A stretch of DNA of 41,958 nucleotides from the NCBI GenBank assembly GCA_021852055.1, contig JAJZOD010000004.1, positions 71,624-113,581 on the forward strand. The letters are read 5' to 3'. The stretch is from Microcaldota archaeon (GTDB lineage Archaea > Micrarchaeota > Micrarchaeia > Micrarchaeales > CABMGC01). This document shows positions 1-41,958 of the stretch, one piece after another. Under the pieces are notes generated by a model. It saw only the letters and a list, made by a program, of their open reading frames with translations, searched no databases and was not told where the DNA came from. Made by a program: the position numbers and the translations under genes. Each line of letters begins with the position of its first letter. The first letter of the stretch is position 1.

Positions 1-731
1 TTGGCACGTCTACCCCGTATGCGCTGATTATCGAACCCCCTGCAGAGGACAGCGACGCAGAGCATGTGCTGCCTGTCTGCACGCCTATAGAAGTGTATAT
101 AGTATTTGTTGTCTGGGTCCATGATTCGGAACTTAGCGGGTCGCCATCAGTGCCAATTGCGCAGACGTATATTTGATTACCGGATGCCGCTGCAACTGAT
201 GTGGATTGTGTAGACGCTGCGTAGTATATAGGATTTGGCGTCGGAACAGCCACAGGGTTTTCATACACAAAAACAGCAAGAGATACTGGAGAGCCAGACC
301 AGCCACCGGGACTCACGATATACGTCCCAGGAGCCTGGTTGACGCAGACTGCGTAGTAAACAAGGGCAGAAGATGAATCTGCCTGATAAAGCACCTGGGA
401 GCATCCTGATGGGAGCGTCATACCTGTATGTGTATACTCTTTCGAAAACGCTATGACTACAGTGTTTATGCTGTTTGTTACTGTGTACTGAAGCTGGTAG
501 GTGTTTGGCTCTGACATTGTTGAACTAGAATAAACGGTATCTGTAGTAGTTGGCACGTCTACCCCGTATGCGCTGATTATCGAACCCCCTGCAGAGGACA
601 GCGACGCAGAGCATGTGCTGCCTGTCTGCACGCCTATAGAAGTGTATATAGTATTTGTTGTCTGGGTCCATGATTCGGAACTTAGAGGCTCACCGTCAGT
701 GCCAATTGCGCAGACGTATATTTGATTACCA
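1..731 (-). repeat. 549-bp in-frame tandem repeat within the surface protein
   Basis: Positions 1-134 and 550-683 appear identical by eye, and similarity continues with scattered changes to about 180/730 before diverging. The 549-bp offset is 183 codons, so the repeat preserves the reading frame and duplicates a protein module. More copies may lie beyond the left edge. Confidence 0.85.
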
Positions 732-1870
732 GGATCGACTGTAGCTGATGCTGTAGATGAAGAGGTGTACACTGCATAATTAGGGTTGCTCAATACAGGA
801 TAAACAGTAACATAATCAGTCAGTGTGTTCGCCGTTTCGCCATACGTATCAGAAATTGTTGCGCAGTAGTAGGTGTTTGAAGTCAGTGCGGGTGTCGTGT
901 ACGTGCTCGATGTTGCGCCGCTTATTGCAGTGTCGGATGAACTGCATGTTCCCGATGATGCTGCGGTATACCATTGATAAGAATAAGGCTGCGTTCCGTC
1001 AAGGGGGTTTGCCGTGAGCGTTATGCTGTTGCCTGTCACCACTCCGGGCGATGGCGGAGTTATAGTACCTGCCTGCAGCTGCGTATTGACCGACACAAGG
1101 TCAGTCTGTGAACTGGCTCTCTGGCTTGACGCATCGTTCACTATAACGCAGTAGAATGTATCTGAGGATGGACTTGCAGTGTATGTGCTCGATGTCGCAC
1201 TGCTTATTGCAGTGTCAGATGAACTGCACGTTCCTGCAGCGCTTGCAGTGTACCATTGATAAGTGTACGGGGAAGGGCCGCCAGATGCTGTTGCCATCAA
1301 AGTTACACCCTGACCGGAATCTACGCCTGCAGGATTTGGTGAGATAGATGCAGCAAGAGCGCTGCCCTGTTTTGTTGATTTCAGAATTACTGTAGCGAGT
1401 TCGCCGGTTATGCCAGTAACTCCATTTCTTGTATACTGTAACCAAAGCACTCCGGCAAACTTTGTGCCTGTTGCGTTTGAGCTGATTTTGCACTGAAAGT
1501 CTGCAGGCATCTCCTCACCGCTTGCAAGAACTATTCCGGGGTTTATTGCAGTGAACTGCACCGGCGGCTGCACAGTTGAATTGGTGCACGCAGTTCCGGT
1601 TACTGTCACTCCTGTGTACTCTGTGCCTATTATTGCATTTACGGTGCCATTGGTTGCGAGCACCGGATTAATGCATAGAAAACCAGATTGCGAGATGCAC
1701 GCAGATGATGGTGCACTTCCTCCGTTGAACACTCCGAGTTCGAACAACCCCGCAATAACTACTGCCACAAGCAATATCGACCACCCATAAGTCATCAGAT
1801 ACTCCATTGCGCTCTGCGCTTTTGGTGAACCTTTTCCTAAAAGGTTCTGATTGCTGATTGCGCTCTGCAC
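1..1870 (-). CDS. Surface protein with class III signal-like leader and Ig-like repeats (3' end outside window)
   Basis: The minus frame is open from about 1870 to the window edge, so only the N-terminal ~620 residues are present. The leader KAQSAMEYLMTYGWS followed by a hydrophobic stretch is the class III (archaellin/pilin-like) signal of archaeal surface proteins, normally cut before QSA. After about 130 residues come two Ig-like modules, each with a 'YQWYTA...GTCSSDTAI' core and a 'YYC' strand. A longer ~183-residue module then follows and is starting a second copy at the window edge. The start is uncertain. GTG at 1870 gives a short N-region before the leader; ATG at 1807 would remove KAQSA and is less likely. 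A second 'QSA' lies just after the GTG, suggesting a small duplication. The gene resembles the Ig-repeat protein at 20582-23524. The role as an exported envelope protein is inferred. Confidence 0.75.
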   Translation of the reverse strand, partial: MQSAISNQNLLGKGSPKAQSAMEYLMTYGWSILLVAVVIAGLFELGVFNGGSAPSSACISQSGFLCINPVLATNGTVNAIIGTEYTGVTVTGTACTNSTVQPPVQFTAINPGIVLASGEEMPADFQCKISSNATGTKFAGVLWLQYTRNGVTGITGELATVILKSTKQGSALAASISPNPAGVDSGQGVTLMATASGGPSPYTYQWYTASAAGTCSSSDTAISSATSSTYTASPSSDTFYCVIVNDASSQRASSQTDLVSVNTQLQAGTITPPSPGVVTGNSITLTANPLDGTQPYSYQWYTAASSGTCSSSDTAISGATSSTYTTPALTSNTYYCATISDTYGETANTLTDYVTVYPVLSNPNYAVYTSSSTASATVDPGNQIYVCAIGTDGEPLSSESWTQTTNTIYTSIGVQTGSTCSASLSSAGGSIISAYGVDVPTTTDTVYSSSTMSEPNTYQLQYTVTNSINTVVIAFSKEYTHTGMTLPSGCSQVLYQADSSSALVYYAVCVNQAPGTYIVSPGGWSGSPVSLAVFVYENPVAVPTPNPIYYAASTQSTSVAAASGNQIYVCAIGTDGDPLSSESWTQTTNTIYTSIGVQTGSTCSASLSSAGGSIISAYGVDVP

Positions 1871-2082
1871 TTTGACATGGAATCTTGGAGTAATCTTTTG
1901 TAAGAACTTAAGGTATTTTAGTTGGACTGTAATTGCACAATGGTCTTTTTCGTAAAGTTGAGAATCTTGATAGTCATCGCTGTTCTGCGTGCCGACACCT
2001 TGCGAATTATTATCCTGCATATTATTGCTTCTGTAGAAAAAAAATAAAAGCATATGCGAGAAAGAGATTGGGAGAAAACGTA

Positions 2083-2673
2083 CTAGTAGGGTCTTGGCTG
2101 CGCAGGCGGCCTTGTGAGTATATAGAATCTGCTGCTGCCTTTAAGCTCCTCGAGGACTCTGTCGGTAAGCAGCTTTATCGGGTCCTGCAGCAGTGAAACA
2201 CGCTTGCTCATGTCCTCAAAGCTTTCAAAAGGCTTGTCCTCGCGCGCATCAAGTATTGCGAGCAGATGCTTCTTGCCTATGCCAGGGAGAAGCTCCAAGG
2301 AGTGTATGCGTATGTTCAGCGGAGATGCTGTATTGAAGAAGTCAACAAACTTCTTCTCGTTTGATTTTATTATCTTTGCTATTGCACGCGGAAGCTCGTT
2401 CTTTGCGCCTTCGGTAAGGCTTGAGTATGTTAGCCTTGATTTTATCAAAGCTATCTTATCCCTATCGCCTTTGCCTATGTATATGCGCTCCTCGACTTTT
2501 ATTTCGGGATTCTTTGGAACAGCTTCAAGAAGCGTAAACCTAGTCTCACCTATCAGTTGGACTATAGGCTCTGAACGCACAGAAAAAGACTTTCCAGTAG
2601 GCAGGTAGTCGAGGACGACTGCATATTCCTCAAGGTCATCCCTTCGCTGTTCACTTTCATGGCTTTCCTGCAT
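2083..2673 (-). CDS. DUF655 family protein (OB-fold/helix-hairpin-helix, putative nucleic-acid binding)
   Basis: This 196-residue protein matches archaeal DUF655. An N-terminal beta-rich part (residues ~15-75, 'YAVVLDYLPTGKS') is followed by a helical part carrying a helix-hairpin-helix-like 'LELLPGIGKKHLLAILDARE' around residues 125-145. In many archaea the gene sits beside the gene for RNA polymerase subunit F and before ksgA. Here it lies 17 bp downstream of the Rpb4 gene, so the two are probably co-transcribed, but no ksgA follows. Its exact function is not established; translation or RNA-related roles are inferred from the HhH motif and neighbourhood. Length is normal for the family. Confidence 0.88.
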   Translation of the reverse strand: MQESHESEQRRDDLEEYAVVLDYLPTGKSFSVRSEPIVQLIGETRFTLLEAVPKNPEIKVEERIYIGKGDRDKIALIKSRLTYSSLTEGAKNELPRAIAKIIKSNEKKFVDFFNTASPLNIRIHSLELLPGIGKKHLLAILDAREDKPFESFEDMSKRVSLLQDPIKLLTDRVLEELKGSSRFYILTRPPAQPRPY

Positions 2674-2690
2674 AGAAACACATATTTCAA

Positions 2691-3029
2691 TTATTTACCC
2701 CTGTTCTTTTCCACTACAGCAAACACCTTTGCAGCTGTGGCATCGTCTATAGTGTTCTTTTCGTTGGCAAGAATCTGCTTCAGCTGCATTATATCAGATG
2801 GCATTGTGTCTATTATGGACACGCTGGCCTTTGCTGATAGACCGATGCCCTCCAGTTCTGCACGCATCTTCCCTGCTTTTTCAGGACTCAACTGTGCAAA
2901 CTTCTTTGCATGATCATATGACAGCTGCTGTTCGTATCCTAATTCGCCTTCTTTCTTCCTTGCTTCAAGTATCTCCAACGCTTCTGGAATAGAAGTTATT
3001 TTGTAATGCTTTTCATTATCACTCTGCAT
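2691..3029 (-). CDS. rpoF: DNA-directed RNA polymerase subunit F (Rpb4 homologue)
   Basis: A 112-residue protein whose helical content and C-terminal 'DIMQLKQILANEKNTIDD' segment fit archaeal RpoF/Rpb4. With Rpb7 (RpoE) this subunit forms the stalk of RNA polymerase. The adjacent DUF655 gene is the usual archaeal partner and supports the call. The start was chosen at 3029 because GGAGGTG (3036-3042) lies 6 nt upstream of that ATG. An in-frame ATG at 3044 overlaps the presumed transcription start and would swallow the ribosome binding site. The rpl21e gene that often precedes rpoF is absent. Confidence 0.85.
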   Translation of the reverse strand: MQSDNEKHYKITSIPEALEILEARKKEGELGYEQQLSYDHAKKFAQLSPEKAGKMRAELEGIGLSAKASVSIIDTMPSDIMQLKQILANEKNTIDDATAAKVFAVVEKNRGK

Positions 3030-3035
3030 CCCATG

Positions 3036-3070
3036 CACCTCCATATATATTGCAAAATCACATATTATAA
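3036..3070 (-). promoter_or_regulatory. TATA box and Shine-Dalgarno of rpoF-DUF655
   Basis: On the minus strand a TATA-like CTTTATAAT lies at 3062-3070. About 25 nt downstream the transcript would start near 3044, leaving a 15-nt leader that contains GGAGGTG (3036-3042). The SD decides the rpoF start. The opposite strand serves the divergent MoxR gene, whose ATG follows a short GGAG at 3104-3107. Confidence 0.55.
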
Positions 3071-3112
3071 AGCTTTTGTTTTGAAGTATAATGAGATAAA
3101 CAGGCTGGAGTT

Positions 3113-4021
3113 ATGGATGCAAACACCATTTACAATGAGATTCTGGAGGAGATGAAGAAGCATATAGCAGGCAAGGAAGAGACATTGGAGCTCATGTTCA
3201 TAGCCATAGTAGCTGACGGACATGCGCTTCTTGAGGGGGTTCCCGGAGTTGCAAAAACAACCATGACAAAGGCGCTTGCCGATACAATACAGGCAGAGTT
3301 CAAGAGGATACAGGGGACCCCGGACCTTTTGGCACGCGACATAATGGGCTTTGCATATGAGGACGATGACAAAAGCATAAAGTACAGCAAGGGGCCCGTA
3401 TTCACAAACATACTTCTTATAGACGAGCTCAACAGGATGCAGCCAAGAACCATGTCTGGTCTTCTTGAGACACTTGAGGAGCGGCAGGTCACTCTTGGAG
3501 GGATGGACATGAAGCTGCCTGCACCGTTTACAGCATTTGCAACTCAGAACCCTTTGAATATAGAAGGCACTACACCGCTGCCAAAGGTTTTGGCAGACAG
3601 ATTCATAATGAAGATAGACGTAGGATATCCCAGCATGGAAGAGGAGGAGGCAATGCTTCGCATAAAAGAGAAGGAGGAGAAGGTTGCAGTAAAGAAGATA
3701 ATAGACACTGCCACAATAATGCAGCTCCAGGAGGAAGCAAAAAAGGTTACAATGCCTGATGAGATAGCACGTTACATTACAACCATTGTAGATGCAACAA
3801 GAGCCGACATACACATAGTTATGGGCGCAAGCCCAAGGGCGGACATAGCGTTTATGAGATGCGGCAAGGCAAAGGCCTTGATAGAAGGCAGGAACTACGT
3901 TACAAAAGAGGACATAAGATTTCTTGCAAGGCCTGTTTTAAGCCACAGGCTAGCGGTAAGAGCCACAGGTGGCATAGGAGTGCACGGCATAATAGACGGC
4001 ATAATAGCAATGAACCACTAG
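3113..4021 (+). CDS. MoxR-family AAA+ ATPase
   Basis: This 302-residue AAA+ ATPase has Walker A 'GVPGVAKTT' (residues 42-50), Walker B 'LLIDELNR' near residue 100, and the MoxR signature 'ATQNPLNIEGTTPLPKVLAD' in the sensor 1/arginine-finger region. MoxR proteins act as chaperone-like ATPases, usually working with von Willebrand A-domain proteins encoded next door. No VWA gene is present here, so its partner is unknown. It is divergent from rpoF across a ~80-bp shared promoter region and is followed by a hairpin and T-run. Length is usual for the family. Confidence 0.93.
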   Translation: MDANTIYNEILEEMKKHIAGKEETLELMFIAIVADGHALLEGVPGVAKTTMTKALADTIQAEFKRIQGTPDLLARDIMGFAYEDDDKSIKYSKGPVFTNILLIDELNRMQPRTMSGLLETLEERQVTLGGMDMKLPAPFTAFATQNPLNIEGTTPLPKVLADRFIMKIDVGYPSMEEEEAMLRIKEKEEKVAVKKIIDTATIMQLQEEAKKVTMPDEIARYITTIVDATRADIHIVMGASPRADIAFMRCGKAKALIEGRNYVTKEDIRFLARPVLSHRLAVRATGGIGVHGIIDGIIAMNH

Positions 4022-4065
4022 CGGCAGGGTAGCTGCTATTTATCAGTTGTTTTTTGTTTTATTTT
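4020..4065 (+). terminator. Hairpin plus T-rich tract after MoxR gene
   Basis: AGCGGC and GCTGCT (4020-4037) can form a 6-bp stem with one G-U pair, followed by a T-dominated run at 4047-4065. Archaeal termination depends mainly on the T-tract. Confidence 0.5.
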
Positions 4066-4105
4066 GCGTAAAGGCTTAGTAAATTTTAATTCGGGCTGTT
4101 GTTGA

Positions 4106-5662
4106 ATGGACAGGGACAAGCGGTTTATTGCTTTATTTGCCATTATACTTGTACTTGGAACTGCACTGCGCCTGAGCACTCTGCATTTCGGCACATTTAT
4201 GGAGCCTGATGTCTACGGCTATTACAGCGTAGCGCAGCAGACCATTGCAAACAATCTTACAATTACTTCGCAGTTGTCAGGCTTTCCGTTGCACAACAAA
4301 TTCGACGAGATGCCAGGCCTTATATATTTTGCAATAGCCGCATCTTATATAACAGGCAACCTTGCCACTGCAATGCTGTTCCTGCCCGTTGTCTTTGCCA
4401 TATTTGAGATGGCAGCTACGTATATGCTTGCATACAAATTATCCGGAAGCAGAAACGGAGGGCTTGTTGCAATGTTTCTGTTTGCGACTATGTCAGGAGC
4501 CATTTTCAAGAATGTTGCAGGTGAGTGGAGAGGCGAGAGCTTTGTGCCACTATTTGCTGCAGCTATGCTGCTTGCCCTCATATACGCACATGAGAGGCGG
4601 GACAAGCGCATATACGCCTTGTCAGCAGTGCCTGCTGCATTTTGCATATGGACATGGAGCGGAGGAGTATATGCAATCGCCGCGCTTCTCGTGTTCTTTG
4701 TACTATGGTTGCTTTACACCAAAAAGAAGAGCCTTGTACTGCCTGCAGTTATAGGAGCTGTACTGCTTTGCATAGGCTTCGAGACATTCGTGTACTTTGA
4801 AAACAAGGGGCTATACCTTGTAACAAATGCGCTTACAACCATAGCCGAGCTGCAGCCGACTACCGGAACTTTCTTGTTTTTGGAATTTGGGCTGGCAATA
4901 GGCCTTGCACCGATAGGTGTAGTCTTTTACATATTGAAGGACAAATACCTGAGCAATGGCGTACCAGATAAAAAGCGCAATAACGGCAACTTTGTGTTCC
5001 TTATTATCCTATCGCTTTTCATAGTTACTGCTGCACTGCAGCTTGCCGAGATACGGTACATGACGCTTATAGCCATGCCTGTTGCGGTGTTCGCATCCTA
5101 CGCACTCCTTGAATTTTACCGTACAAGAGGCAAGACCCGGATGAGGCTGTGGGTCAACATATTCATTGCAAGCATTATCCTTGTAGACGTAATTGTCATG
5201 TTTATGCAGGTAACAGGATACTCTACAGGAGACAATATCAGTCCGCAGTTCGTTGCGGCAATGTCTTGGGTGCGTAACAACACATCGCCCAACGCAACAT
5301 TCCTGACAGACTGGGACGACGGCAGCATTGTCGAAGGCTTAGGGCAGAGGCAGAGCTATAGCGACAGCCTGATGGGCACAAACGACGGCTGGCAATCATT
5401 TCCGCAGTTCCTATTTGCAAAGGAGGGCAATTTCAGTTATCTGATGCAGGTAAAACCAGATTATCTTCTTGTGAGGCAGTACTGGAGATATGAGATTGGA
5501 GCATTTGAAGCAGAAGGCGGAATGACAAATATATCGATAAACGGCACCAACTTCATGGCTTTGGAGAACGGAAGCATAGGCCTGCCTATAGTCTATGAAA
5601 ACAACGATACAATAATATACAACGTATCTGGAATTGTTGATGGAAAACAGAGCACAAGATAG
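4106..5662 (+). CDS. STT3/AglB-like oligosaccharyltransferase
   Basis: A 518-residue polytopic membrane protein with about ten hydrophobic segments in the first ~350 residues and a soluble C-terminal domain. An acidic loop after TM1 ('FMEPDVYGYY', residues 31-40) matches the first catalytic acidic motif of STT3. 'DWDDG' (residues ~402-406), followed by 'GLGQRQSYSDSLMG', occupies the place of the STT3 WWDYG motif that reads the +2 Ser/Thr of the sequon. STT3/AglB transfers a lipid-linked glycan onto Asn in N-x-S/T on the outer face of the membrane. The protein is much shorter than typical AglB (800-950 aa), with a reduced C-terminal domain. Activity is inferred. TATA-like AAATTTTAAT at ~4080-4089 fits a leaderless start. 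Confidence 0.8.
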   Translation: MDRDKRFIALFAIILVLGTALRLSTLHFGTFMEPDVYGYYSVAQQTIANNLTITSQLSGFPLHNKFDEMPGLIYFAIAASYITGNLATAMLFLPVVFAIFEMAATYMLAYKLSGSRNGGLVAMFLFATMSGAIFKNVAGEWRGESFVPLFAAAMLLALIYAHERRDKRIYALSAVPAAFCIWTWSGGVYAIAALLVFFVLWLLYTKKKSLVLPAVIGAVLLCIGFETFVYFENKGLYLVTNALTTIAELQPTTGTFLFLEFGLAIGLAPIGVVFYILKDKYLSNGVPDKKRNNGNFVFLIILSLFIVTAALQLAEIRYMTLIAMPVAVFASYALLEFYRTRGKTRMRLWVNIFIASIILVDVIVMFMQVTGYSTGDNISPQFVAAMSWVRNNTSPNATFLTDWDDGSIVEGLGQRQSYSDSLMGTNDGWQSFPQFLFAKEGNFSYLMQVKPDYLLVRQYWRYEIGAFEAEGGMTNISINGTNFMALENGSIGLPIVYENNDTIIYNVSGIVDGKQSTR

Positions 5663-5788
5663 GCCTTTGCTAAGAAGCTGGTTTGCTTTGACCTGGTATT
5701 TTGAAGGCTTATGGAGCGAGAGTGCAGACAGCCGCACAAATCCTGAATAATAGATTATATGCACATTTGACGTAGACAATGCACAACC

Positions 5789-5796
5789 GTATATAT
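5789..5796 (+). promoter_or_regulatory. TATA box of repeat-rich secreted protein gene
   Basis: GTATATAT sits about 25 nt upstream of the ATG at 5819, the spacing of a leaderless archaeal transcript, and supports that start over the in-frame ATG at 5867. Confidence 0.5.
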
Positions 5797-5818
5797 CAGT
5801 TTTACATCATAAAAACTA

Positions 5819-7117
5819 ATGATAAAGGCTAAATATGAGAAAATTCACATTATAGTCAGTGAGAATATGGCTATATCATTAAAAAAGAGCACAACAAATA
5901 AGGATATTAATACACATGCAGGCACAGAATCAAAACCCGCAAACATTATAACTAAATGGAGCGCAATTGCATTAGTTGCAGCAGCACCTATGGCATTTGT
6001 AGCAGGCAATGCAGAGGCATGGGGAGGCAGGCCAGTCTTGGAACGCACAGTTTCAGGAGGCTATGGGGGCAGATTTGAAGGCAATGGCGGATTCGGATTC
6101 AGGGGATACAGGCGTGAAGGCAACTTCGGCAACAGGATAGTCGGCGCTCTTGTAGGAGGCGCAGCTGCAGGGCTGGTAGAGGGTGTTGTGAATGGAATTG
6201 CAAACCAACAGCCGTACTATGCACCGCAGTATGCCCCATATCCTTTAAGTTATGGAGTGCCAGGCGGCGGTGTTGTAGAGCAGACGGTAACAAGCCCTTA
6301 TTTTGCGCCGCCTGTTTATGCACAACCACAGCCTGTATACGCGCCACAGCCTGTTTATCAGCAGAATTACAGCCTGCCGAATGGAAATGTTGTCGAGCAG
6401 ACTGTAGGCAACGGATACGCCGTGCAGCCAACATATGCACCACAGCCTGTGTATGCACCACAGCCTGTTTATCCGCAGAATTACAGCCTGCCGAATGGAA
6501 ATGTTGTCGAGCAGACTGTAGGCAACGGATATGCCACACCACAGGCATATGTAACTGAAAAGCAGACAAGCACGTATGATCAGATGCGCTCCTTCAAACT
6601 TAGAGATGGGAATGTATTAGAGCCTACAGTAGGTCCTAAAAGCCCAGCCGTTCTGCTTAAGTATACGGATTCGGGTTACGTTATGATTAACTCAATGCCG
6701 AAAAGCAACTATAAGACAGAAGTATTTGACAGGGGCCAGGTTATAGTGGTATTTGAGGAGCAGATTGCCAAAAAACGCCTCGTTGAGAAACAACATGTTG
6801 CAGTAAACACCGCCGGAAAGAGCGTCTCTGCAGGCCTGAAGATCAATGTTGCTGTCAGCGCAGATGTTAATGGCATCAACAATGCACTTAAGCTGCAGAA
6901 AAGAGGCAGTACAAACGTTGTACAGCACACCAAGGCAAGATCTAAGGCTGAAACAAGCAACACTGCAAATAACCTAAAAGGCACAATTGATGTTTTGGAA
7001 AGCGCAGCAGACAGAGTATTCAAGGACATCGGGATAGCAACAGTGATGGTTTTGGCAGCTGCAGCCGGACTTGTTCTGATAGGCAGAAAGAGCAGGGCTA
7101 ATAATCAAAATAAATGA
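5819..7117 (+). CDS. Exported Tyr/Pro/Gln/Gly-rich repeat protein with C-terminal membrane anchor
   Basis: Unrecognised 432-residue protein. A hydrophobic segment (residues ~47-66, 'SAIALVAAAPMAFVAG') ending in 'NAEAWGG' looks like a signal peptide with an unusually long N-region. Next come a Gly/Arg-rich stretch, a glycine-zipper-like 'IVGALVGGAAAGLVEGVVNG', and a region of repeated 'YAPQPVY' and 'NYSLPNGNVVEQTVGNGY'. A globular part ('VLLKYTDSGYVMINSMP...') follows, then a C-terminal transmembrane helix ending in basic residues. The ATG at 5867 is an alternative start that would shorten the N-region by 16 residues. Topology suggests a surface-displayed anchored protein. No catalytic motif is seen. 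Confidence 0.75.
   Translation: MIKAKYEKIHIIVSENMAISLKKSTTNKDINTHAGTESKPANIITKWSAIALVAAAPMAFVAGNAEAWGGRPVLERTVSGGYGGRFEGNGGFGFRGYRREGNFGNRIVGALVGGAAAGLVEGVVNGIANQQPYYAPQYAPYPLSYGVPGGGVVEQTVTSPYFAPPVYAQPQPVYAPQPVYQQNYSLPNGNVVEQTVGNGYAVQPTYAPQPVYAPQPVYPQNYSLPNGNVVEQTVGNGYATPQAYVTEKQTSTYDQMRSFKLRDGNVLEPTVGPKSPAVLLKYTDSGYVMINSMPKSNYKTEVFDRGQVIVVFEEQIAKKRLVEKQHVAVNTAGKSVSAGLKINVAVSADVNGINNALKLQKRGSTNVVQHTKARSKAETSNTANNLKGTIDVLESAADRVFKDIGIATVMVLAAAAGLVLIGRKSRANNQNK
6341..6537 (+). repeat. 114-bp-period direct repeat in exported protein gene
   Basis: Positions 6341-6423 and 6455-6537 are nearly identical with a 114-bp period (38 codons). They encode two copies of the 'QPVY.QNYSLPNGNVVEQTV' unit. 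A degenerate third copy precedes them around 6240-6290. Confidence 0.8.
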
Positions 7118-7203
7118 GCTTGTATGCGATAAATATGCGAGGATAAATAGAAACATATTTAAATGTTGATATTTACATTATGAACTGATAAAAGGCGCAT
7201 TCG

Positions 7204-7641
7204 ATGTGGAAACATACTGAGTCTAATAATGTTAGAACAATATTGCAATTTGCCTTTCTTGTTGGCATACTTGGGAGTTTGCTAGGCACTGTGTCGTATG
7301 CAGGGGTAACAATAGTTAACGCAGGCGTTGCAAACGTGCAGAACATACTTTGCAGCGTGGTTACTACTGTTTCAGACATACTGAGCATACTCGCGCTTAT
7401 GATGTTCATACTAGGAGGCACGCTTTACGCATTCGCGCATGTTCTGCCTGCCACAGGCAACTTGAGGGCAAGCATGCAGGGCTGGGGAATGGGTATGCTT
7501 ATGGGCGGCATAATAGCACTTATATTATACATAATAGCACCTTACCTGATATCAACACTGCTGGGACTTACGACATCTAACCAGGGCAATGGGCAGAACG
7601 CACCTTCACCTTCGATTACAGCATGTCAGAATGGCTTTTAG
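7204..7641 (+). CDS. Small integral membrane protein, TrbC/VirB2-like layout
   Basis: A 145-residue protein with a signal-like first hydrophobic segment (residues ~12-34), then two long helices (~55-80 and ~95-118) joined by a short polar loop. This is the layout of TrbC/VirB2-type pilin-like proteins. The family link is by topology and composition only ('SILALMMFILGGTLYAFAH', 'GWGMGMLMGGIIALILYII'). No other conjugation genes are present. TATA-like ATATTTAAAT lies about 50 nt upstream. The gene ends at a strong T-tract. Confidence 0.6.
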   Translation: MWKHTESNNVRTILQFAFLVGILGSLLGTVSYAGVTIVNAGVANVQNILCSVVTTVSDILSILALMMFILGGTLYAFAHVLPATGNLRASMQGWGMGMLMGGIIALILYIIAPYLISTLLGLTTSNQGNGQNAPSPSITACQNGF

Positions 7642-7650
7642 GTAAAGCTG

Positions 7651-7673
7651 CTTTTTATTTTTTTCTTTTATTT
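7651..7673 (+). terminator. T-rich terminator
   Basis: A run made almost only of T (CTTTTTATTTTTTTCTTTTA...) directly after the membrane protein gene fits intrinsic archaeal termination. Confidence 0.6.
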
Positions 7674-7713
7674 AATATTTTATTTCAGATGCGCATCGCA
7701 GCAGTGATTTGGA

Positions 7714-8442
7714 ATGGGAAACGTATTTAGTGACTCTTGGGAGACATACTCATCAAACACCAAATTCGTTCTTATCTTTTCCATACCTTTTGTTATCTCA
7801 TTTATCATACCGTTGTTTGCGCCTCTGCCAAGTTTTACCAGCTTGGGTGCCATATTTGTAAGAAGCGCAAGCATATTCACGAATCTTAACTTTACAACAG
7901 TAGCTGTGATAATTGCAGCCATGTTCTTCTCGCTACTTTTTATCAGCTTTGCATTTGTTGCAATAAGCCTTGTTGTAAAGGCAAGGAAAACCAGACTTGC
8001 CATATCAAAGCGCGTCCTGCAGGACATAGAAAAGTACATAGGCAAGGTTTTCGTGGTTTTGATTATGTACACAATTGTGCTGCTTGCCGCAAACATAATA
8101 GGCTATATTATAGGCGCGCAGACCTTGCTTACAGACATTGTAGGCTTCTTTGGTTTTATACCTGTATTTTACGCGCCCAGCGCTATAGTCATAGATAACA
8201 GAAGCATAGTGCGTTCTTTAAAAGACAGCGTGCGTCTTGTGATCAAAAGCCCGGCATACTTTATAGGCTGGCTTCTTCTTGCAACAGTTGTAATATCAGT
8301 TATAGACTTTGTGTTTGTAAGCCTTCTTGGCGTATATGCCGGATATGCAGTACTGCTTGTTGTGTCACTGTTTGTGCTGCCATACTTCGTTATATTCCTT
8401 GCCGAAGCGTATATGCGCAGATTCCCAATACTGAAGCACTGA
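7714..8442 (+). CDS. Polytopic membrane protein of unknown function
   Basis: A 242-residue protein with about six hydrophobic segments (residues ~18-38, 65-88, 112-135, 145-165, 185-205, 212-232). Short cytosolic loops carry 'KARKTRLAISKRVLQDIEKY' and 'DNRSIVRSLKDSVRLVIKSP'. The second loop resembles the amphipathic helices of DUF4013-like and glycerophosphodiester-phosphodiesterase-associated membrane domains, but no catalytic residues are evident. It lies downstream of a T-tract and just upstream of the tRNA on the same strand. Confidence 0.65.
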   Translation: MGNVFSDSWETYSSNTKFVLIFSIPFVISFIIPLFAPLPSFTSLGAIFVRSASIFTNLNFTTVAVIIAAMFFSLLFISFAFVAISLVVKARKTRLAISKRVLQDIEKYIGKVFVVLIMYTIVLLAANIIGYIIGAQTLLTDIVGFFGFIPVFYAPSAIVIDNRSIVRSLKDSVRLVIKSPAYFIGWLLLATVVISVIDFVFVSLLGVYAGYAVLLVVSLFVLPYFVIFLAEAYMRRFPILKH

Positions 8443-8591
8443 TGCCGCAGATAGATTATTTGAGTGGCCATCTTATGCGATATTGCGTGGCATTATACCG
8501 AACCAGTTGAATGGATAATCTTCAGTGCTTGTAAAGGTGTGAAGTATTTATACCTTCACAGATAAAGTATTGTGACCCTGATTTCGTGCAA

Positions 8592-8709
8592 GGCGGGGTA
8601 GCTCAGCCTGGTTAGAGCGCTAGACTCATATGCAAAGCATTATGAGTGATGAGCAGAGATGCTATGACGAGAAATCTAGAGGTCGCGGGTTCAAATCCCG
8701 CCCCCGCCA
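8592..8709 (+). tRNA. tRNA with CAU anticodon, intron in anticodon loop (probably elongator Met)
   Basis: GGCGGGG (8592-8598) pairs perfectly with CCCCGCC (8702-8708). The D stem is GCTC/GAGC, the anticodon stem CTAGA (8620-8624)/TCTAG (8675-8679), and the T arm GCGGG-TTCAAAT-CCCGC. Discriminator is A8709 and CCA is not encoded. The mature loop is C-T-CAT-A-A, anticodon CAU at 8627-8629. The anticodon stem lacks the three G-C pairs of initiator tRNA and the acceptor starts G-C, so it is not an initiator. Elongator Met is favoured, but Ile2 (agmatidine-modified CAU) cannot be excluded. Confidence 0.92.
8631..8673 (+). other. 43-nt tRNA intron at position 37/38
   Basis: Removing these 43 nt restores a standard 7-nt anticodon loop; the cut can be shifted by one base without changing the product. 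TCAT (8626-8629) can pair with ATGA (8664-8667), and AGCAT (8636-8640) with ATGCT (8659-8663). This leaves bulges of about 6 nt on each strand instead of the canonical 3, so it looks like a relaxed bulge-helix-bulge substrate for the splicing endonuclease. Confidence 0.8.
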
Positions 8710-8901
8710 CACCATTTTCTTGAAAGGTTTCTCCGATGGCAAAACGGAACTGAGATTTCTGCTTGTCATCGAGAGGTTCAAATCACACAGTTTACTGGGG
8801 GTCTATACTGATAATTCCGGCTCGCGGCGGCCGCCTCTGCCACAAGCCCTCGCTCCGCTCGGACGCGGAAAGTTTAAAAGACTAAACTGGGATGTTAAGC
8901 C

Positions 8902-9954
8902 ATGTCGGCAGTAGAAGACTACTTAAAAAATTTGGCAATGTCGTTTCCAAGGCATAACCTTACAGAAGCTGGTAGAAAACTACTTAATAACGAAGAGAAG
9001 GCGGACTGGATTGTAAGGATTCTTTTAAGAAAAGAGTTCAGAAAGGCCAAAGTATTCGAGCAGACTAAACAAGATATTAAAAATAAGGTATTGCTGAGTA
9101 TACGAGAAGCAAGACCTTTACATTTTGTCATATTATTTGGTGGGTATAAGCACTTTTGGAACAGCTCGTATCCGGAAGTAGACTGGGCCGAACTTTTTAA
9201 TCTGAATTTCATGAGCGAATTGTTTTCGCCAATCCTGGAAGTACATACCCCAGGTATCGTATTAGATTATGGTTCGGAAGATATAATCATAACAATGATG
9301 GATAATTATCCAAAATCTGCACTTGACAAATATGCAGAAAGTTTCGAGCTATTATTAAGGTTCTATTCAAAATACTGTCCACCAAACTTGAAAATAAACT
9401 ATATCAGGACCGGCGAAAAATATGACAGTAAAAAGTTGAAGGCAAAAGTGAAAGAGAAACTGCCAGAAAAGTTGAAAGCATTCGAAAAACTCCCGATGGA
9501 GGATCGAAAGAGACACCTCCATCGGAGCTATCGTTCAATAATGTGGAAAGGGCAGGAGGACTGGACAACTCTCAACGAAAAAGAAAAAGAAAACAAATTG
9601 ATAGAATCAAAAATAATTGAAGATACCTTCTACGAAGTTGAAGCCGGTTTTCTAGGTGATTATTTCACAGGAGATAATAGAGTACCGCTTGTTTTGTCAT
9701 GGGGGCTCTCGGATGAAAATGTCGATCATTGGTTAACCTTAGGCTCAACGCATGCATCTACCGTGGATTTTTGGATTGGACGCGGTATATTGGAAGACAA
9801 AGGGAATGGTCATTTTGTTCCAAGGGTGCTTTCACAAAAACAATACGAAGAAGTTAAGTCGAAATTAAAAAATGTAAAAATTGGCTTCATACCGCTTAAG
9901 AATCTTCAGAGTGTAGAGGTACACTATGGTAAACTCGGATTTAGCAATAGTTAA
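8902..9954 (+). CDS. Conserved-looking cytosolic protein of unknown function (GGYKHFW motif)
   Basis: Unrecognised 350-residue soluble protein. The central block 'FVILFGGYKHFW' (residues 75-86), 'PEVDWAELFNL' (91-101), 'HTPGIVLDYGSED' (115-127) and 'MDNYP' (133-137) looks like an enzyme active-site region. Its order (FGG-K, then P-x-DWAE, then PG-x-x-x-x-Y) is reminiscent of the PvcA/DIT1 isocyanide synthase layout, but this is a weak analogy. The region around residues 165-235 is Lys/Glu-rich and helical. A TATA box (TTTAAAAG, 8873-8880) places a leaderless start at ATG 8902. Codon use is AT-richer than the flanks, and it is the first gene downstream of the tRNA, so acquisition by transfer is plausible. 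Confidence 0.7.
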   Translation: MSAVEDYLKNLAMSFPRHNLTEAGRKLLNNEEKADWIVRILLRKEFRKAKVFEQTKQDIKNKVLLSIREARPLHFVILFGGYKHFWNSSYPEVDWAELFNLNFMSELFSPILEVHTPGIVLDYGSEDIIITMMDNYPKSALDKYAESFELLLRFYSKYCPPNLKINYIRTGEKYDSKKLKAKVKEKLPEKLKAFEKLPMEDRKRHLHRSYRSIMWKGQEDWTTLNEKEKENKLIESKIIEDTFYEVEAGFLGDYFTGDNRVPLVLSWGLSDENVDHWLTLGSTHASTVDFWIGRGILEDKGNGHFVPRVLSQKQYEEVKSKLKNVKIGFIPLKNLQSVEVHYGKLGFSNS

Positions 9955-10170
9955 TCTGTCCACATCGGTTGAGGTGGACTTTCAGATGGGCTTGTCTTTC
10001 ACGTTATGTGTGGTTGAACGGACAAAATGCACACTATTGCTCCCACATAACAATATTGTTATACTGAAATATACTGATTAACGTGTGATTGTGTTACTTG
10101 CTATTATTAAAGTGGGTAATATGCAATTAACATATAATCTATTCTAGGTTAAATACAAGTAACACAGAAT

Positions 10171-10199
10171 ATAAATACTTATTGGTTCATATAAGTATT
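10171..10199 (+). promoter_or_regulatory. TATA box overlapped by a 9-bp palindromic operator
   Basis: ATAAATAC (10171-10178) is about 25 nt upstream of ATG 10200. AATACTTAT (10174-10182) and ATAAGTATT (10191-10199) are perfect inverted repeats with an 8-nt spacer. They cover the TATA 3' half and the transcription/translation start, ideal for a dimeric repressor. Confidence 0.55.
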
Positions 10200-11462
10200 A
10201 TGGCAACAATAAAAGAGGCTCTGCAGAACTTTAATCCGTGGTGGTCTTCCAAAGAGATAAAGATCACTTTCTCTAATCGGCACGTATACCACGAGATTAA
10301 GAAATTTATTGCCTCAAAACAGATCATTGCACTGAGCGGGTTAAGAAGAGTGGGAAAAACCACAATAATGCTGAAGCTCGCCGAAGAGCTTATGAAAAAA
10401 GATTATTTACCTGAAAATGTAATATACTTTTCATTTGACGAATTCAAAGACGCTGAAATCAGTGCCATTATAAAGACCTATGAAGAGATGTCCGAAAAAA
10501 ATCTCAGGAGCGGAAAATTCCTGGTATTGTTTGACGAAGTACAAAAACTCAATGACTGGCAAAATCAACTCAAAACGGTATACGACCTTTACGGTTCAAG
10601 TGTAAAGTTGGTGATATCAGGATCGGAATCGCTTTTTATCAGAAGAAAGTCGAAAGAGAGCCTCGCAGGCAGGATATTTGAATTCAGAGTGGAACCGTTA
10701 TCATTTACAGAATTTCTTAGCTTTAAGAAGTTTAATCCTAAGCCGATAGGGATGCACGAAAAGGAACTTGCGAAGCTTTTCGATAAATACATATTGACCC
10801 AGGGTTTTCCAGAGCTGGTAGATGAAGAAAACAAGGATTATATCAAAAAGTACATAAACGAAGGAATAGTAGAGAAAGTAGTTTATTCCGATATTCCAAA
10901 GCTATTCAGGATAAGTGACCCCACAGTCCTCGAATCTGTCTTGCGGCCGCTGTTGGAAGAGCCAGGACAATTAATAGAACTCTCGAACTGGTCTAAAGAG
11001 CTTGGAATCTCGAGGCAGACCCTTTCTCTGTATCTCAGATACCTCGAAGAATCTTTCATTGTCAAGAAACTATACAATTTCTCAAAAAGCAGGAGAAAAA
11101 CAGAACGCAGATTAAAGAAGTACTATCCCGCTGTTGTATCTGAAGACCTCCTCTTCAGACAAGATGACATCTCAAGATCCCACGCATTCGAGTGGATAGT
11201 AATAAGGCTGCTTAATGTGGATTTCTTCTGGAGGGATCCTTATAAGAATGAAGTCGATGCTGTAGCCGTAGAGGGGGATAAAATCTCCGCTTTTGAGGTA
11301 AAATATGGAAAGATAGACACCGACGGATTAATCACATTTATGCAACATTTTAAGATTAATTCAGGTACAATAATATCAAAAGAAGCACAAAAAAGCATGA
11401 AGGTGGATGGCAAGAATGTCGAAGTGACTCCCGCTTACAGATTTTTTTGCAATGGCAGTTGA
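10200..11462 (+). CDS. AAA ATPase with C-terminal DUF4143 (nuclease-like) domain
   Basis: A 420-residue member of the archaeal AAA_14/DUF4143 family. Walker A is 'GLRRVGKTT', Walker B 'FLVLFDEVQKL', followed by sensor-1 'KLVISGSES'. The middle holds a helix-turn-helix-like 'SNWSKELGISRQTLSLYLRY'. The C-terminus has 'NEVDAVAV...ISAFEVKYG', a D-x(n)-E-x-K arrangement typical of the restriction-endonuclease-like fold attached to DUF4143. These ATPases are common in archaeal accessory regions and lack a firmly established role. ATG 10200 was preferred over an upstream TTG (10182) because the TATA box at 10171 predicts a leaderless transcript. Base composition is AT-richer than the core genes. Confidence 0.88.
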   Translation: MATIKEALQNFNPWWSSKEIKITFSNRHVYHEIKKFIASKQIIALSGLRRVGKTTIMLKLAEELMKKDYLPENVIYFSFDEFKDAEISAIIKTYEEMSEKNLRSGKFLVLFDEVQKLNDWQNQLKTVYDLYGSSVKLVISGSESLFIRRKSKESLAGRIFEFRVEPLSFTEFLSFKKFNPKPIGMHEKELAKLFDKYILTQGFPELVDEENKDYIKKYINEGIVEKVVYSDIPKLFRISDPTVLESVLRPLLEEPGQLIELSNWSKELGISRQTLSLYLRYLEESFIVKKLYNFSKSRRKTERRLKKYYPAVVSEDLLFRQDDISRSHAFEWIVIRLLNVDFFWRDPYKNEVDAVAVEGDKISAFEVKYGKIDTDGLITFMQHFKINSGTIISKEAQKSMKVDGKNVEVTPAYRFFCNGS

Positions 11463-11524
11463 GTAAGTCTGTGTGCAGTCCATTACCTGAATTTGAAAGT
11501 CCGGTGTTATGATGGTCATTAGAT

Positions 11525-12067
11525 TTATCGGACTCTTGCACGGACAGCTGCTTTTCTTGCTTCTCCTGTTACTTTTTCTGGAGATGTCAGGATTGCATTA
11601 TGCGATATGTGCATACGCATTTCATTAGCCCTTAAGATAACAGTCAGCGGATCCTCATGGGCCACTATGTCACGCTTTAGCGCTTCGTCTTTGGAAAGCA
11701 TGTCTTTATAGTAGGATATTATGGAGCTCCATATGTCTTCATTTTTTATTATTTGAGGGATAAACTTATCCCCGTTTCTTAATAATGCTGAAATATTTGT
11801 TCTGCCTTCATCGTTAGGAACAATATCAATAAGCTTTTCTAGTATTTGGATTTCACGATCTACATCAGTTACTGTGCACTCCGGATTGCGGAGCAGCTTG
11901 TTGCTCAAATCCAGCGCTTGGAGAAACATGCCGTGCAGTACCATTTTGTCTATTTCGTAGCGGAGGTCTGAGGCACAGTTCCTGCTATCGATATCCGCTT
12001 CATATGTGCCGGATAAATGAATATCGTTATTCCCCTGAATTGCCTGAGCGAACTGGTCTTCCACCAT
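11525..12067 (-). CDS. Hypothetical helical protein
   Basis: Unrecognised 180-residue soluble protein, mostly alpha-helical and acidic in the N-terminal half ('MVLHGMFLQALDLSNKLLRN', 'REIQILEKLIDIVPNDEG') with a basic C-terminal tail ('EARKAAVRARVR'). The tail could contact nucleic acid, but no known fold is recognised. A TATA-like TTTAAATATT lies about 25 nt upstream on the minus strand, supporting ATG 12067 as a leaderless start. It is convergent with the DUF4143 ATPase gene and separated by ~117 bp from hisG, so it is probably its own unit. Confidence 0.6.
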   Translation of the reverse strand: MVEDQFAQAIQGNNDIHLSGTYEADIDSRNCASDLRYEIDKMVLHGMFLQALDLSNKLLRNPECTVTDVDREIQILEKLIDIVPNDEGRTNISALLRNGDKFIPQIIKNEDIWSSIISYYKDMLSKDEALKRDIVAHEDPLTVILRANEMRMHISHNAILTSPEKVTGEARKAAVRARVR

Positions 12068-12184
12068 GATTTACCTAGTAAATGTAATAATATTTAAAAC
12101 TTATGTTTTATTTGTGTATTTAGGTATATAATTTGAGAAATAGGGCGATTAGTCTGTTCCTTTTGATACGCGCTTTTCACACTT

Positions 12185-13147
12185 TCACTGCAAGATTTTG
12201 TTTATCTGGTATTCTATTATGCCGCAAGCACCGAGACGCGTGAGCTGCGGCATAAGTTTTCGTACTTTTTCCTCGTCAACAATCACCTCGAGCGAAAGCC
12301 ATCCGGGATCCTGAAGTTTTGAGATCGTCGGACTGTTTGAACCATACATACTATTAGACTTGAGGAAACTCAGAATCTTTTCTAGATTCTCGTTTTTTGC
12401 ATTCATCTTCAGCCCAACTTTGCTGCGAGCATCAAGCGCACTTCTCAATAACAAGGCTATGTCCTCGATTTTCTGCTTTTTCTGTGAAACTTCGTATGCC
12501 TGAATATTTGCGATTATGACAGTATACGACTTTGTAACGTCTGCGATGATGCACAGGTTGTTTTCACGTAGCGATGCACCTGTTTCTGTGAGATCAACTA
12601 TGGCATCTGCAAGCCCGAGGACCGGCTTTGCTTCTGTTGCGCCACACGAAAACTCAACTTTTACATCAATATTACTCTTTGCAAAGAAACGGGTTGTGAC
12701 GTTTACAAGCTCAGTTGAGATTACCTTGCCCTTGAGATCAGATATCTGTTTTATGGATGAATCTACAGGCACCGCAAGCACCCAGCGCACGCCTTCCGGA
12801 GTGTTTTTTGAATATTGCAGCTTTGCAACTTCAACAATGCTTGCTCCGGAACCTGCGGCATGGCCTGCCTCCTGAGCCTGCCCTGCCTGCTGGAAGATCT
12901 GCACTGTATTTATACCGGATTCCAACACCCAGTCCTTTCCAGTAATTGCTACATCAAGATTGCCCCTTACCACTGCCATTGGCATCTCCTGTGGTCTTAA
13001 GAGTATGAACTCGACTTCAGAGTCATTGCTTTGCAGCACATATGACCGTTCACTGCCTCCGAGCGGCCATCCCGCATCCCTGAGTGCATCCAGTGTCGCT
13101 TTCTGAAGGCTCCCCTTCGGTATCCCAAATCTTATCTTATTTGACAT
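12185..13147 (-). CDS. hisG: ATP phosphoribosyltransferase (long form)
   Basis: HisG catalyses the first step of histidine synthesis, joining ATP and PRPP. The 320-residue sequence starts with the family hallmark 'IRFGIPKGSLQKATLDALRDAGW', here in shorter form IRFGIPKGSL. It carries 'MPMAVVRGNLDVAITGKDWV', the PRPP-binding 'GLADAIVDLTETGASLRENN' region and a C-terminal ferredoxin-like regulatory domain ('PTISKLQDPGWLSLEVIV...GIIEYQINKI'), so it is the long, HisZ-independent form. An Ala/Gly/Gln-rich insertion ('QAGQAQEAGHAAGSG') sits near residue 95. No other his gene is in the window. The start overlaps the upstream winged-helix gene by 11 bp. Confidence 0.93.
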   Translation of the reverse strand: MSNKIRFGIPKGSLQKATLDALRDAGWPLGGSERSYVLQSNDSEVEFILLRPQEMPMAVVRGNLDVAITGKDWVLESGINTVQIFQQAGQAQEAGHAAGSGASIVEVAKLQYSKNTPEGVRWVLAVPVDSSIKQISDLKGKVISTELVNVTTRFFAKSNIDVKVEFSCGATEAKPVLGLADAIVDLTETGASLRENNLCIIADVTKSYTVIIANIQAYEVSQKKQKIEDIALLLRSALDARSKVGLKMNAKNENLEKILSFLKSNSMYGSNSPTISKLQDPGWLSLEVIVDEEKVRKLMPQLTRLGACGIIEYQINKILQ

Positions 13148-13421
13148 TCATATCACCGAGAATCATACGCAGTACAAGCCTTCCGGCAGGTGTAACGCAT
13201 GCCTGCGAATTAGCGTATTCTATAAGATTCATGCTTCGCAATGCCCTTGCATTGAGCTTCAGCGTAGAAAGAGGTATGTTCCACTTCTCTGACAGATAGC
13301 CAAGCAAGCACGTTATGCTGCCATCTCCGTCTATATTCGACAGGATTAGAATCTGCTTCTCGTTCAATGCACGCCGGAGTACTAGCGTTATGTCCCGCTG
13401 CTGCGGAGCCTGCAGTCGCAA
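13137..13421 (-). CDS. Small winged-helix DNA-binding protein
   Basis: A 94-residue protein with predicted helix-turn-helix 'CLLGYLSEKWNIPLSTLKLN' followed by a wing-like 'LIEYANSQACVTPAGRLVLRM'. This is the layout of small winged-helix regulators. It ends 11 bp inside hisG, so the two are translationally coupled and one operon. A role as regulator of hisG is inferred from position only. The start is TTG at 13421; the frame is open only ~50 nt further up with no ATG. A TATA-like CTTAAATACC lies around 13496-13505. Confidence 0.7.
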   Translation of the reverse strand: MRLQAPQQRDITLVLRRALNEKQILILSNIDGDGSITCLLGYLSEKWNIPLSTLKLNARALRSMNLIEYANSQACVTPAGRLVLRMILGDMNVK

Positions 13422-13744
13422 CTCTCTGAAAGAGCTGCTTGTTCGTGTTGGCTGGGCATCACACTACACCTTATGCATTACTTAAAATGCGCATGGTATT
13501 TAAGCGTTCTGGGCAGTTTTTATGCCCTGCTGCAATTCAGAAGATTCGCAATGGCATTGGCAGCAAAAATTACGCAAGTGGAATGGCAGAGTTCTGCGCA
13601 ACTGGCAGGTTTTCAGGCAGAATCGATTTTCAAAACAACGCCAACTTCATGCAAAGGTTTAAATATCTATCTTTGATAAATAACTAGTACTTGTTTTAGA
13701 AACATTTAAAAGCTTTTTTATATGGTTTCAGACGTTATGTTTAA
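13422..13744. promoter_or_regulatory. Divergent intergenic region between hisG operon and tfb
   Basis: 323 bp with no supported gene. It contains a minus-strand TATA-like element near 13496-13505, a short GGGCA/TGCCC hairpin around 13510-13526, and for tfb the AT-rich elements TTTAAAAG (13705-13712) and TTTTATATGG (13715-13724). Confidence 0.45.
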
Positions 13745-14761
13745 ATGGTGACGTATATGAGCAAAACAGATAAGACAAAAAAAAGCCAGGCTGGAAGCAT
13801 GCCTGAAGAGCAGGGAGCAGCACAGAAAGGACCTTCAAAGCAGATAGGGGGCATGGAAACAAAGAAGTGCCCTAGCTGCGGCAGCCAGGATATAATATTT
13901 GACAATGAGCGTGGGGAATACATCTGCAATAACTGCGGCTTGGTTATAGAGGAGAATGTAACAGACGAAGGCCCAGAATGGCGTGCATTCGACTCTGATC
14001 AGCGCAATGCAAGGGCAAGAACCGGCGCTCCTATAAAGTACATGAAACCTAACAAGGGGCTAGTTACAGAAATAGATATGTATAACAAAGACATAAGGGG
14101 CACAAAACTGTCATCCAAAAGGCAGGCACAGCTTTACAGGATGCGGAAGTGGCACAAGCGTGCAAGCATAGCAAGCTCAAGCGAAAGAAACTATCTTGTA
14201 GCCTTGCCTGAACTCAACAGAGTAGCGAGCTATCTTGGGCTTCCGGATAACATACGCGAACAGGCAGCGCTTTTGTACAGGCAGTGCGTAAGGAATAATC
14301 TGATACGTGGAAGGCCTATAGAGACAGTGGTCAATGCAGCGCTTTATGCAACATGCAGGAGCGCAAACATGCCAAGAACCTTGGACGAGATATCAAACAT
14401 AAGCAATGTTTCGAAAAAGGAGATAGGCAGGACATACAGAATAATAGCACATGAGCTCAACCTGAAGATACCGCTTACCGATCCTTCGGCATACGTGCCA
14501 AGATATGTTGCTGCGCTCAAACTCAGCGGCGAGGCGCAGGAGCGCGCACTCCAGCTACTAAAGCAGGCTATGAAGAAAGGCCTTATAAGTGGCAGGAGTC
14601 CGACTGGAGTTTCTGCTGCTGCTGTTTACATAGCGGGGGCATTAGTGGGAGAGCGCAGGACGCAGAAAGAGGTAGCTGATGTTGCAGGAGTGACTGAGGT
14701 AACAATAAGGAACAGATACAGGGAGCTGAAGCAGGAGCTTGCAATAGATGTAAATCTATAG
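13745..14761 (+). CDS. tfb: Transcription initiation factor B (TFB)
   Basis: Archaeal TFIIB homologue, 338 residues, which recruits RNA polymerase to TBP-bound TATA promoters. The zinc ribbon has Cys pairs C42/C45 and C61/C64 ('KCPSCGSQ', 'YICNNCGL'), followed by the B-reader/linker 'TDEGPEWRAFDSDQRNARAR' and two cyclin repeats. The last contains the BRE-contacting HTH 'RRTQKEVADVAGVTEVTIRN'. A charged Lys/Gln-rich N-terminal extension of ~38 residues precedes the zinc ribbon. ATG 13757 is an alternative start preceded by GGTGA at 13747-13751. The tfb gene is closely followed by a small membrane protein gene. Confidence 0.96.
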   Translation: MVTYMSKTDKTKKSQAGSMPEEQGAAQKGPSKQIGGMETKKCPSCGSQDIIFDNERGEYICNNCGLVIEENVTDEGPEWRAFDSDQRNARARTGAPIKYMKPNKGLVTEIDMYNKDIRGTKLSSKRQAQLYRMRKWHKRASIASSSERNYLVALPELNRVASYLGLPDNIREQAALLYRQCVRNNLIRGRPIETVVNAALYATCRSANMPRTLDEISNISNVSKKEIGRTYRIIAHELNLKIPLTDPSAYVPRYVAALKLSGEAQERALQLLKQAMKKGLISGRSPTGVSAAAVYIAGALVGERRTQKEVADVAGVTEVTIRNRYRELKQELAIDVNL

Positions 14762-14769
14762 GTAGGCAC

Positions 14770-15207
14770 ATGCGCATTGCATATAGATTGATTTGCCTCT
14801 TCTCTGTTATGTTTTTTGCTGTTACGCAGGTTTCTGCCTCTGGAGCAGCAGTAGGCACGCCGAGTTATACTGCCAAGCAGGCGAATCAGATAATAGCAAA
14901 TGAGACGGCTTACGTCAGTCTTGTCAATGAGAGCGGATTTCTATTGTTCTCTCCTAATCTTACGCAGGCTTACTCTTATATTAACAGATCAGCAGAAGCA
15001 TACAATAAATCCCCAAGTGAAGCAGTGCACTATGCACTTATGGCTGGGGCCTCTGCAAAAGATGCATACTCAAGGATAAGCACAAACAAGGCGTATTATG
15101 CGCTTATAATGGCAGTAATGGCAGGCATGTCTGGCTTCTTATTGTATATTTATGCAAGGAAGGTGCAATACCCGAAACACAAGAGAGGTAATAACAGTGG
15201 TAGATAA
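14770..15207 (+). CDS. Small secreted/membrane-anchored glycoprotein candidate
   Basis: Unrecognised 145-residue protein. It has a signal peptide (residues ~1-23, ending 'QVSASGA'), an extracytoplasmic helical part with sequons NET, NES, NLT and NRS, a transmembrane helix ('YYALIMAVMAGMSGFLLYIY') and a short basic tail. It lies 8 bp after tfb and overlaps the malic enzyme start by 11 bp, so the three genes are probably one transcript. The predicted topology is outside-in. No enzyme motif is present. Confidence 0.75.
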   Translation: MRIAYRLICLFSVMFFAVTQVSASGAAVGTPSYTAKQANQIIANETAYVSLVNESGFLLFSPNLTQAYSYINRSAEAYNKSPSEAVHYALMAGASAKDAYSRISTNKAYYALIMAVMAGMSGFLLYIYARKVQYPKHKRGNNSGR

Positions 15208-16489
15208 GCAGGAAGTACTTGACAAACATAGGCTTCATAAAGGCAAGATAGAGGTACTTGGAAAGGTTCCAGTTGAAACAAAGGAGGACCTTTCAACGTA
15301 TTATACCCCTGGAGTCGCATACGTATCAGAAGCCATAAATGCGAACGTAGACACTGCATATGAATATACAAACAAGGGCAACACACTTGCCATAGTGTCG
15401 GATGGCACGCGAATACTCGGATTGGGCGATGTAGGCCCGGAGGCTGGCCTTGCAGTGATGGAGGGGAAGGCACTTCTGTTCAAAAAGTTCGGCGGTGTTG
15501 ATGCAGTGCCATTATGCATAAGAAAAAGCACCGAGGAGGAGATAGTCACGTTCCTGAAACAGATAGAGCCCACATATGGCGCAATAAATATAGAGGATAT
15601 AGAATCGCCTAAGGTTCTCGGAATAGTCAAAAAAGCTGCAACAGAATTAGGCATACCTGTATTCCACGATGATCAGCAGGGCACAAGCGCAGTGGTATTG
15701 GCTGCGCTTACAAATGCACTTAGGCTTGTAGGCAAAGACAAGAGCGTGAAGATAACAGTAATGGGGGCAGGATCTGCAGGCATGGGAATAGCAAGGCTTC
15801 TGAGCTTTACCGGTTTTAAAAATATCTATGTTCTTGACAGCAGTGGAATCATATATAGGGGAAGAGCCAAAGGCATGAACGAATTCAAGGAAGAGCTTGC
15901 AAACGCCACAAATCCTGAAAACGTACAGGGAGGCCTGGAAGATGCAATTAAAGGCGCAGATGTTTTTATAGGCGTGAGCGGCATAGCAGGCGCATTGAAT
16001 AAAGAGCTTATAAAAACAATGTCAGAGCGCCCTATAGTATTCGGGTTGTCCAATCCAACACCAGAGATAAGCTATGCTGATGCAGTTGAGGCAGGAGCGT
16101 TTATAGTTGCTACCGGCAGAAGCGATACGCCCAACCAGATAAATAATGTCGTGTCTTTTCCGGGCATAAGTAGGGGCTTGCTGGAGGTTCATGCAAAAAC
16201 TGTGACTCCAGAGATGCTTGTCGCTGCAGCCAATGCAATGGCAAAAAGCGTTGGAAGGCGCCTGTCGCGCGAAATGATAATACCGAGCATGGTTGATAAA
16301 ACAGATGCAATAAAAATAACGCAGTCTGTTGCAGCTGCCGTAGGCATGAAAGCCGTGGAGCAGGGAGCTGCAAGGGTAATAAAGACAGATGATGAGATAA
16401 GGAGAAGCACTAAAGAATTAATAATGCGTTATAGGAAAATTGAGAAACGCTGTTCTGTATCAAAAAACAAGAAGAAAAAAGAAAATTAA
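15197..16489 (+). CDS. NAD(P)-dependent malic enzyme
   Basis: Malate oxidoreductase (decarboxylating), 430 residues, converting malate to pyruvate and CO2 with reduction of NAD(P). The catalytic Tyr region is 'STYYTPGVAYVS', the Lys-containing loop is 'GLAVMEGKALLFKKFGGVDA', the metal/substrate region is 'INIEDIESP...VFHDDQQGT', and the Rossmann motif is 'VMGAGSAGMGIARL'. Late elements include 'GLSNPTPEISYADA' and 'NNVVSFPGI'. The GTG start at 15197 is preceded by AGAGGT (15183-15188); an upstream in-frame ATG lies inside the previous gene and is rejected. The C-terminus ends in a Lys-rich tail not usual for the family. Confidence 0.94.
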   Translation: MVDKQEVLDKHRLHKGKIEVLGKVPVETKEDLSTYYTPGVAYVSEAINANVDTAYEYTNKGNTLAIVSDGTRILGLGDVGPEAGLAVMEGKALLFKKFGGVDAVPLCIRKSTEEEIVTFLKQIEPTYGAINIEDIESPKVLGIVKKAATELGIPVFHDDQQGTSAVVLAALTNALRLVGKDKSVKITVMGAGSAGMGIARLLSFTGFKNIYVLDSSGIIYRGRAKGMNEFKEELANATNPENVQGGLEDAIKGADVFIGVSGIAGALNKELIKTMSERPIVFGLSNPTPEISYADAVEAGAFIVATGRSDTPNQINNVVSFPGISRGLLEVHAKTVTPEMLVAAANAMAKSVGRRLSREMIIPSMVDKTDAIKITQSVAAAVGMKAVEQGAARVIKTDDEIRRSTKELIMRYRKIEKRCSVSKNKKKKEN

Positions 16490-16492
16490 AAT

Positions 16493-16509
16493 GCGCAGGA
16501 CTGCTGCGC
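16493..16509. terminator. GC hairpin between convergent genes
   Basis: GCGCAG (16493-16498) and CTGCGC (16504-16509) form a perfect 6-bp stem with a 5-nt loop, just after the malic enzyme stop and before the convergent membrane gene. No T-tract follows, so a terminator role is uncertain. Confidence 0.3.
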
Positions 16510-16553
16510 GTTGCCATAAACATTCACTGACATTGCTTCTTGCCGTGGAGCAT

Positions 16554-16925
16554 TTACATGCCGGCCACTGCACTCGATATTGTAGCCAGTGCGAAACCTA
16601 GCACTATTATCCATACGAGATTCGCATTGCCAAGAGTCAGTGCAACAAGGGTAACTCCGCCCCACATGCCGCTCTTCCATACCCAGCCTGCAGTTTTTTC
16701 ACTGCCTGTCAACAGACCAAAACTTGCCAGAAGAAGGCCTACCGAGCTTATGATACCCAATCCTGCGAATATAGGCAGGAACACAGCGCCAACTCCAGAG
16801 AATATCGAAGGTATGCTCCAGTTGGTCACAAGGCCATATGCCACGTATATGTACGCCAGAGACCCTATAAAAGCTAGGACAAAAGCTGCGTACTTCTTTC
16901 CGTCTGTCTTGCTATTTTTAGCCAT
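16554..16925 (-). CDS. Four-TM membrane protein of unknown function
   Basis: A 123-residue protein with four hydrophobic segments ('YAAFVLAFIGSLAYIYVAYG', 'GVGAVFLPIFAGLGIISSVG', 'GMWGGVTLVALTLG', 'LVWIIVLGFALATISSAVAG') and a short basic N-terminus. No family is recognised. ATG 16925 was preferred over a GTG three codons upstream. It is a single-gene unit convergent with the malic enzyme gene. Confidence 0.65.
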   Translation of the reverse strand: MAKNSKTDGKKYAAFVLAFIGSLAYIYVAYGLVTNWSIPSIFSGVGAVFLPIFAGLGIISSVGLLLASFGLLTGSEKTAGWVWKSGMWGGVTLVALTLGNANLVWIIVLGFALATISSAVAGM

Positions 16926-17162
16926 GATGTTCACTTTGTTTTAAATTGGAATATGACATTTATAAACTATACTTTATGTTAGACTATTGACGGATTATAA
17001 GGTGAAGTCCCTCCTTCTGACAAAGTGTTATTTGGATTCTATATACAGTGTACGATATTCTCCAACAACCTTTGTTGTTGGCTTCCACTGTATTTGCAGG
17101 ATATGTCACGCACTTCTATCTTTCCTGCCACCAAGGCTGAATAGTTATACATTCCTCAATTT

Positions 17163-17687
17163 CTATTTATATATTATGCCTGTTTTTCTTATCTTTGCGC
17201 TCTTCGTGAGTTCATGGTCCTTTGCATTGGTGGCGCTAAAAACATGCTTTACTTTAATCCCTTTCACTGTAAGTGCATCCGCTATTAATGACCTGTGGCA
17301 TCTCCATGGCACTGCTTCTGCGCACATTAAGACTATTCGTTTGCTCCTTGACATCTTCATTAAAGCATCAACATTTTTTCTGAACTCCTTTGTCTGCATA
17401 TAGTCTGCAAAGCCCCTAAATGATGCATTGCGCCAATATGTGTTAATCGAATCCTTGGACGGACGCCTTAAGCCTCCGAGGCCCTTCATGTGTTTGTAGA
17501 GCATGTGGTGCTTTTTAAGCCCTGCTGCAAGCCGTTTTTCGTTGAATTGAGGATTTGTTCTAGATCTTGGTATAGTGCGTATATCCACCACTTCCCTTAT
17601 CCCGTATGCTTCCAGTATTTTTATGAGCTCGCTGAGCTTGCGTGTAGAATGGCCAAGGGTAAAAACCAGCGGTTCATCTTTGGCCAT
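17163..17687 (-). CDS. DUF488 family protein
   Basis: This 174-residue protein has the DUF488 hallmarks: an N-terminal 'FTLGHSTRKLSELIKIL', then 'VVDIRTIPRSRTNPQFN', and the C-terminal 'IVLMCAEAVPWRCHRSLIAD' with the conserved Cys-Ala-Glu and Cys-His-Arg. The biochemical role is not established; the conserved residues suggest a small enzyme or nucleotide-binding protein. It starts 14 bp after the MBL-fold gene stop, with GGTGA (17695-17699) as ribosome binding site, so the two form an operon. Confidence 0.92.
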   Translation of the reverse strand: MAKDEPLVFTLGHSTRKLSELIKILEAYGIREVVDIRTIPRSRTNPQFNEKRLAAGLKKHHMLYKHMKGLGGLRRPSKDSINTYWRNASFRGFADYMQTKEFRKNVDALMKMSRSKRIVLMCAEAVPWRCHRSLIADALTVKGIKVKHVFSATNAKDHELTKSAKIRKTGIIYK

Positions 17688-17701
17688 GTATTGTCACCTG
17701 T

Positions 17702-18718
17702 TTACTTTATTTTGTTTCTTGTATTTTGATTTGCGCCCTGCAGGAGCGTTGCTTCGACATCAAGCGACATGCCATTGAAGTTTTCGTAAAATGGGTGCGT
17801 GTTATAGCCTTCGCTCGATAGGTTTTCTGCAAAAATACGCTGGTTGTCCTTACTGCCGTAAGTATATATGACCTTCGGGCTGCACTGGTCAATATAATCT
17901 GTGGCCTGCTTAAAGTCGGCATGGTCGCTTAGCGGAAACTGCACGCTGGTGCCCATGCTGAACGCTTTTGCAAATCCTGTTGCTACTGCAGTAAACACCC
18001 GCATATCGTGCTTTGCCAGCATTCTTGCAGTGTCATTAAGGGTATGCATGTCGACTATGCCCATAAAGTTTTTACCTGGCAGGCTTGTATTGCCTTCGTT
18101 GCATGCGTCTGTCATGATTTCATAATCAAGATGCACTCCGAACTTTTTGTATACGGAGTTTATTGTGAATATTTTGCTGCTTACAAAAGGCGCCACTCCG
18201 GCCTCGTTTGCTATCTTTACCAGCTCCTGCGCTTTGCCCAGAGCATACGCTCCGAACAGCACAACGCCTTTATCGAGTTTAGCGCTTATATAATGCTGGA
18301 TAGCAGTAATTACCTCCTCTTTCTCATCGAAAACAATATTCTTGTCAGGATATGTTGAATCAATTATGAGTACATCGGCATTTTTAATCTCGATGCTTTC
18401 GGCGACAAGCGAGCCCGAGACCTGATAATCCCCGCTGTACACAAAGGAGTAACCATCGTCAGACTGTGCAAAGAGCTGCTTTGAGCCGAGTATGTGGCCT
18501 GCATTCAGAAGTTTAGACCCTGAAGGAGCGGAACATCGCTTTGTAGATTTGCCTGTTCGCAGCTTGATGAGCTCATATGTTATGTCGCTTGCAAGGGTCT
18601 CTTTTTTGGTGCTCACTCCAGAGGTATGGTCAGAGTGCGCGTGCGACACGAAGTTTGTATCGGCACAGCTGTCTCTTGCATCTAAAGCTATATTTTTGCC
18701 ATTAACAGAAAAGCCCAT
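17702..18718 (-). CDS. Metallo-beta-lactamase-fold (beta-CASP-like) nuclease family protein
   Basis: 338 residues. The metal-binding motif is 'SHAHSDHTSG' (H26, H28, D30, H31), with further elements 'NAGHILGSKQL', 'YSGDY' and the late 'FPLSDHADFKQ'. The order matches the MBL-fold exonuclease group that includes beta-CASP RNA-processing and DNA-ligase-associated enzymes. It is shorter than canonical archaeal CPSF homologues (no KH domains), so it fits the small DNA/RNA exonuclease type. The substrate is unknown. A minus-strand TATA-like ATATATAAG lies at ~18748-18756. The downstream DUF488 gene is co-transcribed. Confidence 0.88.
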   Translation of the reverse strand: MGFSVNGKNIALDARDSCADTNFVSHAHSDHTSGVSTKKETLASDITYELIKLRTGKSTKRCSAPSGSKLLNAGHILGSKQLFAQSDDGYSFVYSGDYQVSGSLVAESIEIKNADVLIIDSTYPDKNIVFDEKEEVITAIQHYISAKLDKGVVLFGAYALGKAQELVKIANEAGVAPFVSSKIFTINSVYKKFGVHLDYEIMTDACNEGNTSLPGKNFMGIVDMHTLNDTARMLAKHDMRVFTAVATGFAKAFSMGTSVQFPLSDHADFKQATDYIDQCSPKVIYTYGSKDNQRIFAENLSSEGYNTHPFYENFNGMSLDVEATLLQGANQNTRNKIK

Positions 18719-18804
18719 GTTGGCCGCCTATTGGGCTAAGATGTTAACACTTATATATTTTCTTTGAGTAATATAGTAGTGATGTCTATACCTTTTGTGA
18801 TTTT

Positions 18805-19737
18805 ATGAGTGAGAGTGTAATAATAGTTGGTTCTGGGCCTGCAGGCCTTTCAGCAGCAATATACGCTGCAAGGGAGGATTTTAAACCTTTGATAATAGCA
18901 GGCACGCGCGGTGGAGGCCAGCTTGAGCTAACCTCAGTTGTAGAGAATTATCCGGGATTCCCTGAAGGCATAGACGGTCCAGTTCTTATAAAAAAACTCA
19001 AGGAGCAGGCAGCAAGGTTCGGCGCAAGATTTCTGGAGGAGGACGTAACAGATGTTGATTTCACTTCGAGGCCGCTCAAAGTAATGGCAGGAGGAAAAAC
19101 ATACGAAGCTGACTCTGTCATTATAGCGACAGGCGCAAATGCCAAGTGGCTGGAGATAGAATCGGAGAAAAAATTCATAGGCAAAGGGGTGTCGAGCTGC
19201 GCTACGTGCGATGGAAGTTTTTTCAGGAATAAAAACGTGATTGTCGTAGGTGGTGGTGATACAGCCATGGAAGATGCGACATTTCTGACAAAATTTGCCA
19301 ACTCTGTTACAGTAGTCCACAGACGCGGCGAACTGCGCGCAAGTAGGATAATGCAGGAGCACGCCAGATCAAACCCAAAGATTAAATTTCTCCTAAACAC
19401 GACTGTTGAGGAGATATTTGGAGACCAGCGCGTGACAGGAGTCAGGCTTAGGAACATTTCAACAGGAGATGCGAGCGAGGTGCCCATAGATGGTGTTTTT
19501 GTCGCAATAGGATACTCGCCGAACACAGGCATGCTGAATGGAAAGCTAAAGCTTGACCAGAAAGGCTATGTAATAACGCATGACGAAGTGAAGACAGATA
19601 TAGAAGGCGTATATATAGCTGGAGACGTTGCTGACAGCTTTTACAGACAGGCGGCCACTGCAGTCGCAAGCGGAGTCAAGTGCGCGCTGCATGTCAGGGA
19701 ATACTTATCAATGTCGGATTACGAAAAGAAAAGATAA
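18805..19737 (+). CDS. trxB: Thioredoxin reductase
   Basis: A 310-residue flavoprotein of the low-molecular-weight TrxB type, which passes electrons from NAD(P)H via FAD to a redox disulfide. It has the FAD-binding 'GSGPAG' (residues 9-14), redox-active C132-A-T-C135 within 'SCATCDGSFF', the NAD(P)H-binding 'VVGGGDTAMEDATFL' and 'VHRRGELRAS', and the C-terminal FAD motif 'GVYIAGDV'. 'HRRGELRAS' has the Arg residues typical of NADPH preference. It is divergent from the MBL-DUF488 operon. No thioredoxin gene is nearby. Confidence 0.96.
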   Translation: MSESVIIVGSGPAGLSAAIYAAREDFKPLIIAGTRGGGQLELTSVVENYPGFPEGIDGPVLIKKLKEQAARFGARFLEEDVTDVDFTSRPLKVMAGGKTYEADSVIIATGANAKWLEIESEKKFIGKGVSSCATCDGSFFRNKNVIVVGGGDTAMEDATFLTKFANSVTVVHRRGELRASRIMQEHARSNPKIKFLLNTTVEEIFGDQRVTGVRLRNISTGDASEVPIDGVFVAIGYSPNTGMLNGKLKLDQKGYVITHDEVKTDIEGVYIAGDVADSFYRQAATAVASGVKCALHVREYLSMSDYEKKR

Positions 19738-19862
19738 AAGGATGAAATTAATTGGATAAGAGAGAAATGGGCATTTGACTGCTTGGCTGCTTTATATGAC
19801 ATCTGCTCATCCGTAAACGGCAGGGGATTTCCCGCCCTCGTTGTTAAATGCCTTCGTGCAGC

Positions 19863-20537
19863 TCATTCATTTGAATCGGGGTTATCTGAAGTCTGTGCCT
19901 TCCTTCTTAGATATCCCTTAACGTGCGACCTTTTTCCGCGTGCCGGCCTTTTTTCCTTAGGGATATAATCCTCTTCAGACTCTTCATCTTCTACGTTATG
20001 CGGCTTTCTTGTAGTATTCTTACTTTTTGGATCAGGATAGGCATAAGTTCCCTTGTTTTCCGAATTAGAATAGGCGTAGGTATTTTCCTTCTCGGTATTT
20101 AGGGTGTCAGTTTGAGTTGTGTCATTGTCTCCAGAGGCTTCATATTCATCTCCGGATCTTTCGGATTCCTCGCTTTCTGAAGCGTTTTCATCGCTTGCGC
20201 TGTCTGTTGATGCATCCCTTCCTTCACCATAATCATCTGATTCATCGCTGCCGTATATGTAAGACGATTCATTGTCCTTTGGAATCTTCGTATTTGATAT
20301 CTTTTTGCCTTTGGCATGATCCTGATAACCACGATTGTAGCTCCTCTGCATCTCCATGGCAGATATATCGCTATGTATTAGGTATATAGCGCAAAGAACT
20401 GCGACTATGGCTATCCCTGCTGCTGTGACCCCCAGTTCCATGTTTTCCCATATCATTGAAGCAGCCGCAACTACCAAAGCTATCAGTATTATAACTGCTA
20501 TCGCGTATTCAGATTTCTTGTTCATTAAAACAACCAT
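19863..20537 (-). CDS. Membrane protein with long acidic low-complexity tail
   Basis: 224 residues: two N-terminal transmembrane helices (residues ~10-28 and ~34-54), then about 150 residues dominated by Ser, Asp, Glu and Asn, including two 'YAY' repeats, and a basic C-terminus ('KEKRPARGKRSHVKGYLRRK'). The tail looks intrinsically disordered. No family is recognised. An in-frame ATG at 20525 is an alternative start. It has its own AT-rich promoter and does not overlap trxB. Confidence 0.65.
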   Translation of the reverse strand: MVVLMNKKSEYAIAVIILIALVVAAASMIWENMELGVTAAGIAIVAVLCAIYLIHSDISAMEMQRSYNRGYQDHAKGKKISNTKIPKDNESSYIYGSDESDDYGEGRDASTDSASDENASESEESERSGDEYEASGDNDTTQTDTLNTEKENTYAYSNSENKGTYAYPDPKSKNTTRKPHNVEDEESEEDYIPKEKRPARGKRSHVKGYLRRKAQTSDNPDSNE

Positions 20538-20581
20538 TTACATTTTATTATAAAACAATTAATACTCAATTCAACTCAAGT

Positions 20582-23524
20582 TTATGCCAGATCTTCTGAG
20601 TCGTCCCTGTTTCTGCGGCTTATTAGAAGCAGCACGAGCGCGGAAGATGCAAGAACTACGGCAAGAAGTGCAGGTATGTAGCTGTATCCTGGGCCATTCT
20701 GGTAGGAGTACATGACGTTTGCTGCAGCATAGTACTTGTTACCTGTAGTGTTGAATGTTATGTTGTACACCCCGTTTTGGCTGATTGTGTAATTTATAGT
20801 GTTGCTGGTGCTGCCCACTAACCTGCCGTTTACGTATAGTGAACCGGTAAGAACGCTGTTTCCGTTTTCAGGCGATATCTGCGCAACAGTTGTACAGGTA
20901 TAGCTGGCTGATGTATTGCTTGCGCATGTCTTGAGGAATCTTACTCCTGGATTGAAATAAGGCTTTACAAATGTTTTGTTTATGAATGTTCCTGAGTCTA
21001 TGTCTTTGCCCTCGACTGTATATGTGCCTGCAGGAATCCACATTGCATTGAAGGAGGTGTAGCCCTTTCCTGAGGCCACAAGGCTCCTACCCAGAAGTAT
21101 GTCAACTGTATCATTGCTTACTGATGTTGTGGTGTTTATAATGTAATCGTTTGTGTTGATGTTAAGCTCCAGATTTACAGGCATGAATACAGGCGGAGGC
21201 TTCTGAGGCTGCACCTGCTGCTTGCTTGAATAACATATTGCCAGGCTGGATACAAGCACAGGAGAGGTGTAGTTCTCCGGCTCTATAGAGGTTATGTTAA
21301 GCTTTGAGTAGTACGCATAATTGGTGTAGTTTATAAGATAATAGGTTTTGCCTGGCACCATGGCGTGCACTGAACCGTTTATCAGTATATCAGCATAGCC
21401 GCTGAACGTATATTTATCATAAATGTTGAAATTTATCCCGTTTACTGTTAGCTGTTCTATCGAATCTGGAATCATGTTAACTGCTATGCTGCAGCTAGAG
21501 TTGGTCTGCACTGCAGCCAAGATAGGCTGCGTCTTCGGAGGAGGAGGTCCTGAGCCGCCGCTAGGAGCAGGCAGCGGCGTTGAAGGTGCCGGAGGGCTGA
21601 CAGGTGCAGCTACTACAGTTATATTAGAAGTGCTTGATAGTATAGAATTTGATCCACTATCAGAAGCTTTCACGCAGTAATAGGTGTTTGATGTAGGAGA
21701 TACAGTGATGGGATTTGACGTATCAACCTGTGTTGTGTCAGCAGAGCACGTGGAAGATGCACCGGAAAACCATACGTAGGAGTACGGACTCACGCCGCCT
21801 GAAGACATCGCCGTTATAGTCACTGACTGTCCAGAGTTTATTGCAGCTGACTTAGGAAGTATTGAAACTGAAAGAGGCGCACCAGGTGGTGGAAGAGGTG
21901 TGACGGATATCTCTGCAGTTGATGAAAGTATGCTGTTTGTGCCGCTGTCCGAGGCCTTCACGCAGTAATAGGTGTCTGATGTAGGGTACAGGGTTATTGG
22001 ATTTGATGTGCCAACCTGTGTTGTGTCAGCAGAGCACGTGGAAGATGCACCGGAAAACCATGTGTAAGAGTACGGACTCACGCCGCCTGCGGCAGTTGCT
22101 ATCAGAACTACTGGGTTTCCAGATATTACGCTGCTTGTTGATGACGCTATTGAAACTGAAAGAGGCGCACCAGGTGGAAGAGGTATGACGGATATCTCTG
22201 CAGTTGATGAAAGTATGCTGTTTGTGCCGCTGTCAGAGGCCTTCACGCAGTAATAGGTGTCTGATGTAGGGTACAGGGTTATTGGATTTGATGTGCCAAC
22301 CTGTGTTGTGTCAGCAGAGCACGTGGAAGATGCACCGGAAAACCATATGTAGGAGTACGGACTCACGCCGCCTGCGGCAGTTGCTTTAAGAGTTACACCG
22401 CTACCCGCATTTACCGACCCTGAAGTGGGATAGATGCTTACCGAAAGGGGTATGCCTGGAGGAGGAACAATTACAGTTATGCCAATCGTAGATGACAGTG
22501 TCGTGTTTGTGCCGCTGTCCGAAGCATTCACGCAGTAATAGGTGTCTGATGTAGGATAAACAGTTTGTGGGTTTGATATTCCCAGTATATTGGTATCTGA
22601 AGCACATGAAGTACTTGAACCGCTGCGCCATTGATATGTATATCCGCCAGCACCTCCACTTGCTGTCGCTGTTAAAACCGCCGAGCTTCCAGAATTTAGA
22701 GTTGTTGCCGAAGAAGATATTGATACTGAAAGTGGAACTGGCTGTCTGACTGTAACTTGAGATGTATTATATACAGTCATACCTTGCATAGTATCATATG
22801 CAAATACAACATAGGTTGAGGAAGATGTTGGATTTACGGTAAGTGTTTGGCTTTGCGAAATGACTCCGCCACAAGAACTAGGTAATGGTTGAATATAACA
22901 TTTATTTGCATAATAACTTTGGAATGTTGACTGTACATCATTGCTTAAATACCATCTATAAACAAATGGTCCGGCACCGCCTGATGCTGCTGCTATAATT
23001 GTAATGCTCTTTCCTGATAAAATGGTTGTAGATGTAGGAGACACTGGAACGTATAATAAAGGATATGTAGGTGAAGTTCCGCTAAAGTAGAAATTTGCAC
23101 AGCTGCCCCAGTTCCATGTACCATAAACGCCCTGATTGTTTGGACCGTCACCGTCACAACTTGAATAGCCGCTGAATTGGTACCCATCAGAAGAAAAACT
23201 TGTGGTCCACCAATCGTCGTCTTCTGAAAATTGATTATAAATATTTGTTGTTCGTTGAGTCATTTGTTGATCAAAATATTCTGTGAAGCAACCCCTAAGG
23301 AAAGTACTTGAAGCACATATATTTGAAGGGATCGGTACGATACTGCCCATGGCCTCTACTGCAGCACGATAACTTTGTGCGGGAATACTTTGAGAAACTG
23401 TAGGCGCTGCCGATGTAATTGTTATGCTCCTCAAAACGGCAACTACAACTAATACGATTAAAATCCAATTTAAATAGTTTGTGCTTTTTATAAAATCGAC
23501 CTCCACAATTTCACAGAATTGCAT
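20582..23524 (-). CDS. Large surface protein with Ig-like repeats and C-terminal membrane anchor
   Basis: A 980-residue predicted exported protein. It has an N-terminal hydrophobic segment ('LNWILIVLVVVAVL', residues ~18-32), an N-domain ending in a divergent Ig-like module, four ~95-residue Ig-like repeats, a Pro-rich hinge ('PVSPPAPSTPLPAPSG') and a ~300-residue stalk-proximal domain with many N-x-S/T sequons. It ends in one TM helix ('ALLAVVLASSALVLLLI') followed by 'SRRNRDDSEDLA', a single-pass anchor with a cytosolic tail. The repeats hold two Cys each, likely one disulfide per module. The promoter region (23530-23600) has two TATA-like TTATATA elements. Adhesion or envelope structure is inferred. 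Confidence 0.85.
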   Translation of the reverse strand: MQFCEIVEVDFIKSTNYLNWILIVLVVVAVLRSITITSAAPTVSQSIPAQSYRAAVEAMGSIVPIPSNICASSTFLRGCFTEYFDQQMTQRTTNIYNQFSEDDDWWTTSFSSDGYQFSGYSSCDGDGPNNQGVYGTWNWGSCANFYFSGTSPTYPLLYVPVSPTSTTILSGKSITIIAAASGGAGPFVYRWYLSNDVQSTFQSYYANKCYIQPLPSSCGGVISQSQTLTVNPTSSSTYVVFAYDTMQGMTVYNTSQVTVRQPVPLSVSISSSATTLNSGSSAVLTATASGGAGGYTYQWRSGSSTSCASDTNILGISNPQTVYPTSDTYYCVNASDSGTNTTLSSTIGITVIVPPPGIPLSVSIYPTSGSVNAGSGVTLKATAAGGVSPYSYIWFSGASSTCSADTTQVGTSNPITLYPTSDTYYCVKASDSGTNSILSSTAEISVIPLPPGAPLSVSIASSTSSVISGNPVVLIATAAGGVSPYSYTWFSGASSTCSADTTQVGTSNPITLYPTSDTYYCVKASDSGTNSILSSTAEISVTPLPPPGAPLSVSILPKSAAINSGQSVTITAMSSGGVSPYSYVWFSGASSTCSADTTQVDTSNPITVSPTSNTYYCVKASDSGSNSILSSTSNITVVAAPVSPPAPSTPLPAPSGGSGPPPPKTQPILAAVQTNSSCSIAVNMIPDSIEQLTVNGINFNIYDKYTFSGYADILINGSVHAMVPGKTYYLINYTNYAYYSKLNITSIEPENYTSPVLVSSLAICYSSKQQVQPQKPPPVFMPVNLELNINTNDYIINTTTSVSNDTVDILLGRSLVASGKGYTSFNAMWIPAGTYTVEGKDIDSGTFINKTFVKPYFNPGVRFLKTCASNTSASYTCTTVAQISPENGNSVLTGSLYVNGRLVGSTSNTINYTISQNGVYNITFNTTGNKYYAAANVMYSYQNGPGYSYIPALLAVVLASSALVLLLISRRNRDDSEDLA
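21625..22735 (-). repeat. Four tandem ~285-288-bp repeats encoding Ig-like modules
   Basis: The same sequence block recurs at about 21728, 22016 and 22301 (periods 288 and 285 bp), with a more divergent fourth copy near 22590. The middle two copies are nearly identical over most of their length, pointing to recent duplication or gene conversion. Confidence 0.85.
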
Positions 23525-23748
23525 AATTCAGTAAAACCCATATGTAATTGTATATAAGCTCATATATAAGGCTTTCCGAAAGCTTTAAATATATTATGTT
23601 ATATTCAGCTTTAGCATATAAGCATCTAAGCTGACGGTGCAGTTGCCTGCGATGCAAGAAGAATACATAGATTGCTGCACGTGTGCTTCATCAATCAGGT
23701 ATTGGCTTCTGCTTTATCTCCATGCATTCGTCTGCCTTTTCAGGGGTC

Positions 23749-24819
23749 CTATGAGAAAAATTCTGACATGCTCCTCTGGCTTTTGATTTTTGTCAGCCCT
23801 GAGATTCTTACACCCAGCTTACGTATTTTCATAGTCTGGGTACGATACTTCATATACATTTCAGATGCAACCCTTTCGATGTCTTCTGCGCTGTTTGAGG
23901 TCTTGACAGTCCTGCTCTTGAGGTGTTCTGTGAAGTCTGCATATCGAATCTTTATGGTTATGACCTTGAAAGAAAAACCCTGTGACTTTGCTTCCTTAAA
24001 AACCTCTTTTGACAGCTCTTTTATTACAGGAATTATCTCGCCGTCGTCGTTGCTGTCCTTTTTCAGGGTTCTCTCCCTGCCTATCGACTTTGTCTCGTAA
24101 TCGGATACAACATCGCTGTCATCTATCCCGTTTGCGGTGTTATAAATCTCTAGGCCGAATATGCCGAATTTTTCAATAAGCTGCATTTTGTTTGAAGCTG
24201 CCAGCTGGGCTGCTGTTTTTATTCCAATGAAAGAGAGTTTCTCTGCGGTCTTGCCGCCTATGCCATACAGTTTATCTACAGGCATTATTGATAAAAACGA
24301 CTTTGCTTCCTCCTGCCTTACAAGCCTTATACCGTCAGGCTTTGCTACATCGCACGCCATCTTTGCTATGAGCTTGTTCGGCCCTATGCCTATAGAACAT
24401 GGAAGACCTGACAGTGACCGTATATCACGCTTTATCGCCTCGGCGTACTTGACGCCTTGCTCATATGTAGACACCTTATCGGATATGTCCACAAATGACT
24501 CGTCAATGCTTACCTGCTCTGCAAGGTTGGAGTATTTGCGTATTATTGAGGCTACCTGCGCTGATTTCTCTTCATAGAACTTGAAATCCTCCTTGAGAAG
24601 TACCAAGTCCTTGCACATGCCCAGCGCCTGGTTTGCACTGATTCCGCTGCGGACACCGAACTTCCTTGCAGGGTAGTTGCAGGTCATTATGACGCCTTTG
24701 CTGCCCTCCCTATCAGAGCCTGTCGTCACTGCAGCAGGCTTGTCCTTCAGTGAAGGATCCTTAAGTTCTTCACAAGCAACAAAGAAGTAATCCATATCTA
24801 TAAGCAATATAAAGCGCAT
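23749..24819 (-). CDS. dinB: DNA polymerase IV (Y-family, translesion)
   Basis: Y-family polymerase of 356 residues. Catalytic acidic residues are in 'LIDMDYFF' (D8, D10) and 'SIDESFVD' (D106, E107). 'YPARKFGVRSG' and the HhH region 'LYGIGGKTAEKL' are present, followed by the little-finger domain. The extreme C-terminus 'QRSMSEFF' is a PCNA-interacting (PIP) box. It follows the AMMECR1 gene with almost no gap. ATG 24819 was chosen over the GTG at 24828 because homologues begin at the 'MRxxxxxDMD' strand. Confidence 0.95.
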   Translation of the reverse strand: MRFILLIDMDYFFVACEELKDPSLKDKPAAVTTGSDREGSKGVIMTCNYPARKFGVRSGISANQALGMCKDLVLLKEDFKFYEEKSAQVASIIRKYSNLAEQVSIDESFVDISDKVSTYEQGVKYAEAIKRDIRSLSGLPCSIGIGPNKLIAKMACDVAKPDGIRLVRQEEAKSFLSIMPVDKLYGIGGKTAEKLSFIGIKTAAQLAASNKMQLIEKFGIFGLEIYNTANGIDDSDVVSDYETKSIGRERTLKKDSNDDGEIIPVIKELSKEVFKEAKSQGFSFKVITIKIRYADFTEHLKSRTVKTSNSAEDIERVASEMYMKYRTQTMKIRKLGVRISGLTKIKSQRSMSEFFS

Positions 24820-24829
24820 TAATGTCACT

Positions 24830-25438
24830 TTACTCTGTTGTTATCTCTTCCACAGGTCCTCGGGGGGATATCTCGCGAAACCTCTGTGTTGTGAACTTGA
24901 ACAGCTTTACGCTTCCTGATTTCCATAGATGTTCCTTGAGGCCTGCGGCGATGCACAGCCCATCAAGGGCTTCCTCGACACTCCATCCGTTTGCGGTTAT
25001 AAACTGCGGCAGAAATGTCGCGGAGTGATAGCCGTACTCTATATGCAGGCCGTGCCTGCCGAGCATTATGGCCTTTGATATTGAGGATTTGGTTCTTGAA
25101 GTTATGCGCTCTAACTGCGAGAGCAGGCTTACCTCTACAATAAGATGCTCGAACTCGAGATGCGACACCGGAACATAGCGCATGTCCTCAGTAGAAGCGA
25201 CTGCAGCATTGACAACTGCCTGGTGCAACGGCTGCTCCGCTTTTACATACCCAGAACTGCCCCTCGGTGTTCCGGTAGGGAAGTGCTCAAGCGTTACGAA
25301 CACGGCAGCATTTTCATATAGATCGCTCAGGTACCTCTCGACTGATTTGATGTTGAATTTTGTTGTGCTGAGGTGAAGTTCTACTGCAGCCCTTGCTGCC
25401 TTTATCATGCGCTCCCCGTCGTTTATAGAGTATGGCAT
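24830..25438 (-). CDS. AMMECR1 domain protein
   Basis: A 202-residue AMMECR1-family protein, widespread in archaea and eukaryotes with unknown biochemistry. Family features: an N-terminal helix, 'AVFVTLEHFP' leading to the glycine loop 'PRGSSGY', 'HLEFEHLIVEVSLL', and 'GLHIEYGYHSATFLPQF'. The loop that is usually RGCIG here reads RGSSG, so the normally conserved Cys is absent. It is followed immediately by dinB (stop at 24830, dinB start at 24828 or 24819) in one operon, with TATA-like AT-rich sequence at ~25461-25474. Confidence 0.9.
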   Translation of the reverse strand: MPYSINDGERMIKAARAAVELHLSTTKFNIKSVERYLSDLYENAAVFVTLEHFPTGTPRGSSGYVKAEQPLHQAVVNAAVASTEDMRYVPVSHLEFEHLIVEVSLLSQLERITSRTKSSISKAIMLGRHGLHIEYGYHSATFLPQFITANGWSVEEALDGLCIAAGLKEHLWKSGSVKLFKFTTQRFREISPRGPVEEITTE

Positions 25439-25516
25439 AAGGTACTATGTGCTCAGCATTTTATTATATTTTGCCTCATGTACATTAGAAGCGCGTACAC
25501 TGAAGTTTACTTGAGC

Positions 25517-25732
25517 TCAGAGGATATGCTGTCGAATACAGATTGCGCTATGTGTAGTATTGTATGGCGCGGCACTTGCATCTGTTACCCAGAAGTGCCC
25601 AACATTCAGATCTGCAACCATTATGCTTATCATGCGTTCTAACATTGCCATGCCAAACTTCATGTCGAACTCTGTATCTCTGATGACAATACTTGTGCAC
25701 TTGCAAGGCTTAGATATTTTCCAACCGGGCAA
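25517..25732 (-). CDS. Possible small protein, TTG start
   Basis: 71 codons: 'MPGWKISKPCKCTSIVIRD' then 'MKFGMAMLERMISIMVADLN'. No family is recognised. Support comes from a minus-strand TATA box (TATATAAA, ~25752-25760) placing transcription start at the TTG 25732, and from a non-random, balanced amino-acid composition. It could instead be untranslated spacer or the 5' part of a decayed gene. Confidence 0.4.
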   Translation of the reverse strand: MPGWKISKPCKCTSIVIRDTEFDMKFGMAMLERMISIMVADLNVGHFWVTDASAAPYNTTHSAICIRQHIL

Positions 25733-25778
25733 CTCAGGAATGCAGTAGTTATTTTATATAGGGATACACTGGCTTTTC

Positions 25779-26477
25779 TTAGGAAGCGCCGTGGAACCAG
25801 AACTGCTTCTCCTTTTCACGCCTCTTTCTTTTCTTGCCGAATAGTTTTTCCTTGAGCGTAGGCTTTGAAGATGATTTAACAGGCATCTTGTCTGCAAGAA
25901 CTTGGGGATTTGATTCTGCGTAGCTGTTTTGCCACTCCTTGAACTTTGCGACGTTCTTTTCGCGTGCTTCGATCATCTTTTTAGTATATTCAGGCTTCAT
26001 AGACTTCCATTCATCCATTGTGTAACCGTATGGAGGTCTCTCTCTTATAGATGGCGGATCGAACTGATATTTATACATCTCATTATAATAATCGAAATCG
26101 CGCTCTGTCCTTGGGTTCTGATTCAGATGCACGCCTTCCTTGTCAAAGAAGGATATAAGCTCTTCAAGGCTTATCTTCTCCTTGCGGTTATGTGCTGTTT
26201 TTGGATTGTACACTACTGTTATCTTCTGTTTCGTAAATTCGACCTTGGCTTTTATTACAGGTTCGAGAAGCATGAGCCTATACTGCAACCTTGCGGCATG
26301 CTCCATGCTGACCATTTCATCTTTCCTGACTCCTGAAAATGTAACTTCGCGTATGATTTTGTAGGGTATGCGGAACGGCTTGCCGTCTATTGTTACAAAA
26401 TCGTCATACTGCTCCTCCTGTTCCTGAGAAAGCTCTTTTTTGTAAGCATTTTCGTCTAGCCCGTCCCTATGGTCCAT
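25779..26477 (-). CDS. Partner of the radical SAM gene; HMA-like domain with basic tail
   Basis: 232 residues, no firm family. Residues ~33-115 ('KIIREVTFSGVRKDEMVSME...ARLQYRL...VKFTKQKITVVYNP', paraphrased spacing) resemble a ferredoxin-like heavy-metal-associated domain, but the metal-binding Cys pair is missing. The second half is charged and rich in aromatic residues ('PPYGYTMDEWKSMKPEYTKK'), ending in a strongly basic 'GKKRKRREKEKQFWFHGAS'. It starts 17 bp after the stop of the Tes-like radical SAM gene, so it is co-transcribed and may serve that enzyme as adaptor or substrate-delivery protein. That function is inference. Confidence 0.65.
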   Translation of the reverse strand: MDHRDGLDENAYKKELSQEQEEQYDDFVTIDGKPFRIPYKIIREVTFSGVRKDEMVSMEHAARLQYRLMLLEPVIKAKVEFTKQKITVVYNPKTAHNRKEKISLEELISFFDKEGVHLNQNPRTERDFDYYNEMYKYQFDPPSIRERPPYGYTMDEWKSMKPEYTKKMIEAREKNVAKFKEWQNSYAESNPQVLADKMPVKSSSKPTLKEKLFGKKRKRREKEKQFWFHGAS

Positions 26478-26494
26478 AAGCTATCACTTTGACT

Positions 26495-28453
26495 TTACGC
26501 ACCACCGCAGCCGCAGCCGCCGCTTTCTCCTCCGCCACAGCCGCAGGAACCTTCAGAGCCGCAGTCGCAGGAGTCACCTTCTGATTCCTTATGTGTATGC
26601 TTTGCTGTATCATTAGCTGCCTGGGCCATAATAGGCGCAACGGTAGCCTTTGGCGCCGCCTGCACCTGGCCTTTGCCTTTTGCAGCACGCAGCGCCTGAG
26701 CTTCTGCGATATTTACAGGAAGCTTGAAGTAGTCAACTCCTCCGGCATATGCGCGTTTATACGCTTCTGTAGCCTCCAGCTCCTTGACGTTCCTCATGTA
26801 TTTATCGCTCCTGTATGTCCAGTCATGGTGCATGTTCTCCCACTCTTTTGAAGGTATACTGTACTGCTTTTGTATCTTATCGCGGTATACCTCAGGAAAT
26901 ACGTTGAACGTACAGAACGGAAGCACACGGCCATCAGGCATTGCATAGTGTATGTCGCACTTCTCCACGCGCTTTATATCGTAGGTGTACTCGTCCTGGA
27001 AGTGCATCATGCCCAGGAACAGAGACTTGAGCTGGAATGCGCCCATGGTCTGGAAGTCGTGCTTGAATATGACAGACATTAGCAGCTTGCCGAAGTTCAC
27101 CGACTTTGGCTGCTTCTCTTTGTCTATATACCTGCGCATGCCGGCCACTGCCTTAAGCGCTATGAGCTTTCTTGCCATCTTGCTTTTGCCTGACATCTCA
27201 TTTACAGAGTTTTGCAGGTGCTCCAGCAACCCAGCTGCGTCTACGAATCTCGTAAGAGGCACTATGCGGCCGTCACGATCTTGGAAGATGTATGATCCTG
27301 CGCCGCATGCAAAGTGTATCGAAAGGTCGTATTTGTACTCGCCTGTCAATGCTTCTATGAATTTATTTATGCCGCCGACGTAAGGCACTGAAAACCAGTC
27401 CTCTTTTGTTATGACGCCGTCTGTCTGTTCCTCTATAAGTTTTATAGCTCCAGGTATGGTTATGCGCTGCTTCTCCCTCTGGCGAGTAGGCATCCTTCCA
27501 ACAAGCGATACAGGTTGGAAGTTGACTGCCTTTACAACGTCGTTATTGTTGAGTGCGAAGTTTATTATCGACCCGAGCTCATGATCGTTTATTGTCCTTA
27601 TGACAGTTGGCACAAGCACTACGCCTATTCCTGCACGTTTTGCCGCTTCGAATGTTGCCGGGGCTTCCCAGTGGTTCTTCGGATTTGCACGTTTGCTTAC
27701 TCCGTCAAAGCTCATGTACAATGTGCTGACGCCAGCATGCCTCAGCTTTATAGCTTCATCAGGATTATTTGCCAGGTTTATGCCTGTTGTATTCAGCTGT
27801 ATTTGGTCGAATCCGGCATCCTTCGCAAGCTTTACTATTTCTACAAGATCGCTGCGCATCGTAGGCTCGCCGCCCGTTATCTGAAGGGCATTTGCAGGTA
27901 TCGGTTTCTGCGCCTTCAGTTCTACGAATATCTTATTCAACTCCTCTTTTGTAGGTTCATATATTGGCTCGCCTTCTTTTGCATAGAAGAAGCAGTACCA
28001 GCACGAGAGGTGGCATCTGTTTGTTATGACTACATTTGCCAGGCCTGTGTGCGACTTATGCCTTTCGCATATGCCGCAGTCGAACGGGCAGTTTTCTCCC
28101 TTGTTTATGAAATTTGGATTGTCAAAGCCTCTGCCGAAATAGTTGTAGTTCTTCATGCGCATGTACATCTCATAGTCTTCCCAGTACTTTTCAACAGACC
28201 ATCCGTGGTCAGGGCAGAACTTGCGTATCATGACGTTTTCATCGTCTTTGTATATTGTTCCATCGACTATTAACTTGCACTCCGGGCATACTGTCTTTGT
28301 ACGCTCAAGGACAGGCATTTTTGATACCTCCTCTATTGTCCTGTGGTATGGAGCCAGAATTAACTCTTCTTTTGATGCAGAGCCTGTCATTACGGCTTTC
28401 TGGACTTCACCAGATCCTACGGACACGTTAAGGTTCAGATTTTTGTCTTCCAT
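26495..28453 (-). CDS. Radical SAM protein of the tetraether lipid synthase (Tes)-like family
   Basis: 652 residues. An N-terminal Cys motif (C56-x2-C59 and C80) and 'CPFDCGICERHKSHTGLANV' (C122, C126, C129) precede the radical SAM cluster motif 'TNRCHLSCWYC' (C147-x3-C151-x2-C154). The order CP-x-DCG-x-C...H-x(n)-TNRC is the hallmark of the Tes/MJ0619 group, whose characterised member joins archaeal lipid tails to form tetraethers. The tail (~residues 625-652) is Gly/Ser/Cys-rich with three C-x-C pairs. A membrane-lipid substrate is inferred; other members modify other substrates. TATA box TTTAAATA (28491-28498). The transposon boundary lies about 7 bp upstream of it. Confidence 0.85.
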   Translation of the reverse strand: MEDKNLNLNVSVGSGEVQKAVMTGSASKEELILAPYHRTIEEVSKMPVLERTKTVCPECKLIVDGTIYKDDENVMIRKFCPDHGWSVEKYWEDYEMYMRMKNYNYFGRGFDNPNFINKGENCPFDCGICERHKSHTGLANVVITNRCHLSCWYCFFYAKEGEPIYEPTKEELNKIFVELKAQKPIPANALQITGGEPTMRSDLVEIVKLAKDAGFDQIQLNTTGINLANNPDEAIKLRHAGVSTLYMSFDGVSKRANPKNHWEAPATFEAAKRAGIGVVLVPTVIRTINDHELGSIINFALNNNDVVKAVNFQPVSLVGRMPTRQREKQRITIPGAIKLIEEQTDGVITKEDWFSVPYVGGINKFIEALTGEYKYDLSIHFACGAGSYIFQDRDGRIVPLTRFVDAAGLLEHLQNSVNEMSGKSKMARKLIALKAVAGMRRYIDKEKQPKSVNFGKLLMSVIFKHDFQTMGAFQLKSLFLGMMHFQDEYTYDIKRVEKCDIHYAMPDGRVLPFCTFNVFPEVYRDKIQKQYSIPSKEWENMHHDWTYRSDKYMRNVKELEATEAYKRAYAGGVDYFKLPVNIAEAQALRAAKGKGQVQAAPKATVAPIMAQAANDTAKHTHKESEGDSCDCGSEGSCGCGGGESGGCGCGGA

Positions 28454-28490
28454 TCAAATACCTTTATTACTGTGTTTTAAAACATTAAGT

Positions 28491-28498
28491 TATTTAAA
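28491..28498 (-). promoter_or_regulatory. TATA box of the Tes-like radical SAM gene
   Basis: TTTAAATA on the minus strand, about 40 nt upstream of ATG 28453, which would give a ~15-nt leader. The mobile element's target duplication begins only 7 bp further upstream, where a BRE would lie. Confidence 0.5.
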
Positions 28499-28504
28499 CA
28501 TGGT

Positions 28505-28513
28505 GGTGGACAG
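28505..28513. repeat. Left 9-bp target-site duplication
   Basis: GGTGGACAG directly abuts the left terminal inverted repeat and is repeated exactly at 34157-34165. Confidence 0.85.
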
Positions 28514-28531
28514 GGGATTGGGACATAAGTC
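28514..28531. repeat. Left terminal inverted repeat (18 bp)
   Basis: GGGATTGGGACATAAGTC; its exact reverse complement is at 34139-34156. Similarity stops right after the 18th base. Confidence 0.9.
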
Positions 28532-28536
28532 GATAA

Positions 28537-28695
28537 TCAATCCTTTACAATTATAACATAGGCCCGCTTTCCAATATACTCTTTCACACAATCTACTTTC
28601 GCACCGTTACCGTACGGTGTAACCTTCTTTTCCATTATAACCATAACATCTTCAGATAACTTTAGACTTTTTGTACTAAAATTTATTTTCCTCAC
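28537..28695 (-). CDS. DUF2080-family transposon-encoded protein
   Basis: A 52-residue ORF with a GTG start, too short for usual ORF cut-offs. Its core 'EKKVTPYGNGAKVDCVKEY' followed by 'IGKRAYVIIV' matches the DUF2080 consensus (E-x-x-V-x-x-x-GN-x-A/G-K-V...P/V-K-x-x-IGK-x-V-x-V), an AbrB-like small protein annotated as transposon-encoded in archaea. Its stop is 5 nt inside the left TIR, and it is divergent from the transposase fragment, sharing a ~70-bp promoter region. The gene appears intact although the transposase is broken. DNA binding at the element's end or promoter is inferred. An internal ATG would give a shorter 32-residue form. Confidence 0.75.
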   Translation of the reverse strand: MRKINFSTKSLKLSEDVMVIMEKKVTPYGNGAKVDCVKEYIGKRAYVIIVKD

Positions 28696-28764
28696 AAGTA
28701 TCACAATATAGTAAATACATGTAAATACTTAAATACCTTACGGTTTGTATATACTTGTGATTAC

Positions 28765-28935
28765 ATGAAATCATACCGACTGACGAACAAAAGATTTTGG
28801 AGGTTCAAGCCGGACCTCAACAAGTTGACTGAATACTACAAAGAAAAGTACTCAGTGAAATCCGGTACTGACTGGAAGGATTAGGAGGTGACATACAAAA
28901 ACAGGCTTTATGTTGCAGCATCAGAGATCCGACCG
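28765..28935 (+). pseudogene. Transposase N-terminal fragment (in-frame TAG)
   Basis: ATG 28765 opens 'MKSYRLTNKRFWRFKPDLNK', reaches TAG at 28882, and the same frame continues 'EVTYKNRLYVAASEIRPVIQ' to about 28935. Continuity of frame and style across the TAG suggests a nonsense mutation in a transposase N-terminus. The sequence then changes to an IS200-type fragment in another frame. It has the orientation of the C-terminal piece at 33784-34140, and together they account for under half of a normal transposase. Confidence 0.6.
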
Positions 28936-28939
28936 GTAA

Positions 28940-29116
28940 TACAGAGTTTTCGAGAAGATGCCGAACTTTGTAAAGAGGTATCCAGACAGGCACTTCTGGG
29001 GAGGACAGCCCAGCGGCACCGGTGTGGGCCCTGTCGGAGAAAAGGTGATACAAAACTACATCAGAAGACAGGATGTTTCATACGAACCGTTCATGCCACC
29101 TAAAGGAAGACACTAG
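28940..29116 (+). pseudogene. IS200/IS605 TnpA-like C-terminal remnant
   Basis: The frame from about 28940 reads 'YRVFEKMPNFVKRYPDRHFW', then 'GGQPSGTGVGPVGEKVIQNY' and 'IRRQD', ending at TAG 29114-29116. The W-G-G, G-x-V-G-x-V and E-x-V-I-x-x-YI-x-x-Q pattern is the C-terminal region of IS200-type Y1 transposases. The catalytic HUH and Tyr parts are absent and 'GTG' replaces the usual aromatic 'GYF', so it is decayed. It starts where the DDE transposase fragment stops, marking an insertion junction. Confidence 0.6.
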
Positions 29117-29270
29117 ACAAACGAAATTGCTGTTTGTCTGAGGTTGTTATCGGGCGGGCGAGATACCGCTAGCTTGCTGCAGAGGAGCCCGCCCGTGCAA
29201 GGGGTTTATAAGGGGCGCAGCCCCTTATTTCATAAATAATGGGACTAATTGTCCACCTCGCTTATATGTC
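29115..29270. repeat. Cluster of four hairpins
   Basis: Perfect inverted repeats: AGACAAAC/GTTTGTCT (29115-29122/29132-29139), CGGGCGGGC/GCCCGCCCG (29151-29159/29187-29195), ATAAGGGGC/GCCCCTTAT (29208-29216/29220-29228, 3-nt loop), and ACCTCG/CGAGGT near 29253-29270. Subterminal hairpins are typical of IS200/IS605 ends; the GC-rich pair may also terminate transcription. The stretch to the cassette promoter at 29408 holds no gene that can be supported. Confidence 0.7.
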
Positions 29271-29407
29271 GAGGTAGGCACAAATAAGGCCATGAAAGCA
29301 GAATTGGCAGCTATCAGCAAGAGGAAGATACTGCTGATCACGCGGGTATTCTTCTCATTCTTACACGGCTTAGGCATAGACAGCCACAAAACTTCTTGAC
29401 AAAAGTA

Positions 29408-29563
29408 TTATATATCACATTTACAAGAAAATAATGGGATGGTAGAACCGTAGCCAGGTGTGCGGCTGTGGAATTAAGGCTAAAAGAATTACAGGGGATG
29501 TCATGTCCTGCAGCTTTACATATGTGAAATTGCTACGTGCATCGTATCAAATAAGGTAGTTAA
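29408..29563 (+). promoter_or_regulatory. Cassette promoter and long leader
   Basis: TTATATAT (29408-29415) predicts transcription start near 29437, giving a ~125-nt leader before the radical SAM ATG at 29564. This is long in a window where most genes look leaderless. Short complementary segments (AGCC/GGCT near 29452-29467; CAGG/CCTG near 29492-29510) suggest structure. A 33-codon ORF occupies most of the leader. Confidence 0.5.
29458..29559 (+). CDS. Possible 33-residue Cys-containing peptide upstream of radical SAM gene
   Basis: GTG 29458 opens a 33-codon frame beginning 'MCGCGIKAKRITGDVMSCSF', with three Cys, a basic middle and an aromatic/basic end. It stops 4 bp before the radical SAM ATG. 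Radical SAM maturases often have a small precursor peptide gene at this place, but there is no clear ribosome binding site and the frame could be chance. It may equally be a leader peptide or part of a structured RNA. Confidence 0.3.
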   Translation: MCGCGIKAKRITGDVMSCSFTYVKLLRASYQIR

Positions 29564-30760
29564 ATGAATGCAGCAATAAAAACTGTAAAATTACCTCAGT
29601 TATTAGAGAAGAGTGCAAAAGGAGCGTTGCGATCAACAAAAACTGAGGACAGTTTCTCTCCCACAGAAGCTAACCTCCCTAAAAAATCACATGAATCATT
29701 TATCTGTGAATTGAAAAATCTCGCTAAAAAATTCAGAGTACCCCAAGAAGACGTCATTTTAATTGCTATAAATTCAAATGGTGCCAATACTGATTTACCT
29801 CACGATAGAATACGTTTTAAACTGGCCTTAAACGGAACTGACAAAACATTCTACTTAGGTCTACCTAAAAAGCCCACTTCACCTTTCTATATATCTGCTA
29901 ATGAAATTGCACTTTCAGTAGACGGTACAAACATTGGTACGGCATTGGAAGTGGAAAATGATACTTGCGACGCAATTTACTTGCGTAGGGGCAGGACCGT
30001 TCTGAACTTAAATTCTAACTCGAGAAGCAGATGTAAGGGTTGCGCTTTTTGCTTTGACTCGCAAACGCCTCTTGATAATAAAAGGTTGACAGCACATGAC
30101 GCAATGGAGGAATTTATCGAAACATTTCTAAAAAAAGAAGCCAAATCCGATCTCGCACACTTATACCAAGTGGCACTCGTGACTGGCTGTTTTGGTTCTG
30201 AAGAAGCCACATTAAGACATATTTTGCTTGTTCAGGATGTTTTTACAAAGTATAAATTTAGAGGTGAACTGTTGTATTTTGGTTCTCAGCTAAGATCCAA
30301 AGATTCGTTCAAAAAAATAAAGGATAACATTCAGAATCCTGCATTGGTTCTCTCCATCGAATGTTTTGACCGCAGAAATGTACTTTTAAATAAACTGAAG
30401 TCCTCATTGACCTTAGATGGCGCAATTAATCTTTTGTCACTAGCTGCTGATAATGGTATCTCGGCAACAGTCTCATACATTGTTGGCCTGGATAGTCATG
30501 TTTCAATAAAAGCAGGATTTGAGAAGTTAGATGGTTATTTTGATAGATTTCCCATTCTAAATATTTTTCAACCACATAAGTCAGATCAAGAATTATTAAG
30601 AGTTCCTGGTGCAGAGAGGCTTGAGTATTACTTAATAGCGAGGGCGATATTTGAGGAGCTGTTTGCAGGTAAGCAGATAAAGCCCCGTACATGGGAAAAT
30701 TACCGTTCACTTTGGTATTTTGAGTATGCAGGTGAGAACCTCAATGAACAGACAATATAA
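29564..30760 (+). CDS. Radical SAM-like protein with atypical CX2CX2C motif
   Basis: 398 residues. 'RCKGCAFCF' provides C157, C160 and C163 spaced CX2CX2C, shorter by one residue than the canonical CX3CX2C. Downstream are TIM-barrel-like elements: 'QVALVTGCFGSEEATLRHIL' (Gly-rich strand 2), 'GELLYFGSQLRS', 'LVLSIECFDRRN', 'GISATVSYIVGLDS', and 'LNIFQPHKSDQELLR...LEYYLIAR', which recalls the C-terminal part of ThiH/biotin-synthase-like enzymes. N-terminal ~150 residues form an extra domain of unknown fold. It overlaps the methyltransferase gene by 17 bp. AT-rich codons (TTA, AAA) differ from core genes. Radical SAM chemistry is likely; the substrate is unknown. Confidence 0.75.
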   Translation: MNAAIKTVKLPQLLEKSAKGALRSTKTEDSFSPTEANLPKKSHESFICELKNLAKKFRVPQEDVILIAINSNGANTDLPHDRIRFKLALNGTDKTFYLGLPKKPTSPFYISANEIALSVDGTNIGTALEVENDTCDAIYLRRGRTVLNLNSNSRSRCKGCAFCFDSQTPLDNKRLTAHDAMEEFIETFLKKEAKSDLAHLYQVALVTGCFGSEEATLRHILLVQDVFTKYKFRGELLYFGSQLRSKDSFKKIKDNIQNPALVLSIECFDRRNVLLNKLKSSLTLDGAINLLSLAADNGISATVSYIVGLDSHVSIKAGFEKLDGYFDRFPILNIFQPHKSDQELLRVPGAERLEYYLIARAIFEELFAGKQIKPRTWENYRSLWYFEYAGENLNEQTI

Positions 30761-31475
30761 ACGGTGGGCTTCAGTATACCAAACAAAGCCAGAAGCATAC
30801 GATATGTTTGCTAAGGCCCAAGATACCAAACCGTTAATTGAATTGTTGCGTTTATCAGACGCGATAAAATCTAAATCCATCTTGGACGTTGGTACCGGCA
30901 CTGGAAAGTACGCCTTTCTTCTCTCAGATAATGGAGCATCTGAAGTAATTGGAATAGACCGTTGTTATGAGATGATAAACTTTGCCAAGACTGCTTTGCA
31001 TAAAAAACGAACCACCAACATCAAATTTTTGAATATAGATATTGCCCAATCAGATTTTTTTCTAAAGTTTGATTCCTCAATTTCAGCTTGGGCTATTAAC
31101 GCACCATGGAACAGCAGCTATGCCTCTCTGGATAAAGCACTCCACGCGGTTTTTAAGTCCCTTAAAAATAATGGACGTTTTTTCCTTATAACAACTCCCC
31201 CTGGAGAAATGGCCGGTGAATTGGCGGTTTATTTCAGTTCTGAGGAACGTAAAATTCATTTTGAAACAAAAGCAAGTTTCTTAAAACATCTTAAGACCCA
31301 TTGGGGATTTTATCAAGAAACAATTCGTGCGGATTGGAATTTTCAGACTTCAGCAGAAGCAGCATTATATTTTAGCCTATTTTATAAACCCGAACTAGCA
31401 GAAGTTATTTTAAGGAATAATATAACTACGGTTAAAGCTAACGCTGCCGCAATGGTTGCTGTCAAACAAGATTGA
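30744..31475 (+). CDS. Class I SAM-dependent methyltransferase
   Basis: 243 residues starting 'MNRQYKRWASVYQTKPEAYD'. SAM-binding motif I is 'ILDVGTGTGKYAFLL', motif II 'VIGIDRCYEMINFAK', followed by 'IKFLNIDIAQSDF' and motif IV-like 'SAWAINAPWNSSYASLDKAL' and 'LKNNGRFFLITTP'. The fold is that of small-molecule and quinone-type methyltransferases. The first 17 bp overlap the end of the radical SAM gene, implying coupled translation and a shared pathway. Upstream in-frame ATG (30726) and TTG (30720) starts are possible. Confidence 0.88.
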   Translation: MNRQYKRWASVYQTKPEAYDMFAKAQDTKPLIELLRLSDAIKSKSILDVGTGTGKYAFLLSDNGASEVIGIDRCYEMINFAKTALHKKRTTNIKFLNIDIAQSDFFLKFDSSISAWAINAPWNSSYASLDKALHAVFKSLKNNGRFFLITTPPGEMAGELAVYFSSEERKIHFETKASFLKHLKTHWGFYQETIRADWNFQTSAEAALYFSLFYKPELAEVILRNNITTVKANAAAMVAVKQD

Positions 31476-31507
31476 AGCCATAAAATATGAAGAATTTAAG
31501 TGAATAA

Positions 31508-32914
31508 ATGAAAATTGCTATAACCTACTCTATTACAAAAAATTTAGAATTAGCGAAAAGGCATAGAGAAGAGCACGCTATCCTAAAGGATAAAGGAGTA
31601 CTCGGATCCGATAAGAGAATGGATAAGAATATTGATACTGGTGGGAGGGTAGTTATACTTGACTGGAAAACTAAACAGGAAGTGTTCAGCACCGCAATAA
31701 GATCGGCTATGGGTATCGACTACTCAGACGAAATGTTTTATATTGCATCACGAAAAGATAATGCTATTTATGTTGTAGATCATAGTCTTAGAGCAAAAAA
31801 ATCAATAGGCAATAGGAACTTTAATGATCTTCATTCCTTAGTAAGAACAAATTCTGGCCTAATGCTCACAAGCTCCGGAATTGATTCTATAATCGAAGTT
31901 GATTTGAATGGGAATAGTCTTTGGATGTGGTGTGCCGTGGAGAATGGTTTCAATCTGAACCCAATCGGTGACATACGCGTTATTGATAAAACTGCAGATC
32001 ATAGAATGTTAGATTATTCTACACTAACACAGACAACGCACATAACCTCTGCAACATATACCGATGAAAAAGAAGAAAAAGTGTTAGCCACGCTCTTTCA
32101 TCAGGGTGCGGTTATTGAGATAGATAAAAAGTCTGGTAAAACTAGAACGGTCATTGAAGGATTAAGTGCACCACACAGCGTACAAAAATTCGGTAACTCG
32201 TTTATGATCTCAGATACCAATGCTAATCGAATACTTTTATTAAATTTGAAGGATACCGTAATAAAGGAAATATATGGCGATTTCAAATGGGTTCAAGACG
32301 CAAGACCATTAACTAATGGTAATTTTATAGTAGCCGACGCAAATAATAATAGGATACTTGAGATTAATTCACGCGGGGCGATTGTTGACGAATTTCATCA
32401 CTCTCGCAATTTTAAATTATTTAATGTTATAGAAATTAAACATTTACAATCGCGAGAAAAGTTTAAAGAGGTAGGTACTACGGGGGTATTTTTAACATAC
32501 ACCTCAGCAAACTACGAAACTTCAATGGAATTGTTACGACAAAGAGGTCTACGAGCACTTACCTATCAAGAAGCATTAGCGCTATTGGTCAAAAACTTAG
32601 ATCTGAAAGAAGAACTGAAAGGTAAAAAATGGTTTTATCTTGCCGATCAAAGCGGTACACAGTTATCTGGGTTTTATACAATCAATGAGCATGAAGAACT
32701 TGTACCTAAGAGAGGAAATGCAGAGGAGACTTTATTTGCCTGGAAGGGATCACGACCATTATCTCTAGGAGTGCATGCTGATGATAATCAAAGAATTAAG
32801 GAGAGGCGTTTCGTTCTTGTTGCAAATTATACCGGTGATGCCGTGGCCCCTGCAGTAGTCGGGGTCAAAATTGGAACAAACGTGATTTCTTTTAAAACAG
32901 GAAAGCCTAAATAG
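31508..32914 (+). CDS. Beta-propeller-like protein of unknown function (third cassette gene)
   Basis: 468 residues. Residues ~45-320 contain repeated four-strand-like units ('GGRVVILDWKTKQEVF', 'NAIYVVDHSLRAKKSI', 'DSIIEVDLNGNSLWMW', 'GAVIEIDKKSGKTRTVIEG', 'NRILLLNLKDTVIKEI', 'NRILEINSRGAIVDEF'), the pattern of an NHL/arylsulfotransferase-like propeller. His residues in 'FNDLHSLV', 'THITSATY' and 'APHSVQKF' recur at equivalent blade positions and could bind metal or substrate. A separate C-terminal domain (~330-468) is not recognised. There is no signal peptide, so it is cytosolic. It lies 32 bp downstream of the methyltransferase gene on the same strand with the same AT-rich codon use. Function unknown. 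Confidence 0.7.
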   Translation: MKIAITYSITKNLELAKRHREEHAILKDKGVLGSDKRMDKNIDTGGRVVILDWKTKQEVFSTAIRSAMGIDYSDEMFYIASRKDNAIYVVDHSLRAKKSIGNRNFNDLHSLVRTNSGLMLTSSGIDSIIEVDLNGNSLWMWCAVENGFNLNPIGDIRVIDKTADHRMLDYSTLTQTTHITSATYTDEKEEKVLATLFHQGAVIEIDKKSGKTRTVIEGLSAPHSVQKFGNSFMISDTNANRILLLNLKDTVIKEIYGDFKWVQDARPLTNGNFIVADANNNRILEINSRGAIVDEFHHSRNFKLFNVIEIKHLQSREKFKEVGTTGVFLTYTSANYETSMELLRQRGLRALTYQEALALLVKNLDLKEELKGKKWFYLADQSGTQLSGFYTINEHEELVPKRGNAEETLFAWKGSRPLSLGVHADDNQRIKERRFVLVANYTGDAVAPAVVGVKIGTNVISFKTGKPK

Positions 32915-32994
32915 TATGAACAGGATTAAATTTTCTGAGAAAACAATCGAACTATGACTATGATTCAGATAAAAGATGTAGATATAACTGCTGG

Positions 32995-33564
32995 TTGAAG
33001 CCCAGATTGGTAAGGGGGGTTTGTATAGAACACAACATTGACAAAAAACTCAAGTATTCATTCAAGAGATACAGCAAAATATATGCAATGTTATTTACCA
33101 GAGAAAGAAATAGGCTAATGAAGCGTCTTGGCAAGCCCGTGCGCATTGAGCACATAGGAAGTACAGCTGTTCCAGGGCTAGGCGGCAAGAACATTCTGGA
33201 CATCATGGTCGATTGGTCACCGAGAGGCTTACAGAGGCGAAAAAATCAATTAGAAAGATTGGGATACGCGTTTCATTCAGAAGATGGATCCAGAGATAGG
33301 CTGTTTTTCGTAAGGGACACGAAGTACATAGGCAGAAATATACGGATACATCTGCATCTCACAAATTTAAACAGCAAAGATTGGACAGAAGCACTCGCCT
33401 TCAGGAATTACTTAAGATATGACAAAAAAGCCATGTTAGAGTATGCTGCAGTGAAACGCAAGGCTGCAAGCATTGCAAACGGAGACAAGAGCCAGTACCT
33501 AAAAATAAAGGGGCCTTTCATAAATGCGGCGATACGGAAATTACGCACAGGGAAGCACGCGTAA
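32995..33564 (+). CDS. GrpB/UPF0157 family nucleotidyltransferase-like protein
   Basis: 189 residues. The family hallmark 'IEHIGSTAVPGLGGKNILDI' contains the G-S nucleotidyltransferase motif and the downstream Asp. It continues with 'RLFFVRD...RIHLHLTN' and 'ALAFRNYLRYDKKAMLEYAA', all typical of GrpB proteins, which are also found fused to dephospho-CoA kinase. Substrate unknown. A TTG start at 32995 is the best in frame; homologues start slightly later. Its codon use is closer to the host genes than that of the preceding cassette, so it may have joined the element separately. Confidence 0.85.
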   Translation: MKPRLVRGVCIEHNIDKKLKYSFKRYSKIYAMLFTRERNRLMKRLGKPVRIEHIGSTAVPGLGGKNILDIMVDWSPRGLQRRKNQLERLGYAFHSEDGSRDRLFFVRDTKYIGRNIRIHLHLTNLNSKDWTEALAFRNYLRYDKKAMLEYAAVKRKAASIANGDKSQYLKIKGPFINAAIRKLRTGKHA

Positions 33565-33783
33565 CAGCATTCGATTTCATTAACACTTGCCCGTTTATAT
33601 TTGCGTCATCACATCAGCAAAAGAGAAGCTAATCTTGATATCCTTGAACTCTCGGGGCTTTTCCGCTTCACATGGAGATAAGTTTCACTTCTCCTAACTT
33701 AACCTCGCCACTTTGAGTAGCGAGGTCTCTAACCTTCTTCTCTAACTCGATTCGCCAAATCGACTTTTACCAACGCAGATTGA
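33565..33783. other. Hairpin-rich spacer before transposase C-terminal fragment
   Basis: No gene is supported. ACCTCGC/GCGAGGT (33702-33708/33720-33726) and GGAGA/TCTCC near 33674-33694 are adjacent stems, and TCGATT/AATCGA lies near 33750-33765. The ACCTCG hairpin also occurs near 29253-29270 at the other side of the cargo, which may mark the two ends of the inserted segment. Confidence 0.45.
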
Positions 33784-34140
33784 GGTTTTTATCCCCATAT
33801 CTCACTCGAAATAGAAGTCGACAGTGTAAGACTCGATAAGTATTACACATGTCAGTCGATAGTGAAGAAATTCAGGACATACACACGATTCTATATTCTT
33901 TCGAAGACAAATACGACGGTGAACGGCAGTAAGAAATGGCACGAGACATGGAGGGACCTGATGGAAGACACAATGGCCTTCCTGAAAGAGTATTATAGAC
34001 GTGAGAGTTCCGAGAGTGGTTTTGCCTCGGACAAGAAGTCAAATGGTTGGAACGTATGGCAGAGGCGTTTTGACAGGATTGCGACGGCGGTTGTGTGTAA
34101 AGGCGTCTGGCACAACCTCCTTGTGTTGGGAAGAGGTTGA
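33784..34140 (+). pseudogene. DDE transposase C-terminal fragment
   Basis: The frame is open from a TGA at 33781 to the stop at 34138-34140 (118 codons). It includes 'EVDSVRLDKYYTCQSIVKKF' and 'YYRRESSESGFASDKK', followed by 'WNVWQRRFDRIATAVVCKGV' and 'WHNLL'. The DS...Y and E-S-GF-x-x-DKK features match the second Asp and final Glu regions of DDE transposases. The N-terminal half is missing. Its only local start is GTG 33862. The stop overlaps the right TIR. It is the counterpart of the fragment at 28765-28935. Confidence 0.8.
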
Positions 34141-34156
34141 CTTATGTCCCAATCCC
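34139..34156. repeat. Right terminal inverted repeat (18 bp)
   Basis: GACTTATGTCCCAATCCC is the exact reverse complement of 28514-28531 and is followed by the 9-bp target duplication. Confidence 0.9.
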
Positions 34157-34165
34157 GGTGGACAG
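34157..34165. repeat. Right 9-bp target-site duplication
   Basis: GGTGGACAG immediately outside the right TIR, identical to 28505-28513. Confidence 0.85.
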
Positions 34166-34264
34166 CCTGACACTGTATTTTGGCTTTTTGTGTATCTGCA
34201 CATGCACCGCTTGAAATGCCTAAGGCGCATTGAGATTAAATTGGCTGCTTCCCTCCTATTTGAG

Positions 34265-34298
34265 CTTTTTAATTATTTATTCTTTTTAATTATTTATT
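34265..34298. repeat. Two perfect 17-bp tandem repeats, AT-rich
   Basis: CTTTTTAATTATTTATT occurs twice without gap, upstream of the membrane gene at 34401. It could terminate upstream transcription or form an AT-rich promoter region. The rest of 34166-34400 holds nothing else recognisable. Confidence 0.6.
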
Positions 34299-34400
34299 AC
34301 TTCATTTATATAGATTGCTACTCTGAGCGCCAAACAGCTCAAAACATGCATTTGGCTTTATGCATGCAGGGATAAATACCTTTTTGACAAGAATATAATC

Positions 34401-35414
34401 ATGGACCAGAACCAGGTTTATGACAGCAAGACGGTAAGCATACTGCTTGTTAGTGCATCGCTAGTGCTGCTTGCCAACGGCATATATACAATCATGACTT
34501 TTTCAATACAATATGGCATAGGCATAGGCGCTGCGCTGCAGAGCCTACAGACCAATACTACTGTGGTAAGCGCTCTGCAGTTTGTGGCAGGGAATTACGC
34601 TACACTGCTGTATCAGACATTGCTTGAGTCTTTTCTTCTTACGGCAATTGGAGTAGCCATGTTCGCCATAGCGCTTGCAATGCTTGTTCACGGGTCGAAC
34701 AGATTTGAGTCTTATATAAGGAGGTACATGCCCATACATGGTGCTATGGCACTTATGTATATAGTAGTTTTGTTTATAATACACGCAACGTACTCGTTTA
34801 CACCTTTTAGTTCTAACCTGTTTGCCACATATGTGGCTCTAGCAATATGCATCTTGCTGGATATTTATATGGAGTACAGGATGCATGCCATAGCTTTAGG
34901 AAGGATGGGGATAAGGGGTATAAACATAAACCCGGCAACGCCTTATGCCAACCTTATGAAGCTTAGGGACAGCCTTTTTGGCAGTTTGTCAGGAGATGTG
35001 CGCATAGTAGACAAGCACTTCAACTCTGCTGCTGTGGCTAATCTGTATAGACTGCTTCCTGAAGGCGCATCTGGAATAAATTCTGTAAGCATAATAACAT
35101 CGCAGGAAATGCTGAATTCCGGCTTTGAATGGGATTGTAGAGATCTGATGCAGGAGCTTAAAAGCAGGGGCATGAGCCTTGAGGTGCGGATCATGAACAG
35201 CGTAGAAGCCACAGAACAACATGAGCGGTTCATATTTGATGATAATAATGCTTACAAGATACCGCCTATGAACATAATAAACAAGAAGAGTGAGCATATA
35301 GTGAAAATGAGCATAGTAGACGCAAGGAGGAGGTTCGGACAGCTTGTAAACAACTCGGTAAGGCTGGATAACTACGCAATAAAGCACCAGAGGGATGGCA
35401 CAACAGAAAAATAG
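34401..35414 (+). CDS. Membrane protein with PLD-like cytosolic domain
   Basis: 337 residues with four TM helices (residues ~12-34, 73-95, 110-132, 138-156) and a soluble C-terminal domain. That domain has 'DVRIVDKHFNSAAVANLYRL', 'INSVSIITSQEML' and 'EQHERFIFDDNNAYKIPPMN'. The order of strand-D, I-T-x(n) strand and H-x-R-F-x-x-D-x-N-x-x-x-K is that of single-motif phospholipase D-like domains, with a degenerate HxK (H274, R276). Substrate and activity unknown. It is convergent with, and only 10 bp from, the PH-rhodanese-like gene. Confidence 0.65.
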   Translation: MDQNQVYDSKTVSILLVSASLVLLANGIYTIMTFSIQYGIGIGAALQSLQTNTTVVSALQFVAGNYATLLYQTLLESFLLTAIGVAMFAIALAMLVHGSNRFESYIRRYMPIHGAMALMYIVVLFIIHATYSFTPFSSNLFATYVALAICILLDIYMEYRMHAIALGRMGIRGININPATPYANLMKLRDSLFGSLSGDVRIVDKHFNSAAVANLYRLLPEGASGINSVSIITSQEMLNSGFEWDCRDLMQELKSRGMSLEVRIMNSVEATEQHERFIFDDNNAYKIPPMNIINKKSEHIVKMSIVDARRRFGQLVNNSVRLDNYAIKHQRDGTTEK

Positions 35415-35424
35415 CCAGACCGGG

Positions 35425-36363
35425 TCATCTGTAGTTGCTGTAGATATCGCGTGCTGCCCTTGAGTCTTCAATTATCTTGTCTATGCCACCATCAAGCACA
35501 TAGGACTGCATTCCGAACTTGTATCTAATGAATATTGCCATGTGCTTGGAAAGAGTGCCGTCATAGCTTACTATAACTGCACCATCAAGCTCAGCCGCTT
35601 CCTCACGGCTGTACTCATTTATACGCGTCGGATTTACCAGCAGGACCCTTTCAGTTTGGGTTCCCAAGAGCCTGCTGACATATGAAATTGGCTCTATGCC
35701 GACCCATACGAATTTCTTCTGGGTGCTTGCTAGTATGGCGCGTGCACCTATGAGATCTACGGCAACAGGATCTGAGGACGAAGTGTGCATTAAATTTACA
35801 TCCTTGCCTGAGTTGTGGATTTTTGATGTTGCTTCGTTAGCTTCAGTATCTTCAATGTATTCTATTATCTCCTCCAGTAGCCTTGTCATGTTTATGGCAG
35901 TCTGGGTTTTTATTCCGTGCACTTCTCCATTGTCGTTTATCTGCGAGCCTGCATCGACAGAGCCGCTCGTGTGGATTTTTATTGAAGAGAGCATCTTGCC
36001 GCGCGACATTGATACGCCGATAATATATTTGTATGGCAGTATGGCGTAGGTCGTAGGCGATATTAGGTCATAGCCCGTCCATAAGCCCCAGAATGAAGGA
36101 TAGACAATTATAAGACGTTTGTCGGTTGCAACAATTCTAACAGGCGAGATGGACTGAAACGCATGCTGCTTTGCTTCGAGAAGAGTCTCTTCGCCCCTGT
36201 AAAGAACATGTCTAAGCAGGTTCATGCATCTGAAGCCGTGTACATGAAGAGGTATGTTGTTTTTGCGCAGAGACTCTTTTGCCTTCAATACACCAAGATG
36301 TGTGCGGCCTTCGCCGCCTATCTCCACTCCATTCTCAAATCTGCCTCTTGCCTGCATCCCCAT
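35425..36363 (-). CDS. PH-like domain fused to an inactive rhodanese-like domain
   Basis: 312 residues, soluble. Residues ~60-165 ('GEETLLEAKQHAFQSISPVR', 'IVATDKRLIIVYPSFWGL', 'AILPYKYIIGVSMSRGKM', 'SSIKIHTSG') look like a bacterial PH (bPH) domain. Residues ~195-305 ('VDLIGARAILAS', 'ERVLLVNPTRINEYSREE', 'AVIVSYDGTLSKHMAIFIRY', 'SYVLDGGI') are rhodanese-like, but the active-site loop SYDGTLS has Ser where the catalytic Cys should be. It is probably a binding rather than sulfurtransferase protein. ATG 36357 is an alternative start. TATA-like CTAAATATC near 36388-36397. Confidence 0.7.
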   Translation of the reverse strand: MGMQARGRFENGVEIGGEGRTHLGVLKAKESLRKNNIPLHVHGFRCMNLLRHVLYRGEETLLEAKQHAFQSISPVRIVATDKRLIIVYPSFWGLWTGYDLISPTTYAILPYKYIIGVSMSRGKMLSSIKIHTSGSVDAGSQINDNGEVHGIKTQTAINMTRLLEEIIEYIEDTEANEATSKIHNSGKDVNLMHTSSSDPVAVDLIGARAILASTQKKFVWVGIEPISYVSRLLGTQTERVLLVNPTRINEYSREEAAELDGAVIVSYDGTLSKHMAIFIRYKFGMQSYVLDGGIDKIIEDSRAARDIYSNYR

Positions 36364-36505
36364 CCCCCTATATCATTTAGAAGTGCAGATATTTAGGCAT
36401 TGCATATAGAGCAGTTTACTTTCATACAAAGCGCAGTATATGCTCGACGTATGCGCATTTGTGCTTATGGTAGTGCAAAAAGGGCATCAGCAGCATGTGC
36501 AGGCG

Positions 36506-37618
36506 CTAGACTGCTTTTGGCACATACTGCAAACCTTGACGGTTTATGAATATTGTATATGTAGAGCCTACAAAGCTGCTTCCTGTGCCTGTGTTGTTCA
36601 GTATCATCATCTCAGTATACTCGCCGGGACCGTACTTCTTTATCAGATTTTCTATATTAAAATTTATAGTAAAATTTTCGCCTGCGACATTGTATACATC
36701 GGCTACAACAGTACTTATGTTTTTATAGAAGTATAAAGGCCCGCTGACTATTCCGGCTATGTCGCTGCCATAGCTATAAGGTCCGGAAGGCACAGTATGT
36801 CGTGTTAGATTTACAAGAGGCGGATCGAAAGACACATACACTTGGTATATTTTATAGCCTTGACTGAGCGTTCCGTGGAGGTATATCTCACCGTTGCTGC
36901 CAAATGATGGAGTATTTCCTCTCCAGATCGTATAGTTGTTTATGAAGTCCTCTGTAAGATATATGTTGCTGCTGTTGTAAGCAACACCTATGCTTACCTC
37001 ATTGTGATTAGGATTCAGTATATTATCCCTGTGGCCGTTGTTGCAGCATATAGAGTCGTTGTACATCATGCTGTACTCCATTGATTGGAGGGCCTGCTCC
37101 GGATTTAAGGTGCCAGAGCAGTTTACTGCAGTGCACTGTTCCTGCGATTCATATGCCACATTCTCTGTTACGGAACCAGTTCCGCCCAGAAGCGTATAGC
37201 GCATATATGGCTTCATGCCCAAAAGATTCCAGTGGCTGAAGTAATCATAGTATAGCATCTCGTTTGAATGCTGCTGCGCTGAGGGCGTGTTTGACAGCTT
37301 AACTGGCGCAAGGCCGTACTGCTCGCGGTCCTTGTTTATGAGCTGCAACGTATAATTTGCAAGGCTGCTTTGGTTTATATGCGGAGTTGTTATCACTGTC
37401 ACAGAAGTTGAATTCCCGGAGGAGCTTGCCTCAGAGGTCGTTGACATGCTTGCGTTGCCGTTTGTTATGTTGAAGCCAAGTGCAGATGATACCTTCTTAA
37501 TTGCGTTTGGTATGCTGCCGAATTCGGCCTGCAGTAACACCAACAGGAGGAACACTGCAGCGGCAATGAACAACACGTCTAGTACTGCACGCATGATTAT
37601 ACTATTTACCAAAAACAT
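36506..37618 (-). CDS. Secreted CAP/SCP-domain protein with N-terminal membrane anchor
   Basis: 370 residues. The N-terminal TM helix ('VLDVLFIAAAVFLLLVLLQA') is followed by a Ser/Thr-rich, sequon-rich linker. The CAP domain (residues ~95-230) has 'LINKDREQYGLAPV', 'QQHSNEMLYYDYFSHW', 'TENVAYESQE', 'HRDNILNPNHNEVSIGVAYN' and 'YLTEDF', with conserved His and Glu of the CAP cavity. The C-terminal domain (~235-370) is beta-rich with many N-x-S/T. CAP proteins are extracellular with varied roles. A Cys-Cys pair ('SICCNNGHRD') next to the second His is unusual. ATG 37594 is an alternative start. Confidence 0.88.
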   Translation of the reverse strand: MFLVNSIIMRAVLDVLFIAAAVFLLLVLLQAEFGSIPNAIKKVSSALGFNITNGNASMSTTSEASSSGNSTSVTVITTPHINQSSLANYTLQLINKDREQYGLAPVKLSNTPSAQQHSNEMLYYDYFSHWNLLGMKPYMRYTLLGGTGSVTENVAYESQEQCTAVNCSGTLNPEQALQSMEYSMMYNDSICCNNGHRDNILNPNHNEVSIGVAYNSSNIYLTEDFINNYTIWRGNTPSFGSNGEIYLHGTLSQGYKIYQVYVSFDPPLVNLTRHTVPSGPYSYGSDIAGIVSGPLYFYKNISTVVADVYNVAGENFTINFNIENLIKKYGPGEYTEMMILNNTGTGSSFVGSTYTIFINRQGLQYVPKAV

Positions 37619-37725
37619 AAATTAACTTGCACGTACTTGTTGTGTTTTCAGTACTTTTTCTTATCTGCAGCGCATATTTAGGAAAAGATTTATTAGTCTT
37701 TAGTCATACTTGTCCTTGTAAGGAT

Positions 37726-38316
37726 ATGATACGTGCAGTAGTTTTTGATCTCGGTGGCGTCATTGTCAGATTTACTAACGACAAGTACTACCAGTATCTT
37801 GCAGGGATAAGTGGAAAGAGCCATGGATTCGTAAAGCACGCAATAGAAGACAGGGAGCTGCCGCTTCTGGAGGAAGGCAGAGCGAATATTAAGGATTTTA
37901 ATGAGCACGTGGCTAAAAAGCTAGGCATAGGAAAGCGCAGGATAGCGTGGTCTCCATTTTACAAGAAGACGGTATCGCTCAACTACGACATGTTGGAACT
38001 GGTTGATGCGTTGCACAAGGAGTACATAACTGCATTCCTCACTAACGTTGACGAACCCAGATACATTTATACTGAAAAAATACTTGACATGGACCTGTTC
38101 GATTACAGGTTTCAGTCCTGTTATCTGGGCATGAGGAAGCCGAGTGCACAAATATACAGGCATATCCTGAAGAAAATGCACATGAAGCCAAAGGAAGTCG
38201 CGTATATAGATGACAGGCTGGAGAATGTGCGCGGTGCAGCGAAAATAGGCATTGTCGCAATTCATTTCAAGAACAGACGCATGCTTGATGTGAAACTGGC
38301 TGCGCTAGGGCTTTGA
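37726..38316 (+). CDS. HAD-superfamily hydrolase (subfamily IA-like)
   Basis: 196 residues. Motif I is 'VVFDLGGVIV' (nucleophile D8), motif II 'AFLTNVDEP', motif III Lys in 'GMRKPSAQIY', and motif IV 'VAYIDDRLENV'. The helical cap sits between motifs I and II, as in phosphoglycolate phosphatase/haloacid dehalogenase-like phosphatases. Substrate unknown. ATG 37726 follows AAGGA-like sequence and fits the family N-terminus; an upstream in-frame extension to 37627 is unlikely to be translated. It is divergent from the CAP gene. Confidence 0.9.
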   Translation: MIRAVVFDLGGVIVRFTNDKYYQYLAGISGKSHGFVKHAIEDRELPLLEEGRANIKDFNEHVAKKLGIGKRRIAWSPFYKKTVSLNYDMLELVDALHKEYITAFLTNVDEPRYIYTEKILDMDLFDYRFQSCYLGMRKPSAQIYRHILKKMHMKPKEVAYIDDRLENVRGAAKIGIVAIHFKNRRMLDVKLAALGL

Positions 38317-38524
38317 TGCGGATTCATGGATTTATCAATAAAGAATAAATATCTGATGTTGACACTGTACTATTACACGCAGAGGCATGGATGCTTTAAT
38401 GGGAAAAACGTCTGCCTTTTGATTAGAGATTTATATTGCTGTTTTGTGGCTTGGATGTTTCGATTAAAACCTTATAATTGTGCAATGTTCTTGCATATGA
38501 AGGAACTTCCATCTGGCGTAATAC

Positions 38525-39358
38525 ATGGGAACTGACGTGTTTGACATAGGCGTTATCGGATCCGGCGGCCTTGCGGTAGCTATTGCAAAACGGATTGAAG
38601 AGATTTTTTACGGACATGAGGATACTGTAGTGCCTAAATTTTACATAGACAAATTTAATCAAACAAGCTTTGGTGTTGACACTGCAGCAGAAGCGGCAAA
38701 AAGCCGCCTGGTAGTGCTTTCTATGCCAAAAGAGATGTTTCATGACATTGTGCAGAAAGGTCAGATACAACTTTCTGAAAAGCAGGGTGTACTGTCTTTT
38801 ATTGAGAGCTTAACTATCGAGGAGCATATGGCGCATTTGTCTTCGCCGAATATAATAAGGGCGGTGAGCAATGTTGCATTTGAGTACGGAAGCGCATTGT
38901 CTGCATATACATTTTGGCGCGGCTGCAGTGATGAGCGCATAGACGATGCAAGGCGCCTGCTTAATTTTGGAGGCGATTACCTGCTGCATACAACAGAAGA
39001 TAAACTTGGAAGGATAGGTAGCATAACAAACACTCTGCTTGCAATTAGTGTGGATGTACAAATGCAGCTTGAAAAAGTAGTTAAGAGAGGCGGATTTGAA
39101 GAAGACACGGTTAGGCATATTATAAGCAGCACATTAGCTAGTTCTGCCAATATAAGCAATTTCAATGGAAGCAGGGCTGGTTTGCTTGAACAGATTTTGA
39201 GGGAAAACCCAGATGCAAAGGCATGCGTTGACCATGTGAGGGGATCCGGAGGCATTGAAATACTTGAACGCATGCTTTTGAGTAATACCTCAAAGGCTAC
39301 GACGCCATCTCAGAGCACGGCCAGACCAGCGACAGCCACTAAAATCGGAGCAAAGTAA
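38525..39358 (+). CDS. Pyrroline-5-carboxylate reductase-like oxidoreductase
   Basis: 277 residues. The Rossmann motif is 'FDIGVIGSGGLAVAIAKRI' and the beta-4 region 'SRLVVLSMPKEMFHDIV'. The C-terminal helical domain ('SITNTLLAISVDVQMQLEKV...GGFEEDTVRHIISSTLASSA') matches the P5CR dimerisation domain, with the 'GSGGIEILERML' motif equivalent to the G-x-T-x-x-G-x-x-x-L of ProC. The usual MPNTP motif reads AVSNVAF, so substrate specificity may differ. It precedes proS by 72 bp on the same strand, which is suggestive for proline metabolism. A low-complexity Thr/Ser/Ala tail ends the protein. Confidence 0.75.
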   Translation: MGTDVFDIGVIGSGGLAVAIAKRIEEIFYGHEDTVVPKFYIDKFNQTSFGVDTAAEAAKSRLVVLSMPKEMFHDIVQKGQIQLSEKQGVLSFIESLTIEEHMAHLSSPNIIRAVSNVAFEYGSALSAYTFWRGCSDERIDDARRLLNFGGDYLLHTTEDKLGRIGSITNTLLAISVDVQMQLEKVVKRGGFEEDTVRHIISSTLASSANISNFNGSRAGLLEQILRENPDAKACVDHVRGSGGIEILERMLLSNTSKATTPSQSTARPATATKIGAK

Positions 39359-39430
39359 ATAGGCACCAATTTAAGTTTAAGTGGCAATAGTTTAAACAGT
39401 GATAGCGTAAATAATAAGGCAGGTAATTAT

Positions 39431-40858
39431 ATGGTTAAAAAAACAGAGCACGGTCCAGAAAGGCTTCCGGATCGTTCAGATTTTATAAAATGGTACAACT
39501 CATTGCTTGAACTTGCAGAAATAGCTGATAGAAGCTATCCTGTAAAAGGAACATTTGTGTGGATGCCTTATGGCATGCAGTTGATGAAGAACATAGTTGC
39601 AATACTTGACAGAGCTTTTCAGGAGCACGGTATAGAAGAGACGCAGTTCCCTTTGTTTGTGCCGATGGAGTTTGCGAAACAGAACGAAAATTGGTTTGAG
39701 GGATTTAAAGACGAAGCATTTTACACTGCAGAGAAAGAGCTGCTCCTTAGGCCAACCGGAGAGCCAGCCATGTATCCTATATTCAAATTATGGATTAAAA
39801 AGGGCAAGATGCCAATAAAGATATATGAAACTATATCATCATACAGGAATGAAAGCAAGACAACGCACACGCTTATACGTGACAGAGAGATAACATTCTG
39901 GCATGAGATACATACAGTGCACAAAACGCGCGATGAATCGCTTGAAGAGGCTGACACGCATAAAGCGATATACGACTCGCTTTGGATAGATGCACTTAAC
40001 ATCCCTCCTATATCAGTTTCAAAACCCAAGTATGAGATATTTGCAGGTGCCGAATCTGCATATGAATTTTACACTATACTGCCGGACGGCAGGCTGCTTG
40101 AGAACGGCTCGATAAACAACTTGGGGCAGGCATATGCCAAGAAATTTGATTTGTACATAGACAACAACGGATCTAAAGAGTATGTATGGCAGGTATGTAC
40201 GGGAAACGGCGCAAGAACTATTGCAGCAGTTATCTCAATACATGGAGACGATAAGGGCCTTGTTGTGCCGCCAAAAATTGCGCCGCTGCATATTGTTATA
40301 ATACCTGTATTCAACGCTGAAACAGAAGGCAGAATAAAGGCTGATGCGCATAGGCTGATGGAGAGATTGAAGGATTCCGGCCTTGCGGCACGTGTTGATG
40401 AATCAGATGCAAGCCCAGGAGAGAAGTTCAATATCTGGGAGCTTAAGGGCGTTCCGATAAGGATAGAGATAGGTATGAAGGAGCTTGAAGGGGATTTTTA
40501 CACACTGTTCAGGAGGGATACATGCAAAAAGGAAAAAGTTGAAAAGCTTGCCATAATAGAAACAGCAAAGAAACTCATACAAAAAAACATACCTGAAAAT
40601 CTTATTGAGAAAGCCGCGCAGAGATACAAAAACGTAATAAAATATGTGTTTAGCATTGAGGAAGCCAAGATATGGATATCGAGCGGCGGCGTAGCCAAAG
40701 CAAACTGGTGCGAAGACGAGAATTGCTTTGACAGCATAAGCGCAATTGCGCCTAGCGTCGAAGCGGTCGGCACCCTTACCGATGAAGAAAAAGAAGGCGT
40801 ATGCATAGTATGCGGCAAGAAATCAAAGAAATTGACGCTTTTCGGAAGGACTTACTAA
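39431..40858 (+). CDS. proS: Prolyl-tRNA synthetase (archaeal/eukaryotic type)
   Basis: Class II aminoacyl-tRNA synthetase of 475 residues. Motif 2 region is 'SSYRNESKTTHTLIRDREIT' and 'FWHEIHTVH'. The motif 3-like 'QVCTGNGARTIAAVI' ends the catalytic core. An anticodon-binding domain follows ('LHIVIIPVF...RVDESDASPGEKFNIWELKG'). The C-terminal zinc-binding domain has Cys in 'WCEDENCF' and 'GVCIVCGKK' and ends in a Tyr, features of the archaeal type, which lacks the bacterial INS editing domain. It charges tRNA-Pro. Length is normal. Confidence 0.96.
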   Translation: MVKKTEHGPERLPDRSDFIKWYNSLLELAEIADRSYPVKGTFVWMPYGMQLMKNIVAILDRAFQEHGIEETQFPLFVPMEFAKQNENWFEGFKDEAFYTAEKELLLRPTGEPAMYPIFKLWIKKGKMPIKIYETISSYRNESKTTHTLIRDREITFWHEIHTVHKTRDESLEEADTHKAIYDSLWIDALNIPPISVSKPKYEIFAGAESAYEFYTILPDGRLLENGSINNLGQAYAKKFDLYIDNNGSKEYVWQVCTGNGARTIAAVISIHGDDKGLVVPPKIAPLHIVIIPVFNAETEGRIKADAHRLMERLKDSGLAARVDESDASPGEKFNIWELKGVPIRIEIGMKELEGDFYTLFRRDTCKKEKVEKLAIIETAKKLIQKNIPENLIEKAAQRYKNVIKYVFSIEEAKIWISSGGVAKANWCEDENCFDSISAIAPSVEAVGTLTDEEKEGVCIVCGKKSKKLTLFGRTY

Positions 40859-40898
40859 ATCTTGGGTATTTATGCTTTGCCGACAATGAGATATGGAT

Positions 40899-40971
40899 AG
40901 CCCCTTCGTCTAGTGGCCAAGGACAATGGGCTTTGGACCCATGAACATCGGTTCGAATCCGATAGGGGCTA
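40899..40971 (+). tRNA. tRNA-Gln (UUG)
   Basis: Acceptor AGCCCCT/AGGGGCT, anticodon stem ATGGG/CCCAT, loop C-T-TTG-G-A with anticodon TTG at 40933-40935, T arm ATCGG-TTCGAAT-CCGAT, discriminator A. No intron and CCA not encoded. It lies 40 bp downstream of proS. Confidence 0.95.
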
Positions 40972-40973
40972 GG

Positions 40974-40990
40974 CTTTTTTCTTAATTTTG
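40974..40990 (+). terminator. T-rich terminator after tRNA-Gln
   Basis: A T-rich tract (CTTTTTTCTTAATTTT) directly follows the tRNA gene. Confidence 0.5.
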
Positions 40991-41095
40991 GATAAGACAC
41001 AAAACATAATAAATCCAAATCAGATATTGTATCGTGATGAAACGAGGTATTTCTGATTGGTGATGAAGTAAGTCCTCTGAATCATAGATGAGTTG

Positions 41096-41809
41096 ATGAC
41101 AAAGAAACTTTATTGGGAAGACGCATACGTTAAGGAGTTTGACGCTGGCGTTGTTGAAACTGGAGATAAAGGTCTTGTTCTTGATCAAACCGCTTTTTAT
41201 CCGACTGGTGGAGGCCAGGCCAACGACACAGGCAGCATATCAGTGGACGGCAGGCCGTATAGAATCACAGACGTAAGAAAAGAAGGCGAAGTTATTTATC
41301 ACGTGACTGATGAAAAGATCGAGTGTAGGAGTGGCACAAGAGTGCACGGCATTATAGACTGGGACAGGAGGTACCGACTAATGCGTTACCATACATTCCT
41401 TCATGTTATGGATGCCGTAATACATAAAAAATACGGCGGAAAGATCACTGGCGGGATAATATATCCTGACAGGGCCCATATGGACTTTGATATGCCGGAG
41501 CTCAACAGGGAGTTGGCCGTTAGAATAATAGAGGAATCTAACACGATAGCCGCTGAAGGGCATGCAGTATCTTCAAGATTTCTCACTAATGAAGAGGCTC
41601 AGAAAATACCGGAGCTTGCAAGAACAGCTCCCGGAGGTGAGATAGTAAAAGGCCTCGACAGGATACGCATTGTTGCCATAGAAGACCTTGATTTTCAAGC
41701 AGATGGCGGCACGCATGTGGCAAACACCAGTGAAATAGGATCGATGCGATTATCAGATTTCAAGAACAAGGGCACGCATAGGAAAAGGGTTGAGATAATG
41801 CTTCTGTGA
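41096..41809 (+). CDS. Alanyl-tRNA editing protein AlaX
   Basis: 237 residues, trans-editing enzyme that hydrolyses Ser-tRNA(Ala) or Gly-tRNA(Ala). The N-terminal 'FYPTGGGQANDTGSI' and the first metal motif H-x3-H in 'RYHTFLHVMDAV' match AlaX/AlaRS editing domains. The second motif is 'DGGTHVANTSEIGSM', with Asp at the place of the usual Cys and the conserved His. Size fits the medium AlaX-M class. ATG 41096 was chosen over a TTG one codon upstream. Its stop (41807-41809) abuts the end of an IS605-type element. Confidence 0.92.
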   Translation: MTKKLYWEDAYVKEFDAGVVETGDKGLVLDQTAFYPTGGGQANDTGSISVDGRPYRITDVRKEGEVIYHVTDEKIECRSGTRVHGIIDWDRRYRLMRYHTFLHVMDAVIHKKYGGKITGGIIYPDRAHMDFDMPELNRELAVRIIEESNTIAAEGHAVSSRFLTNEEAQKIPELARTAPGGEIVKGLDRIRIVAIEDLDFQADGGTHVANTSEIGSMRLSDFKNKGTHRKRVEIMLL

Positions 41810-41958
41810 CATCCTCCCACCCGTGAACGATGTGTGGGCTTCCTTTGCATTCATGCAATCACTGCATCCTGCAAAGGATGTGTTTTATCGGTTCTCAGTT
41901 CTTCAATGCGGCTTTTCGATGCCTGTTGCACCGCAGAGGCCATATCTCCCTGAGCGTG
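41808..41958 (-). mobile_element. Right end of an IS605-type (TnpB) element, continues beyond window
   Basis: On the minus strand the sequence ends with GGGTGGGAGGATGTCAC next to the AlaX stop, closely resembling right ends of tnpB elements, where a hairpin is followed by GGATGTCA. CCCAC (41816-41820) and GTGGG (41834-41838) form the terminal stem, and CATCCT/AGGATG (41865-41870/41875-41880, 4-nt loop) a second. In such elements this region is the 3' part of the omega (re)RNA. Confidence 0.65.
41851..41958 (-). CDS. TnpB C-terminal end (5' part outside window)
   Basis: Reading inward from the window edge, the frame gives 'HAQGDMASAVQQASKSRIEE' then 'LRTDKTHPLQDAVIA' and a TGA at 41851-41853. 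'GDMASAVQQASKSRIEEL' matches the C-terminal end of archaeal IS605-family TnpB. After the TGA the frame continues 'MQRKPTHRSRVGGCH', which is also TnpB-like, so the stop may be premature. Whether the full protein is intact cannot be seen. Confidence 0.6.
   Translation of the reverse strand, partial: HAQGDMASAVQQASKSRIEELRTDKTHPLQDAVIA

Follow-up and report, generated by a model that had tools for sequence, protein, structure and literature searches.

Did a segment with perfect transposon ends and a target duplication move into its present site as a unit, or did its contents enter an insertion sequence (IS) that was already there? The question is raised by 5.6 kb of a 41,958-nt window, the whole stretch of DNA that was analysed, from a Micrarchaeota assembly (G000; 1.02 Mb in 14 contigs, about 90% complete). 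The initial annotation reported exact 18-bp inverted repeats adjoined without a gap by an exact 9-bp direct repeat, and both are present as described:

28505-28513, no strand: left 9-bp target duplication (GGTGGACAG), an exact match to 34157-34165
28514-28531, plus strand: left 18-bp terminal inverted repeat (GGGATTGGGACATAAGTC), an exact inverted match, with ends common to intact Micrarchaeota ISs
34139-34156, minus strand: right 18-bp terminal inverted repeat, the exact reverse complement of 28514-28531
34157-34165, no strand: right 9-bp target duplication (GGTGGACAG), adjoining the right end without a gap

With up to three mismatches allowed, the 18-mer occurs at two places only in the window, namely the two ends, against a chance expectation of 0.01. 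It also forms the sole exact 18-mer inverted pair in the window that is spaced 0.5-10 kb apart, and this pair carries the 9-bp duplication. A chance inverted repeat is ruled out by that expectation and by the uniqueness of the pair.

The 18-bp ends are those of an unnamed, weakly IS5-like Micrarchaeota insertion sequence. Among 295 related genomes, the ends (GGGNNTGGGACATAAGTC, up to one mismatch) were present in 28, and six copies had both ends on one contig (G057, G075, G044, G051, G162 and G140), with lengths of 1251-1299 bp. Clear target duplications flank four of the six, being 9 bp long in G057 (ATGTATCCA) and G162 (GTATCGAAC) and 10 bp long in G044 and G051. The transposase of intact relatives, where complete, has 327-329 aa. 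Intact copies of the kind that the initial annotation proposed to look for therefore exist, and the same ends bound transposase-encoding ISs in relatives, which rules out a dispersed repeat unlinked to transposases. One intact relative matches the NCBIfam model IS5_2 (NF033579) over its whole length with an E value of 4e-6 and a score of 26 bits (cut-off 140), so only the label "IS5-like" is used here; no Pfam transposase domain reached the gathering score. The IS903 group of the IS5 family has 18-bp ends and 9-bp duplications. Our element has in common with the IS5 family a DDE-type transposase, 18-bp ends and a 9-bp duplication (in the window, G057 and G162), but it differs in its score under the family cut-off, in the 10-bp duplications of G044 and G051, and in the replaced middle of the window copy.

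What is left of this IS in the window lies at its two edges:

28514-28940, plus strand: left remnant of the IS5-like element (from IS position 1 to about 415-473), 72.7% identical to the intact G057 copy over 396 bp
28765-28944, plus strand: transposase N-terminal piece, aa 1-60, from alignment to three intact transposases
33801-34156, plus strand: right remnant of the IS5-like element, with 93.5% identity to the copy on G005:C21 and 89% to the host copy at C13:10795
33802-34140, plus strand: transposase C-terminal 112 aa (about aa 219 to the end), from alignment to intact relatives

The two remnants are 427 bp (left) and 356 bp (right) long, and homology of the left part to the G057 copy stops at 28934-28944. 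About 475 bp of the IS middle is gone, corresponding to about 158 codons of the transposase (aa 61 to about 218), and the lost segment likely includes the first catalytic Asp. The N-terminal piece also has an in-frame TAG at codon 40. Lacking these middle codons, the element cannot move itself. The two transposase pieces share an orientation, as originally noted, and they are collinear and non-overlapping. Their parts of the IS have diverged about equally from the G057 copy (72.7% identity on the left, 71.1% on the right), so nothing points to two source copies, and a separate origin of the pieces is unsupported; this is the pattern expected of one IS that has lost its middle. Outside the window, the host retains a 721-bp deleted copy with stops (C13:10795-11515), a decayed end (C13:94420) and a fragment on C6, and the host assembly, which is about 90% complete, yielded no intact transposase.

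A 4.86-kb insert takes the place of the transposase middle. The earlier description of about 4.8 kb of unrelated genes needs amending, for roughly 300 bp at its left edge and 110 bp at its right edge derive from other, broken ISs:

28942-29236, plus strand: remaining 3' part of an IS200/605-type tnpA element that has lost its 5' side, 96% identical to G004:C46:14241-14536
33694-33801, minus strand: 3' end of an IS1634-family IS, 5' side missing, mostly 83-88% identical to dispersed copies

The IS200/605-type fragment gives a weak Pfam Y1_Tnp match (E 0.14), and translation of its G004 counterpart gives a TnpA-like protein, frameshifted, that contains an HVH stretch. The IS1634-like end is the terminus of a transposase gene in two loci elsewhere; an IS605 TnpB end was considered for this debris and ruled out, as the copies elsewhere encode an IS1634-family transposase. 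Both inner fragments are broken where they touch the IS5-like pieces and complete on the cargo side. A whole IS would keep both its ends on insertion; the cargo-side ends are therefore most simply explained by a fragment, broken at each end, that took the place of the IS middle. Copies of the IS1634 3' end were seen in 21 of 60 genomes, some without a transposase ORF nearby (L098, L101), and those at G000:C9 and G082:C1 lie close to variable-protein ORFs. This end may be able to spread alone, or it may mark a hotspot.

Between the two pieces of debris lie four genes:

29564-30760, plus strand: 398-aa radical-SAM-like protein, 30-36% identical to eight actinobacterial plasmid proteins
30744-31475, plus strand: class I SAM-dependent methyltransferase (Pfam Methyltransf_31, E 1e-14)
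31508-32914, plus strand: 468-aa protein with an NHL-like beta-propeller N-terminal part and a C-terminal domain like the variable proteins of diversity-generating retroelements (DGRs)
32995-33564, plus strand: GrpB-family protein (Pfam GrpB, 5.6e-35)

The first three form an operon, in which the start of the methyltransferase gene overlaps the end of the radical-SAM-like gene. The operon is compositionally foreign (GC3 about 0.31) and the GrpB gene is host-like (GC3 0.48, within the 0.48-0.55 spanned by it and the flanking genes). The 398-aa protein is called radical-SAM-like because some of its homologs are annotated as such; it matched no Pfam or NCBIfam family, and it has a conserved CX2CX2C motif instead of the radical SAM motif CX3CX2C. 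Its gene was not found in 147 other genomes searched. On the actinobacterial plasmids (L016-L019), genes for an enolase-like protein, a HAD hydrolase, a phosphoketolase, a methyltransferase and a dioxygenase recur around it in varying order. A plasmid or phage origin of the cargo was considered and set aside: there was no DNA match to plasmids, the radical-SAM-like protein had no phage or viral match, and the propeller protein had no match in phage records.

The insertion lies between two divergent genes, tes and orf337, 52 bp upstream of the tes start codon. The adjoining tes gene (26495-28453) encodes tetraether lipid synthase (674 bits; cut-off 450). In the congener G005, tes (88.6%) and orf337 (65%) are neighbours with neither IS nor cargo between them, an arrangement that supports their adjacency as the putative ancestral state. 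The proposed check for an empty site gave a partial answer: the flanking genes are adjacent, but the precise join of the two flanks was not observed, as the intergenic stretch in G005 is 826 bp long and of different content, against 296 bp expected for the window, and homology upstream of tes ends at 28499, six bases short of the duplication. Elsewhere in the window, an Rfam model identifies a tRNA at 8592-8709 (118 nt against a 71-position model) that ARAGORN missed in bacterial mode; it probably contains an intron.

Taken together, these findings show a genuine Micrarchaeota IS relic, non-autonomous and with its interior replaced. As to how it arose, we lean, by a modest margin over even chances, towards the insertion of one IS and the later replacement of its interior by captured DNA. 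A single IS copy of about 1.25-1.3 kb inserted between tes and orf337, as the ends, the duplication and the relatives show. Later, about 475 bp of the transposase gene would have been exchanged by illegitimate recombination for a 4.86-kb genomic fragment, a mechanism that the anatomy of the junctions suggests. The captured fragment would already have held, in order, the broken IS200/605 tnpA end, the three-gene operon, the GrpB gene and the broken IS1634 end. Without a transposase of its own, the element would now be a fixed relic and is probably immobile; only a transposase acting in trans could move its ends, and no sign of one was seen. All other end pairs on one contig in the 295 genomes are about 1.3 kb apart, and a spacing of 5.6 kb occurs only in G000. 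Against later capture stands the fact that pristine ends and a duplication would be equally expected had the whole 5.6 kb transposed. The initial annotation took the duplication as the footprint of one transposition event, and it does flank true IS ends, but it dates those ends only and not any movement of the cargo.

The initial annotation also offered two origins, an IS that swallowed cargo or a composite transposon that lost its inner ends. True IS ends and an IS body with a replaced interior were found, and the composite origin ranks lower. Two direct IS copies around the cargo would have moved as a unit, and their inner halves would later have been deleted into the IS200 and IS1634 debris. 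Such a history, which we regard as unlikely yet the most credible of the alternatives, accounts for the exact outer ends, the single duplication around 5.6 kb, the shared orientation of the transposase pieces and the debris cut on its IS-facing side. It requires, however, two independent deletions that happened to leave collinear, non-overlapping pieces. A composite transposon is defined by two flanking IS copies, and the window shows only non-overlapping N- and C-terminal pieces; no inner ends are left, and no relative with two flanking copies was found among the 295 genomes.

It is more doubtful still that the transposase of another copy moves the element as a unit, in the manner of a passenger-gene or "transporter" IS. 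A shared transposase could recognise the element's ends, which match each other exactly, as well as one end of the 721-bp host copy at C13:10795. That copy, however, is deleted and carries stops, C6 holds a fragment only, the host assembly yielded no intact transposase, and a search that reads both ends on one contig found no second cargo-bearing copy in the 295 related genomes. Other cargo bounded by the same ends, which the initial annotation suggested searching for, was accordingly not found between ends on one contig in these genomes, and, with the transposase dead as well, its view of the element as a vehicle for metabolic cargo is not borne out. Like passenger-gene ISs and composite transposons, the element has unrelated genes between transposon ends and one target duplication; it differs from them in that its transposase is broken by the insert, there is no second copy, and the insert is edged by IS debris. 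Stepwise accretion, in which IS200 and IS1634 inserted in turn into the IS5-like element and the operon entered via recombination between IS copies, with deletions, would fit the debris of three IS types nested at one site and the dispersal of both inner types in relatives, but it is the least credible history of all, since intact insertions leave both ends of the inner ISs and the presence of cargo-side ends only calls for extra deletions.

Whichever way the cargo arrived, its 468-aa protein raises a separate subject. It ends in a domain of a type that certain microbes actively hypermutate. Its N-terminal part falls below the cut-off for Pfam NHL and matches an NHL repeat region in the PDB at 2.6e-5; a single-sequence structure model of the protein (pLDDT 36) was too poor for use. 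The features of its C-terminal part are:

32453-32890, plus strand: C-terminal domain (aa about 316-461), homologous to stand-alone Micrarchaeota DGR variable proteins, with 41-54% identity in the best matches
32756-32869, plus strand: stretch matching the variable repeat

The domain matches ORFs of about 200 aa in 39 other genomes, several of which hold multiple copies of the family, and on contig C9 of the host. At one locus (L136; G054:C2:19000-25500), the order is variable-protein ORF, 102-bp repeat, reverse-transcriptase ORF, and 14 of 14 mismatches between the repeats fall at template adenines (hypergeometric p 3e-10). At another (L143; G049:C30), 11 of the 14 differences between template and variable repeats do so (p 4e-5). 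Because the mismatches are adenine-specific, the ORF family includes DGR variable proteins. No lectin match to the domain was found in the PDB by sequence profile, and PDB glucosyltransferase repeats were dismissed as relatives, being repeat-composition matches.

A search of the host assembly (about 90% complete) gave no template repeat for 32750-32914, and in the window no retroelement adjoins the gene. Host contig C9 (L134/L154, about 6400-7540) carries a variable-protein ORF and a C-terminal fragment of a reverse transcriptase, with an IS1634-end-like sequence just downstream; no template was found there, and the locus is apparently a decayed retroelement. DGRs are already known in DPANN archaea (PMC6349945, PMC10907252), and the targets of archaeal clade-5 DGRs are typically without another recognisable domain (PMC8144416), which makes the propeller fusion unusual. 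Compared with DPANN DGR targets, the C-terminal domain is homologous to Micrarchaeota variable proteins (41-50% identity), but it is fused to a propeller and no template was detected for it in the host assembly. One could imagine a cassette moved in trans among Micrarchaeota that would carry a recognition propeller (for a surface or ligand) with a DGR-type variable domain together with its modifying enzymes, while a retroelement at another place in the cell would edit the variable domain; we consider this very improbable, only marginally less so than stepwise accretion.

The locus illustrates in detail that perfect ends and a target duplication alone do not prove that the enclosed DNA moved. 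Our analysis defines a Micrarchaeota IS family by its ends, size and duplication that has no name in the libraries searched. The cargo in turn exposes a Micrarchaeota variable-protein family with adenine-specific template and variable repeats at one tested locus. One member of this family is a propeller fusion whose operon also encodes a rare radical-SAM-like enzyme, and reports on this group describe DGR targets that lack other domains.
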